Assembly (NCBI RefSeq): GCF_008017535.1
Contig: NZ_VRUA01000024.1
Coordinates: forward strand, 1 to 49,670
From: Ottowia flava
GTDB taxonomy: Bacteria > Pseudomonadota > Gammaproteobacteria > Burkholderiales > Burkholderiaceae_C
DNA: 49,670 bases
Direction of reading: 5' to 3'
In this document: positions 1 to 49,670 of the stretch, in pieces
Layout: every line of letters starts with the position of its first letter
How positions within the stretch are numbered: position 1 is the first letter of the stretch
Program-made: the position numbers and the translations under genes
The notes under the pieces: model-generated
Databases searched by the model: none
The model's input: the letters and a program-made list of their open reading frames with translations, nothing else
Told to the model about the DNA's origin: nothing

Positions 1-121
1 AGCTGGTTTGGCTTGAGAACCTCCATCTTGCTTCACCTCGGGTGAACAACCTCTTGGGAAACGACACCTAGGCCCCATCTGGCCGTGCCAGGGCAGATGC
101 TGCTACGCGATGGCTTCAAGT
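1..121. other. left-edge sequence with no recognised gene
   Basis: I see no recognisable gene here. On the plus strand, the frame starting at base 3 stays open to a TAG at 69-71 and could be the last 22 codons of a gene entering from the left (ending NNLLGNDT). That is too short to identify. The next gene to the right is on the minus strand and ends at 170, so a convergent gene ending here would be possible. Confidence 0.3.
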
Positions 122-174
122 GATTTTGGCCTTTTGACCTACTGCCACTTGCGCTGACAGCTATCAAAATCATT
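122..174 (-). repeat. dispersed ~50-bp element, copy 1
   Basis: This is a copy of the short element scattered through the window. On the plus strand it contains GCGCTGACAGCTATCAAAAT, the reverse complement of the family core. It lies directly after the stop of the DUF1178 gene, in its 3' untranslated region. Confidence 0.7.
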
Positions 175-655
175 GCAGGTTATCTTTGAAACCGTCGGGC
201 ACCGGCAGCGGCATAACGGCAATGCCCTCGTCCAAAAGTTCTTCGGTCTGTTCCACGGAGGCTTGACCACGGATGCCGCGCGATTCGGATTCACCGTAGT
301 GCATGCGACGCGCCTCTTCGGCAAAGCGCTGGCCGACGTCTTCGGTATTGGCCATCACACGACGCACCATGTGCAGCCAGGCGGCTTGCAGCATCTGTGG
401 GGGCAGCGCGGCGACGGGGTCGCCAGTGGTGTTGGTCTGGGCTTGGCCTGACGCTTCGGCCTTGGCTGGAACAGAAGTTTCAGTCGCGCCGCTCAGATTC
501 AGACGCGGCGCACTTGGCAACTTCGCCACCTCGGCTTCACCGCACAGGGGACAGGTGAGCAGGCCGCCACCCATCTGTGCCTGGAAATCGTCTTCGGACG
601 AAAACCAGCCTTCAAAAGAGTGCCCCTGCAGGCACTGAAGATCAAGAACTTTCAT
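170..655 (-). CDS. DUF1178 family protein
   Basis: This 161-residue protein matches the DUF1178 family of small uncharacterised proteobacterial proteins. The N-terminus MKVLDLQCLQGHSFEGWF, followed by LTCPLCGEAEVAKLPSAP, is typical. Cys8, His12, Cys35 and Cys38 form a CxxxH...CxxC arrangement that could bind zinc like a small ribbon; this is an inference. The middle (about residues 50-85) is low in complexity and the C-terminal half is helical and charged. It lies 7 bp after the Nudix gene on the same strand and is the last gene of the run trailing the nuo operon. No biochemical function is assigned to this family to my knowledge. Confidence 0.85.
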   Translation of the reverse strand: MKVLDLQCLQGHSFEGWFSSEDDFQAQMGGGLLTCPLCGEAEVAKLPSAPRLNLSGATETSVPAKAEASGQAQTNTTGDPVAALPPQMLQAAWLHMVRRVMANTEDVGQRFAEEARRMHYGESESRGIRGQASVEQTEELLDEGIAVMPLPVPDGFKDNLQ

Positions 656-662
656 GCGGATG

Positions 663-1259
663 TCACGGCGCTGGCGCTTGCTGCCAGTCTAGCGTCCATG
701 ACCCATTCTGCACATTCTGCAACCACAGCGCGCCGATCAGCGTCTTCGCGTCTGTGATCGTGCCATCGCGGCACCAGGCCAAGAGCTCTTGCGGCGTCGC
801 CATGAACACGTCGAGAAACTCGCCAACATCCAACGCGCGCTCGCCAGCCTTGAGCCCGCGCGCGAACCACACCTCGATGAATTCCGTGGAGTACGCCACC
901 ACCGGGTGCAACACGCCCGCACGCGCCCATTCACGCGCCGTGTAACCCGTTTCCTCACGCAACTCGCGCTGAGCACAGGCCAGGGTGGATTCGCCCGGGT
1001 CAAGCTTACCCGCGGGGAATTCGGTGATCGTGCGGCCAACCGGATAGCGATATTGGCGTTCCAACACCACTTTCAACCCACCGGCGCCCACGTCCAGCAG
1101 TGGCACGATCATCACCGCGCCTGGGTGAACCACGTACTCGCGATCGGCTTCACTGCCATCGGGCAAGCGGACGCGGTCGCGAAACGCCTTGAGGAACGCG
1201 CCATCGAAGAGCTGCTCACTGCGCAGCTGCTGCTCGCCCAGTTTTGGCAGTTGGGCCAT
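663..1259 (-). CDS. Nudix hydrolase, ADP-ribose pyrophosphatase-like
   Basis: This 198-residue protein carries a complete Nudix box at residues 84-106 (GKLDPGES... then RELREETGY), fitting G-x5-E-x7-RE-x2-EE-x-G. The family uses it to bind Mg2+ and hydrolyse nucleoside diphosphates linked to another moiety. The flanking PVGRTITEFPAGKLDPGE is typical of the ADP-ribose pyrophosphatase/NudF branch, so ADP-ribose or related sugars are the likeliest substrates. It starts 3 bp after the DUF2818 gene and is probably translated from the end of the nuo transcript. The substrate cannot be decided from sequence alone. Confidence 0.9.
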   Translation of the reverse strand: MAQLPKLGEQQLRSEQLFDGAFLKAFRDRVRLPDGSEADREYVVHPGAVMIVPLLDVGAGGLKVVLERQYRYPVGRTITEFPAGKLDPGESTLACAQRELREETGYTAREWARAGVLHPVVAYSTEFIEVWFARGLKAGERALDVGEFLDVFMATPQELLAWCRDGTITDAKTLIGALWLQNVQNGSWTLDWQQAPAP

Positions 1260-1262
1260 CGC

Positions 1263-1568
1263 TCAACGGCCGCGACGAAGGAGGTAGCGGTACACGAAGC
1301 CGGGAAACGCCAGTGTCAGAAAGAGCGCAGCAGTAATGGCGTAGAACTCCCAGCCCTGCGCCTGATTTTGCCCAGCACTTTTCTCGAAGGCCATACCGAT
1401 GCCACCCACGATGAAATACCAGAGCACCAGCTCCAGCAAACGCCAGGCCAGGTTTTTGTGACCTCCGGGCAGGCGCACCACGCTCATCAGGCGCTGGTTC
1501 AGGAACGGCAGGTTGGCCGTGACCAGTGCCAGCAGCAGCAACAGGGTGATCGACAGGCTTTGCGACAT
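1263..1568 (-). CDS. DUF2818 family small membrane protein
   Basis: This 101-residue integral membrane protein has three likely transmembrane segments (about residues 5-22, 42-60 and 72-95) and a basic C-terminus (YRYLLRRGR). It matches DUF2818, found next to nuoN in beta-proteobacteria. It begins 16 bp after the nuoN stop on the same strand, so co-transcription with complex I is very likely. That placement suggests a role in assembly or stability of the membrane arm, but this is inference. No catalytic motif is visible. Confidence 0.85.
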   Translation of the reverse strand: MSQSLSITLLLLLALVTANLPFLNQRLMSVVRLPGGHKNLAWRLLELVLWYFIVGGIGMAFEKSAGQNQAQGWEFYAITAALFLTLAFPGFVYRYLLRRGR

Positions 1569-1584
1569 CGGGGCCTTGAGCGCC

Positions 1585-3078
1585 TCAGCTACTGAGCATC
1601 TGCACCACGGCGCGCGCGCACAGGGTCATCAACGTGCCGGGCAACACGCCCAGAACGAGCAGCAGTGCACCGTTGACCGACAGGACCGCACGCATATCCC
1701 AGGGGGCGCGGATCGGAGCGTCGCTCGCGGCATCGTCAAAGTACATCACCTTGACCACGCGCAGGTAGGCGAAAGCACCAATCAACGACATGAGGACGGC
1801 GAACACCGCGATAGCGATGTGCAAGCCGGAGCCCGCACTGATGAGCGCCTGCAATACCGACAGCTTGGCCTGAAAACCCACCAGCGGCGGAATGCCCGCC
1901 AGCGAGAACAGGCACACTGCCATGATGCCGGCATACAGCGGGCTGCGTTGGTTGAGGCCGGCGAGGTCGGCGATCTCTTCGCTTTCGAAGCCCTCTCGCG
2001 AGAGCAGCAGGATAATGCCGAAGCTGACCAGCGTGGTCATCACGTAAGTCACCACGTAGAACATGGCCGAACTGTAGGCATTCGCCGCGCCGAGTGCCGT
2101 ACCACCGGCCACGCCCGCCATCAATCCGAGGAACACGAAGCCGATCTGCGCGATGGTCGAATACGCCAGCATCCGCTTCAGATTGGTCTGAACAACCGAG
2201 GCAAGGTTGCCAAGCAGCAACGAGGCAATTGCCAGCACGCCCAGCATCTGCTGCCAGTCGATCGCTAGCGGCAGCAAGCCTTCCACTAACAGGCGGATGG
2301 CCATCGCGAATGCCGCCAGCTTGGGCGCAGAACCGATTATCAAGGTGACCGAGGTAGGTGCACCCTGGTACACATCGGGGATCCACATGTGGAACGGCAC
2401 CGCACCAAACTTGAACGCCAGGCCGGCCACGATAAACACCAGACCGAACACCAGCACCTGATGCTTGATCTGCCCGGTGGCCACGGCGCGGAAGACGCCC
2501 GGAATATCCAGTGTGCCGGTGGCGCCATACATCATCGACAAGCCGTACAGCAAGAAACCCGAGGCCATCGCGCCCAGCACGAAGTACTTCATCGCCGCTT
2601 CAACCGAGCTGACGTGGTCGCGGCGCAGCGCTACGAGCGCGTAACCTGCCAGCGTCAGGCATTCCAGGCCGAGGTAGATCAGCAGGAAGTTGTTGGCCGA
2701 GATCATCACGTAGATGCCCAGCAGCGACAGCAAGCTGAGTACATACCACTCGCCGCCGCGCACCATGCCGCGATCGCCGATGTAGGTGCGGCTGTAAACG
2801 AAGGTCACGGCCACAGACAGTGCCGCGAAGCACTTGAGCCAGTTGGCCATCTGGTCGCTGACGACGATGCCACCGAAACCATAGACCGTCTGCCCTGCGC
2901 TGGCATTCATGCCGGTCAACACCGCCAGCACCAGCAGTGTCAGCAAGGACAGCACGTAAGCTACCTTGCGCCCGCGGCTGCGGTCAAACAAGTCCAGCAA
3001 GGCAATGGCGCACGCCATCACCAGCAGAACAATCTCCGGATAGATCGCCACCCAACTGAATCTGTCAATCATCTCCAC
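1585..3078 (-). CDS. nuoN: NADH-quinone oxidoreductase subunit N
   Basis: This is the 497-residue NuoN, one of three antiporter-like subunits in the membrane arm of complex I. It is a multi-spanning hydrophobic protein (about 14 helices) with the family segments [38 protein letters not shown] and [15 protein letters not shown]. The Glu in GLECL and the Lys in [11 protein letters not shown] correspond to conserved proton-channel residues in this family. It starts 4 bp after the end of nuoM and is the last canonical nuo gene. Confidence 0.97.
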
Positions 3079-3082
3079 GTCC

Positions 3083-4558
3083 TCAATTCAGCTTGGAAAC
3101 CGCGACCTGCTTGATCAGGTTCTCGACAGACGCATCCATCACATCGGTAAACGGCTTGGGGTACAGGCCCATCCACAACACAGCAATCGCGAGCAGGCTC
3201 AGCATGAGGAACTCGCGCGCGTTGATGTCGGTCAGTTGGCGCACGTTGTCGTTGGTCACGGGTCCGAAGTAGACGCGCTTGAACATCCACAGCGTGTACG
3301 AGGCGCCCAGGATCAGCGCCGTGGCGGCCAGCAGACCAATCCAGAAGTTGGCCTTGACGGCACCCAGGATCACCATCCACTCACCGACAAAGCCAGCGGT
3401 GCCCGGCAAACCGCAATTGGCCATCGCGAACAAAAGGGCAAAGGTCGTGAAGCGCGGCATCTTGCTGACCACGCCACCGTAGGCCGAAATCTCACGTGAA
3501 TGGACGCGGTCGTACAGTACACCGATGCACAGGAACATGGCGCCCGACACAAAGCCGTGGGCGATCATCTGCACCAAGCCACCGCTGATGCCCATGTCGT
3601 TGAAGATGAAAAAGCCCAGGGTGACGAAACCCATGTGCGCGACCGACGAATAGGCCACCAGCTTTTTCATGTCCTGCTGGACCAGAGCAACCAGACCCAC
3701 ATAGATCACGGCGATCAAGGACAGTCCGATCATCAGCCACGCCCATTCGCGGGAAGCATCTGGCAGGATCGGCAAAGAAAATCGCAGGAAGCCGTAGGCG
3801 CCCAACTTCAGCATGATGGCCGCCAGCACGGCTGAGCCGCCTGTCGGCGCTTCAACGTGCACATCCGGCAACCACGTGTGGACAGGCCACATCGGCACCT
3901 TCACTGCAAAAGCAGCGAACAAGGCAAAGAACAACAGTGTCTGGGCCGTACCCGAGAGCGGCAGCGCGTGCCAGGTCAGGATGTCGAAGCTGCCACCAGA
4001 TCGGGTGTACAGATAAATGAAGGCCACCAGTGTCAGCAGCGATCCCAGCAGCGTATACAGGAAGAACTTGAACGCCGCGTAGATCTTGTTGGGACCACCC
4101 CAGATACCGATGATCAGGTACATCGGGATCAGCGTGGCTTCAAAGAATACGTAGAACAGGACACCGTCGAGTGCGCTGAACACACCAATCATCAGGCCCG
4201 ACAGGATCAGGAAGGCCGCCATGTACTGGTTGACGCGGCGCTGCACCACCTGCCAGCCGGCGATCACCACGATCACGGTCATGAAAGCGGTCAGCATCAC
4301 GAACCAGACCGAAATGCCATCCACGCCCAGGTGGTAATTGACATTGAAGCGTTCGATCCAGGACGTCTTTTCGACGAACTGCATCTCTGCGGTGCCCAGT
4401 CGGAAGCCGCTGTACAGCGGCAGCGTGACCAGCAAGCTGACCACGGAACCGATCAGCGCGATCCAGCGCACCAAAGGCGCCTGACTGTCCCGCCCCAGCA
4501 ACAGCAGGACCGCGCCGATCGCGATCGGCGTCCAGATGGCAAGGCTCAACCAACCCAT
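3083..4558 (-). CDS. nuoM: NADH-quinone oxidoreductase subunit M
   Basis: This is the 491-residue NuoM, a proton-translocating antiporter-like subunit of complex I. Diagnostic segments are [20 protein letters not shown], with the conserved channel Glu, and [20 protein letters not shown], with the channel Lys. They are followed by [15 protein letters not shown]. Length and topology (about 14 helices) are normal for the family. It sits 20 bp after nuoL and 4 bp before nuoN in the operon. Confidence 0.97.
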
Positions 4559-4578
4559 TGTTTTTCTCGCAATTCTAC

Positions 4579-6591
4579 TTAGTTGAGCCAGACGAAGTAC
4601 GTCATCAGCATGAAGATGCCCAGAATCATGACCAGGGCATAGTGGTAGAGGTAGCCTGACTGGACCCAGCGGACCACGCCAGCGACCCAGCCCACCAACT
4701 TCCAGGAACCGTTCACCACAGCACCGTCGATCAGCGCGCGATCACCCACTTGCCACAGGCCGGTGCCCAACATGCGTGCACCGCGCGCGATGATGTTCTC
4801 GTTGATCCAGTCCATGTAGTACTTGTTCTCAAGCAAGCGGTAGACCGGACCCGACGCGCGCTGGATGGCCGCCGGCAATGCCGGGTTGACCAGGTACATG
4901 TACCAGGACAGCAGCACACCGGCCAGCGCCAGCCAGAACGGTGCGGTCATGAAGCCGTGCAGCGCCATGGGGACCCAGCCGTGGATTTCCTCGGCCAGCT
5001 TGGCCATGGCGGGATGGCGCGTAGTGTCAATAAAGATGACGTTCTTGAAGAAGTCACCGAACAGCATCGGCATCAGCGTCATCGCGCCGATCACCACCGA
5101 AGGCACGGCCAACAGCACCAGCGGCACCCAGACCACCCAGGGCGACTCGTGTGGCTTCTCGTCGTGCCCGTGGTGACCATGATCGTCGTGGTGCGCATCA
5201 GGATTCTGGTCGTAGCGTTCCTTGCCATGAAAGACGAGGAAGTACAGCCGGAATGAATAAAAAGCCGTGACGAAGACGCCCGCGATCACCGCAAAGTAAG
5301 CAAAGCCCGACGCCGGCAGGTTGCTGGCGTGCACCGCTTCGATGATCGCGTCTTTCGAATAGAAGCCCGAGAAGAACGGTGTGCCGATCAACGCGAGCGA
5401 ACCCAGCAAGAAGGTCAACCACGTGACGGGCATGTACTTGCGCACGTTGCCCATCCAACGGATGTCCTGGTTGTGGTGCATGCCCATGATGACCGAACCA
5501 GCCGCCAGGAACAACAGTGCCTTGAAGAACGCGTGCGTCATCAGGTGGAACACCGCGGCCGAGTAGGCGGACGCGCCGAGTGCCACCGTCATGTAGCCCA
5601 ACTGCGACAGTGTCGAATAGGCGATTACGCGCTTGATGTCGTTCTGGATGATGCCCAGAAAGCCCATGAACAAGGCCGTGATGGCGCCGATGACCAGGAT
5701 GAAGTTCAGTGCCGTGTCGGACAACTCGAACAGCGGCGACATGCGGGCGACCATGAAGATACCGGCCGTCACCATCGTCGCCGCGTGAATGAGCGCGGAG
5801 ATCGGGGTGGGGCCTTCCATGGAATCGGGCAGCCAGACGTGCAGAGGGAACTGGGCCGATTTGCCCATCGCGCCGATGAACAGGCAGATGCAGATCACGG
5901 TGATCAGCATCCAGTCGGTGCCCGGGAAGCCCATGCCCGCAAGTTCGCCCGCCTTCGCGAAGGTCTGGTCGTAGTTGAGCGTGCCCGCATAGGCGGCGAT
6001 CAGGCCAATGCCCAGGATAAAGCCAAAGTCGCCTACCCGATTGACCAGGAAGGCCTTCATGTTCGCGAAGATCGCGGTCGGCCGGTCGTACCAGAAGCCG
6101 ATCAACAGATAGGACACCAAGCCCACCGCTTCCCAGCCGAAGAACAGCTGGAGGAAGTTGTTGCTCATCACCAGCATGAGCATCGAGAAGGTGAACAGCG
6201 AGATGTACGAGAAGAAGCGATCGTAGCCGTCGTCGTCGGCCATGTAGCCGATGGTGTAGATGTGCACCATCAGCGACACAAAGGTCACCACGCACATCAT
6301 CATGGCCGTGAGGCTGTCAACGAGGAAGCCGACTTCCATCTTCAGACTGCCCACGGTCATCCACTCGTAGAGCGTCTGATTGAAGTGCGCGCCGTCCACC
6401 ACGACGCTGTAAAGCGTCATGGCCGAGATCACGAAGGCGACGAAAACGCCAAGAATCGTCGCGGTATGCGACGCAACACGACCGATGCGGTTACCGCCAA
6501 AGGCGGTGCCCAGGATACCGGCGAGCAGCGAACCAGCCAGCGGCGCCAGAGGCACCGCGATCAAACTGGCAGCGGAAAGGGTCTGACTCAT
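4579..6591 (-). CDS. nuoL: NADH-quinone oxidoreductase subunit L
   Basis: This is the 670-residue NuoL, the distal antiporter-like subunit whose C-terminal amphipathic helix braces the membrane arm of complex I. Conserved parts include FFGWEAVGLVSYLLIGFWY, KSAQFPLHVWLPDSMEGPTP and IKRVIAYSTLSQLGYM. Around residues 462-480 lies an unusually His/Asp-rich loop (DAHHDDHGHHGHDEKPH) just before the lateral-helix region. I recall similar loops in other Burkholderiales NuoL proteins, but they are absent from the E. coli protein. The gene starts 8 bp after the nuoK stop. Confidence 0.97.
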   Translation of the reverse strand: MSQTLSAASLIAVPLAPLAGSLLAGILGTAFGGNRIGRVASHTATILGVFVAFVISAMTLYSVVVDGAHFNQTLYEWMTVGSLKMEVGFLVDSLTAMMMCVVTFVSLMVHIYTIGYMADDDGYDRFFSYISLFTFSMLMLVMSNNFLQLFFGWEAVGLVSYLLIGFWYDRPTAIFANMKAFLVNRVGDFGFILGIGLIAAYAGTLNYDQTFAKAGELAGMGFPGTDWMLITVICICLFIGAMGKSAQFPLHVWLPDSMEGPTPISALIHAATMVTAGIFMVARMSPLFELSDTALNFILVIGAITALFMGFLGIIQNDIKRVIAYSTLSQLGYMTVALGASAYSAAVFHLMTHAFFKALLFLAAGSVIMGMHHNQDIRWMGNVRKYMPVTWLTFLLGSLALIGTPFFSGFYSKDAIIEAVHASNLPASGFAYFAVIAGVFVTAFYSFRLYFLVFHGKERYDQNPDAHHDDHGHHGHDEKPHESPWVVWVPLVLLAVPSVVIGAMTLMPMLFGDFFKNVIFIDTTRHPAMAKLAEEIHGWVPMALHGFMTAPFWLALAGVLLSWYMYLVNPALPAAIQRASGPVYRLLENKYYMDWINENIIARGARMLGTGLWQVGDRALIDGAVVNGSWKLVGWVAGVVRWVQSGYLYHYALVMILGIFMLMTYFVWLN

Positions 6592-6599
6592 TGTTCTCG

Positions 6600-6908
6600 T
6601 TAACCCTTCAGCGAATTGAGTTCATCGACGTTGATGCTGGACTTGTTGCGGAACAAGAGCATCAGGATCGCCAGGCCAATCGCCGATTCGGCAGCCGCGA
6701 CCGTCAGGATGAAGAACACGAACACCTGGCCACGGATGTCGCCCAGGTAGTGGGAGAAGGCCACGAAGTTCAGGTTGATGGAGAGCAACATCAACTCGAT
6801 CGCCATCAGCAACACGATCAGGTTCTTGCGGTTGAGAAAGATGCCAACCACTGACAGGGCGAACAGGATCGCCCCGAGCGTCAGGTAATGCGCCAGTGTC
6901 AACGTCAT
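6600..6908 (-). CDS. nuoK: NADH-quinone oxidoreductase subunit K
   Basis: This is the 102-residue NuoK, a three-helix membrane subunit of complex I homologous to MrpC. The segments [20 protein letters not shown] and [20 protein letters not shown] carry the two conserved membrane Glu residues (in AIELM and AAES) of the proton path. Its start codon overlaps the nuoJ stop by 4 bp, indicating translational coupling. Confidence 0.96.
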
Positions 6909-7573
6909 TTCGGGTTCTCCTCGGCGGCGGCGGGCGCTTCCACCACAGGTGCGGGCGCCTGGGTCGGCGCGAGCTTCACCACCTCCATGCGGTCACGGGC
7001 GCGCACCCGCACCTGGCGCGACGGATCCACCTTCTTGGTGTCCTTGCGCTCACGCAGGGTGAGGCCGATGGCGGTGATCATGGCCACCAGCAGAATCACC
7101 GCAGCGATTTCCAGCGGGTACAGGTATTCGGTGTACAGCACCGTTCCCAGCGCCTGGGTGTTGGAATACTGAACCACCTGGCCCGCTGCATTGGTCACCG
7201 TTTCCGGCACCACGGGCGCGTCGCCGGCACGGAAGCCGCCGAACAACACCACCGCCATCTCCAGCGAGATCAGCGCGCCAATTGCCAGTGCCAACGGGAA
7301 GTGGCGCCAGAAGCCTTGTCGCAGCGTATCGATGTGGATGTCCAGCATCATCACCACGAACAGGAACAGCACCATCACGGCGCCCAGGTACACCAACACC
7401 AGCGTGATGGCCAGGAATTCCGCCTTCAGCAGCAGCCAGATACCCGCAGCTTGCGAGAAGGTCAGCATCAAAAACAACACCGCGTGCACGGGGTTGCGCG
7501 CCGTGATCACCCTGAACGCTGCGAACAGCATGATCAGGGAGAACACATAAAAGAAACCAGTCTTGACGTCCAT
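6905..7573 (-). CDS. nuoJ: NADH-quinone oxidoreductase subunit J
   Basis: This is the 222-residue NuoJ, a five-helix membrane subunit of complex I. The segment [20 protein letters not shown] is the conserved third helix with its pi-bulge region. The C-terminus is extended by a soluble, Ala/Pro-rich tail ([20 protein letters not shown]) beyond the conserved core, as I recall for some beta-proteobacteria. It overlaps nuoK by 4 bp and follows nuoI after 33 bp. Confidence 0.95.
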
Positions 7574-7606
7574 GGGTCGGTCGATTCTTCGTTGCTGCGC
7601 ACCGAC

Positions 7607-8116
7607 TCAGCGGTACTTGGCGTCGGCCGCCTTGGTCGCCGCGATCTCCGGCTCGTAGCGGTCACCGACCGCCAGCAGCATGTCCTTGGTGAAGTACAGA
7701 TCGCCGCGCTTTTCGCCGTGGTATTCGAAAATCGGCGTTTCCACGATCGAATCGACCGGGCAACTCTCTTCACAGAAGCCACAGAAGATGCACTTGGTCA
7801 GGTCGATGTCGTAGCGCGTGGTGCGGCGTGAACCGTCTGTGCGTTCGCCCGCCTCGATCGTGATCGCGACAGCGGGGCAGACGGCTTCGCACAGCTTGCA
7901 GGCGATGCAACGCTCTTCGCCGTTCTCATAGCGGCGCAGGGCATGCAGGCCACGGAAACGCGGCGACAACGGAGTCTTTTCTTCGGGGTACTGAACCGTG
8001 ACCTTGCGAGCGAACGCGTAGCGGCCGGTCAGCGCCATGCCTTTGAACAACTCCACGAGCATGAAGCTCTTGAAGAAGTCCTTGATGGAAAAGGGTGAAG
8101 CAGCTAGGGATGCCAT
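7607..8116 (-). CDS. nuoI: NADH-quinone oxidoreductase subunit I
   Basis: NuoI carries the two 8Fe-ferredoxin-type clusters N6a and N6b that pass electrons toward NuoB. Two CxxCxxCxxxCP motifs are present: [12 protein letters not shown] (Cys70, 73, 76, 80) and [12 protein letters not shown] (Cys109, 112, 115, 119). I chose the ATG at 8116 (169 residues) because AGGA lies 7 bases upstream. A TTG at 8137, directly after the nuoH stop, would add seven residues but has no convincing ribosome binding site. Neighbours are nuoH upstream and nuoJ downstream. Confidence 0.95.
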
Positions 8117-8137
8117 TTTGAGTCCTGTGCCGTTCAA

Positions 8138-9214
8138 TCAATGCCAGATGTTCCAGGGGCTGAAGAGCCAGAAGCCCACCAGCACCAGCCACACCAGCGT
8201 CACCGGGATGAAGATCTTCCACCCCAGACGCATGATCTGGTCGTACCGGAAACGCGGGAAAGTGGCACGAATCCAGATGAACATCGACACCACAAGGAAA
8301 GTCTTCAAACCCAGCCAGATCCAGCCGGGGATGAAGTCCAGCGCAGCGAACGGCGACAGCCAGCCTCCCAGGAACATGGTCACCGCCAGAATCGAGACCA
8401 GCCACATGCTGGCGTATTCCGCCAGGAAGAAGGTGGCAAAGCCCATGCCCGAGTACTCGACCATGTGGCCAGCGACGATCTCGGCCTCACCTTCCACCAC
8501 GTCGAACGGGTGACGGTTGGTTTCGGCCACGCCGGAAATCAGGTAGACGATGAAGATCGGCAGCAGCGGCAGCCAGTTCCAGGACAGCACGCCCAGGCCC
8601 ATGTCGGCAAACTGACCCCTACCCTGCGACATCACGATCTCGGTCAGGTTCATGCTGCCCGCGACCATCAGCACCACCAGGAAGCAGAAGCCCATGGCGA
8701 TCTCGTAGCTGACCATCTGGGCCGAGGCACGCAGCGCGCCGAGGAAGGCGTACTTCGAGTTGGAAGCCCAGCCCGCGATGATCACGCCATACACCTCGAT
8801 CGAGGTAATGGCCATCACCAGCAGCAGGCCCGCGTTGACGTTGGACAGCGCGACTTCAGGGCCAAAAGGAATCACCACCCAGGCGGCCAGCGCCGGCATG
8901 ATGGCCAGCAGCGGGCCCAGGAAGAACAGGCCCTTCGACGCCGCGGTGGGGCGGATGATTTCCTTGGTCAGCAGCTTGACCGCGTCGGCGATCGGCTGCA
9001 GCAAGCCCATGGGGCCGACACGGTTCGGGCCGTGACGGACCTGCATCCAGCCCAGCAGCTTGCGCTCCCACAAGGTCAGGTAGGCGACGGCGCCCATCAG
9101 CGGGAGCACCACGACCACGATCTTGATCAAGATCCAGAGCACCGGCCAGGTGATCGCTGTCCACCAGTTGCCGGCGAATAAGCCAAGGCCGAAGTTGTAG
9201 ATCGCATCGATCAT
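8138..9214 (-). CDS. nuoH: NADH-quinone oxidoreductase subunit H
   Basis: This is the 358-residue NuoH, the eight-helix membrane subunit that forms the quinone chamber together with NuoB and NuoD. Conserved stretches include [33 protein letters not shown] and the loop [19 protein letters not shown] with its acidic residues. Its start overlaps the nuoG stop by 4 bp (ATGA), implying coupled translation. The length is normal. Confidence 0.97.
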
Positions 9215-11319
9215 GTCGCGACCCCCTCGCGTGCGTCGGCCGTCATCTGCAACGAAGGCGCACGGCGCACGATGCCGTCCAGCTGGTAGATGCCCACGGG
9301 CTTGAGGTCCACCGGACCCGACACCACGCGAATGGCCGCACCCGTTTGGTTGCTCAGGCGCGAGCGTTCAACCTGCGCACCAGCACCGCCCAGCGCCTGA
9401 CCCAGCACTTCCTGCGAGGATTCGTAAGGCGGCTGGACGACGCCCAGCATGTCGCCCAGCACGCGCAGCACTTTCCACGCGGGGCGCGCCTCACCCAGTG
9501 GGCGCACGACGGCATGGAAGCTCTGCACCCGCCCTTCGGCATTGACGAAAGTGCCTGAGGTTTCGGTGAACGGCGCGATGGGCAGCAGCACGTCGCTGAT
9601 GTCCATATTGGCCTTAAACGGGCTCAGCGTGACGACCATGTCGCAGCCTTGCAGCGGGGCCGACGTGTCGGGCCCTGGCTCACAGTTCAGCAACAGCGCG
9701 GCCTTGAGGCCACCGCCCAGCATTTGTGCGGCGTTCAGGCCACCACGCAGTGGCACGGCCCCGACGAGTTGTGCGCCCACGGTATTGCCGGCCTCGGTCA
9801 GGTAGCCGACGCTGGCACCGGTCTGACGGCCAATCCATTGCGCCAATGCAAGCAACGAAGAGGCGTTCGGATGGTGCGCCGCGGCATTGCCGAGCAGAAT
9901 CGCCTTGCGTTCACCGTTGAGCAGCGCCTTCGCAATTGCTTCCGAATCCGGCGTGGTCACGCCTTCGGTTGGCGCTGCCACGCCTTGGGCTTTACCGACC
10001 GCCGCGGCGACATTCGCCAACAAGCCCAGCCAATCGCCAGCTTCGCCTATGGACGCCACCGATACGGGCATCGCCCAGGCATGCTCGCCGCTCCACATTG
10101 CTCCGGAAGTGATAGCTGCCACCGCTGCACCACGGCGGGCTGCCTGCCGAATTCGCTGCGCAAACAGCGGATGATCCTTGCGCAGGTTGCTGCCCACGAC
10201 CAGAACGGATTGCAGTTCCGACAACGCCGCAATCGGCATGCCCAGCCAGTGGGCACCTTCGGTCTGTGCAAATTCGGTGTGGCGCAGCCGGTGATCGATG
10301 TTGTCACTGCCCAAGCCGCGCACCAACTGACCGGCCAGATACAGCTCTTCAACGGTGCTGTGTGGGCTGACCAGCGCGCCGATGGCCCCAGCGCCGTGCT
10401 GGGCCTTGATCTGGCTCAGGCCATTCGCCACGTATTCCAGCGCCGTCGCCCAATCCACGGCTTTCCATTCACCACCCTGCTTGAGCATGGGCTGGGTCAG
10501 GCGCTCATCGGAATTCAGCGCTTCGTAGGAGAAGCGGTCGCGGTCGGCGATCCAGCATTCGTTGACCGCTTCGTTTTCGAGCGGAACGACGCGCATCACC
10601 TTGTTGTTCTTGACCTGCACGATCAGGTTGGCGCCGGTCGAATCGTGCGGGGCCACGCTCTTGCGGCGCGACAGTTCCCAGGTGCGGGCGCTGTAACGGA
10701 ACGGCTTGCTCGTCAAAGCGCCCACTGGGCAGATGTCGATCATGTTGCCCGACAGCTCGGAATCGACGCTGTGACCGACGAAGGTCTCGATCTCGGAATG
10801 CTCGCCACGGTTGGCCATGCCGAGTTCCATCACCCCGGCGATCTCCTGGCCGAAGCGCACGCAACGCGTGCAATGGATGCAGCGCGCCATCTCTTCCATG
10901 GAGATGAGCGGACCCACGTCCTTGTGGAACACCACGCGCTTTTCTTCCTCGTAGCGCGAGGCAGAAGCACCGTAGCCGACCGCCAGATCCTGCAATTGGC
11001 ATTCACCACCCTGGTCGCAGATAGGGCAGTCCAGCGGGTGATTGATCAGCAGAAACTCCATGACGGATTTCTGTGCGGTGATCGCCTTCTCGCTCTGGGT
11101 GCGCACGATCATGCCCTGCGTCACCGGCGTGGCGCAGGCTGGCATCGCCTTCGGCGCCTTTTCCACTTCCACCAGACACATGCGGCAGTTGGCCGCGATG
11201 GACAGTTTCTTGTGGTAGCAGAAATGGGGGATATAAGTGCCCGCCTTGTCGGCCGCATGCATCACCATGCTGCCCTCGGGCACCTCTACCTTCTTGCCAT
11301 CGATCTCGATTTCAACCAT
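9211..11319 (-). CDS. nuoG: NADH-quinone oxidoreductase subunit G
   Basis: This is the 702-residue NuoG, the large Fe-S subunit of the peripheral arm. The N-terminus shows a [2Fe-2S] site (Cys34, 45, 48, 62), the His/Cys3 site [14 protein letters not shown] (His94, Cys98, 101, 107) and a [4Fe-4S] site (Cys147, 150, 153, and 197 in DICPVGALT). The rest is a molybdopterin-oxidoreductase-like domain that keeps the fold but is not expected to bind molybdenum. It is about 200 residues shorter than the E. coli protein, which I recall as usual for beta-proteobacteria. Confidence 0.97.
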
Positions 11320-11339
11320 GTCGACTCTTTCGGGCAGCC

Positions 11340-12692
11340 TCAGACGTAGGCCGGCACCACACAGCGCTTGTGCTCGATGTGGTGTTCAAACTCGTGACGG
11401 AAATGCTTCAGCATGCCGCGCACCGGCATGGCAGCGGCATCGCCCAGGGCACAGATGGTGCGCCCCATGATGTTGCCGGCCACGGAATCCAAAAGCTCCA
11501 TGTCACTGGGGCGTCCCTCGCCCTTTTCAATGCGCTCGACCATGCGCCACAGCCAGCCTGTGCCTTCGCGGCAGGGCGTGCATTGGCCGCACGATTCGTG
11601 CATATAGAAGTACGACAGGCGCAGCAGCGACTTGACCATGCAGCGCGTGTCGTCCATGACGATGACAGCACCCGAGCCGAGCATGGAGCCCGCCTTGGCG
11701 ATGCTGTCGTAGTCCATGGTGCAGTCCATCATGACGGACGCGGGCAGAACCGGGGACGAAGAGCCACCGGGAATCACCGCCTTCAGCTGGCGGCCGTTGC
11801 GCACGCCACCGGCCAACTCCAGCAGCGTGGAGAACGGCGTCCCCATCGGGATTTCGTAGTTACCGGGCCGCTCGACGTCACCGCTGACCGAATAGATCTT
11901 GGTGCCGCCGTTGTTGGGCTTGCCGCATTCCAGGTACGCCTGGCCACCGTTGCGGATGATCCACGGCACGGCCGCGAAGGTTTCGGTGTTGTTGATCGTC
12001 GTCGGCTTGCCGTACATGCCAAAGCTGGCCGGGAACGGCGGCTTGAAGCGCGGTTGGCCCTTTTTGCCTTCCAGCGACTCCAGCAGGCCGGTTTCTTCAC
12101 CGCAGATGTAAGCGCCAAAACCATGGTGCGCGTGCAACTGGAAGTTGAAGTCGCTGCCCATGATCTGGTCACCCAGGTAGCCGGCGGCACGCGCCTCTTC
12201 GAGCGCGGCTTCAAAGCGCTCATAGACCTGAAAGATCTCACCGTGGATGTAGTTGTAGCCCACGCTCGTGCCCATGGCGTAGGCCGCAATGGCCATGCCT
12301 TCGATCACGATGTGCGGGTTGAACATCAGGATGTCGCGGTCCTTGCAGGTGCCCGGCTCGCCTTCGTCCGAGTTGCAGACCAGGTACTTCTGACCCGGGA
12401 ACTGGCGCGGCATGAAGCTCCACTTCAGGCCCGTGGGGAAGCCCGCCCCACCGCGACCGCGCAATGCCGATTCCTTCACCGTGGCAATCACCTGGTCCTG
12501 CGTCAGGCCAGCACCGCCATCCTTGCCCAGGATCTTGCGCAGCGCCTGGTAGCCACCGCGCGCTTCGTAATCCTTCAGGTGCCAGTTGGTGCCATCTAGA
12601 TCAGCGTAGATCTGCGGGTTGATGTGGCGACCGTGAAAGCAGGTCTGCACGCCCGTGGCGGCAAACTGCGACAGTACCTGGGAGGCGTTCAT
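11340..12692 (-). CDS. nuoF: NADH-quinone oxidoreductase subunit F
   Basis: This is the 450-residue NuoF, which oxidises NADH using FMN and cluster N3. The glycine-rich flavin/NADH motif [13 protein letters not shown] is at residues 79-91, and [19 protein letters not shown] follows at about 197-215. The N3 ligands are Cys368, 371 and 374 ([14 protein letters not shown]) and Cys414 (RTICALGD). Its start overlaps the nuoE stop by 4 bp (12689-12692). Confidence 0.97.
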
Positions 12693-13213
12693 TGCGCGCC
12701 CTCCGTCTGGTTCAGGCCGTCGACCAACTGACGCAGCTTGTCATCGCTCATGAAGCTGCACATGGTGCGGTCGTTGACCAGCATGACCGGCGCGTCGGCA
12801 CAGGCGCCCAGGCACTCGCACTGCTGCAGCGTGAAGCGGCCGTCGGCCGAGGTTTCACCAGCCTTCAAAGACAACTTTTGCTCGAGGTATTCCAGTGCCG
12901 CCTGGCCACCGCGCAACTGGCACGGCAGGTTGGTGCACACCGCCAGCTTGTATTGGCCAACAGGACGCTGGTTGTACATGTTGTAGAACGAAGTCACCTC
13001 GTGCACCGCGATCGGCGGCATGTCGAGGTAAGCAGCGATTGCCACTTCGCTCTCGGGACTGACCCAGCCCTGCTCCTGCTGCACGATCGACAGGCAGGCC
13101 ATCACGGCCGACTGCTGTTGCCCTTGCGGGTACTTGGCGACTTCACGCGCGAAACGTTCGCGCGTCGCTTCCGACAGCGGCGCGATGGCCGCGGGAGAGG
13201 CGTTGGCGCTCAT
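12689..13213 (-). CDS. nuoE: NADH-quinone oxidoreductase subunit E
   Basis: This is the 174-residue NuoE, the thioredoxin-fold subunit with the off-path [2Fe-2S] cluster N1a. Its ligands are visible as C-x4-C (CTNLPC, Cys93 and 98) and C-x3-C (CLGAC, Cys134 and 138). The helical N-terminus ends in [12 protein letters not shown], a family signature. It overlaps nuoD by 4 bp upstream and nuoF by 4 bp downstream, so three consecutive genes are ATGA-coupled. Confidence 0.96.
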
Positions 13214-14463
13214 CGATCAATCTCTCCAAACACAATGTCCAGGGTACCGATGATGGCCACGATGTCGGCCAGCATGTGCCCTCTGCCAATTTCGTCCAAC
13301 GCGGCCAGGTGCGCAAAGCCCGGCGCGCGAATGCGCATGCGGTAGGGCTTGTTGGCGCCGTCGCTCACCATGTAGATGCCGAACTCGCCCTTCGGGTGTT
13401 CCACAGCGGCATAGGCCTCGCCTTCTGGCACGTGCATGCCTTCGGTAAAAAGCTTGAAGTGGTGGATCAGCTCTTCCATGTTGGTTTTCATCGCCTCGCG
13501 AGAAGGCGGTGCCACCTTGTGGTTGTCCACGATCACCGGACCGGGGTTGGCGCGCAGCCAGTTCACGCACTGCTGGATGATGCGGTTGGATTCGCGCATC
13601 TCCTGCACCCGCACCAGATAACGGTCGTAGGTGTCACCGGTCTTGCCGACCGGGATGTCGAAATCCATCTGGTCGTAGACCTCGTAGGGCTGCTTCTTGC
13701 GCAGATCCCAGGCGATGCCGGAGCCACGCAGCATCGGCCCGGTGAGTCCCAAATTGAGAGCACGCTCCGCCGTCACCACACCGATACCAACCGTTCTTTG
13801 CTTCCAGATACGGTTGTCGGTCAGCAGCGTTTCGTACTCGTCGATGTGCTTGGGAAAGCGCTTCGTGAAGTCCTCGATGAAGTCCAGCAGCGAGCCCTTG
13901 CGGTTGCTGTTGAGCTCATCCAGCGCCTTGGCACTGCGGATCTTGCTGTAGCGGTACTGCGGCATGGCGTCCGGCAGGTCGCGGTACACACCGCCGGGAC
14001 GGAAGTACGCCGCGTGCATGCGCGCGCCCGACACGGCCTCGTACACGTCAAACAGGTCTTCGCGTTCGCGGAAGGTGTAGACGAGCATGGTCGAAGACCC
14101 GCAGTCGTTGCCGTGCGAACCCAGCCACATCAGGTGGTTCAGGATGCGCGTGATTTCGGAGAACATCACGCGGATGTACTGGGCGCGGATCGGCACCTCG
14201 ATGCCCAGCAGGCGTTCGACCGCCAGGCAGTAGGCGTGCTCGTTGCACATCATGGACACGTAGTCCAGACGGTCCATGTACGGGAGCGACTGGATGTAGG
14301 TCTTGTGCTCGGCCAGCTTTTCGGTGGCGCGGTGCAGCAGGCCGATGTGCGGGTCGGCGCGTTGCAGCACTTCGCCGTCCATTTCGAGCACAAGGCGCAG
14401 CACGCCGTGCGCGGCCGGGTGCTGCGGCCCGAAGTTCAGGGTGTAGTTCTTGATCTCAGCCAT
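13210..14463 (-). CDS. nuoD: NADH-quinone oxidoreductase subunit D
   Basis: This is the 417-residue NuoD, the 49-kDa-type subunit related to NiFe hydrogenase large subunits, which lines the quinone site. Signatures are [36 protein letters not shown] and [14 protein letters not shown]-like residues ([20 protein letters not shown]). It is encoded separately from nuoC, unlike the E. coli nuoCD fusion. It ends by overlapping nuoE by 4 bp. Confidence 0.97.
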
Positions 14464-14487
14464 GTCTGTCTATGCCGACGCGGCGCG

Positions 14488-15096
14488 TCAGTGCAGGCCC
14501 CCGTAGTTGTCCTCACGGATCACCCGCGGCGTGACTTCACGCGGCTCGATCGACACAGGCTCGTAGATCACGCGCTGACGCTCGGCGTCGTAGCGCATTT
14601 CAACGTGACCAGACAGCGGGAAATCCTTGCGGAACGGGTGGCCGATGAAGCCGTAATCGGTCAGGATGCGCCGCAGGTCGTCGTGGCCGTCGAACACGAT
14701 GCCGTACAGGTCGAACGCCTCGCGCTCGTACCAGTTGGCGCCGCTCCACAGATCGGTGATCGTGGGCAGCACCGGCAGCTCGTCGTCTGCACAGAAAACG
14801 CGCACGCGCACGCGCTGGTTCAGGCTGACCGACAGCAATTGCAGCACCACCGCGTAGCGCGGGCCTTCCCAACGGCCATCGCCATAGGCGGAATAGTCCA
14901 GACCGCACAGGTCGATCATCTGCTCGAACTGGCAGCCGGGCGCGTCACGCAGCGTCTGCATCACGCCGTGATAGTCAGCAGGCGAGACGGTCAGCACGAC
15001 CTCATTCAGCGCGACTTCCAGATTCAGCGCCTTGTCACCCAGCGCGGCAGCGATGGTGTCACGAAGGGTCTCGGGAGCAATTGCAATGTCGGCCAT
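14488..15096 (-). CDS. nuoC: NADH-quinone oxidoreductase subunit C
   Basis: NuoC is the 30-kDa-type structural subunit of the peripheral arm and binds NuoD. I set the start at the ATG at 15096 (202 residues, [14 protein letters not shown]), because translation further upstream in this frame would overlap nuoB. The conserved signature [19 protein letters not shown], followed by [20 protein letters not shown], is complete. It starts 5 bp after the nuoB stop and ends 24 bp before nuoD. Confidence 0.96.
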
Positions 15097-15101
15097 GCTG
15101 G

Positions 15102-15581
15102 TCACACCCGTGCGATCGTGTTGGTGCGGCGCACCTTCTGCTGCAACTGGATGATGCCGTACAGCAGCGCCTCGGCTGTGGGCGGGCAGCCGGGCACGTA
15201 CACGTCGACGGGCACGATGCGGTCGCAGCCGCGCACCACGGAATAGCTGTAGTGGTAGTAGCCGCCGCCGTTGGCGCAGGAGCCCATGGAGATTACCCAG
15301 CGCGGCTCGGCCATCTGGTCGTAGACCTTGCGCAGCGCCGGCGCCATCTTGTTGCACAGCGTGCCCGCCACGATCATCAGGTCGGACTGACGCGGGCTGG
15401 CGCGAAACACTTCGGCGCCAAAACGGCCGATGTCGTAGCGCGCCGCAGCGGCGTGCATCATCTCGACCGCGCAGCAAGCGAGCCCGAAGGTCACCGGCCA
15501 TAACGAGCCGGTCTTGGCCCAGTTCACCGCCGCATCGACGCCGGTGAGCAGAAAGCCTTTTTGTTGAAGCTGTTCATTCAT
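15102..15581 (-). CDS. nuoB: NADH-quinone oxidoreductase subunit B
   Basis: This is the 159-residue NuoB (PSST type), which carries cluster N2, the final electron donor to quinone. Cluster ligands correspond to the tandem Cys36-Cys37 ([10 protein letters not shown]), Cys102 (MGSCANGGG) and Cys132 ([14 protein letters not shown]). The sequence is full length and highly conserved. It follows nuoA after a 36-bp gap. Confidence 0.97.
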
Positions 15582-15617
15582 GTGCGAGTCCTTGATCGAC
15601 GCTCTGCGCGATCCGCT

Positions 15618-15977
15618 TCATTCCCAATCCAGCGCGCCTTTTTTCCACTCGTAGATGAAACCCACGACGAGGATGCTCAGGAAGATCAGCACCGCGACAA
15701 AGCCCGGCAAACCGACTTCACGCAGCGAGACCGCCCAAGGGAAAAGGAAGGCGATTTCCAAATCGAAAAGGATGAACAGGATGGCGACGAGGTAGTAGCG
15801 CACGTCGAACTTCATGCGCGCGTCTTCAAATGCCTCAAAGCCGCATTCGTAGGGCGAGTTCTTGGCCGCATCGGGCTTGTGCGGCTTGAGAAAAGCCCCC
15901 ATCCCCAGACAGAGCGCCCCGACCGCCAGACCCACCAGGATAAACAGCAGGACGGGAAGGTACTCGGAGAGATTCAT
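15618..15977 (-). CDS. nuoA: NADH-quinone oxidoreductase subunit A
   Basis: This is the 119-residue NuoA, a three-helix membrane subunit at the junction of the two arms. The family segment [20 protein letters not shown], containing the loop Cys, and the helix [16 protein letters not shown] with its acidic pair are present. It is the first nuo gene. Its start lies only 59 bp after the 3' end of a tRNA-Leu gene and I see no terminator between them, so part of nuo transcription may read through the tRNA. Confidence 0.96.
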
Positions 15978-16036
15978 CGTAGGCTCTGTGTCGGGTGCGG
16001 GCGGTCATCCGTGGGATGTCACCCGCATCTTGTACT

Positions 16037-16121
16037 TGGTGCCGTCGGCGAGACTCGAACTCGCACAGCTTTCGCCACTACCCCCTCAAGATAGCGTGTC
16101 TACCAATTTCACCACGACGGC
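16037..16121 (-). tRNA. tRNA-Leu (anticodon GAG)
   Basis: Read on the minus strand, this 85-nt stretch folds as a class II tRNA. The acceptor GCCGTCG pairs with CGACGGC and is followed by a genome-encoded ACCA end. The D-arm contains GAAATTGGTAGACACG. The anticodon stem CTATC/GGTAG closes the loop TTGAGGG, giving anticodon GAG for CUC/CUU leucine codons. A long variable arm is present, and the T-arm GCGAGTTCGAGTCTCGC is complete. It lies between secG and nuoA on the same strand. Confidence 0.96.
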
Positions 16122-16197
16122 AATCGTGTCAGCCACCAATCCGGTCACCCTGTCTGAAACGCCAGTGACAGGTGTCGGCAGCAACTAGGAGTTTACC

Positions 16198-16238
16198 CTG
16201 AAAACCCTCGGTTACAGGCTTGGCGAGAGGATTTTCAG
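16198..16238 (-). other. inverted repeat between secG and tRNA-Leu
   Basis: CTGAAAA at 16198-16204 pairs with TTTTCAG at 16232-16238, with additional CTC/GAG pairing inside. It lies downstream of the secG stop. It is not followed by a clear T-run on the minus strand, so it could be a weak terminator, an RNA-processing site or a chance hairpin. Confidence 0.3.
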
Positions 16239-16254
16239 AGTCCTTTGAGCCAAC

Positions 16255-16695
16255 TCAGTTGGTCGGGATTTGGGCGGCGCCCGTGGCCGACGCCGGGGCA
16301 GCAGCAGAACCTGCCGCGGCGGGTTCGGCGGAGTCGGTCGGAATGCTCCCAGCACCCGCAGCGGATGCCGCCGAAGCGGCGCCTGAGGCAGCCGAAGCCG
16401 GCGCCGTCACGGCAGCGCGGTCCAGCACACTGCCACCCGACGACGAGGGCGTGCGGATGCTGAAGCCGAAGTAAGCCAGCGCCAGCGTGGACGCCAGAAA
16501 CACGGTGGCCAGCACCGCCGTGGCGCGCGACAGAAAGTTCGCGCTGCCGGAAGCACCGAACAGGCTGCCCGACGCGCCGCTGCCGAAGGCCGCGCCCATG
16601 TCGGCACCCTTGCCGTGCTGCATGAGGATCAGGCCGACCATGGCCAGCGCCGACAGGATCTGCAGCACCAGCACCAGATTGAGTGCAAAGTTCAT
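16255..16695 (-). CDS. secG: preprotein translocase subunit SecG
   Basis: SecG is the small two-helix subunit of the SecYEG protein-export channel. Transmembrane segments lie at about residues 4-24 and 55-78, joined by the conserved loop LMQHGKGADMGAAFGSGAS. The 146-residue length exceeds the roughly 110 residues of the E. coli protein because of an Ala/Ser-rich, low-complexity C-terminal tail from about residue 90. It follows tpiA after 39 bp, a gap containing a fragment of the dispersed element. The tpiA-secG-tRNA-Leu-nuoA order is one I recall from Burkholderiales. Confidence 0.95.
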   Translation of the reverse strand: MNFALNLVLVLQILSALAMVGLILMQHGKGADMGAAFGSGASGSLFGASGSANFLSRATAVLATVFLASTLALAYFGFSIRTPSSSGGSVLDRAAVTAPASAASGAASAASAAGAGSIPTDSAEPAAAGSAAAPASATGAAQIPTN

Positions 16696-16705
16696 TCCAT
16701 TACTC

Positions 16706-16729
16706 CAAATTTGATAGCTGCCCGCGCTC
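16706..16729 (+). repeat. dispersed element, truncated copy 2
   Basis: AAATTTGATAGCTGCCCGCG matches the 5' half of the element consensus. The 3' half is missing. It lies in the 39-bp gap between tpiA and secG. Confidence 0.6.
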
Positions 16730-16734
16730 GTCCA

Positions 16735-17484
16735 TCAACGTGCAGCGGCAATAATCTTCAGAAAATCGGGCGCCTTCAGCGACGCGCCGCCGATCAGGCC
16801 GCCGTCGATGTCCGGCTGGGCCAGCAGCTCGGCCGCGTTGGCCGCGTTCATGCTCCCGCCGTAGAGGATGCGCACACGGTCGGCGTGTTCGGTGGCCGCC
16901 TTCAGCTGCGCGCGCAGCACGGCGTGCACGGCCTGCGCTTCGTCGGGGGTGGCGGTTTTGCCGGTGCCAATCGCCCAGACGGGCTCATAGGCAACAACGA
17001 TCTCGCTGATGCAGTGGCCATTGAGGTGAATCACCGCGGACAGCTGGCGCTTGACGATGAACTCGGTCATGCCCTCTTCCCGCTCGCGCAGGGTTTCGCC
17101 CACGCAGACGATCGGGGTCAAGCCGGCCGCCAGCGCGCGCTTGGCCTTGATGGCCACCTGCACATCGGTCTCGCCCTGGTACTGGCGGCGTTCGCTGTGG
17201 CCGACGATGGCGTAGCGCACGCCGAAATCGCGCAGCATCGCGCCGGACACATCGCCCGTGTAGGCCCCGCTGTCGTGCTGCGACAGGTCCTGCGCGCCCA
17301 GCTCGACGGTGCTGGTGTCGGCCAGCAGCGCCTGCAGTTGCGGCAGGTAGACGAAAGGCGCACACAGCGCCACGTCGCAGGTCGGCTGGCCGATGCCGGC
17401 CAGCAGCGCCTGCACCAGCGTCTGGTTGGCAGCCAGGCTGCCATTCATCTTCCAGTTGCCGGCGATCAGTTTTTTGGCACTCAT
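16735..17484 (-). CDS. tpiA: triose-phosphate isomerase
   Basis: This 249-residue enzyme interconverts dihydroxyacetone phosphate and glyceraldehyde-3-phosphate in the cytoplasm. Active-site residues are visible: Asn10 and Lys12 in GNWKMNG, His96 in IVGHSERR and Glu167 in [11 protein letters not shown], with the flexible loop following. Length is normal. The start overlaps the stop of the upstream oxidoreductase gene by 4 bp, so the two are probably co-transcribed. Confidence 0.97.
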
Positions 17485-18500
17485 GCCTCACCCCAGGTCA
17501 GAACGATCTTGCCGATGTGGTCACCGCTTTCCATCAGCGCATGGGCGCGCGCGGCGCCGCTGGGCAGACCATCGTCCGCCTCGGCGGCCGGGAACACGCT
17601 GTGGATCACCGGCTGCACGCGACGGCTTTCCAGCCACGGCCACACATTGCTTTTCAGCGCCTGCGCGATCGCGCCCTTGAACGCCACCGGGCGCGGACGC
17701 AGGGTCGACCCAGTGAGGGTCAGGCGCCGGCGCAGCACCAGCCCGGCGTTGAACTCGGCCTTGGTACCGCCCTGCACCGCAATGATGACCAGGCGGCCGT
17801 CCTCAGCCAGGCATTCGACGTCGCGCTTGACGTAATCGCCCGCCACCATGTCGAGGATCACGTCCACGCCCTTGCCGCCGGTCAGCTGCTTCGCCTGCTC
17901 GGCGAAGTCCGTGGTGCGGTAGTTGATGGCGTGGTCGGCGCCCAGCTTCAGACAGGCGGCGCATTTCTCGTCGCTGCCGGCGGTGACGATCACAGTGGCC
18001 CCAGCCGCCTTGGCGAGCTGGATGGCGGTAACGCCGATGCCGCTGGTGCCGCCGTGGATCAGCAGCGTCTCGCCCTTTTGCAGGCGACCGCGGTCGAACA
18101 CGTTGCTCCAGACGGTGAAGAAGGTCTCGGGCAGCGAAGCGGCTTCCACGTCGCTCCAACCGGCTGGCACCGGCAGGCATTGCGCCACCGGGGCCACACA
18201 GTACTCGGCATAACCGCCACCGGCCACCAATGCGCACACGCGGTCGCCCACGGCCAAGCCTGCTCCGGCCATGGCTTGCACGTCGCCCGACACGATGGTG
18301 CCGGCCACTTCAAGCCCTGGCAGATCCGACGCACCCGGCGGCACCGGGTAGTTGCCCGTGCGCTGCAGCACGTCAGGACGGTTCACCCCCGACGCGGCGA
18401 CGCGGATGAGCAACTCGCCCGCACCCGGCGCTGGCTGGGCGCGCTCGGCCGGCACCAGCACCTCGGGTGCGCCGTATTCGCGAATCTCAATGCACTTCAT
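17481..18500 (-). CDS. NAD(P)H-quinone oxidoreductase, PIG3-like
   Basis: This 339-residue medium-chain dehydrogenase/reductase lacks the catalytic zinc ligands and resembles the PIG3/quinone oxidoreductase branch. Visible parts are [20 protein letters not shown] (about residues 38-57) and the NAD(P)H-binding [16 protein letters not shown] (149-164). I start it at the ATG at 18500. A TTG two codons upstream lies inside a copy of the dispersed element, which abuts this start and leaves no clear Shine-Dalgarno sequence. It overlaps tpiA by 4 bp. The in vivo substrate is unknown. Confidence 0.88.
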
Positions 18501-18502
18501 AG

Positions 18503-18554
18503 TCAAATGGGCCGCCCGCGCTAGAGGGACTTGCGCGGGCAGCTATCAAAAGTG
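18503..18554 (-). repeat. dispersed element, copy 3
   Basis: The plus strand reads GCGCTAGAGGGACTTGCGCG followed by GGCAGCTATCAAAAG, matching the reverse complement of the element. It fills the whole gap between the pnp stop (18562) and the oxidoreductase start (18500). It thus forms the 5' leader immediately before that start codon. Confidence 0.8.
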
Positions 18555-18561
18555 AAGTTGC

Positions 18562-20898
18562 TTACTGCTGTTGTTGCTGCTGCTGCTCTTCGGCCACGGG
18601 AGCGGCCGGTGCATGGGCGTCGGCCGACTCCGGACGTGGCTCGCGCTCGGCGCGTGGCGGACGGTCACCACGGTCTTCACGCGGGCCACGGTCGCCACGA
18701 TCACCACGGGGAGGACGATCACCGCGGTCGCCACGGTCACCGCGCGGCTCGCGGTATTCGCGCGGCGCACGCTCTTCGCCTTCAGGGCGCGGCGGGCGCT
18801 CTTGCAGCGCTTTCATCGACAGCTTGATGCGGCCCTTGTCGTCCGTCTCCAGCACTTTCACGCGCACCACCTGGCCTTCGGACAGCACGTCGCTGACCTG
18901 TTCCACGCGCTCATGCGAGATCTGGCTGATGTGCAGCAGACCGTCCTTGCCCGGCAGGATGTTGACCAGCGCACCGAATTCCAGAATCTTGGTGATCGGG
19001 CCTTCGTACACCTTGCCCACTTCGGCTTCGGCGGTGATCTGTTCGATGCGGCGCTTGGCGTCGTCGGCCTTGGCGGCGTCGTTGCTGGCGATGGTGATGG
19101 TGCCGTCTTCGCCGATGTCGATCGTGGTGCCGGTCTCTTCCGTCAGCATGCGGATGGTGGCGCCGCCCTTGCCGATCACGTCGCGGATCTTCTCGGGGTT
19201 GATCTTCATCGTGTAGAGCTTGGGCGCGTAGCTGCTGATCTCGGCCTTGGCTTCGCCCATGGCTTCCTGCATCTTGCCCAGGATGTGCATGCGCGCTTCC
19301 TTGGCCTGCGCCAGGGCAACCTGCATGATTTCCTTGGTGATGCCCTGGATCTTGATGTCCATCTGCAGGGCGGTGATGCCGTTGGTCGTGCCGGCCACCT
19401 TGAAGTCCATGTCGCCCAGGTGATCCTCGTCACCCAGGATGTCGGTCAGCACGGCAAAGCGGTTGCCTTCCTTGATCAGGCCCATGGCGATACCGGCCAC
19501 GTGCGCCTTCATGGGCACGCCGGCGTCCATCAGCGACAGGCAGCCGCCGCAGACCGAAGCCATCGACGAGGAGCCGTTGGATTCGGTGATTTCCGACACC
19601 ACACGGATCGTGTAGGGGAACTCGGCACGGTCCGGCAGCAGCGGGATCAGCGCGCGCTTGGCCAGGCGGCCGTGGCCGACTTCGCGGCGCTTGGTCGAGC
19701 CCATGCGACCGGCCTCGCCCGTGGCGAAGGGAGGCATGTTGTAGTGGAACAGGAAGTGGTCTTCGAACTCACCAGCCAGCGCGTCGATGCGCTGCGCGTC
19801 GCGCTCGGTGCCCAGGGTGGTGACGACCAGCGCCTGCGTCTCGCCGCGCGTGAACAGCGCCGAGCCGTGGGTGCGCGGCAGCACGCCGTTGCGGATTTCG
19901 ATGGGGCGCACGGTGCGCGTGTCGCGGCCGTCGATGCGCGGCTCGCCCGCCAGAATCTGGCTGCGCACGATGCCGGCTTCCAGTTCAAACAGCAGGTTGT
20001 CCAGCTTGACGGCGTCGAATTCGGCGCCTTCGGCCTTCAGCGCGTCTTTCACGCCGGCGTAGGCTTCGCGCACGGCTTGGGTGCGGGCCTGCTTGCTGCG
20101 AATCTGGTAGGCCGCGCGCAGTTTGTCTTCGGCCACGCCGCCCACTTTGGCGATAAAGGCTTCGTCTTTGACTTCCGGCGCCCAGGCGCCGGTGTCGGCC
20201 CACAGCGGCTTGCCCGCTTCGCGCACCAGCTCATGGATGGCGTTGATGGCGATGTTGCCTTGTTCGTGACCGAACACCACGCCGCCCAGCATGATGTCTT
20301 CGGACAGCTGATCGGCTTCGGACTCGACCATCAGCACGGCCGATTCGGTGCCAGCGACGACCAGATCCAGTTGGCTGTTCTTGCGGGCACTGGGGCCCGG
20401 GTTCAGCACGTATTCGCCGTTGATGTAGCCCACGCGCGCCGCGCCGATGGGGCCGTTGAACGGGATGCCGCTGATGCACAGCGCGGCGCTCACGCCAATC
20501 ATGGCGGCGATGTCGGCGTCGACTTCGGGGTTCAGCGACAGTGTGTGGATGACCACGTGCACTTCGTTGAAGAAGCCTTCGGGGAACAGCGGGCGGATCG
20601 GGCGGTCGATCAGGCGGCTGGTCAGGGTTTCGAGTTCGCTGGGCTTGGCTTCACGCTTGAAGAAGCTGCCCGGGATCTTGCCGGCGGCGTACGTTTTCTC
20701 GATGTAGTCGACGGTCAGCGGGAAGAAGTCCTGCCCCGGCTTGGCCGACTTGCTGGCGGCCACGGTGGCCAGCACCACGGTGCCGTCGATGTCGACCAGC
20801 ACGGCGCCCGAGGCCTGGCGGGCGATCTCGCCCGTTTCCATAACCACGGTCTTGTCGCCCCACTGGAACGACTTCGTGAATTTATTGAACATGCTCAT
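18562..20898 (-). CDS. pnp: polyribonucleotide nucleotidyltransferase
   Basis: PNPase is a phosphorolytic 3'-5' exoribonuclease of the RNA degradosome. The 778 residues contain two RNase PH domains (about 10-225 and 310-540), a KH domain (about 553-612, with [15 protein letters not shown]) and an S1 domain (about 620-692, with [18 protein letters not shown]). From about residue 705 there is a disordered tail rich in RGD/RPP units, ending in seven glutamines. The ATG at 20898 has AGGAG 6 bases upstream. A leader hairpin and a copy of the dispersed element precede it, and rpsO lies upstream as in E. coli. Confidence 0.97.
18565..18585 (-). repeat. CAG/CAA microsatellite encoding the poly-Gln end of PNPase
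   Basis: Seven consecutive glutamine codons (five CAG and two CAA) immediately precede the pnp stop codon. Simple-sequence tracts of this kind can change length by slippage, here without frameshift if whole codons are gained or lost. Confidence 0.8.
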
Positions 20899-20911
20899 GT
20901 TTGCTCCTGTT

Positions 20912-20963
20912 TAAGTAGCTGGCACCGCTGATTGGGTGCCGTCTGGAGGCCGATTTGATTCAG
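20912..20963 (+). repeat. dispersed element, copy 4 (divergent)
   Basis: The stretch begins AAGTAGCTGGCACCGCTGA and ends GGAGGCCGATTTGATTC, matching both ends of the element with a diverged middle. It lies in the pnp 5' leader, between the Shine-Dalgarno sequence and the leader hairpin. Confidence 0.6.
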
Positions 20964-20973
20964 AACACGATGC

Positions 20974-21017
20974 CATTCCAGCAACCCCTTGCCGACGCGC
21001 AAGGCCTTGGTGGAATG
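20974..21017 (-). promoter_or_regulatory. pnp leader hairpin, candidate RNase III site
   Basis: CATTCCA (minus strand, 21017-21011) pairs with TGGAATG (20980-20974), and an inner stem CCTTGC/GCAAGG (21004-20999 with 20992-20987) closes a six-base loop. In E. coli, RNase III cuts a similar leader hairpin between rpsO and pnp and lets PNPase repress its own message. The position here, about 76-119 bases before the pnp start and after the rpsO terminator, suggests the same control. This is inference from structure and position. Confidence 0.5.
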
Positions 21018-21054
21018 ACACAGCTTCGCTCTGAAATCAGGCAACTCCGGCGGA

Positions 21055-21098
21055 AAAAAGACAAAAACGCCTGAACCCAGACAGGGATCAGGCGTTTT
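21055..21098 (-). terminator. Rho-independent terminator after rpsO
   Basis: On the minus strand AAAACGCCTGA (21098-21088) pairs with TCAGGCGTTTT (21074-21064). It is followed by a T-rich stretch ending TTTTTT (21060-21055). The stem of about 11 bp begins 16 bp after the rpsO stop codon and separates rpsO from the pnp leader, though read-through into pnp is possible. Confidence 0.85.
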
Positions 21099-21113
21099 GA
21101 CGTGTCATGGCGC

Positions 21114-21380
21114 TTATTTGCGCAGACCCAGCTTGGCGATCAGGGCCAGGTAGCGATCAGCGTCCTTGCCCTTGAGGTAGTCCAGCAGCTTGCGACGACG
21201 GCTGACCATGCGCAGCAGGCCGCGGCGACCGTGGTGGTCCTTGGCGTGCTCTTTGAAGTGGGGAGTCAGCTCGTTGATGCGGGCCGTCAGAATGGCCACT
21301 TGCACTTCAGGGCTGCCCGTGTCGTTGGCGGCGCGGGCGTTGTCTTTGACGACAGCGGCTTTTTTCTCTTGAGAGATCAT
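21114..21380 (-). CDS. rpsO: 30S ribosomal protein S15
   Basis: S15 is an 88-residue primary 16S rRNA-binding protein of the 30S platform. The ATG at 21380 gives the normal family length. The segments [36 protein letters not shown] and [10 protein letters not shown] are classical. An in-frame upstream extension to 21461 is not supported. pnp follows downstream, the conserved rpsO-pnp order. Confidence 0.97.
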
Positions 21381-21812
21381 GGAAAAAACATCCTCGTTCC
21401 AAATGATTTGACTTGCGTGGTGCGCCGGAACTGCACGCCACGTGCGCTTTGCGAAATGCAAAACCTCGGGATTATAGCGAGGTTGGTGGGCCGCCTCCGC
21501 CTGCCATCATCAGGCCCATTTGATTCTTTCGAGCAGCGAGGGCCAGCGTTACGAGCGAGAGGGGGGCGAGCACTAACGTTGAGTCCACATTAAACGCCTG
21601 TCGATCACCGCTCCGTGCAGATCGTGCCTAACCCTGGTCCCCGATAGCCCTGACTGACCTTCCCCGCGCCCAACCAAGTAACGTTGGCCTTCTGCCACAT
21701 CGCCGCGCCCGGACTCGGGCGCTTTGCACATTCACGCCGACTTGGCGCGCTAGACTTCGTCCGTAACAATGGTTTTCATTGGTTTCAACACAAACGATCA
21801 ACAAGGAGGCGT
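21381..21812. other. 432-bp intergenic region between divergent rpsO and the lipoprotein gene
   Basis: I find no gene here. For rpsO (minus strand), a perfect TATAAT lies at 21476-21471, about 90 bases before the start, but I see no good -35 box. For the lipoprotein gene (plus strand), TTGGCG at 21742-21747 and TAACAA at 21764-21769 are spaced 16 bp and could be a weak sigma-70 promoter. A strong AAGGAGG lies at 21803-21809. The stretch 21500-21720 shows nothing I recognise. Confidence 0.5.
21471..21476 (-). promoter_or_regulatory. candidate -10 box for rpsO
   Basis: TATAAT on the minus strand lies about 90 bases upstream of the rpsO start. A matching -35 hexamer is not evident at 16-18 bp, so the assignment rests on the -10 match and position only. 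Confidence 0.4.
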
Positions 21813-22895
21813 ATGCGCGGTCGCACCAAACTGGCTTTGATTGGCTCCCTGATGGCCCTGGTGGCCTGCGGCGGCAGTGACGAGGGCCCTTACCCGCTCG
21901 ACCCACCCACCGATCCGTCGGCCCCGGCCACCAGCCCATCGCCCGGCACCACCCCGCCGCCCTACCCCGTGCCAGGTGGTGGCACCGACGAGCCGGCGCC
22001 CCAGCCGCCCGCGCCGACGCCGCCCGCGCCGACGCCCCCTGCTCCGGGACCGACGCCCTCCCCTTCGCCGACGCCCTCACCTTCACCGACGCCGGATAAC
22101 AACAAGGCGCCGGTGGCGAATGCGGGTGGTCCGTACCAAGGCCTCAGGGACGGTGGGACGATCATGTTGGATGGCTCTGGCACCACCGATCCGGACAACG
22201 ATCCGATCACCTACGTATGGACGATCGTCAGCAAGCCGAACGCCAGCACGGCTACACTGACCGGCCAAGGCACGGCCAAGCCGACCTTCAAGCCGGACGT
22301 GATGGGCGACTACACCATTCGCCTGGAAGCACGCGACGGCAGAGGCCTGAACGGCACCAACGACGTGACGATCACGGTGGGCGGAACCCAGATGACGGCC
22401 AGCAGTTCCACTTTCGCCGGGGGCAAGGTACCGATTGGCTCGGCAGGCGCAGGTGCAGGCGGTAGCGATGTTTCGCCTGCCATCAGCATCGCCAACGCAC
22501 CGTCGGGGACCAAATTCTTTGCGATCGTCATGGACGACGAAACGGTTTCCCCTCTTGGCACCTGCGGCCCGGGCGTCGCAGCATGCGCACACTGGTCGCT
22601 GTTCAACCTGCTCCCGGCGACAACGGTCTTGCCAGAAGGTGCGAGCAAGACGCCTCTCACTGGCGTTGTACAAGGCTATGCCTACAACGGCCAAACTGGC
22701 TACCAAGGGCCTAACCCGCCGGCAGGTGAAACCCACACCTACACGATCACCGTGTACGCGATGGGTCAAGGCGCGACTGCCATGACCGCCGGGACGGCCG
22801 CCACGGCCACGTACACGCGCGCGGGCTTTGAAGCCAAATACAAGGACTTCATCCTCGGGCAGTCGATACCCAACATCGTCGCGACTTTCCCCTGA
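21813..22895 (+). CDS. lipoprotein with PKD-like and PEBP-like domains
   Basis: The 360-residue product begins with a lipoprotein signal peptide ending in the lipobox LVAC (lipidated Cys19), so it is probably membrane-anchored at the cell envelope. A long Pro-rich linker (about residues 27-96, with PPAPTPPAP-type repeats) leads to a PKD/Ig-like domain (about 98-190: NKAPVANAGGPYQG, then DGSGTTDPDNDPITYVWT). The C-terminal part (about 195-356) matches the PEBP/YbhB family: SPAIS (221), FAIVMDDE (236-243), AHW (259-261), YQGPNPPAGETHTYTITVYA (297-316). The start at 21813 is chosen for its AAGGAGG site and signal peptide. I know no function for this combination; phospholipid or protease-inhibitor roles of other PEBPs cannot be transferred safely. 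Confidence 0.85.
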   Translation: MRGRTKLALIGSLMALVACGGSDEGPYPLDPPTDPSAPATSPSPGTTPPPYPVPGGGTDEPAPQPPAPTPPAPTPPAPGPTPSPSPTPSPSPTPDNNKAPVANAGGPYQGLRDGGTIMLDGSGTTDPDNDPITYVWTIVSKPNASTATLTGQGTAKPTFKPDVMGDYTIRLEARDGRGLNGTNDVTITVGGTQMTASSSTFAGGKVPIGSAGAGAGGSDVSPAISIANAPSGTKFFAIVMDDETVSPLGTCGPGVAACAHWSLFNLLPATTVLPEGASKTPLTGVVQGYAYNGQTGYQGPNPPAGETHTYTITVYAMGQGATAMTAGTAATATYTRAGFEAKYKDFILGQSIPNIVATFP

Positions 22896-22914
22896 TCGAA
22901 AGACCGGGTTCGCG

Positions 22915-22942
22915 AAAAAGCCGGCTCGCGCCGGCTTTTTTT
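22915..22942 (+). terminator. bidirectional Rho-independent terminator
   Basis: AGCCGGC (22919-22925) pairs with GCCGGCT (22930-22936) around the loop TCGC. It is followed on the plus strand by seven Ts and preceded by five As, so it can stop transcripts in both directions. It separates the plus-strand lipoprotein gene from the convergent aminotransferase gene. Confidence 0.9.
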
Positions 22943-22976
22943 GGGTTTGCGCAGGCGAAGCGCTTGGACGCGTGCC

Positions 22977-24143
22977 TTACGCGCGCGCAGCCAACCACCC
23001 CCACAACCGCTCCACCCCCACCCCCAACCGCCCCACGTCCTTCGACGCAAAACACCAGCGCAGCCAACCCTCCGCTTCGGGCGCAAACGCCACGCCCGGC
23101 GCCAGGCCCAGGCCGGCTTCGGTGACCAGCCGCTTGGCCAACTCAAGCGAATCACCAAAGCCCGCCACGCGCAAGAAGGCGTACATGCCGCCGGGGGCGG
23201 CGCTGGTTTCCACGCCAGGCACGGTCTGCAACAGCGGCACCAGCGTGTCTCGGCATTGGCGCAGGTGGGCGACGATGGGCGGGGTAATGTCAGCGGTCTG
23301 CGCCAGAGCGGCCAGGGCGCCGCGCTGGGCGAAGACGGGGGCGCACGAGGTGTTGAATTCGATCAGCTTGCCCACTTCCTGCGTCATGGTGGGCGGCATG
23401 ATCAGGTAGCCCAGGCGCCAGCCGGTCATCAAAAAGGCTTTGGAAAAGCTTTGAACCACCACCAGGCGGTCGTCGAGCTCCGCCACGTCTAGAAAGCTCG
23501 GCGCCGCGCCGTTGGCGGTGTCGTCCTTGTAGTACAGGCGCTCGTACACCTCGTCGGCCAGGATCCAGGTGCCGGTCTGGCGGCAGTGCGCCAGGATGGC
23601 GGTCTGCTCGGCGCGCGTCAGCGTCCAGCCCGTCGGGTTGCTGGGCGAATTGACGATGAGCAGCTTGGTTTGCGGCGTGATGGCGGCCAGCAGTGCGGGC
23701 AGGTCCAGCTGCCACGCGCCTTGCGCGTCGGGCCGCAGTGGCACGCAGCGCAGGTGCGCGCCCAGGATGCGCGGCTGCGCCGTCAGGTTGGGCCAGACGG
23801 GCGTGACGGCGACGACGTCATCGCCCGCGTCGATCAGCGTCTGCATGGCCACGATCAGCGCGTTCACCCCGCCCGAGGTGATGCCAATGCGCTCCGCGCC
23901 CACGGGGCCGTGCAGCGCGCTGGTGTAGGCGGCCACCGCCTCGCGCAGGGCCGGCAGGCCCAGGTTGTGGGAATAAAAGGTTTCCCCCGCCTGCAGCGCG
24001 GCGATGGCGGCCTGGCGAATGGCGTCGGGCGTGACTTCGTCGCTTTCGCCAAACCAGAAGGGCAAGACATCGTCGCGCCCCATGCCAGCGTTGGCTACTT
24101 CACGAATCTTGGATTCTTCGAGGTTCAGAACGGCTTGACGCAT
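22977..24143 (-). CDS. pyridoxal-phosphate-dependent aminotransferase, class I/II
   Basis: This 388-residue fold-type I aminotransferase carries the PLP-binding lysine at Lys235 in SFSKAFLMTGWRLGY. Other conserved parts are NSPSNPTGW (165-173), LADEVYERLYY (195-205) and SHNLGLPALREAV near residue 58. I begin it at the ATG at 24143 (MRQAVLNLEESKIREV), since upstream residues in the open frame look non-coding. The family includes aspartate and aromatic aminotransferases and the exact substrate cannot be told. It stands alone, convergent with the lipoprotein gene and divergent from a small secreted protein gene. Confidence 0.9.
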   Translation of the reverse strand: MRQAVLNLEESKIREVANAGMGRDDVLPFWFGESDEVTPDAIRQAAIAALQAGETFYSHNLGLPALREAVAAYTSALHGPVGAERIGITSGGVNALIVAMQTLIDAGDDVVAVTPVWPNLTAQPRILGAHLRCVPLRPDAQGAWQLDLPALLAAITPQTKLLIVNSPSNPTGWTLTRAEQTAILAHCRQTGTWILADEVYERLYYKDDTANGAAPSFLDVAELDDRLVVVQSFSKAFLMTGWRLGYLIMPPTMTQEVGKLIEFNTSCAPVFAQRGALAALAQTADITPPIVAHLRQCRDTLVPLLQTVPGVETSAAPGGMYAFLRVAGFGDSLELAKRLVTEAGLGLAPGVAFAPEAEGWLRWCFASKDVGRLGVGVERLWGWLAARA

Positions 24144-24236
24144 GGCTCGACGGACTTTTCTAATGGGGCAATGAGGCGAATCTGCAAGCATCGCACAAAC
24201 GCCGTACTGCCCGACCAACATCCTGAGGACACTGCC

Positions 24237-24494
24237 ATGACCACCGCCAAGACCACCTTACTTCGCGCCCTGAGCTGCTCCGTGGCCGTTCTCGGCCTCA
24301 GCCTGGCGATGGCCGCGCCTGCGCAGGCCAAGGGCAAGGGCAAGGCCCACGGCGTCCAACTCAAGCGTGCGCCTGTCACGACCTACGCCAACGGCCTGGA
24401 CGCGACTCAGCGCCAGCGGTCCGAAGAAGCCCGCCTGCGCCGCGAATGCAAGGGTCGGCCCAACGCCGGTGCCTGCCTGGGCTACACACGCTGA
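24237..24494 (+). CDS. small secreted basic protein
   Basis: This 85-residue product has a Sec-type signal peptide (residues 1-31, with LLRALSCSVAVLGLSLAMA and cleavage probably after AQA). The basic mature part is about 54 residues long (KGKGKAHGVQLKRA). The mature part has two cysteines (in ECKG and GACLG) that could form a disulfide. The ATG at 24237 has GAGG 10 bases upstream. I do not recognise a family with known function. A periplasmic location is predicted. Confidence 0.7.
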   Translation: MTTAKTTLLRALSCSVAVLGLSLAMAAPAQAKGKGKAHGVQLKRAPVTTYANGLDATQRQRSEEARLRRECKGRPNAGACLGYTR

Positions 24495-24530
24495 CGCCCA
24501 GGGTGGCGTGCTGAGCCACCCGCCACTATT

Positions 24531-24584
24531 TAATTCATAGCTGCCCGCGCAGACTGCTGTATGGCCAGCACCCGATTTGATTCG
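24531..24584 (+). repeat. dispersed element, copy 5 (near-consensus)
   Basis: This is one of the best copies: TAATTCATAGCTGCCCGCGC, then CTGTATGGCCAGCACCCGAT, then TTGATTC. It lies in the 3' region of the small secreted protein gene, convergent with the htrA-like gene. Confidence 0.85.
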
Positions 24585-24591
24585 AAATCTC

Positions 24592-24630
24592 AAAAAAGAA
24601 GCCGACAGCCACACGGGCCATCGGCTTTCT
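24592..24630 (-). terminator. Rho-independent terminator after the HtrA-like gene
   Basis: On the minus strand AGAAAGCCGA pairs with TCGGCTTCT around a spacer that also contains complementary GGCC/GGCT bases. TTTTTT follows. It begins 58 bases after the protease stop codon at 24688. Confidence 0.75.
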
Positions 24631-24687
24631 GAGGAAGGCCAAGAGATGAAGCGAGGCCTTGGAGGATTTCAGTAGACGCTGGCGGGT

Positions 24688-26241
24688 TTAGCCCACGCGC
24701 ACCGGCACGAACAGCTGCTGGCCGCCCCGCTGCACCAGCAGCGCCACCGACTTGTCGGACTTGGCCACGATGCCGCGCACCTGGTCGATGTCTTTCACCG
24801 GCTGGCCGTTCACCGACACCAGCACGTCACCCGGTTGCACTCCGGCACGGGCCGCGGCGCCGCTGGCCTGCTCAACCAGCAAACCGCCGTCGACCTTGGC
24901 CTGCTGTTTTTCCTGCGGCTGCAGGGGACGCAAAGCCAGGCCCAGCTTGCCTTGCGACGCCTTGTCGTTCTGCGCCACAGCAGCGGGCTTGTCTTTGGCG
25001 CCGCCCAGTTGCGCACTCAGCTGCTCCGGCTTGCCTTGGCGCCACACCTCCAGCGTCACCCGGTCACCCGGCTTGGCCAGGCTGATGTGTGCTGGCAGAT
25101 CGCCTGAGGCCACCACCGGCTGGCCGTCGACCTTGGTGATCACGTCGCCCGACTTCAGGCCCGCCGCGGCTGCCGGGCCATTCGGCTCGACGTTGGCCAC
25201 CAGCGCGCCTTCGGGCTTGGGCAGCTTGAAGGAATCGGCGAATGCCTGGTTCACTTCCTGCACGGTCACGCCCAGCCGCGCGTGATCCACCTTGCCGGTT
25301 GCGACCAGCTGCTGTTCGACGTGCTTGGCCAGCTCGATCGGGATGGCGAAGGACAGACCCTGGTAACCGCCCGAGCGGCTGTAAATCTGCGAGTTGATGC
25401 CCACCACCTCGCCGCGCGCGTTCAGCAGCGGACCGCCCGAGTTGCCGGGGTTCACAGCCACGTCGGTTTGAATGAAAGGCACGGCGCTGTCGTCGGGCAG
25501 CGAGCGGCCCTTGGCGCTGACCACACCAGCGGTCACGCTGTTCTCGAAGCCGAAGGGCGAGCCGATCGCCATCACCCATTCGCCGGGCATCAGCGCCTTG
25601 CTGCTGCCCAGCGGCAGCGTCGGCAAGCCCTTGGCGTCGATCTTGATCACCGCCACGTCGGTCTTGTCGTCGCGGCCCAGCACCTTGGCGCGAAATTCGC
25701 GCCGATCGGTCAGCTTGACGTTGACCTCCTGCGCGCCACGCACCACGTGGGCGTTGGTCAGGATCAGGCCATCCGGGCTGACGATGAAGCCCGAGCCCTG
25801 GCCCTGCATCGGCCGCTCGGGCATCGGACCGCCGCGACCCTGGCCAGGCATCTGCCCGAACATGCCGGGCGGCAGGCCGAATTGGCGCAGGAATTCCTGC
25901 ATCTGTGCGTCCGGGCCGGCGCCGCGCTGGGCGGCCGGGCCGGCTTCGGCGTCGTCGTCATCATCACCATCGTCGCCGTTCATCGACACCTTGCGCGTGC
26001 CGCTGACGCTGATGTTCACCACCGCCGGGCCGTACTGCGCAGCGATGGCGCTGAAGTTGGGCAATGCCGCCGCCGGGGCCGCCGTCAGAACGGCAGGCGC
26101 CGGCGCGGTGACGGTGGGCGCGGCTTGCGCGTGCGCCGGGGTTTGCAGGCGATCCACAGCGGTCGCGCCAATGCCGCCGAGCACGCCCGCGGCCAACAGG
26201 GCCGCCACCAGTTTCTTCGATTTCAGTTCCATCGTGTTCAT
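24688..26241 (-). CDS. DegP/HtrA-type periplasmic serine endoprotease
   Basis: This 517-residue Do-family protease degrades misfolded envelope proteins. The signal peptide covers about residues 1-40 (LVAALLAAGVLGGIGATAVD, cleavage near AHA-QA). The catalytic triad is His165 (LTNAHVV), Asp195 (DKTDVAVIKID) and Ser268 (NPGNSGGPL). Two PDZ domains follow (about 305-390 and 430-515). A run of aspartates at about residues 90-97 (GDDGDDDDDAE) and a Gly/Pro/Met-rich stretch before the catalytic His are unusual low-complexity inserts. The gene follows a two-component system on the same strand after 147 bp, suggesting control by that system. Both MNTMEL starts are possible. Confidence 0.93.
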   Translation of the reverse strand: MNTMELKSKKLVAALLAAGVLGGIGATAVDRLQTPAHAQAAPTVTAPAPAVLTAAPAAALPNFSAIAAQYGPAVVNISVSGTRKVSMNGDDGDDDDDAEAGPAAQRGAGPDAQMQEFLRQFGLPPGMFGQMPGQGRGGPMPERPMQGQGSGFIVSPDGLILTNAHVVRGAQEVNVKLTDRREFRAKVLGRDDKTDVAVIKIDAKGLPTLPLGSSKALMPGEWVMAIGSPFGFENSVTAGVVSAKGRSLPDDSAVPFIQTDVAVNPGNSGGPLLNARGEVVGINSQIYSRSGGYQGLSFAIPIELAKHVEQQLVATGKVDHARLGVTVQEVNQAFADSFKLPKPEGALVANVEPNGPAAAAGLKSGDVITKVDGQPVVASGDLPAHISLAKPGDRVTLEVWRQGKPEQLSAQLGGAKDKPAAVAQNDKASQGKLGLALRPLQPQEKQQAKVDGGLLVEQASGAAARAGVQPGDVLVSVNGQPVKDIDQVRGIVAKSDKSVALLVQRGGQQLFVPVRVG

Positions 26242-26344
26242 GTCCCAGTCCTTGTGTCCAAGCCGCCGTTCTGGCGGGATGGTGCAAATGTGGGGCAGGA
26301 CAGTTAGGTGAAACTTAGGGCGCGCGACCAGCCGCCCGTCTCAT

Positions 26345-26380
26345 CGAAAGTGATAGCAACCCGCGCAGGACCAGAGCCAA
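26345..26380 (+). repeat. dispersed element, degenerate copy 6
   Basis: GAAAGTGATAGCAACCCGCG resembles the element core with substitutions, followed by CAGGACCAGAGCC. It lies between the sensor-kinase stop and the htrA-like start. Confidence 0.45.
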
Positions 26381-26388
26381 CCAGAGCC

Positions 26389-27774
26389 TCACCAGGCCAG
26401 GGTCACGCGCAGGCCGCCGAGTGTGGGTGAATCGTCCAGCCGCAGACGTGCGCCATGCTGGTCCGCCACCGATTTGACGATGGCCAGGCCCAGGCCGCTG
26501 CCATGGCCCGGTGTACCGGGAGCGCGGTAGAAGCGGTCCTGCACACGTTCGCGCTCGGCCGGCGGCACGCCGGCACCGGCGTCTTCCACGGTGAGCACGA
26601 CGCGGTCGGGCGCGGCGTCGGCGCCAGTCAAGGTCTGCACCTGCACGATGCCGCCTTCCGGGGTGTGGCGGATGGCGTTGTCCAGCAGGTTGCGCAGCAG
26701 CACGGCCAGCGCCGCAGGCTGGCCTTGCAGCCGCACCGGCGTGGGCGCGACCAGGTGCATGCGTACATCGCGCGCAGCCGCGGCACTGGCTACGTCCTGA
26801 ACCGCGGCGCGGGCCAGTTCGGTCAGATCGAGTTCCACCGCGTCGTCCGGCGTTGCGCCCTCCTGCCGCGCCAGCGCCAGCAGTTGCTCGACCAGGCGCG
26901 TGGCGCGGTCGATGCCGGACAGCAGGCGGTCGGCAGCGACATCGCGGCTGGCGGCGTCGGGCGCGCGCTGCAGACCTTGCACCTGCAGGCGCAGCGCGGC
27001 CAGGGGCGTGCGCAGCTCGTGCGCAGCGTCGGCGGTGAAGTGGGTCAGCGTGTCCCACGCCTTGGCCAGGCGCGCCAGCAGCGCGTTCAACTCGTCGATC
27101 AGCGGACGCACCTCCAGCGGCACGCCGGCGGTGCCGATGGGCGCCAGGTCGCTGGCGCGGCGTTCGGCCAGTTGGCGGCGCACCCGGTCGAGCGGGGCCA
27201 GCGCGCGGGTGACGACGCCCCAGACGATCAGCATCAGCAGCGGCGCCAGCAGCGCGATCGGCAGCACCGCGCGCAGCGCCAGCTGCCCGGCGGCCTGGCG
27301 CCGGGTGGCCGTGTCCTGTGCGATCTGAATCACCTGGGTGGGCGTGCGCAGCGCGTAAACGCGAAAGTCGGCGTGACCCACCCTGATGTTGGTGAAGCCG
27401 ATCACCGCCTGCGGTGGCAGCAACTGGTCGCTGGGCGAGCGGTACAGCATGACGCCATCGGCGCGCCAGACCTGCACGATCAGGTCGCGCGCGACGCGCC
27501 CGCTGGCCAGCGCGTCATCGCCCAGCAAGCTGGCGGCCAAGCCGCCGGTCAGCGAGAGGGCGATGCGCTCCATCTGGCCGTCGAACACGGCTTCGGTCTC
27601 ACTGAGCGCCGTGCGCCAGGTCACCAGCGCCTGCAGGCCAGCAATCACGGCGACGGCGGCCAGCAGCAGGCCGATCAGCCGACCACGCAGCGATGGCGCC
27701 GGTTTATCAGGGTAAAACTGGCCTTCCGCCCTAGAACCATCAGCGCGACCAGCTATCGAATCAGGAGTCTTCAT
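26389..27774 (-). CDS. sensor histidine kinase (QseC-like)
   Basis: This 461-residue inner-membrane kinase pairs with the response regulator upstream. It has transmembrane helices at about residues 32-52 and 168-188 flanking a periplasmic domain, then a HAMP-like linker, the phospho-acceptor His252 (FTADAAHELRTPLAALRL), an N box (LLRNLLDNAIRHTPEGG), and G boxes (DAGAGVPP, GSGLGLAIVKSV). Its ATG overlaps the regulator stop by 4 bp. The first 24 residues (MKTPDSIAGRADGSRAEGQF and on) are encoded almost entirely by a copy of the dispersed element. The PmrB/QseC/TctE branch fits best; the signal is unknown. Confidence 0.92.
   Translation of the reverse strand: MKTPDSIAGRADGSRAEGQFYPDKPAPSLRGRLIGLLLAAVAVIAGLQALVTWRTALSETEAVFDGQMERIALSLTGGLAASLLGDDALASGRVARDLIVQVWRADGVMLYRSPSDQLLPPQAVIGFTNIRVGHADFRVYALRTPTQVIQIAQDTATRRQAAGQLALRAVLPIALLAPLLMLIVWGVVTRALAPLDRVRRQLAERRASDLAPIGTAGVPLEVRPLIDELNALLARLAKAWDTLTHFTADAAHELRTPLAALRLQVQGLQRAPDAASRDVAADRLLSGIDRATRLVEQLLALARQEGATPDDAVELDLTELARAAVQDVASAAAARDVRMHLVAPTPVRLQGQPAALAVLLRNLLDNAIRHTPEGGIVQVQTLTGADAAPDRVVLTVEDAGAGVPPAERERVQDRFYRAPGTPGHGSGLGLAIVKSVADQHGARLRLDDSPTLGGLRVTLAW
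27713..27763 (-). repeat. dispersed element, copy 7, inside the kinase N-terminus
   Basis: The plus strand reads GGCCTTCCGCCCTAGAACCA and then GCGCGACCAGCTATCGAATC, a good match to the reverse complement of the element. It encodes about residues 5-21 of the sensor kinase, just after its start codon. Confidence 0.8.
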
Positions 27775-28466
27775 GGCGCCATCCCCATCGCACCCGCACC
27801 GTCCGGCCCCTGTGCCGGCACCAGGTAGCCCAGGCCGCGCACGTTCTGGATCAGGTCCGTGCCCAACTTCTTGCGCACGCCGTGGATGTAGACCTCCACC
27901 GCGTTGCTGCTGACGTCGTCGCGCCAGGAATACAGCTTTTCTTCCAGTTGCTGGCGCGACAGCACGCGGCCCGGGCGCGCCAGCAGGGGTTCCAGCACGG
28001 CCCATTCGCGCGCCGACAGCTGCACCGGGGCGCCGCCCTTGGTCACCTCGCGCGTGGCCGGCACGATGCAAACGTCGCCCCACTCGTACGCCGGCTCGGC
28101 CCGGCCGTCGGCGCGGCGCAGCAGCGCGCGGATGCGCGCCAGCAACTCGTCCAGGTCGTAGGGTTTGACGATGTAGTCGTCGGCACCCGCGTCCAGCCCG
28201 GCCACGCGCTGGCCCACGGCGTCGCGCGCGGTGGCGATCAGCACCGGCAGGCGCTGGCGGCGTGCGCGCAGGCTGCGCAGCACCTCCAGGCCGTCCTTGC
28301 GCGGCAGGCCCAGGTCGAGCAGCAGCAGGTCGTAGTCGGCGGTGGTGAGGGCGGTATCGGCCATCTGGCCGTCCTTGACCCAGTCCACGGCGTAGTGCTC
28401 GGCGCGCAGGGCGTCCAGCACCACCTCGCCAATCATCGTGTCGTCTTCGGCCAGCAGGATGCGCAT
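27771..28466 (-). CDS. OmpR-family response regulator (QseB/PmrA-like)
   Basis: This 231-residue regulator has a receiver domain (residues 1-115: acidic pair Asp8-Asp9, phospho-acceptor Asp51 in LLLLDLGLPRKDG, conserved Lys in DDYIVKPYD). A winged-helix DNA-binding domain follows (about 125-220, LSAREWAVLEPLLARPG, then VEVYIHGVRKKLG). I use the ATG at 28466 (MRILLAEDD), since the open frame upstream is not conserved. It is translationally coupled to the kinase and probably controls the adjacent htrA-like gene; that regulation is inference. Confidence 0.93.
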   Translation of the reverse strand: MRILLAEDDTMIGEVVLDALRAEHYAVDWVKDGQMADTALTTADYDLLLLDLGLPRKDGLEVLRSLRARRQRLPVLIATARDAVGQRVAGLDAGADDYIVKPYDLDELLARIRALLRRADGRAEPAYEWGDVCIVPATREVTKGGAPVQLSAREWAVLEPLLARPGRVLSRQQLEEKLYSWRDDVSSNAVEVYIHGVRKKLGTDLIQNVRGLGYLVPAQGPDGAGAMGMAP

Positions 28467-28539
28467 GCGGCAATGGTACGGCCGACGGCGTCTGGGGTCA
28501 CCGGCACAGGGCTCAGGTCGCGTGGCGATAGGCCACTCC

Positions 28540-28575
28540 CGATTTGCTAGCTGCCTGCGCAAGGCCCGCGCCGAC
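28540..28575 (+). repeat. dispersed element, degenerate copy 8
   Basis: CGATTTGCTAGCTGCCTGCG followed by CAAGGC matches the first half of the element. The second half is poorly conserved. It lies in the 252-bp divergent region between the response regulator and the Mrp operon. Confidence 0.5.
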
Positions 28576-28718
28576 AAGGGCGCTTTTCTTTGTGAATTAT
28601 CATTTGGGCTGGCATTCCTCCGGGGCGTATCGCCCCATCTCCCCTGACCGCTGCAGCCTGACCGGAACCGCGCCCCCCGCGCCGTGCCGGGCTGGCGCGG
28701 CCCCGCAAGCTTTTCTGG

Positions 28719-31637
28719 ATGGACCTGGTTTACCTGCTATTGCTACCGTTCGCCGGCAGCCTGGTTGCAGCGCTGATGCCGACGCACGCGCGCACGGCAG
28801 CGGCGGTCTGGGCCGCCCTGGTGGGGTTGGCGGCCCTGGTCTGGGTGGCGTGGCAGTACCCGGCGTTGCAAGGCGGCGCGGTGCTGCGCGAGGAATACCG
28901 CTGGATCCCGTCGGCGGGCATCAACTTCGTCGTCCGCATGGACGGCTTTGCCTGGATGTTCGCGCTGCTGGTGACGGGCATCGGCACGCTGGTGGCGGTG
29001 TACGCGCGCTACTACATGTCGAAGAACGACCCGGTGCCGCGCTTCTTCTCGTTCTTCCTGGCCTTCATGGGCGCCATGCTGGGCGTGGTGCTGTCGGGCA
29101 ACCTGGTGCAGATGGTGTTCTTCTGGGAGCTGACCAGCCTGTTCAGCTTCCTCCTGATCGGCTACTGGTACCACCGCAAAGACGCCCGGCGCGGCGCGCG
29201 CATGGCGCTCACGGTGACCGGCGCGGGCGGCCTGGCCATGCTGGCCGGCATGCTGATGCTGGGCCACATTGTTGGTAGCTACGACCTGGACGTGGTGCTG
29301 GCCAGCGGCGACGAGATCCGCGCGCACCACCTGTACACGCCGATGCTCGTGCTGGTGCTGCTGGGCGCGTTGACCAAAAGCGCGCAGTTCCCCTTCCATT
29401 TCTGGCTGCCGCGCGCGATGGCGGCGCCCACGCCGGTGTCGGCCTACCTGCATTCGGCCACCATGGTGAAGGCGGGCGTATTTCTGCTGGCGCGCCTGTG
29501 GCCGGCCCTGTCGGGCACCGAACAATGGTTCTGGCTCGTCGGCGGCGCGGGCCTGATCACCCTGGTGCTGGGCGCCTACGTGGCGATGTTCCAGCACGAC
29601 CTGAAGGGCCTGCTGGCCTATTCGACCATCAGCCACCTGGGCCTGATCACCCTGCTGCTGGGCCTGAACCGCGACCTGGCGGCGGTGGCGGCGGTGTTCC
29701 ACATCATGAACCACGCGACCTTCAAGGCCTCGCTGTTCATGGCGGCCGGCATCATCGACCACGAAACCGGCACGCGCGACATCCGGCGCCTGGGCGGGCT
29801 GTGGAAGGCCATGCCGATCACCGGGACGCTGGCCTTCGTCGCCAGCGCGGCGATGGCGGGCGTCCCTCTGATGAACGGTTTCCTGTCCAAGGAAATGTTC
29901 TTCGCCGAGACGATCGATCTCAGTTCCTACCCCTGGCTGGACTACGGCTTGCCGATCGCCGCCACCGTGGCGGGCATCTTCGCCGTGGTGTATTCGCTGC
30001 GATTTTCGGTCAGCGTGTTCCTGGGTCCGCGCCGGTCCGAACTCCCGCTCGAGCCGCATGAACCGGTGCGCTGGATGCGCGTGCCTATCGAGGTGCTCGT
30101 GCTGCTGTGTCTGGTGGTGGGCATCGTTCCGCAGTGGTCGGTTGGCCCCGCGCTGGATCTGGCTGCACGGCCCGTGGTGGGCGGCGAACTCCCGCGGTTC
30201 AGCCTGGCGATCTGGCACGGCTTCAACCGGCCGCTGGTCATGAGCCTGATCGCGCTGGCCGGTGGGCTGGCGCTGTACGCGCTGCTGCGCCACCGGCTGG
30301 CTGGCGGGCAGATCCAGCGCGTGCCGTTGCTGGCGCGGCTGGACGGGCAGCGCATGTTCCAGAGCTCGCTCTACGCACTGGACCGCAGCGCGCGCTGGGC
30401 GCTGACCAAGCTGTCCACCAACCGGCTTCAGCCGCAGTTGCTGATGCTGGTGCTGGCCGCCATTGCCGCGGCCACTGCCTCGCTGTGGCGCGGTGGCGTG
30501 ACCTGGGGCGACCGTGAACGCGTTCCAGCCTCGCCCGAGTTCGCGTTGCTTTGGGTGATGGGCTGCGTCTGCGCGCTGGCCGCTGCCAACCAGGCCAAGT
30601 TCCACCGGTTGGCGGCCTTGATCATGGTGGGCGGCGTCGGCCTGGTCACCACGCTGACCTTTGTCTGGTTCTCGGCGCCCGACCTGGCGCTGACACAGTT
30701 GGCGGTGGAAGTCGTGATGACGGTGCTGTTCCTGCTGGGCCTGCGCTGGCTGCCCAAGCGCCTGCCCTACGAATCGCCCAGCCTGGCGTTGCGCGTAAAG
30801 GCTCGCCGCCTGCGCGATTTGATCGTCTCGGTGGTGGCAGGTGCCGGCATGGCCGCCCTCGCCTACGCCATGATGACGCGGCCGGCCCCGCAAAGCATTT
30901 CGCCCTTCTTCATCGACCGCGCCCTGCCCGAGGGCGGGGGCTCCAACGTCGTGAACGTGATGCTGGTGGATTTCCGCGCGTTCGACACGTTTGGCGAGAT
31001 CACCGTGCTCAGCATCGTGGCCCTGACGGTGTATGCGCTGTTGCGCCGCTTCCGCCCGCCGCGCGAGGTGATCCAGTCGCCACCCCAGCAGCGCGCCATC
31101 CCTGCCGATCTGGTCACCGATCTGATCAACCCGCGCACCGCACAGGACACGGCCCTGGGTTACATGATGGTGCCGGCCACGCTGGTGCGCCTGCTGATGC
31201 CGATCGCTGCGGTCATTTCGGCTTATGTCTTCATGCGCGGCCACAACGAGCCGGGTGGCGGTTTCGTGGCTGGGCTGGTGCTGTCGGTCGCCTTCATCAC
31301 GCAGTACATCGTGGCGGGCACGCACTGGGTCGAAGCGCACCTGCAGCTGCGCGTGGTGCGCTGGATCGGCGTCGGCCTGCTGCTGGCACTGGCGACCGGC
31401 GTGGGTTCGTTTTGGTGGGGTTTCCCGTTCATGACCACCCACACGGCCCACATGACGCTGCCCGTTCTGGGCGAGATCCATATCGCCAGCGCACTGCTGT
31501 TCGATACGGCCGTGTTCGCGGTGGTCGTGGGCTCGACCTTACTGATCCTGACCGCGCTGGCCCACCAATCGGTGCGTAGCCACCGCAAGGCGCCCGAGAA
31601 GGCCGCAGCCGGCGAACAACCTGAGGAGGCCGCCTGA
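28719..31637 (+). CDS. mrpA: Mrp/Pha cation-proton antiporter subunit A fused to B
   Basis: This 972-residue protein is the large subunit of a multisubunit Na+ or K+/H+ antiporter. The N-terminal two thirds is NuoL-like, with the conserved channel residues Glu137 (FFWELTSLFSFLLIGYW) and Lys220 (LTKSAQFPFHFWLP). A DUF4040-type region follows (about 610-690). Residues from about 804 (NPRTAQDTALGYMM, then MRGHNEPGGGFVAGL) form an MnhB/MrpB domain, so A and B are fused as in Pha-type group 2 systems. It overlaps the C subunit start by 1 bp. The ATG at 28719 has no strong Shine-Dalgarno sequence. The transported cation cannot be told from sequence. Confidence 0.94.
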   Translation: MDLVYLLLLPFAGSLVAALMPTHARTAAAVWAALVGLAALVWVAWQYPALQGGAVLREEYRWIPSAGINFVVRMDGFAWMFALLVTGIGTLVAVYARYYMSKNDPVPRFFSFFLAFMGAMLGVVLSGNLVQMVFFWELTSLFSFLLIGYWYHRKDARRGARMALTVTGAGGLAMLAGMLMLGHIVGSYDLDVVLASGDEIRAHHLYTPMLVLVLLGALTKSAQFPFHFWLPRAMAAPTPVSAYLHSATMVKAGVFLLARLWPALSGTEQWFWLVGGAGLITLVLGAYVAMFQHDLKGLLAYSTISHLGLITLLLGLNRDLAAVAAVFHIMNHATFKASLFMAAGIIDHETGTRDIRRLGGLWKAMPITGTLAFVASAAMAGVPLMNGFLSKEMFFAETIDLSSYPWLDYGLPIAATVAGIFAVVYSLRFSVSVFLGPRRSELPLEPHEPVRWMRVPIEVLVLLCLVVGIVPQWSVGPALDLAARPVVGGELPRFSLAIWHGFNRPLVMSLIALAGGLALYALLRHRLAGGQIQRVPLLARLDGQRMFQSSLYALDRSARWALTKLSTNRLQPQLLMLVLAAIAAATASLWRGGVTWGDRERVPASPEFALLWVMGCVCALAAANQAKFHRLAALIMVGGVGLVTTLTFVWFSAPDLALTQLAVEVVMTVLFLLGLRWLPKRLPYESPSLALRVKARRLRDLIVSVVAGAGMAALAYAMMTRPAPQSISPFFIDRALPEGGGSNVVNVMLVDFRAFDTFGEITVLSIVALTVYALLRRFRPPREVIQSPPQQRAIPADLVTDLINPRTAQDTALGYMMVPATLVRLLMPIAAVISAYVFMRGHNEPGGGFVAGLVLSVAFITQYIVAGTHWVEAHLQLRVVRWIGVGLLLALATGVGSFWWGFPFMTTHTAHMTLPVLGEIHIASALLFDTAVFAVVVGSTLLILTALAHQSVRSHRKAPEKAAAGEQPEEAA

Positions 31638-32029
31638 TGGAAGTCATCTTGGCCGTCGCCATCGGCGTGCTGGGCGGCTCGGGAGTCTGGCTGGTGCTGC
31701 GCCCGCGCACCTTCCAGGTACTGATGGGGCTGACTCTGCTGTCCTACGCTGTCAATCTGTTCATCTTCGCGATGGGCAGCCTGTCGATCGACCGCGAACC
31801 CATCGTTCAGGCAAGCCTGACGCCCGACCTCGTGAACTACACCGATCCGCTGCCCCAGGCGCTCGTGCTGACCGCCATCGTGATTGGCTTCGCCACCTCG
31901 GCGCTGTTCCTGGTGATGCTGCTGGCCTCGCGCGGCCTGTCGGGTACCGACCACGTCGACGGCGAAGAGCCCGACGACGGTACCGAGGCGATCCTGCCCA
32001 CCGAGGGCGCCCAGGAGCCACAGCCATGA
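31637..32029 (+). CDS. mrpC: Mrp antiporter subunit C
   Basis: This 130-residue three-helix membrane protein is homologous to NuoK. The segments RPRTFQVLMGLTLLSYAVNL and DPLPQALVLTAIVIGFATSA are typical. The start overlaps the A/B stop as TGATG, with GAGGAGG just upstream. The acidic C-terminus (EEPDDGTEAILPTEG) is soluble. It overlaps the D subunit by 4 bp. Confidence 0.94.
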   Translation: MEVILAVAIGVLGGSGVWLVLRPRTFQVLMGLTLLSYAVNLFIFAMGSLSIDREPIVQASLTPDLVNYTDPLPQALVLTAIVIGFATSALFLVMLLASRGLSGTDHVDGEEPDDGTEAILPTEGAQEPQP

Positions 32030-33735
32030 CCTTCACCGAGTTGGTCGAGCGGCTGATGCCGCACCTGATCATCGCGCCGATCCTGCTGCCCATGGCAACG
32101 GCAGCCGTCATGCTGCTGCTGGGCGACAAGCGGCGCCCGCTCAAGGCGGTGGTCAACGTGGCCTCGTGCGCGCTGGGCGTGTTCATCGCCATCGCGCTGG
32201 TGTACTGGGTGCAGCACATCGGCACGCCGCAGGCCGTGGGGGTGTACTTGCCGTCCAACTGGCCGGTGCCCTACGGCATCGTGCTCGTGGTCGACCGGCT
32301 CTCGGCCATGATGATCCTGCTGACCAGCGTGCTGGGCATGGCCGCAGTGCTGTACGCCAGCGCGCGCTGGCACAAGGCGGGCGTGCACTTCCACCCGCTG
32401 TTCCAGTTGCAGCTGATGGGCCTGTACGGGGCGTTCCTCACCGCCGATCTGTTCAATCTGTTCGTCTTCTTCGAGATCATGCTGACGGCCTCGTACGGGC
32501 TGTTGCTGCACGGCTCGGGCTGGGCACGCGTGCGCGCGGGGCTGCACTACATCGCCATGAACCTGATGGCGTCTTCGTTGTTCCTGATCGGCGTGGCCAT
32601 CCTCTACGGCGTAACGGGCACGCTGAACATGGCCGACATGGCGATCATGGTGCCCGCCATCCCCGAGGACGACCGCGGCCTGCTGCACGCGGGCGCGGCC
32701 ATCCTGGTGATCGCCTTCCTGATCAAGGCCGCGGCCTGGCCGCTGAATTTCTGGCTGCCGTCCACCTATTCCAGCGCCAGCACACCGGTCGCCGCGCTGT
32801 TTGCCATCATGACCAAACTCGGCCTGTACGCCATCCTGCGCGTCTGGACCTTGCTTTTCCCGCAGGACGCGGGCGTGTCGTCCCTGTTTGGCAGCCCGGT
32901 GCTGATCGGCCTCGGTCTGGTCACGCTGACCTTCGGTGCCATCGGCATCATCGCCAATCAGCATCTGGGCCGCATGGCGGCGTTCTGCGTGATCCTGTCG
33001 TCCGGCACGCTGCTGGCAGCGCTGGGCTTTGGCCAGCCTGCCGTCACCGGTGGCGCGCTCTATTACACGCTCGGCTCCACCTTGGGGATCAGCGCCTTCT
33101 TTCTGCTGGGCGAGCTGATCGACCGCACGCGCGAGGTCGAGGAAAACCCGCTTTACGTCAGCGAAGTCGAACCCGACGACGAGGCCTTTGCGTATCCGGT
33201 CGACCTGATGCCGGTGCGCGACGTCAACCTCGACGATGACGAGCAGGCCCTGTTCGGCCGCGCCATTCCGGCGGCAATGGCCTTCCTGGGCCTGGCGTTC
33301 ATCGTGTGTGGCCTGACCATCGCCGGCCTGCCGCCGCTGCCGGGCTTCGTCGGCAAGGTGGTCATGCTGTCGGCGCTGCTCAACCCCGACGGCTTTGGGC
33401 GCGACGCGCCGGTCTCGCTTGGCGCCTGGATCCTGCTGGCGCTGCTGGTGATCGGCGGCCTGCTGACCACCATCGCCATGTCGCGGGCCGGCGTGCGCTA
33501 TTTCTGGGCGCCGGACGGCCGCCCTGTGCCCCGACTGCGTGTGATCGAGACGCTGCCCATCGGTGCGCTGGTCCTGCTGCTGGGCGTGCTGGTCTGGCAG
33601 GCCGATGCGGTGCTGCGCTACGTCAACGCCACCGCGCGCGGCCTGCACGACCCCAAGGATTACATCGGCACTGTGGTGTCCACCAAGCCCGTGCCCTCAC
33701 CTACCGCGACCGGCGAAGGAGGCCTGCGCCGATGA
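32026..33735 (+). CDS. mrpD: Mrp antiporter subunit D
   Basis: This 569-residue antiporter-like subunit is related to NuoM/NuoN. Conserved segments are NLFVFFEIMLTASYGLLLHG with the channel Glu, AFLIKAAAWPLNFWLPSTYS with the channel Lys, and LGRMAAFCVILSSGTLLAAL. A hydrophilic acidic insert lies at about residues 375-410 (EVEENPLYVSEVEPDDEAFA). It is coupled to both neighbours by ATGA overlaps. Together with subunit A it is thought to form the ion pathway. Confidence 0.95.
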   Translation: MTFTELVERLMPHLIIAPILLPMATAAVMLLLGDKRRPLKAVVNVASCALGVFIAIALVYWVQHIGTPQAVGVYLPSNWPVPYGIVLVVDRLSAMMILLTSVLGMAAVLYASARWHKAGVHFHPLFQLQLMGLYGAFLTADLFNLFVFFEIMLTASYGLLLHGSGWARVRAGLHYIAMNLMASSLFLIGVAILYGVTGTLNMADMAIMVPAIPEDDRGLLHAGAAILVIAFLIKAAAWPLNFWLPSTYSSASTPVAALFAIMTKLGLYAILRVWTLLFPQDAGVSSLFGSPVLIGLGLVTLTFGAIGIIANQHLGRMAAFCVILSSGTLLAALGFGQPAVTGGALYYTLGSTLGISAFFLLGELIDRTREVEENPLYVSEVEPDDEAFAYPVDLMPVRDVNLDDDEQALFGRAIPAAMAFLGLAFIVCGLTIAGLPPLPGFVGKVVMLSALLNPDGFGRDAPVSLGAWILLALLVIGGLLTTIAMSRAGVRYFWAPDGRPVPRLRVIETLPIGALVLLLGVLVWQADAVLRYVNATARGLHDPKDYIGTVVSTKPVPSPTATGEGGLRR

Positions 33736-34232
33736 TCCGCCGCCTGCTGCCCTCGCCGCTGCTCAGCCTGGCCCTGATCGTGATGTGGCTGGTGCTGAAC
33801 GAGTCGTTCAGCCCGGGCCAGATCATCCTCGGCGTGGTGGTCGGTGTGGCCGCGCCAGCGCTGCTCGGCCCGCTACGGCCGGCGCGCCCGCGCATCCGCC
33901 ATCCCTGGGTGCTGCTGCGCCTGATCCTGGCGGTGGGGCGCGATGTGGTCCAGTCCAACCTGGAAGTGTTCTGGACGCTGCTGCGCCAGCGCTCGCGCCC
34001 CGTGCACAGCCGTTTCGTCGAGATCCCGCTGGACCTGCGCGACCCGTCTGGCCTGGCCTCGCTGGCCATGATCACCACCGTGGTGCCCGGAACGGTGTGG
34101 TGTGAACTGGCGCGCGACAGCAGCGCCGTGCTGCTGCACGCCTGGGACGCGCCGGACGCCGACGCCTTCATCGCAATGTACAAGCAACGCTACGAACGCC
34201 CGCTGATCCAGATCTTCGAGTCTGCCCCATGA
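33732..34232 (+). CDS. mrpE: Mrp antiporter subunit E
   Basis: This 166-residue membrane protein is required for assembly or activity of Mrp complexes. The start at 33732 overlaps the D stop by 4 bp and gives MIRRLLPSPLLSLALIVMWL. Family features include LNESFSPGQIILGVVVG near the N-terminus and LASLAMITTVVPGTVWCELA in the C-terminal part. It has two N-terminal membrane helices and a soluble domain. Confidence 0.93.
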   Translation: MIRRLLPSPLLSLALIVMWLVLNESFSPGQIILGVVVGVAAPALLGPLRPARPRIRHPWVLLRLILAVGRDVVQSNLEVFWTLLRQRSRPVHSRFVEIPLDLRDPSGLASLAMITTVVPGTVWCELARDSSAVLLHAWDAPDADAFIAMYKQRYERPLIQIFESAP

Positions 34233-34507
34233 GCCCCCTGCTGTCCTACGCCATCACCGCCACGCTGATCCTCTACGGCGTGGCCATCCTGCTCGCACTG
34301 TGGCGCGTGCTGCGCGGCCCTTCGGCGCAGGACCGCGTGTTGGCGCTGGACTTCATCTACCTGATCGGCATGCTGATCGTGCTGGTGATCGGCATCCGCT
34401 ACGGCAGCAACATGTACTTTGAGGCGGCACTGCTGATCGCGCTGTTCGGCTTTGTTAGCTCGGCAGCCATGGCCAAGTTCCTGCTGCGCGGCGAGGTGAT
34501 CGAATGA
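34229..34507 (+). CDS. mrpF: Mrp antiporter subunit F
   Basis: This 92-residue three-helix membrane protein belongs to the MnhF/PhaF family. The signature RGPSAQDRVLALDFIYLIG with the conserved Asp, followed by a long hydrophobic stretch, is present. It is linked to E and G by 4-bp overlaps. Confidence 0.93.
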   Translation: MSPLLSYAITATLILYGVAILLALWRVLRGPSAQDRVLALDFIYLIGMLIVLVIGIRYGSNMYFEAALLIALFGFVSSAAMAKFLLRGEVIE

Positions 34508-34896
34508 ACTCGCCGGACAGCGTCGCCCTCTGGGCGGAGATTCTGGTGGCGGCGCTGCTGCTGGCCAGCGCCGTGTTCGCCGTCGTCGCGGCGCTGGGCC
34601 TGGTGCGCCTGAAGGATTTCTTTCAGCGCATGCATCCGCCGGCACTGGTGTCAACCTGGGGTGCCTGGTGCGTCACCCTGGCGTCGATCGTGTACTTCTC
34701 GGCGCTGTCGCACCGGCTGGAACTGCACGTCTGGCTGATCATCATCCTGCTGTCGATCACGGTGCCGGTCACCAGCATCCTGCTCGGCCGCGCCGCGCTG
34801 TTTCGTGGCCGGCAGGCCGGCAACAAGGCCTTGCCGTCGACGCTCTTACCCCAACCCAACGGCCCGACGAAGGGCAGTCACGATGACGGCGACTGA
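34504..34896 (+). CDS. mrpG: Mrp antiporter subunit G
   Basis: This 130-residue protein is the last subunit of the Mrp operon, with three membrane helices in the first 100 residues. The family segment AALGLVRLKDFFQRMHPPAL, followed by STWGAWCVTLASIVYF, identifies MnhG/PhaG. The C-terminus is hydrophilic and ends 102 bp before the stop of the convergent solute-binding protein gene. Confidence 0.93.
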   Translation: MNSPDSVALWAEILVAALLLASAVFAVVAALGLVRLKDFFQRMHPPALVSTWGAWCVTLASIVYFSALSHRLELHVWLIIILLSITVPVTSILLGRAALFRGRQAGNKALPSTLLPQPNGPTKGSHDDGD

Positions 34897-34920
34897 CGCC
34901 TCGTCAATCGCCGAATTCCT

Positions 34921-34977
34921 GATCAAATCCGCCTTCAGCCCTACAACCGCCAGCGCGGCAAGCTATTAAAAGAATAG
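34921..34977 (-). repeat. dispersed element, copy 9
   Basis: The plus strand reads GATCAAATCCGCCTTCAGCC, then CTACAACCGCCAGCGCGGCA, then AGCTATTAAAAG, matching the reverse complement of the element along its full length. It lies between the convergent mrpG and solute-binding protein genes. Confidence 0.85.
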
Positions 34978-34998
34978 CATTCCAGCAACCACGCAGGC

Positions 34999-36282
34999 TC
35001 AGACCGGACGCTTCATCTGGCAACTGTGGCCCATGGCAGCCTTGTCCGCGCTCACCTGTCGAACCACGCGAAAGCCGTAGCCGGACCCCTCCACGTCGAA
35101 CGGCACACCTGGCGCGCCATGACGCTCCATCACGCCCACGGCCAACGGCTGCAGGAACTGGTGATCGGCCGCACGCATGTGACCGCGCTGACCCGCCAGC
35201 GTGACGTCGGCGCGCTCCAGCTCGCGCGCCACGCGCAGCGGGTCGGCGCTGCGCGCGCGGTCGATCGCCTGCGCCAGCGCCTCGATCATCAGCTGCATGC
35301 GCATGTGCACGTAGTCGTCCTGCGGCTTGGGAAAGCGTGCGCGAAAGCTGCGGTAGAACTCGCTGCTCTCGGCCGTCGGTACGTTGGGCAGCCAGTCGGC
35401 CACGGCCACCACCTTGCCGATGCCCGCTTCGCCCATGGCTGCAGGCGCACCCAGCGCGTTGCCGTAGAAGGTGTAGAAGCGCCCGTCAAAATCCACGTCG
35501 CGCGCCGCCTTGACCAGCAGCGTCAAGTCGTTGCCCCAGTTGCCCGTCAGCACCGCCTGTGCGCCCGATGCCTTGATCTTGGTGGCGTAGGGCAGGAAGT
35601 CCTTCACGCGCCCGATGGGGTGCAATTCGTCACCGACGACGGCCACGTCGGGGCGCTTCTCGGCCAGCTGGCGCTTGGCTTCGCGCAGCACCGCCTGGCC
35701 GAAGCTGTAGTCCTGGCCGATGAGGTACATGCGCTGAAGCTGCTTGTCCTCGGCGATCAGTTGCATGAGCGCCGTCAGACGCATGTCGGCGTGCGCATCG
35801 AAGCGGAAGTGCCAGAAGCTGCACAGCTCGTTGGTCAGGATGGGGTCAACCGCCGAGTAGTTCAGGAACACCACGCGGCGCGCCGGATCGCGCTCGTTGT
35901 GCTTGTTGATGGCATCGATCAGCGCCGCCGCCACCGCCGACGAGTTGCCCTGTAGCACGAAATGTGCGCCGCTGTCGATCGCTGCGCGCAGCATCGACAG
36001 CGACTCTTCGGTCTGGCCCTTGTTGTCGAAGCGCTCCAGCGCCAGCGGCCGCTTGCCCTGCGCGGTAGTGACGCCACCGCGCGTGTTCACGCGCTCGATG
36101 GCCCAGGCCAGATTGCGGTAGACCGCCTCGCCAGTGTTGGCGAAGGGTCCGCTCAGGGACTCGATCAGGGCCAGCTTGACCGGCTCGCCGGCGCCGGGCT
36201 GCGCAGCGGCGGCCAACGGCAAAGTGCTGGCCAGCAGCGCCAGCGATTGAACCAGGGCTTGGCGACGACGCAGGAGAATCAT
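34999..36282 (-). CDS. ABC transporter periplasmic substrate-binding protein, Leu/Ile/Val-type
   Basis: This 427-residue protein has a signal peptide (residues 1-29: LLRRRQALVQSLALLASTLP, ending AAAAQ) and a type I periplasmic binding fold. Family parts include VKLALIESLSGPFANTGE, the RNLAWAIERVNTRGGV region and VFLNYSAVDPILTNELCSFW. It resembles branched-chain amino-acid/amide-binding proteins. No permease or ATPase gene is adjacent, so its transporter partner must be elsewhere. The ATG at 36282 is chosen because the signal peptide begins there. The ligand is unknown. Confidence 0.85.
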   Translation of the reverse strand: MILLRRRQALVQSLALLASTLPLAAAAQPGAGEPVKLALIESLSGPFANTGEAVYRNLAWAIERVNTRGGVTTAQGKRPLALERFDNKGQTEESLSMLRAAIDSGAHFVLQGNSSAVAAALIDAINKHNERDPARRVVFLNYSAVDPILTNELCSFWHFRFDAHADMRLTALMQLIAEDKQLQRMYLIGQDYSFGQAVLREAKRQLAEKRPDVAVVGDELHPIGRVKDFLPYATKIKASGAQAVLTGNWGNDLTLLVKAARDVDFDGRFYTFYGNALGAPAAMGEAGIGKVVAVADWLPNVPTAESSEFYRSFRARFPKPQDDYVHMRMQLMIEALAQAIDRARSADPLRVARELERADVTLAGQRGHMRAADHQFLQPLAVGVMERHGAPGVPFDVEGSGYGFRVVRQVSADKAAMGHSCQMKRPV

Positions 36283-36385
36283 GGGAGAACTCGGGAATGG
36301 TTGGTGGCGCGCATGGCGCCTTGGGGGGAACCGCTCAGTGGAACGCGGGTGTGCGCGTGGCCGCTGCTCGGGCAAAAAAACGTGC

Positions 36386-36964
36386 TCAGTCCTCGCCGGG
36401 GTCGGGTTCCTCGGGCGGGACTGCGTTGCTGAGGTAGCCATCCAGCCGGTCAAAAAAGCGCTGGTACAGCTTGGCGTCGGTCACCGTGGTGCTGGCCACC
36501 TTGACCAGCGAATCGAGCCCACCTTCGACCGGCAGCGATAGCGAGCCAAAGCCACCCACCCCCAGCGAGGCCGACTCTTTGACCTTGCGAACCACGTACT
36601 GCTCCTTCAAGCCGCTGACAAAGGCCACTGTGCGTTCGCTGTCGCCCTGCTCGGGCGCGCAGACGACGCGAAATTCCAGTTGCACGTGATGCTCGGGTGC
36701 GGGTTGAAAGTACTTGCGACCGGACACCTGTTCCGGCTTGGTGGCAGTGACGACGTAGCCCTGGCTCAACAGCGCACGCCGCGCAGCCTCGCACGCCAGT
36801 GCGGGGCTGACCGCGAAGTGTCGGCTGTGGGCCGATGAGTCGAAGGTTTCGGGCTGTATATCCACCAGTTCGGTGGATTTGGCGCCGGGCAGGCTGGTGC
36901 AGGCCGCCAACGCCAGTGGCACGAGCGCCAGCGCGGCGCTGCGCCCAAGGGTGGCAATGGTCAT
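36386..36964 (-). CDS. DUF2242 family lipoprotein
   Basis: This 192-residue product has a lipoprotein signal peptide ending in LALAAC (lipidated Cys22) and matches DUF2242. Conserved stretches are AHSRHFAVSPALACEAARRA, then LLSQGYVVTATKPEQVSGRK, then VQLEFRVVCAP. The C-terminal part is a DUF-typical VKVASTTVTDAKLYQRFFDR. It is predicted to sit in the cell envelope. Function is unknown. It is divergent from the Hsp20 gene across 235 bp and lies upstream of the solute-binding protein gene on the same strand. Confidence 0.82.
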   Translation of the reverse strand: MTIATLGRSAALALVPLALAACTSLPGAKSTELVDIQPETFDSSAHSRHFAVSPALACEAARRALLSQGYVVTATKPEQVSGRKYFQPAPEHHVQLEFRVVCAPEQGDSERTVAFVSGLKEQYVVRKVKESASLGVGGFGSLSLPVEGGLDSLVKVASTTVTDAKLYQRFFDRLDGYLSNAVPPEEPDPGED

Positions 36965-37199
36965 GCGAGAACGGGTTTCGCTATCAAAACAACAGCTGAT
37001 GGTAACGCGAGTCGCTTGCGCGACGCGACATGCGGCACGGTCTTTTGTAACCGCACGGCGCAAGCGCATTGCGCGGTAGCCTGAACTTTTTCACGTGATC
37101 GAGCGCTTGAAAAGGCGCAGGGCGCGCTCAAGTGAGGCAGCAAGACAGTCGGCGACGCTGTGTCGGCCGGCCAACCCGAAGCTTTTTAGGACCACGACC
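36965..37199. promoter_or_regulatory. divergent intergenic region, DUF2242 gene and Hsp20 gene
   Basis: This 235-bp region should contain promoters for both genes. CTTGAAAA at about 37105-37112 resembles a heat-shock sigma-factor -35 box, but I see no matching CCCCAT-like -10, so that call is weak. TTTCGCTATCAAAACA at about 36977-36992 resembles half of the dispersed element. AGGA near 37187 precedes the Hsp20 ATG. Confidence 0.3.
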
Positions 37200-37577
37200 A
37201 TGATTTTCACCGCCGCCAACCCCAACCTGCGCCGCTCGGTTTACGCCCCTGCCCTGCGCTCGCTCGACCGCTTCCTGGACGACGCCATCGCCGTCGCCAA
37301 GACCGCCGGCACCCAGCTCAAGGAAGAAGACAAGCACTGGGAGCTGAGCATCGACGTTCCCGGCGTGAGCCGCGAGCAACTGAACATCGCCATCGAAGGC
37401 GCCACGGTGCGCGTCACCACGGTGGAAGATGCGCCGCGCCAGTACAAGAAGGCTTACGAGTTCACGCAGGAAGTGGACACGGCCGCCAGCAGCGCCAAGC
37501 TGGAAAACGGCGTGCTCACGCTGAAGCTCGTCAAGCTGGTGCCTGAAAGCAAGGCCACCACGCTGTCGATCGACTGA
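37200..37577 (+). CDS. Hsp20/alpha-crystallin family small heat-shock protein
   Basis: This 125-residue holdase-type chaperone has an alpha-crystallin domain from about residue 40 (KHWELSIDVPGVSREQLNIA, ending SAKLENGVLTLKLVKLVPES). The LENGVLTL motif is the family's most conserved segment. It is somewhat short, with a reduced N-terminal arm, and ends abruptly without the usual IxI tail, so oligomer formation may differ from the standard. A bidirectional terminator follows. Confidence 0.88.
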   Translation: MIFTAANPNLRRSVYAPALRSLDRFLDDAIAVAKTAGTQLKEEDKHWELSIDVPGVSREQLNIAIEGATVRVTTVEDAPRQYKKAYEFTQEVDTAASSAKLENGVLTLKLVKLVPESKATTLSID

Positions 37578-37667
37578 CCAACCCGCTGCAAGCGCGGCGA
37601 TCGGTGGGTTGCCACTGCGGCGTTGCGCCCTAGCGGCAACGCAAATCGTCCGAAGCGGAGTTGCACT

Positions 37668-37697
37668 AAAAAAAGGAAGCCGTGGCTTCCTTTTTTT
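37668..37697 (+). terminator. bidirectional Rho-independent terminator
   Basis: AAAAAAAGGAAGC (37668-37680) pairs with GCTTCCTTTTTTT (37685-37697) around the four-base loop CGTG. The seven-A and seven-T flanks let it terminate both the Hsp20 transcript (plus) and the tsaD transcript (minus). Confidence 0.92.
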
Positions 37698-37734
37698 GTT
37701 CATCGACCAGTGGCCGAAGCGCTGGAACGCCGCC

Positions 37735-38787
37735 TCAGGCAGCCAGCGGCAGTTGGTCCAGCGGCCAGCGCGGCTTGACGTCGAACGCGTACTGCCGGCT
37801 GGGCGCCTCGATGCCGGCCTGCATCCGCATGGCGCCGGCCAGCGCGATCATGGCGCCGTTGTCGGTGCACAGGTGCAGCTCGGGGTAGTGCACACGCACG
37901 CCCCGCGCAGCGCAAGCGGCGTTTAGATCGTCGCGCAGGCGCGCGTTGGCGCCGACGCCGCCGGCGACGACCAGGCGCTTCAGGCCACTGTTTTTCAACG
38001 CATTTAGGGATTTTTTAACCAGCACCTCGACGATGGCCGCCTGCGTGCTGGCGGCCAGGTCGGCGCGTTGCTGGTCGCAAGGCGCGCTTTCCATGCGCTT
38101 CGCGTGGGTCAGCACGGCGGTCTTCAGGCCCGCGAAGGAGAAGTCCAGGTTCCCGCTGTGCAGCAGCGGGCGCGGCAGCTTGAAGCCCTCGGGGTCGCCA
38201 AACTCGGCCAACCGCGCCAGCGCCGGGCCGCCGGGGTAGCCCAGGCCCAGCAGCTTGGCAGACTTGTCGAACGCTTCGCCGGCCGCGTCGTCAATGGTTT
38301 CGCCCAGCAGTTCGTAGCGACCGACACCGTCCACGCGCATCAGCTGGGTATGGCCGCCGCTGACCAGCAAGGCGATAAAGGGGAATTCGGGCGGATCGGC
38401 GCTCAGGAAAGGCGACAGCAAATGCCCTTCCAGGTGGTGCACGCCCAGCACCGGCTTGTCCAGCGCCGCGCCCAAGGCGCACGCCAGACCCGCGCCCACC
38501 AGCAGTGCGCCTGCCAGGCCGGGCCCGCGCGTGAACGCTACCATATCGATAGCTTCCAGTGCAGTACCAGACTGCGCCAGAACCTCATTGGCCAAAGGAA
38601 TGACGCGGCGGATGTGGTCGCGGCTGGCCAGCTCCGGCACCACGCCGCCGTAGTCGGCGTGCATCGCCACCTGGGTGTGCAGCGCGTGCGCCAGCAACGT
38701 GGGCACACCCTCGCCTTCGGCGCGCACCAGCGCGACGCCGGTTTCATCACACGACGATTCGATGCCCAGGACCAGAAGCGACGACAT
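37735..38787 (-). CDS. tsaD: tRNA N6-threonylcarbamoyladenosine transferase
   Basis: TsaD transfers the threonylcarbamoyl group to A37 of ANN-decoding tRNAs with TsaB and TsaE. The 350-residue protein begins [20 protein letters not shown], contains the metal-binding HHLEGH (His118, His122) and the nucleotide-binding VSGGHTQL and [13 protein letters not shown] motifs of the ASKHA fold. I use the ATG at 38787 because the open frame upstream runs into the neighbouring gene. It lies downstream of a CBS-domain gene on the same strand. Confidence 0.96.
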
Positions 38788-38834
38788 GGAACGAATTATC
38801 TGCCGCGGCACGCCACGCCGCTGGCACCTGGCTT

Positions 38835-39275
38835 TCAGGCCATGTTGCCAGCGATGTAGCTCTCCATCTGTGCGATCAGAAAGCGCTGCTCGGCCAGCTG
38901 GGCATTGACCAGGTCGCCGATCGACACCAGCCCCAGCACCTGGCCACCGTCGACCACCGGCAGGTGGCGCAGCCGCGCCTGCGTCATGATGCCCATGCAT
39001 TCCTGCACGGTCTGGCGCGGGCCGACGACGTAGAGCTTGGCGGTCATCACATCGGCCAGCAGCGTATCGGCCGACGCCAGCCCCTTGAGCGCCAGTTTGC
39101 GCGCGTAGTCGCGCTCGGTGAAGATGCCCAGCAAAGCGTCCCCCTGCATGATCAGCACCGAGCCGATGTTGCGCTCGGCCATCAGTTGCAGCGCGTCGCG
39201 CACGGTGGCGTCGGGCGGCAGCGCCGCCAGCGCCCGCTTGTCGGGGGTGGCAAGGATGTCGGACACACTGGGCAT
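38835..39275 (-). CDS. two-CBS-domain protein
   Basis: This 146-residue cytoplasmic protein consists of two CBS motifs (about residues 8-65 and 72-130). They are marked by [19 protein letters not shown] and [23 protein letters not shown] pairs bind adenosyl ligands such as AMP, ATP, NADH or SAM and act as energy or redox sensors. The ATG at 39275 has AAGGAG 7 bases upstream. The C-terminal helix ([16 protein letters not shown]) is typical of this stand-alone family. Ligand and partner are unknown. Confidence 0.9.
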
Positions 39276-39487
39276 GGGCGGCTCCTTCAAAGGCGGCTGA
39301 AAATGGTTGGTACATCGTGCCAGAAGCCGCGGCGGCCCGCCACCGGTTGCGTCACAAAGCGCAACCATCGGCAGCGCCAAAGCGCGTGCGATGGCACTGT
39401 GCCAGCGCGGACCCTGCCATGGCCGCGGGGCCGGCGGCACCGCCCGAAAGATCACTGCGCGGCGCCCCAGCCGCGCACAGCTTGCTA

Positions 39488-39545
39488 TAGTTGAAGTAGC
39501 TGCCCGCGCCGATGGCTGTAGGGCCAGAATCAGATTTCACTCAAA
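39488..39545 (+). repeat. dispersed element, copy 10
   Basis: AGTTGAAGTAGCTGCCCGCG, then CTGTAGGGCCAGAATCAGAT form a near-consensus copy. It ends 20 bp before the start codon of the ModA-like gene, so it forms part of that gene's 5' leader. Confidence 0.85.
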
Positions 39546-39565
39546 TATCCGGAAGACCTCACCCC

Positions 39566-40261
39566 ATGTCTGCCAACGCGCTCTGCCTGATTTCCTCCAT
39601 GGCCACCAAGAAGGTGTTGACCGAATTGCTGGCGCAGTACCACCAGATGTACCCCCAGGTCACCGCCGGGCTGGAATCGGTCGGTGGGGTGGACGCGGCC
39701 AAGCGGGTGCAAGCGGGCGAGCCGTTTGACGGCGTACTGCTGGCCAGCGACGCCATCGACACGCTGATCGCCAGCGGCCATGTGCTGGCGGGCAGCCGCG
39801 TGGATCTGGTGCGCTCCGGCGTCGCCGCGGCGGTGCGCGCGGGCACGCCCGGCCCGGATATCGGCAGCGAAGACGCCGTCAAGCGCGCCGTTCAGGCCGC
39901 GCGCACGCTGGGCTATTCCACCGGACCCAGCGGCGTGCAGCTGGCCAAGCTGTTCGAGCGCTGGGGCATCGCGGATGAGGTGAACGCCAAGCTGGTCACC
40001 CCGCCGCCTGGCACGCCGGTCGGCCAACTGGTGGCCAGCGGGGACGTGGAGTTGGGCTTTCAGCAACTCAGCGAATTGATGAACCTGCCCGGCATCAACG
40101 TGCTGGGCCCGCTGCCACCGGCGATCCAGATCACCACCGTCTTCTCGGGCGGCGTGGCCGCCACCTCGCAACAGCCGGATGCCGTGCGCGAATTGCTGGC
40201 CTTTCTGGCGTCGCCGCAGACTCAGGGGATCAAGCAGGCGAACGGGATGGAGACGGCCTGA
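39566..40261 (+). CDS. ModA-like substrate-binding protein without signal peptide
   Basis: This 231-residue protein has the type II periplasmic binding fold of the molybdate-binding family (VGGVDAAKRVQAGEPFDGVL, then GYSTGPSGVQLAKLFERWGI, then VELGFQQLSELMNLPGINVL). It starts at the first beta strand (MSANALCLISSMATKKVLTE) and has no signal peptide. The possible upstream start at 39512 lies inside a dispersed element and would not supply one. It therefore appears to be cytoplasmic. No transporter genes are adjacent. A ligand-sensing or storage role is possible but speculative. Confidence 0.75.
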   Translation: MSANALCLISSMATKKVLTELLAQYHQMYPQVTAGLESVGGVDAAKRVQAGEPFDGVLLASDAIDTLIASGHVLAGSRVDLVRSGVAAAVRAGTPGPDIGSEDAVKRAVQAARTLGYSTGPSGVQLAKLFERWGIADEVNAKLVTPPPGTPVGQLVASGDVELGFQQLSELMNLPGINVLGPLPPAIQITTVFSGGVAATSQQPDAVRELLAFLASPQTQGIKQANGMETA

Positions 40262-40287
40262 TCTGGCGGGTCACGCGCCCATTTTTG

Positions 40288-40348
40288 CTCAAATCGAATC
40301 AGCCTTCTGCCCTAGAACCACTTGCGCAAGCAGCTACTTTTAACATAG
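40288..40348 (-). repeat. dispersed element, copy 11
   Basis: The plus strand reads CTCAAATCGAATCAGCCTTC, then TGCCCTAGAACCACTTGCGC, then AAGCAGCTACTTTTA, matching the reverse complement of the element. It lies between the convergent ModA-like and TetR genes. Confidence 0.85.
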
Positions 40349-40360
40349 CAGAAAGCAACG

Positions 40361-41143
40361 CTACACAGCCACGCCGCGTGCGCCGACCCGCGCCACCAGC
40401 TGCGCCAGGTAGGCCTCAAACAGCGTGCGCGACTGCAGCTTGAACATGCGGATGCGCCCGGTGTGGCTGAGCACCAGCAGGCCAACGACATGGGCAAACA
40501 GCGCGGTGACTTCGGCCACGGCCTGCGTTTCGGAGAGGCCCAGCGCTTGCAAGCTGAGCTGCTGCGGCGCCAGCGCTGCGCGCAATTGGGTGTTGAGCTG
40601 CTCGTCCAGCTCCGGCGTCAGCCCGCGCGGCTGCATGCCCTGGAACAGGTAGAAGCCCAGGTCCAGATCGCGCGGGTTGTCGGCGTAGAAGTCGTAGAAG
40701 GCCGTGGCCGTGGCGCGCAGGCGATCGGTCAACGCCGCGGGCGCGTTGCCCGCAGGCGCATCGGCCGCCGCCTGCGCCACGCAGGCATTCAGCCGTTCCA
40801 ACGACTCGCCCAGCAGTGCGGCGTAGACCGCCTCCTTGCTCGGGAAGTAGCTGTAGATCGCGCCCGGCGTGTAGCCGGCGCGCTGGGCGATCTCGCGCAC
40901 GCTGGCGCCTTCCAGGCCCAGCTCGAAAAACGCTGCGCGGGCCGCGTCCAGCACATGGGCGCGGCGCTGGTCGGACTGCACCTTTTGCCGGTCGGCGCGC
41001 GACAGGGGTGCGGCGCGTGGGCGATCGCCGGCGGACGTCGACGTGGCCACCGACCGCCCGGCACGCGGGCGCTTGGCGGCAGGCGCCGCGTCGGCATTGG
41101 GGCGGGCTGCGCGCGGGCGCGGCGTGGGGGTGCGTGAAGCCAT
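40361..41143 (-). CDS. TetR/AcrR family transcriptional regulator
   Basis: This 260-residue regulator has a basic, disordered N-terminal extension of about 58 residues (many Pro, Arg and Ala). A TetR helix-turn-helix follows at about 62-108 (RRAHVLDAARAAFFELGLEG, then IAQRAGYTPGAIYSYFPSKE). The C-terminal half is the ligand/dimerisation domain, and its inducer is unknown. It is divergent from the HpaB/AbfD-like enzyme, with an inverted repeat between them, so it most likely represses that gene and itself. The long N-terminal extension is unusual for the family, and a later start cannot be excluded. Confidence 0.88.
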   Translation of the reverse strand: MASRTPTPRPRAARPNADAAPAAKRPRAGRSVATSTSAGDRPRAAPLSRADRQKVQSDQRRAHVLDAARAAFFELGLEGASVREIAQRAGYTPGAIYSYFPSKEAVYAALLGESLERLNACVAQAAADAPAGNAPAALTDRLRATATAFYDFYADNPRDLDLGFYLFQGMQPRGLTPELDEQLNTQLRAALAPQQLSLQALGLSETQAVAEVTALFAHVVGLLVLSHTGRIRMFKLQSRTLFEAYLAQLVARVGARGVAV

Positions 41144-41158
41144 ATCCTGAAATATACA

Positions 41159-41187
41159 TTGACCGATAAATTGAACAGTGTTCAAAT
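41159..41187 (+). promoter_or_regulatory. candidate promoter overlapping the TetR operator
   Basis: TTGACC (41159-41164) and TCAAAT (41182-41187) are spaced 17 bp and could be a sigma-70 promoter for the HpaB/AbfD-like gene. The inverted repeat TTGAACAGTGTTCAA lies between and over them, a classical position for repression. Confidence 0.4.
41171..41185. promoter_or_regulatory. perfect inverted repeat, probable TetR-type operator
   Basis: TTGAAC-AGT-GTTCAA is a perfect 6-bp inverted repeat, with outer A/T matches extending it. It lies in the 81-bp gap between the divergent TetR gene and the HpaB/AbfD-like gene. TetR regulators usually bind such palindromes next to their own genes. Confidence 0.6.
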
Positions 41188-41224
41188 TCACGCAAACACA
41201 TCCCCCACAATGAAAGGCCCGCTC

Positions 41225-42832
41225 ATGGACACCGCCCGCTCTGCCGCCACCGCCGCCCCGCTGATGACCGGCGCCGACTACCGCGAATCGCTGCGGCGCC
41301 TGAAGCCCGTGGTCTATGTCGACGGCCGCCTGGTCGACTCGGTGGCGGACGACCGTGCGCTGCAGCCGGGCGTCAATGCGCTGGCTTTCACCTACGACTT
41401 CGCGCGTAACGCGGACTACGCGCCGATCGCACTGGCCACGCAGACCAGCCGCAACCGCACCGTCAACCGCATGCTGCACGTCAACGAATCGGCGGGCGAC
41501 TTGCTGAACAAGCTGGAGGCCGTGCGCGTGCTGTGCCAGGAAACCGGCTGCGCCCAACGCTACCTGACGCACGACGCGCTCAACGGCATCGCCCAGGCCA
41601 CCGCCGCCATCGACGACGCGCACGGCAGCACGGAGCACCGCGCGCGCTTCAACGCCTACCTGGCCGACGTGCAGGAGCGCGACCTGGCCGTGGGCGTGGC
41701 CATGACCGACGCCAAGGGCGACCGCAGCCGCAAACCCCACCAGCAGGCCAACCCCGACACCTACGTGCACGTGGTCGAGCGCAACGCCAAGGGCATCGTC
41801 ATCAGCGGCACCAAGGCCATCGTGACGGGCGCGCCCTACATGCACGAACTGCTGGTGATGCCCAGCCGGAACATGGGCCAGGCCGATGCCGACTTCGCCG
41901 TGTGCTGCGCCGTGCCGGTGGACGCCAAGGGCATCACCATGGTGTCGCGCCCGGCCGGCCGTCCGGGTGAAAAGCTGGAGCATGGCGACGCGCTGTTCTC
42001 GCGCCAATACGGGCAAAGCACGGCCGTGGTCATCTTCGACAAGGTCTTCGTGCCATGGGAGCGCGTGTTCTTTGAAAGCGAGTGGGAGCACAGCCACGTG
42101 TTGACCTACAGCTACGCCACGCACCACCGCCACAGCTGCATCGCCGCGCGCGCCGGCTTTGGCGACCTGCTGATCGGCGCCGGCGCGCTGATGTGCGAGG
42201 CCAACGGCCTCGACCCCAACGAGAAGAGCAACCTGCGCGAGCCGATGGTTGAGTTGATCAAGATCACCGAGGGCTTTTACGCTTGCGGTGTGGCCGCCAG
42301 CGTTTACGCCACGCAAGACCCGCACAGCGGCAGCTTCATGCCCGAGCCCGTGTTCAGCAACATCGGCAAGCTGCTGCTGGCCACGCAAATCTACGACATG
42401 CACCGGTTGGCGCACGAAGTGTCGGGCGGCCTGATCGTCGCCCTGCCCGGCCCCGATGAAGACCATAACCCCGCCACCGCCGCCACGCTGGCCGAAGTGC
42501 TGCGCGCCAACCCGTCTGTGCCCTACGACAAGCGCATCGAGGTGGCCCGCTTCATCGAAGACCTGACCGCCAGCTACCAGGGCGGCTGGTATTCGCTGAT
42601 CAGCCTGCACGGCGGCGGCTCGCCCGCGGCGATGAAGCAGGAAATCTGGCGCAACTACCCGGTGGGCAATAAGGTCGAGCTGGTCGAGCGCCTGCTCGAC
42701 CGCGGCGTGCTGGCGCAGAACGACCGCGCCATCACCCGCAACCGCCAGCCCGGCAAGTGCTGCGACCAGGGCTGCAGCGCGCCCGGCCAGCCGATCATGG
42801 TCGACCTGCCCAAGCGCCCGTCACAGGTCTGA
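41225..42832 (+). CDS. 4-hydroxyphenylacetate 3-hydroxylase / 4-hydroxybutyryl-CoA dehydratase superfamily protein
   Basis: This 535-residue flavoprotein of the HpaB/AbfD superfamily (acyl-CoA dehydrogenase-like fold) has a family N-terminus, MTGADYRESLRRLKPVVYVD (residues 14-33). Its C-terminal signature ISLHGGGSPAAMK (459-471) is closest to the AbfD branch. AbfD coordinates a [4Fe-4S] cluster with Cys99, Cys103, His292 and Cys299. By my alignment Cys109 and His301 remain, but the other two positions are Tyr113 and Ala308, so a standard cluster is unlikely. A tail beyond the domain contains KCCDQGC (511-517). The start at 41225 has AAAGG 7 bases upstream. The substrate is unknown; a divergent TetR gene suggests inducible catabolism. 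Confidence 0.85.
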   Translation: MDTARSAATAAPLMTGADYRESLRRLKPVVYVDGRLVDSVADDRALQPGVNALAFTYDFARNADYAPIALATQTSRNRTVNRMLHVNESAGDLLNKLEAVRVLCQETGCAQRYLTHDALNGIAQATAAIDDAHGSTEHRARFNAYLADVQERDLAVGVAMTDAKGDRSRKPHQQANPDTYVHVVERNAKGIVISGTKAIVTGAPYMHELLVMPSRNMGQADADFAVCCAVPVDAKGITMVSRPAGRPGEKLEHGDALFSRQYGQSTAVVIFDKVFVPWERVFFESEWEHSHVLTYSYATHHRHSCIAARAGFGDLLIGAGALMCEANGLDPNEKSNLREPMVELIKITEGFYACGVAASVYATQDPHSGSFMPEPVFSNIGKLLLATQIYDMHRLAHEVSGGLIVALPGPDEDHNPATAATLAEVLRANPSVPYDKRIEVARFIEDLTASYQGGWYSLISLHGGGSPAAMKQEIWRNYPVGNKVELVERLLDRGVLAQNDRAITRNRQPGKCCDQGCSAPGQPIMVDLPKRPSQV

Positions 42833-42938
42833 GCGCCAGCGCCCACGGCCCGAACGGCACAAGCCGGGCAATGGGACAATCGCGCCAAGCCGCCGCCCCC
42901 TGTATGGCGCGGCGGTACGCCTGCGACGCCCCTTGCCC

Positions 42939-43274
42939 ATGAGCCACGCCCTGACCGACCCCGACCTGCTTGCCCTGCTGCGCGACACGCTGGCCGGTGG
43001 CGACGCGCCGGGCGCGGTGATCTGCCTGTGCGCCGACTGGTGCGGCACCTGCCGCGAGTTCTCGCCCGGCTTTACGCAGGCTGCGCAGGCCCACCCTGAG
43101 CTGACCTTCCGCTGGGTCGACATCGAGGACGAGGCCCACGCCATCGGCGATCTGGACATCGAGACCTTTCCCACCCTGGTGATCGGCGCGCGCGATGGCA
43201 GCGTGCGCTTTGCCGGCCCGGTGCTGCCACAGGCCGGCCAGATCGGGCGGTTGCTGCAAAGCCTGGGTCTGTAG
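42939..43274 (+). CDS. thioredoxin-like protein
   Basis: This 111-residue protein is a thioredoxin-fold protein with the redox motif WCGTC (Cys35, Cys38) after CLCADW. The cis-proline segment is ETFPTLVIG. It has no signal peptide, so it is probably cytoplasmic. Thioredoxins reduce disulfides. The differences from TrxA suggest a specialised or divergent member. The ATG at 42939 is chosen over an upstream TTG at 42933. Neighbours are the HpaB/AbfD-like gene upstream and ybiB downstream. Confidence 0.88.
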   Translation: MSHALTDPDLLALLRDTLAGGDAPGAVICLCADWCGTCREFSPGFTQAAQAHPELTFRWVDIEDEAHAIGDLDIETFPTLVIGARDGSVRFAGPVLPQAGQIGRLLQSLGL

Positions 43275-43330
43275 ACGGTGGGTCGCGCCTCGGTAGGCGC
43301 GAAACTTACGTCAGAGCTTAACTTGGCAAA

Positions 43331-43348
43331 AATTGACAATGGTCAATT
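43331..43348. promoter_or_regulatory. perfect 7-bp inverted repeat upstream of ybiB
   Basis: AATTGAC-AATG-GTCAATT is a perfect inverted repeat 33 bp before the ybiB start. Its left arm contains TTGACA (43333-43338), a consensus -35 box, but I see no good -10 at the right distance. It could be an operator for an unknown regulator of ybiB-cobA. Confidence 0.4.
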
Positions 43349-43381
43349 GCCGCCATCAAGCCACTGAACCACAATGCCACC

Positions 43382-44329
43382 ATGGGAATCAGCCCTTACC
43401 TGAAGATTATTGGCCGCGGCAGCGAAGGCGCGCGGGCCCTCTCGCGCGAACACGCCACCGACCTGATGGGACAAATCCTGGACGGTCATTGCACCGACCT
43501 GGAAATCGGCGCGTTCTGTGTTGCCATGCGCATCAAGGGCGAAACGCCCGAGGAGATGGCCGGCTTTCTCGACGCCGTGGGCGAGCGCATGGACCACCTG
43601 CCCGGCAGCGAACGTCCCGTGGTCGTGCTGCCCAGCTACAACGGGGCACGTAAGCTGCCGTTGCTGACACCGTTGTTGGGCCTGCTCCTCGCGCGAAAAG
43701 GCTTACCAGTGCTAATTCACGGCACGCCTACCGAGGATGGGCGCGTCAGCTCGCAGGATGCGCTGGCCGTTGTGGGCTTCGCGCCACAACCTACCGACCA
43801 CTCCATCTGCCCCGGCCGTGTCCATTTCGTCAACACCGAAAGCCTGCTGCCCGGTCTGAAGCGCCTGCTGGACGTGCGCCGCAGCATCGGCCTGCGCAAC
43901 AGCGCGCACAGCCTGGTCAAGCTGATGAACCCGGTGGCCGGCCCCGCCCTGATCGTGGGCAGCTACACCCATCCAGAATACGCCCAGTCCATGGCCGCCA
44001 CGTTCGAATTGATGGGCAGTAACGCCATGCTGCTGCGCGGCACCGAAGGCGAGCCTGTGGCCGACCCGCGCCGCACGCCACGCATGGATGTGTTCCTTGG
44101 CGGGCAAGCGCACCTGGTCGAGGAGGCGCGCGGCGGCCCGCTCGACCACCTGCCCTCGCTGCCCACCCGGATCGACCCGATCTCCACCGCCACCTACATG
44201 CGCGCCGCGCTAGAAGGGCTGATTCCACTGCCCGAATCCCTCATCATCCAGGCCGATCACATCCTGCGTGCCTGCAAGGCGATCGAAGCTTCCGGCGATC
44301 CTTCGGTGCTAGCACCCCTCACCGCATGA
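43382..44329 (+). CDS. ybiB: YbiB family DNA-binding protein, TrpD2-like
   Basis: This 315-residue protein has the anthranilate-phosphoribosyltransferase fold. An N-terminal helical domain covers about 1-70 (SREHATDLMGQILDGHCTDL, then RIKGETPEEMAGFLDAVGER). An alpha/beta domain contains the glycine-poor loop SYNGARKLPLLTP in place of the catalytic TrpD loop. E. coli YbiB is a sequence-independent DNA-binding protein linked to the DNA-damage response. The start overlaps no upstream gene; the stop overlaps cobA by 4 bp, so both are coupled. Confidence 0.9.
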   Translation: MGISPYLKIIGRGSEGARALSREHATDLMGQILDGHCTDLEIGAFCVAMRIKGETPEEMAGFLDAVGERMDHLPGSERPVVVLPSYNGARKLPLLTPLLGLLLARKGLPVLIHGTPTEDGRVSSQDALAVVGFAPQPTDHSICPGRVHFVNTESLLPGLKRLLDVRRSIGLRNSAHSLVKLMNPVAGPALIVGSYTHPEYAQSMAATFELMGSNAMLLRGTEGEPVADPRRTPRMDVFLGGQAHLVEEARGGPLDHLPSLPTRIDPISTATYMRAALEGLIPLPESLIIQADHILRACKAIEASGDPSVLAPLTA

Positions 44330-45108
44330 CCGACAAGCCCTCTTCCCCCACCCCTGGCCGCATCACACTGGTGGGCGCTGGCCCGGGTGATCCCGAGTTG
44401 CTCACGCTGAAGGCGGTGCGGGCGATCCAGCGCGCCAGCGTGATCCTGGTCGACGACCTGGTCAGCGACGCCATCCTGGCCCACGCCAACCCCGACGCAC
44501 GCATCACCTATGTGGGCAAACGCGGCGGCTGCAAGAGCACGCCCCAGGCGACCATCGAGCAGCTCATGCTCGAAGCCGTGCGCGCGGGCGAAGACGTGGT
44601 GCGCCTCAAGGGCGGCGACCCGTTCATCTTCGGCCGGGGCGGGGAAGAGGTTGAAAGCCTGCGCGCCGCCGGCATCGAACCGATCGTCGTGAACGGCATC
44701 ACGGCCGGCCTCGCCGCCCTGACCAGCCTGGGCGCGCCGCTGACACACCGCGAACACGCGCAAGGCGTGGTCTTCGTCACCGGCCATCCGCAGAAGAACG
44801 GCCCCGGCGTGGACTGGGCGCGCTTGGCCGCGTCGGCCAGCGACTTGCGCCTGACCCTGGTGATCTACATGGGAATCAGCAGCGCCCCGCGCATCCAGGC
44901 CGGCCTGCTGCAAGGCCTGCCCGCCGACACCCCCGTGGCCGTGATCGAACGCGCCACCCTGCCCGCGCAGCGCCAGTGCCTGACGACGCTGGGCGAGCTG
45001 GTGCACGACCTGGCCAACAGCGGGCTGGGCAGCCCAGCGATTGTGGTGGTGGGGAATGTGGTGTTGGGGGTGAAGGCGGCGTTGCGGGAATTGGCCGCGG
45101 CGGCCTGA
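44326..45108 (+). CDS. cobA: uroporphyrinogen-III C-methyltransferase
   Basis: This 260-residue SAM-dependent enzyme converts uroporphyrinogen III to precorrin-2 for siroheme and cobalamin. Motifs are GAGPGDPELLTLKA (17-30), VGKRGGCKSTPQA (63-75) and RLKGGDPFIFGRGGEEVE (93-110). It is a stand-alone SUMT without the CysG oxidase/ferrochelatase part. It overlaps ybiB by 4 bp. In many beta-proteobacteria this pair lies by nitrite or sulfite reductase genes; here none is visible in the window. Confidence 0.95.
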   Translation: MTDKPSSPTPGRITLVGAGPGDPELLTLKAVRAIQRASVILVDDLVSDAILAHANPDARITYVGKRGGCKSTPQATIEQLMLEAVRAGEDVVRLKGGDPFIFGRGGEEVESLRAAGIEPIVVNGITAGLAALTSLGAPLTHREHAQGVVFVTGHPQKNGPGVDWARLAASASDLRLTLVIYMGISSAPRIQAGLLQGLPADTPVAVIERATLPAQRQCLTTLGELVHDLANSGLGSPAIVVVGNVVLGVKAALRELAAAA

Positions 45109-45132
45109 AGCGCAGGCCTCGCCCGGTCGGCG

Positions 45133-45154
45133 TCGAGCGATCGAGCGATCGAGC
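45133..45154 (+). repeat. 8-bp tandem repeat TCGAGCGA x 2.75
   Basis: TCGAGCGATCGAGCGATCGA followed by GC is a short perfect tandem repeat of the self-complementary-like unit TCGAGCGA, between cobA and the nearby dispersed element. It has no obvious function. Confidence 0.8.
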
Positions 45155-45167
45155 AGGTTTAACGAGA

Positions 45168-45222
45168 AATCAGGCGCTGGCCCCAAGGTGATCAGCGCGG
45201 ACAGCTATTGAATTTGTAGCTT
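45168..45222 (-). repeat. dispersed element, copy 12
   Basis: The plus strand contains AAATCAGGCGCTGGCCCCAA, then ATCAGCGCGGACAGCTATTG, matching the reverse complement of the element. A weaker reversed copy may follow directly (AATTTGTAGCTTTCTGTCGC, 45211-45230), which would make an inverted pair. Confidence 0.7.
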
Positions 45223-45260
45223 TCTGTCGCTGCGTGCTCGTTGGCCGCTAGTGTGTGAAC

Positions 45261-45900
45261 GACCTTGAGAGGCCGGGAAGTGCGCCCGGCGGCGCACCTT
45301 CTTTTCTTGACTCGCCAAGAAAAGAAGGCAAAAGAAGGCGACCCCACTGGCCGTGTCCCCTGCGCTTCGCTGCGGGACAACCTGCGATGCTCGATCGAGC
45401 GGTGGCGCTGCAGAACTCGCTTCGCGCCATTGGCGCTTCGCTCAGACAACTGCAGCGAATCAGAGCACGCAGCGCGGGCATCCTTCGGTGCCCGCGCCCA
45501 CCGCCCGCTCTGCGCTTCTCGGCACGTCCAGAGGGGAATGAAGACGATCCGGGCCATCGCTGCGCTCGGCCCTGGATTCGCGGCCGAGCGCAGCGATGGC
45601 CCGTGTGGCTGTTCAACTCCCCTTGAGGCTGCGCCTGCGGCGCGGTTCTGGCGGGGTGGCGGCTGCACCGAAGGATGCAGTCGCTTCGTGAACTGACTGG
45701 CCGCGGCTGTCTGAACGGAGCGCTCGAAGAGCGCGCAGTGAGTTCTGCGGCCCACCCCGTCAGAAGCGCGACGCAGGTTTGCCCCGCTGCGCAGCAGCGG
45801 GGTCGCAGACGTGGGGTCGCCTTTTCTTTGCCTACTTTCTTTTGGCGAAGCAAAAGAAAGTGGGTCGGCCGCCGGGCCGAAACCCGGCCTCCCAGCGTCG
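45261..45900. repeat. giant imperfect palindrome (~640 bp), gene-free
   Basis: The two halves of this stretch are imperfect reverse complements centred at about 45576. A perfect 21-bp inverted repeat (45551-45571 with 45582-45602) sits at the centre around a 10-bp loop. Outward, matched pairs recur: CATCCTTCGGTG hairpins at 45474-45495 and 45661-45682, GGCGACCCC at about 45338 with GGGGTCGCC at about 45813, T-rich hairpins at 45298-45327 and 45834-45862, and GAGGCCGGG-like ends. Several long open frames cross it in all directions, but they are compositional and not conserved-looking. It lies within the 916-bp gap between cobA and the flavoprotein gene. Transcripts of either strand would fold into a hairpin of about 310 bp. 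Confidence 0.85.
45298..45327 (+). repeat. perfect 12-bp hairpin in the left arm of the palindrome
   Basis: CTTCTTTTCTTG (45298-45309) pairs perfectly with CAAGAAAAGAAG (45316-45327) around ACTCGC. A related hairpin, with one bulge, lies in the right arm at 45834-45862. Their matching positions support the arm-to-arm symmetry. Confidence 0.85.
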
Positions 45901-45942
45901 ATCAGCAGCAACCGCCCCACAAGCACGCGGCGCAAGAACTAC

Positions 45943-45996
45943 ACATTCCATAGCTCCCCGCGCAACCTGCTGTAGGGCCAGCGCCCGTTTCTTCAT
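45943..45996 (+). repeat. dispersed element, copy 13
   Basis: ACATTCCATAGCTCCCCGCG, then CAACCTGCTGTAGGGCCAGC form a near-consensus copy. It ends about 28 bp before the GTG start of the flavoprotein gene and lies just outside the giant palindrome. Confidence 0.85.
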
Positions 45997-46024
45997 ACAA
46001 CCCCACATCCCCCACAATCCCCGG

Positions 46025-47317
46025 GTGAGCACTTCACCCTCCCCCTTCGACGCCATCATCCTCGGCGCCGGCGCCGCCGGTCTGTTCTGCGCGGCGCAGG
46101 CCGGCCAGCGCGGCTTGCGTGTGCTCGTCATCGACCATTACGAGCGCGTCGCGGAGAAAGTGCGCATCTCCGGCGGTGGGCGCGCCAACTTCACCAACCG
46201 CGACCTGGACCCGGCGGCGCCGCACAAACACTTTCTGGGCAACAACCCGCAGTTCTGCCGGTCGGCGCTGGCGCGCTTCACGCCGGCCGACATCACCGCG
46301 CTGCTGGACCGGCACGGCGTCGCCTGGCATGAGAAACACAAGGGCCAGCTGTTTTGCGACCGCTCGGCCGGCGACTTGATCAACGTTCTGCTGGCCGAAT
46401 GCGAGGCCGCGCCGGCTGCTGGCGGTGCCGTCACGCGCTGGCAGCCGTGCCGTGTCCGCGGCGTGCAATTTCAAGCCAAAGAGACCGCCAGCCCTACGGG
46501 AGATTGCGCTGGCAGCTACCTTGTTGATAGCGACCAAGGTGCCGCCGCCGCACCGGCCTTGGTCATCGCCACCGGCGGTTTGTCCATCCCCAAGATCGGC
46601 GCCAGCGACCTGGGCTTGCGGCTGGCCAAACAGTTCGGCCACACGCTGGTCGACACCCGCCCCGGCCTGGTGCCGCTGACGTTTGACGGCGCGGCCTGGG
46701 CGCCGTACGCGCAGTTGGCCGGGCTGGCGCTGCCGGTGGAGATCAGCACGGGCGACAAGAAAACGCGCATGGCCTTCACCGAAGACCTGCTGTTCACCCA
46801 CCGCGGGCTCTCGGGGCCGGCGGTGCTGCAGATTTCCAGCTACTGGCGGCCGGGCACGCCGATCCGCATCAACCTGGTGCCGGGCGTCGACGTGGCAGCG
46901 GCGCTGCTGGCGGCCAAGGCGCGCTCGCGCAAGCTGATCGCCAACGAACTCACGCAGTGGCTGCCCACCCGCCTGGCCGAAGCCTGGGCCGCCTTGGACT
47001 CCGCCTGGCAGCGCCCGGTGAACGAGGCCAGCGACAAGGCGCTGACGCAGCTGGCCGAGCGCCTGTCGCGCTGGGAGCTGACGCCGACCGGCACCGAGGG
47101 CTATGCCAAGGCCGAGGTCACCGTGGGCGGCGTGGACACGCGCAGGCTGTCGTCGCAGACGATGGCCTCGCGCACGCAGCCGGGCCTGTATTTCATTGGC
47201 GAGGTGGTGGACGTGACCGGCTGGCTGGGCGGTTACAACTTCCAGTGGGCCTGGGCCAGCGCGCGCGCCTGTGCCGAGGCGCTGGCGACGCAGGCGGTGC
47301 AGCAGCGGCCGGCCTGA
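46025..47317 (+). CDS. NAD(P)/FAD-dependent oxidoreductase, BaiN/HI0933-like
   Basis: This 430-residue flavoprotein has a Rossmann FAD-binding N-terminus (DAIILGAGAAGLFCAAQAG) and the family signature VRISGGGRANFTNRD (about residues 42-56). It also has ATGGLSIPKIGASDLG and a C-terminal VDVTGWLGGYNFQWAWASAR. The family includes BaiN and predicted flavoproteins of unsettled reaction. No ATG precedes the conserved start, so GTG at 46025 is used. An in-frame copy of the dispersed element at 46466-46530 encodes about 20 residues (FQAKETASPTGDCAGS and on) in a surface-loop-like position before the FAD-binding strand. Confidence 0.88.
   Translation: MSTSPSPFDAIILGAGAAGLFCAAQAGQRGLRVLVIDHYERVAEKVRISGGGRANFTNRDLDPAAPHKHFLGNNPQFCRSALARFTPADITALLDRHGVAWHEKHKGQLFCDRSAGDLINVLLAECEAAPAAGGAVTRWQPCRVRGVQFQAKETASPTGDCAGSYLVDSDQGAAAAPALVIATGGLSIPKIGASDLGLRLAKQFGHTLVDTRPGLVPLTFDGAAWAPYAQLAGLALPVEISTGDKKTRMAFTEDLLFTHRGLSGPAVLQISSYWRPGTPIRINLVPGVDVAAALLAAKARSRKLIANELTQWLPTRLAEAWAALDSAWQRPVNEASDKALTQLAERLSRWELTPTGTEGYAKAEVTVGGVDTRRLSSQTMASRTQPGLYFIGEVVDVTGWLGGYNFQWAWASARACAEALATQAVQQRPA
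46466..46530 (-). repeat. dispersed element, copy 14, inside a coding sequence
   Basis: The plus strand reads AATTTCAAGCCAAAGAGACC, then GCCAGCCCTACGGGAGATTG, then CGCTGGCAGCTACCTTG, matching the reverse complement of the element over its length. The frame of the flavoprotein gene is not broken by it. Confidence 0.8.
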
Positions 47318-47375
47318 CCCAGGCGGCCCCTAGAATCCGGCGCAGGCCTTACCCCGCAGGGCAACCTGCCGCACC

Positions 47376-48509
47376 ATGCTTGATCTGAACCGACTGAACC
47401 GCTACGCCGAAAGCCATGGCCCGTTGACGCGCGGGCGCGGCCTGGTCACCGGCACCATCGCGCTGACGCTGGCCATGCTGTGCCTGCTGGGCGTGCTGGC
47501 CTTTCACTTTCCGCAGTACCTCACCACGCCCGAGCTGCGCCGCAGCTACAACGTGGACCTGATGCGCACGCTGCTGTTCTGGTCGATGGTGATCGCGGGC
47601 AGCCTGTCGCTGGTCAACATCATCTTCGGGCGGGCGCGCTGGCTGTCGGCCTTTGCCTTCGCGCTGGTGGCGGCGTCGGTGCTGCTGGGCGGGCACAAGG
47701 TCAACGTGGACCCGAACTTCCCCGACCACACGCCCTACATCGGCATGGACTGGTTCATCCTGGACCTGCTGGGCAGTTCGCTGATCTTCATCTTCATTGA
47801 AAAGCTGTTCCCGCTGCGAAAAAACCAGCCGGTGTTCCGCCCCGAGTGGCAGACCGACTTCACCCACTTCATCGTCAACCACATGGTGGTCGGCTTCATC
47901 CTGCTGGCCACCAACTTGATGGTGCACAAGTTCTTTGGCTGGGCCGCGCACGACGGCATCCGCGGCTGGGTGGCCAACCTCAACTTCTGGCTGGCGCTGT
48001 TCCTGATCATCCTGGTGGCCGACCTGGTGCAGTACTGGACACACCGCGCGTACCACGAGACAGCCCCGGGCTGGCGCCTGCACGCGGTGCACCACAGTGT
48101 CAAAAGCATGGACTGGATGGCCGGCTCGCGCCAGCACATCCTGGAACTGCTGATCACCCGCACGCTGGTGCTGGCGCCGATCTACGTGCTGGGCTTTTCC
48201 AAGGAAGTGATCGACGCCTACATCATCATCGTGGGCTTTCAGGCGGTGTTCAACCACTGCAACGTCAGCGTGCGCCTGGGGCCGCTGCGCTACGTGATCG
48301 TCACGCCCAACTTCCACCACTGGCACCACAGCCAGGACCAGGAGGCGCTGGACAAGAACTACGCCGCGCACTTCGCCTTCCTGGACTACGCCTTCGGTAC
48401 GGCGGTCAAAAGCGACCGCATGTGGCCCAGCCACTACGGCGTGCTGGGCGACTACGTACCGGACGGTTTTTTCAAGCAGCTGAAGTTTCCGTTCGTCTGG
48501 AAGGGGTGA
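47376..48509 (+). CDS. fatty acid hydroxylase / sterol desaturase family protein
   Basis: This 377-residue membrane enzyme belongs to the di-iron family defined by histidine clusters. Visible are HRAYH (223-227), HAVHH (236-240) and HHWHH (314-318), with FNHCN at 292-296. About six hydrophobic helices surround them. Family members hydroxylate or desaturate lipids, including sterols and carotenoids; bacterial members act on fatty acids or hopanoid-related lipids. The substrate here is unknown. It follows the flavoprotein gene after 58 bp on the same strand and could share its transcript. Confidence 0.9.
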   Translation: MLDLNRLNRYAESHGPLTRGRGLVTGTIALTLAMLCLLGVLAFHFPQYLTTPELRRSYNVDLMRTLLFWSMVIAGSLSLVNIIFGRARWLSAFAFALVAASVLLGGHKVNVDPNFPDHTPYIGMDWFILDLLGSSLIFIFIEKLFPLRKNQPVFRPEWQTDFTHFIVNHMVVGFILLATNLMVHKFFGWAAHDGIRGWVANLNFWLALFLIILVADLVQYWTHRAYHETAPGWRLHAVHHSVKSMDWMAGSRQHILELLITRTLVLAPIYVLGFSKEVIDAYIIIVGFQAVFNHCNVSVRLGPLRYVIVTPNFHHWHHSQDQEALDKNYAAHFAFLDYAFGTAVKSDRMWPSHYGVLGDYVPDGFFKQLKFPFVWKG

Positions 48510-48569
48510 GGCGGCCGCAAGGCGCGCATGGCCTGGGCGGCGCCAGCCGATGCACGCCGGCCCAAACTA

Positions 48570-48625
48570 TCAATTCAATAGCTGGCTGCGCAGATGGTTG
48601 TAGGGACGATAGCCGATTTCTCTTA
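48570..48625 (+). repeat. dispersed element, copy 15
   Basis: CAATTCAATAGCTGGCTGCG, then CAGATGGTTGTAGGGACGAT, then AGCCGATTTCTC form a full copy. It lies between the convergent hydroxylase and outer-membrane-protein genes. Confidence 0.85.
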
Positions 48626-48655
48626 TAACCCCTCACCTGCGCGACGCCGCTGGGG

Positions 48656-49435
48656 CTACCAGCGCCGCGTCAGCCCCAGGCCCCAAGTGGTGGCCCTGGG
48701 TGCGCCGCCCCAGCTGCGGCGCCAGCCCAGGTCCAGATCGGTCTTGTCGTTCAGTTGCAGGACCGCACCCACCAGGCCGAAGCGCACGGCGCCCGGGCCA
48801 GTGGCATCCGCCGCGCGCATCGCCCCCACTTCGCTGACCACCGACCAGGCTGCGCTCACTTGCAGCAGCAACGCCGTCGACGCCGCCCACAAATGCTGAC
48901 GCGCGCCGATCCGGTTGCCGTTGTCAACGTAGCCCGCGTTGACCAGCCAGGTCCAGTCGCCTACGTCAAGCTGCGACAGCAGCAGCATCTCCGCCGCGGC
49001 GCGGCCGTTGCCCAGGCCTTTGGCGGACCTGCCGGTCGGCAGCGCGAGCGTTGGCCGCACGCCCAGCGCCCAGCCCCGGCCGTTGTCGTAGAAGCGCCAC
49101 TTGAGCTGCAGGCCAACGTCACCCACGCCGCTCTGCGTGGGCTCACCCGGCGCGGTCTGGCGCAGCAGCGGCAGGTTGAAGGCGACATCGACCTGGTCCG
49201 ACAGCCCACGCGTCAACGTCGTGTTGACCTGCCGCGCCCAGAAAGTGGCGCCGCCATCGCGCGTGCGGGTGTGGTCGGTGTTCACCTCCAGCTGCCAATG
49301 CCCTGCCCCTTGCAGCCCCGGATCGTCGGTGAGCAGCGGGTGGGCGGCACGCGCCGCCGGCAGGGCCAGCGCGAGCGAAGCCAGCACCGCCCAGGGGCGG
49401 CCAACCCACGCGGGGAAAGCCAGAAAAATGCGCAT
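48656..49435 (-). CDS. predicted outer-membrane beta-barrel protein, MetA-like transporter family
   Basis: This 259-residue protein has a signal peptide (residues 1-30, ending PAARA) and a mature part made of alternating amphipathic strands, ending in an aromatic residue (TTWGLGLTRRW). That C-terminal Trp is typical of outer-membrane barrels. The N-terminal HPLLTDDPGLQGAGHWQLEV matches the transporter family often annotated near phenol-degradation genes. No substrate can be assigned. It is convergent with the hydroxylase gene. Confidence 0.78.
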   Translation of the reverse strand: MRIFLAFPAWVGRPWAVLASLALALPAARAAHPLLTDDPGLQGAGHWQLEVNTDHTRTRDGGATFWARQVNTTLTRGLSDQVDVAFNLPLLRQTAPGEPTQSGVGDVGLQLKWRFYDNGRGWALGVRPTLALPTGRSAKGLGNGRAAAEMLLLSQLDVGDWTWLVNAGYVDNGNRIGARQHLWAASTALLLQVSAAWSVVSEVGAMRAADATGPGAVRFGLVGAVLQLNDKTDLDLGWRRSWGGAPRATTWGLGLTRRW

Positions 49436-49670
49436 CGCGGATTGGGGTCAAGCTCACTGTCTGCTGCCCGGCGCCGATGCGCCTTTTGAAAAAAACGCCG
49501 CAGATCGGCCAGCCGCCCGGAGTTTGCGCCTTTTTGATGACGTTGCGCCGCTCAAATGACGTAGTTTGGCCCGGCTGAACGCGCTAATCCTGAGGTTTAG
49601 GTGTAGTTTCTCAACACGTTGTTCCCGTCGAATGCGAGTCGCGTGATGGGAGGCAGGTGTTCGGTGGCTG
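49436..49670. other. right-edge sequence with no recognised gene
   Basis: These 235 bases upstream of the outer-membrane protein gene contain no gene that I recognise on either strand. They probably hold the promoter of that gene, but I could not pick out convincing -35 and -10 boxes. Confidence 0.4.

Follow-up and report, generated by a model that had tools for sequence, protein, structure and literature searches.

Between a cobA-like gene and a flavoprotein gene of Ottowia flava lies a palindrome of about 650 nucleotides. The locus raises the question of what kind of element this is, and whether its structure is put to use as RNA or as DNA. The window (the whole stretch of DNA analysed) comprises the first 49,670 nucleotides of contig NZ_VRUA01000024.1.

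The palindrome and its two units

The palindrome core (45256-45905) aligns with its own reverse complement over essentially its full span, with a score of 271 against a mean of 55 and a maximum of 80 in 200 dinucleotide shuffles. This bears out the original prediction of a giant palindrome at 45261-45900, and the diagonal symmetry on which it depended is present. Weaker symmetry reaches about 45156-46002, the outermost segments (45156-45183 and 45975-46002) agreeing at 75%. The centre is a perfect 22-bp inverted repeat (45550-45571/45582-45603, with a gap of 10 nt), for which 21 bp had been given. The hairpins expected at equal distances from the centre are found: one pair at 45297-45328 and 45831-45864, and the other, around 45484 and 45671, within a 66-nt inverted repeat that is 76% complementary. 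Since the two arms of the window copy (locus L048) are ~72% alike, its transcript would not be a perfect hairpin.

Two diverged, non-coding units of ~300 nt, A and B, make up the palindrome as an inverted pair. The suggestion of two head-to-head copies of one repeat unit was right, as the unit occurs elsewhere both solo and in inverted pairs. The features are given here with their evidence in brackets.

45256-45905, no strand: element core, inverted pair of units A and B (self-reverse-complement alignment; 10 near-full-length genomic copies)
45271-45575, minus: unit A, whose structured strand reads outward (leftward) from the centre (homology; strand from mismatch asymmetry)
45582-45877, plus: unit B, whose structured strand reads outward (rightward) (homology; strand from mismatch asymmetry)
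45550-45603, no strand: central inverted repeat, the inner ends of A and B (perfect 22-bp arms)
45281-45296, minus: HP1 hairpin of unit A (sequence letters; covariation helix 1)
45297-45328, minus: P2 T-rich hairpin of unit A (sequence letters; covariation helix 2)
45329-45338, minus: linker of unit A, mirroring the P2 purine arm, (2,4) against (4,2); predicted third strand (mirror count)
45347-45531, minus: core of unit A (covariation, mismatch asymmetry, sequence letters)
45347-45355/45523-45531, minus: P3 of the unit A core (covariation)
45393-45405/45498-45510, minus: P5 of the unit A core (covariation)
45406-45413/45450-45457, minus: P6 of the unit A core (covariation)
45474-45480/45489-45495, minus: P7 of the unit A core (covariation)
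45821-45830, plus: linker of unit B, pyrimidine on the plus strand, mirroring P2, (4,3) against (3,4); predicted third strand (mirror count)
45831-45864, plus: P2 T-rich hairpin of unit B (inverted-repeat search; sequence letters)
45865-45880, plus: HP1 hairpin of unit B (sequence letters)
45156-45250, plus: outer short repeat and spacer, left (inverted-repeat search; short repeat also solo in the genome)
45911-46002, minus: outer short repeat and spacer, right, inverted (inverted-repeat search)
44326-45108, plus: upstream gene, cobA-like, so named in the original prediction (ORF list)
46025-47317, plus: downstream flavoprotein gene, which we take to be baiN (ORF list)

The outer short repeat is ~60 bp long with the core AGCTATTGAATTTGTAG, and borders the element in inverted orientation at 45156-45250 and 45911-46002. 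It also stands solo at about 159, 16711, 18541, 27751, 34961 and 48575, spaced at about 7-8 kb along the window as judged by eye on a short match to the core.

Open frames of 247 and 201 aa span the palindrome on the minus strand. Across the 10 genomic copies none of the six frames is stop-free throughout, and variable columns lack codon periodicity (66/198, 58/201 and 58/199 by codon position). A protein-coding palindrome is therefore rejected: conservation of a crossing frame at the protein level, named in advance as the finding that would matter here, was not seen among these copies, and the non-coding reading stands. On the minus strand one or more frames stay free of stops in every copy, as may happen in a GC-rich palindrome. 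No Rfam 15 family reaches its gathering score in the element, and relaxed matches, all far below gathering, include nothing convincing. A phage origin found no match among 50,697 phage records; viral contigs gave two exact-motif stretches, one apparently the hairpin and linker alone. Six of 72,556 plasmid records match, and in four of these six the match covers just 6-7% of the query; Comamonas has a full pair and Variovorax two half pieces. On a Variovorax plasmid a HigB/regulator pair adjoins the element (L094 2480-3709), and on a Pasteurella plasmid dapF and a DUF484 gene flank an inverted pair of this hairpin-linker type (by eye).

Copies, distribution and insertion

Ten near-full-length copies, that of the window among them, are present in the O. 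flava genome (4.12 Mb, 53 contigs). The remaining nine have 85-94% identity, and each covers at least positions 88-650 of the 681-position query. Once the copies are co-oriented the arms can be told apart, the left one being A and the right one B (in L009 the A end is truncated). A search of 60 genomes, O. flava included, matched 28, and among same-genus relatives the element is found in 18/28 and absent from 10/28. What relatives share is half of the palindrome, a ~300-nt unit that occurs solo or in inverted pairs separated by about 10 to 370 bp. By similarity, an A-like unit is paired with a B-like one in all nine O. flava pairs with both arms usable and in 11/13 pairs of relatives, the exceptions (L029, L087) being near ties. 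By the letters of P3, GTG is paired with GCG in 13/13 pairs of relatives, but the A arms of L003 and L008 carry GCG. At locus L035 the two units are both A-like and stand in direct rather than inverted order. In three relatives, one of another genus (L024, L025, L029), a pair lies apparently at the same site between two RND efflux permease-like genes (by eye).

Matches extend well beyond the genus. A covariance model of the core (R1) finds matches at E<=1e-6 in 13/300 Burkholderiales genomes (O. flava included) with the same divergent pair geometry, and misses some members of the order that the DNA search matches over short stretches (G039, G042, G049). An exact-motif scan of named genomes yields at least 120 stretches, 80 of which are listed. 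Among the matches listed are Polaromonas, Variovorax, Acidovorax, Thiobacillus, Dechloromonas, Azonexus, Silvimonas, Vogesella, Methylomonas and uncultured Thiotrichaceae, with exact hairpin-linker matches in Comamonadaceae, Thiobacillus, Dechloromonas, Neisseriales and Methylomonas. In 82 loci among the matches listed, R1 finds 76 places at E<=0.1, strong in Comamonadaceae and weak or none outside. Downstream of the motif the core strings AACTC, CCTGCG and CTCGGC are found in 98, 97 and 85 of 112 units, counts that have no control. Evidence for P3 beyond the family is moderate: a perfect arm of at least 7 nt occurs in 51/112 units, against 19% with the bodies of other units. The resemblance to motifs of other Burkholderiales, noted in the original prediction, holds in both the genome searches and the exact-motif scan. 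As judged from sequence, units are spread through many beta- and gamma-proteobacteria, and their folded shape appears to have been kept by evolution.

The gap between cobA and baiN allows a view of insertion. The baiN gene was found in 16/29 genomes of the genus: the element lies between cobA and baiN in two (the window genome, G000, and G011), the two genes adjoin without it in eight relatives, and six have no cobA within the fetched flank. These junctions fit a gain in the G000/G011 lineage, with loss elsewhere as the alternative. Of the hallmarks of a MITE, inverted ends are present, and no target-site duplication was read at the cobA-baiN site. A Y1_Tnp domain occurs in 15/19 carriers and 6/10 non-carriers of the genus, and none of the seven Y1_Tnp loci examined, of 12 fetched, has a unit beside the gene. 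With neither clear tracking nor a neighbouring unit at these seven genes, no RAYT could be linked to the element as its mobiliser. A transposon with cargo was rejected: wide spacers of 0.9-2.4 kb, present in 4/15 stretches, hold what look like ordinary genes from the ORF list only. One of them has, by eye, a HigBA-like toxin-antitoxin pair between two divergent units (L145 2388-3655).

A covarying fold and a mirrored linker

An RNAalifold consensus on the plain alignment was poor, so the fold was set from single folds, which suggested HP1, P2, and a P3 enclosing P4 to P7, and was then counted. The covariation set comprises 55 units below 92% identity, drawn from 74 distinct units, and 56 named pairs. 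These pairs are formed in 91.6% of cells, and the covariation score is 0.410, against 0.121 when shuffled (a control that takes no account of relatedness among units) and at most 0.088 with slid partners. Because the fold was derived from the same sequences, the slid control favours it on cells paired; the stronger evidence is that both sides change in 38/56 pairs, the long-range P3, P5 and P6 included. P4 is weakly supported, being 71% paired with no double change. Sequence comparison gives good support to a conserved, covarying multi-branched fold for each unit.

Mismatches reveal which strand is conserved. On the inward strand A-C mismatches outnumber G-T by 93 to 21 (cells that are not independent, which makes their binomial values too small), with 35:10 in A rows (GTGT at the P3 end) and 58:11 in the other (B) rows. 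At the base of P2 the ratio is 46:1 in 110 sites among the matches listed in the scan of named genomes, and 36 other sites give 12:5, so that all sets point the same way. Inward A-C mismatches are wobbles on the complementary strand, and the conserved single strand thus reads outward in both arms. The outward strand also folds better, in 63/74 units with RNA parameters and in 68/74 with DNA parameters. For the structured RNA originally suggested, covariation and strand asymmetry support the structure; that the unit works as RNA is what we infer.

At each outer end P2 is joined by an A-rich linker, and the two follow a mirror rule: a purine arm A(m)GA(n) goes with a linker A(n)GA(m). A pattern scan allowing all combinations found 133 sites, of which 87 + 43 are mirrored, none direct and three other. 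Among 212 sites in the loci (hairpins with perfect arms and a 4-nt gap), 186 are mirrored, none direct, 19 symmetric and thus uninformative, and seven other. Within O. flava the rule is kept in all 15 informative units of 18 readable. It holds in the registers (4,3)/(3,4), (3,4)/(4,3), (2,4)/(4,2), (2,5)/(5,2), (4,2)/(2,4) and (2,3)/(3,2). A third strand requires such symmetry: in the outward strand, the U-rich linker would lie parallel to the A-rich arm, with U.A-U and C+.G-C triples predicted. P2 and its linker thus follow the sequence rule for an intramolecular triple helix, and a triple helix of the two is predicted. That the linker changes with the hairpin, with not one direct repeat in 212 sites, makes the rule a candidate evolutionary signature of the third strand. 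Together with the covarying core and the strand preference, it makes the choice between RNA and DNA directly testable.

Orientation, function and related repeats

Units prefer convergent gene gaps. Among 52 sites with both flanks called by a simple ORF score (two more lacked a flank), 22 are convergent, 28 co-directional and two divergent. The 32 solo units of three complete relatives (G003, G014, G023) comprise 17 in convergent gaps, nine co-directional with the structured strand, four against it and two in divergent gaps. Compared with background gaps of 100 bp or more drawn from 60 sampled regions, convergent gaps are enriched (17/32 against 79/517, Fisher p 2e-6) and divergent ones depleted (2/32 against 117/517, Fisher p 0.03), the unit-bearing gaps being larger, so that the control is not size-matched.

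The units may work as RNA: a transcribed arm would yield a structured RNA with a predicted triple helix near its 3' end. We put this forward tentatively; covariation, strand asymmetry, outward folding, the mirror rule and the convergent-gap preference of solo units speak for it. A transcript from either neighbouring gene would carry the far arm in productive orientation, so that an inverted pair could cap transcripts from both sides. The far arm would fold into the P3-P7 core and then, near the RNA 3' end, into a U.A-U triple-helix hairpin of P2 and linker, which might define or protect that end. For cobA in the window, unit B is where read-through would end. As a non-autonomous element the repeat would spread, or would once have spread, solo units being single or decayed forms. 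If so, its function in many beta- and gamma-proteobacteria is perhaps to shape how RNA messages end. That the units make up an undescribed structured-RNA family of these bacteria, in which a U.A-U triple helix by the 3' end would be the counterpart of ENE-type stability elements and A+B pairs would cap both sides, is a wider proposal and a somewhat doubtful one. Several points weigh against a role as RNA. The 10 nt between the arms leave little room for an outward promoter of the element's own, so any RNA would come from read-through; template-switch swaps of hairpin arms could mimic covariation in local hairpins; and the structured strand of solo units opposes the replication fork in three genomes, which is not predicted. 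By analogy, the BoxC/PIT motifs would also count against a role at RNA ends: earlier studies summarised in PMC4666352 saw no terminator activity in them.

Selfish DNA and DNA-level effects are the serious alternatives. As selfish DNA only, the unit would be a non-autonomous REPIN- or MITE-like repeat, and a transposase encoded elsewhere would recognise its hairpins in single-stranded DNA, the fold being kept for transposition and not for the host. The dispersed copies, the eight empty cobA-baiN junctions, the strong replication orientation in some genomes and the occurrence of inverted pairs and singles as in REPINs (PMC3116915) are in its favour, yet no target duplication was read, the Y1 transposase domain does not clearly track the carriers and none of the seven genes lies beside a unit, and units are about ten times the length of a REP; we regard it as unlikely. 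Less likely again is a role at the DNA level, in which a cruciform, a triplex or a fork-pausing structure would affect replication, recombination or genome stability. Such a role has been proposed for BoxC/TMECO, which share with the units their block order and, for most unit pairs by similarity, the inverted A+B pairing (PMC4666352). The structured strand opposes the fork in 31/32 solo units of G003 (14/14), G014 (8/8) and G023 (9/10), while 552/1081 called genes run with it, and G299 (2/2) agrees; but the bias is weak or absent in G252 (8/13), G011 (2/4) and G128 (2/3, a cluster of three units left out). Moreover, pairs contain both orientations, and in the biased genomes the better-folding strand is on the leading-strand template, not where single-stranded DNA is expected. 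The total of 45/54 (43/51 without G128; G032 has a pair only) is a hand tally with ter taken opposite dnaA and pairs left out, in which a 'solo' unit may have a sub-threshold partner; by GC skew the origin is clear in G003 and noisy in G023 and G014. The bias may also be survivorship, if copies with the better-folding strand on the lagging-strand template would be deleted more often. The strict orientation in three genomes poses a puzzle of its own. As for the mirror rule, it might reflect avoidance of mispairing with no triple helix at all, since a direct-repeat linker would compete for the T-rich arm and a mirrored one cannot, by sequence logic, pair with it perfectly. Many linkers would then be allowed, yet run lengths are exact mirrors in several registers and 7/212 sites depart, which makes this explanation highly improbable.

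Among known repeats, REPs are 20-40 nt long and carry a tag; the units, at ~300 nt, are about ten times longer, and no RAYT link was found at the seven Y1_Tnp genes examined. ENE/MALAT1-type elements are eukaryotic and viral and differ in topology from the units, and no membership is claimed; the likeness to these 3' RNA triple helices is one of working only, a U-rich strand being set against an A-rich one beside the RNA 3' end. With the REP/BIME/REPIN class the units share dispersed, intergenic, palindromic copies, solo or in inverted pairs (PMC3116915). The Betaproteobacterial repeat element (BRE) of Bordetella is likewise an intergenic repeat of Betaproteobacteria, Comamonadaceae included, with at least one transcribed locus; at ~90 bp and often in direct tandem it differs in size and arrangement (PMC3110155).

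BoxC/PIT/TMECO is the closest known system. According to PMC4666352, these motifs are intergenic and widespread in proteobacteria, as units are, and consist of a pyrimidine arm, a purine arm and a purine third strand, a block order (class II; its complement reads as class IV) that the units share through the mirror rule, with the triplex predicted. All five BoxC inverted pairs of E. coli K-12 join one motif of type A to one of type B, and an action on replication, recombination or genome stability has been proposed in E. coli (PMC4666352). The same source gives BoxC a G/C-rich consensus of 34-37 nt, CCCTCNCCC...GGGNGAGGG...GGGNGAGGG, without attached core or strand bias, whereas the units have an A/T-rich CT-run/GA-run motif and a covarying mirror rule, are joined to a ~250-nt covarying core and, in some genomes, show a strand bias. 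The open literature searched, to which the original PIT papers do not belong, holds no description of an A/T-rich ~300-nt triplex repeat, although the ITxF database may list one. For BoxC-type repeats in vitro evidence of the triplex is known, and an evolutionary signature of the third strand was not found in the literature consulted. BoxC-like G/C-rich triplex motifs also occur in spacers between units or beside them (L094, L031, L087 and L035; by eye), and some of those within unit spacers are themselves inverted pairs, giving inverted pairs nested in inverted pairs.
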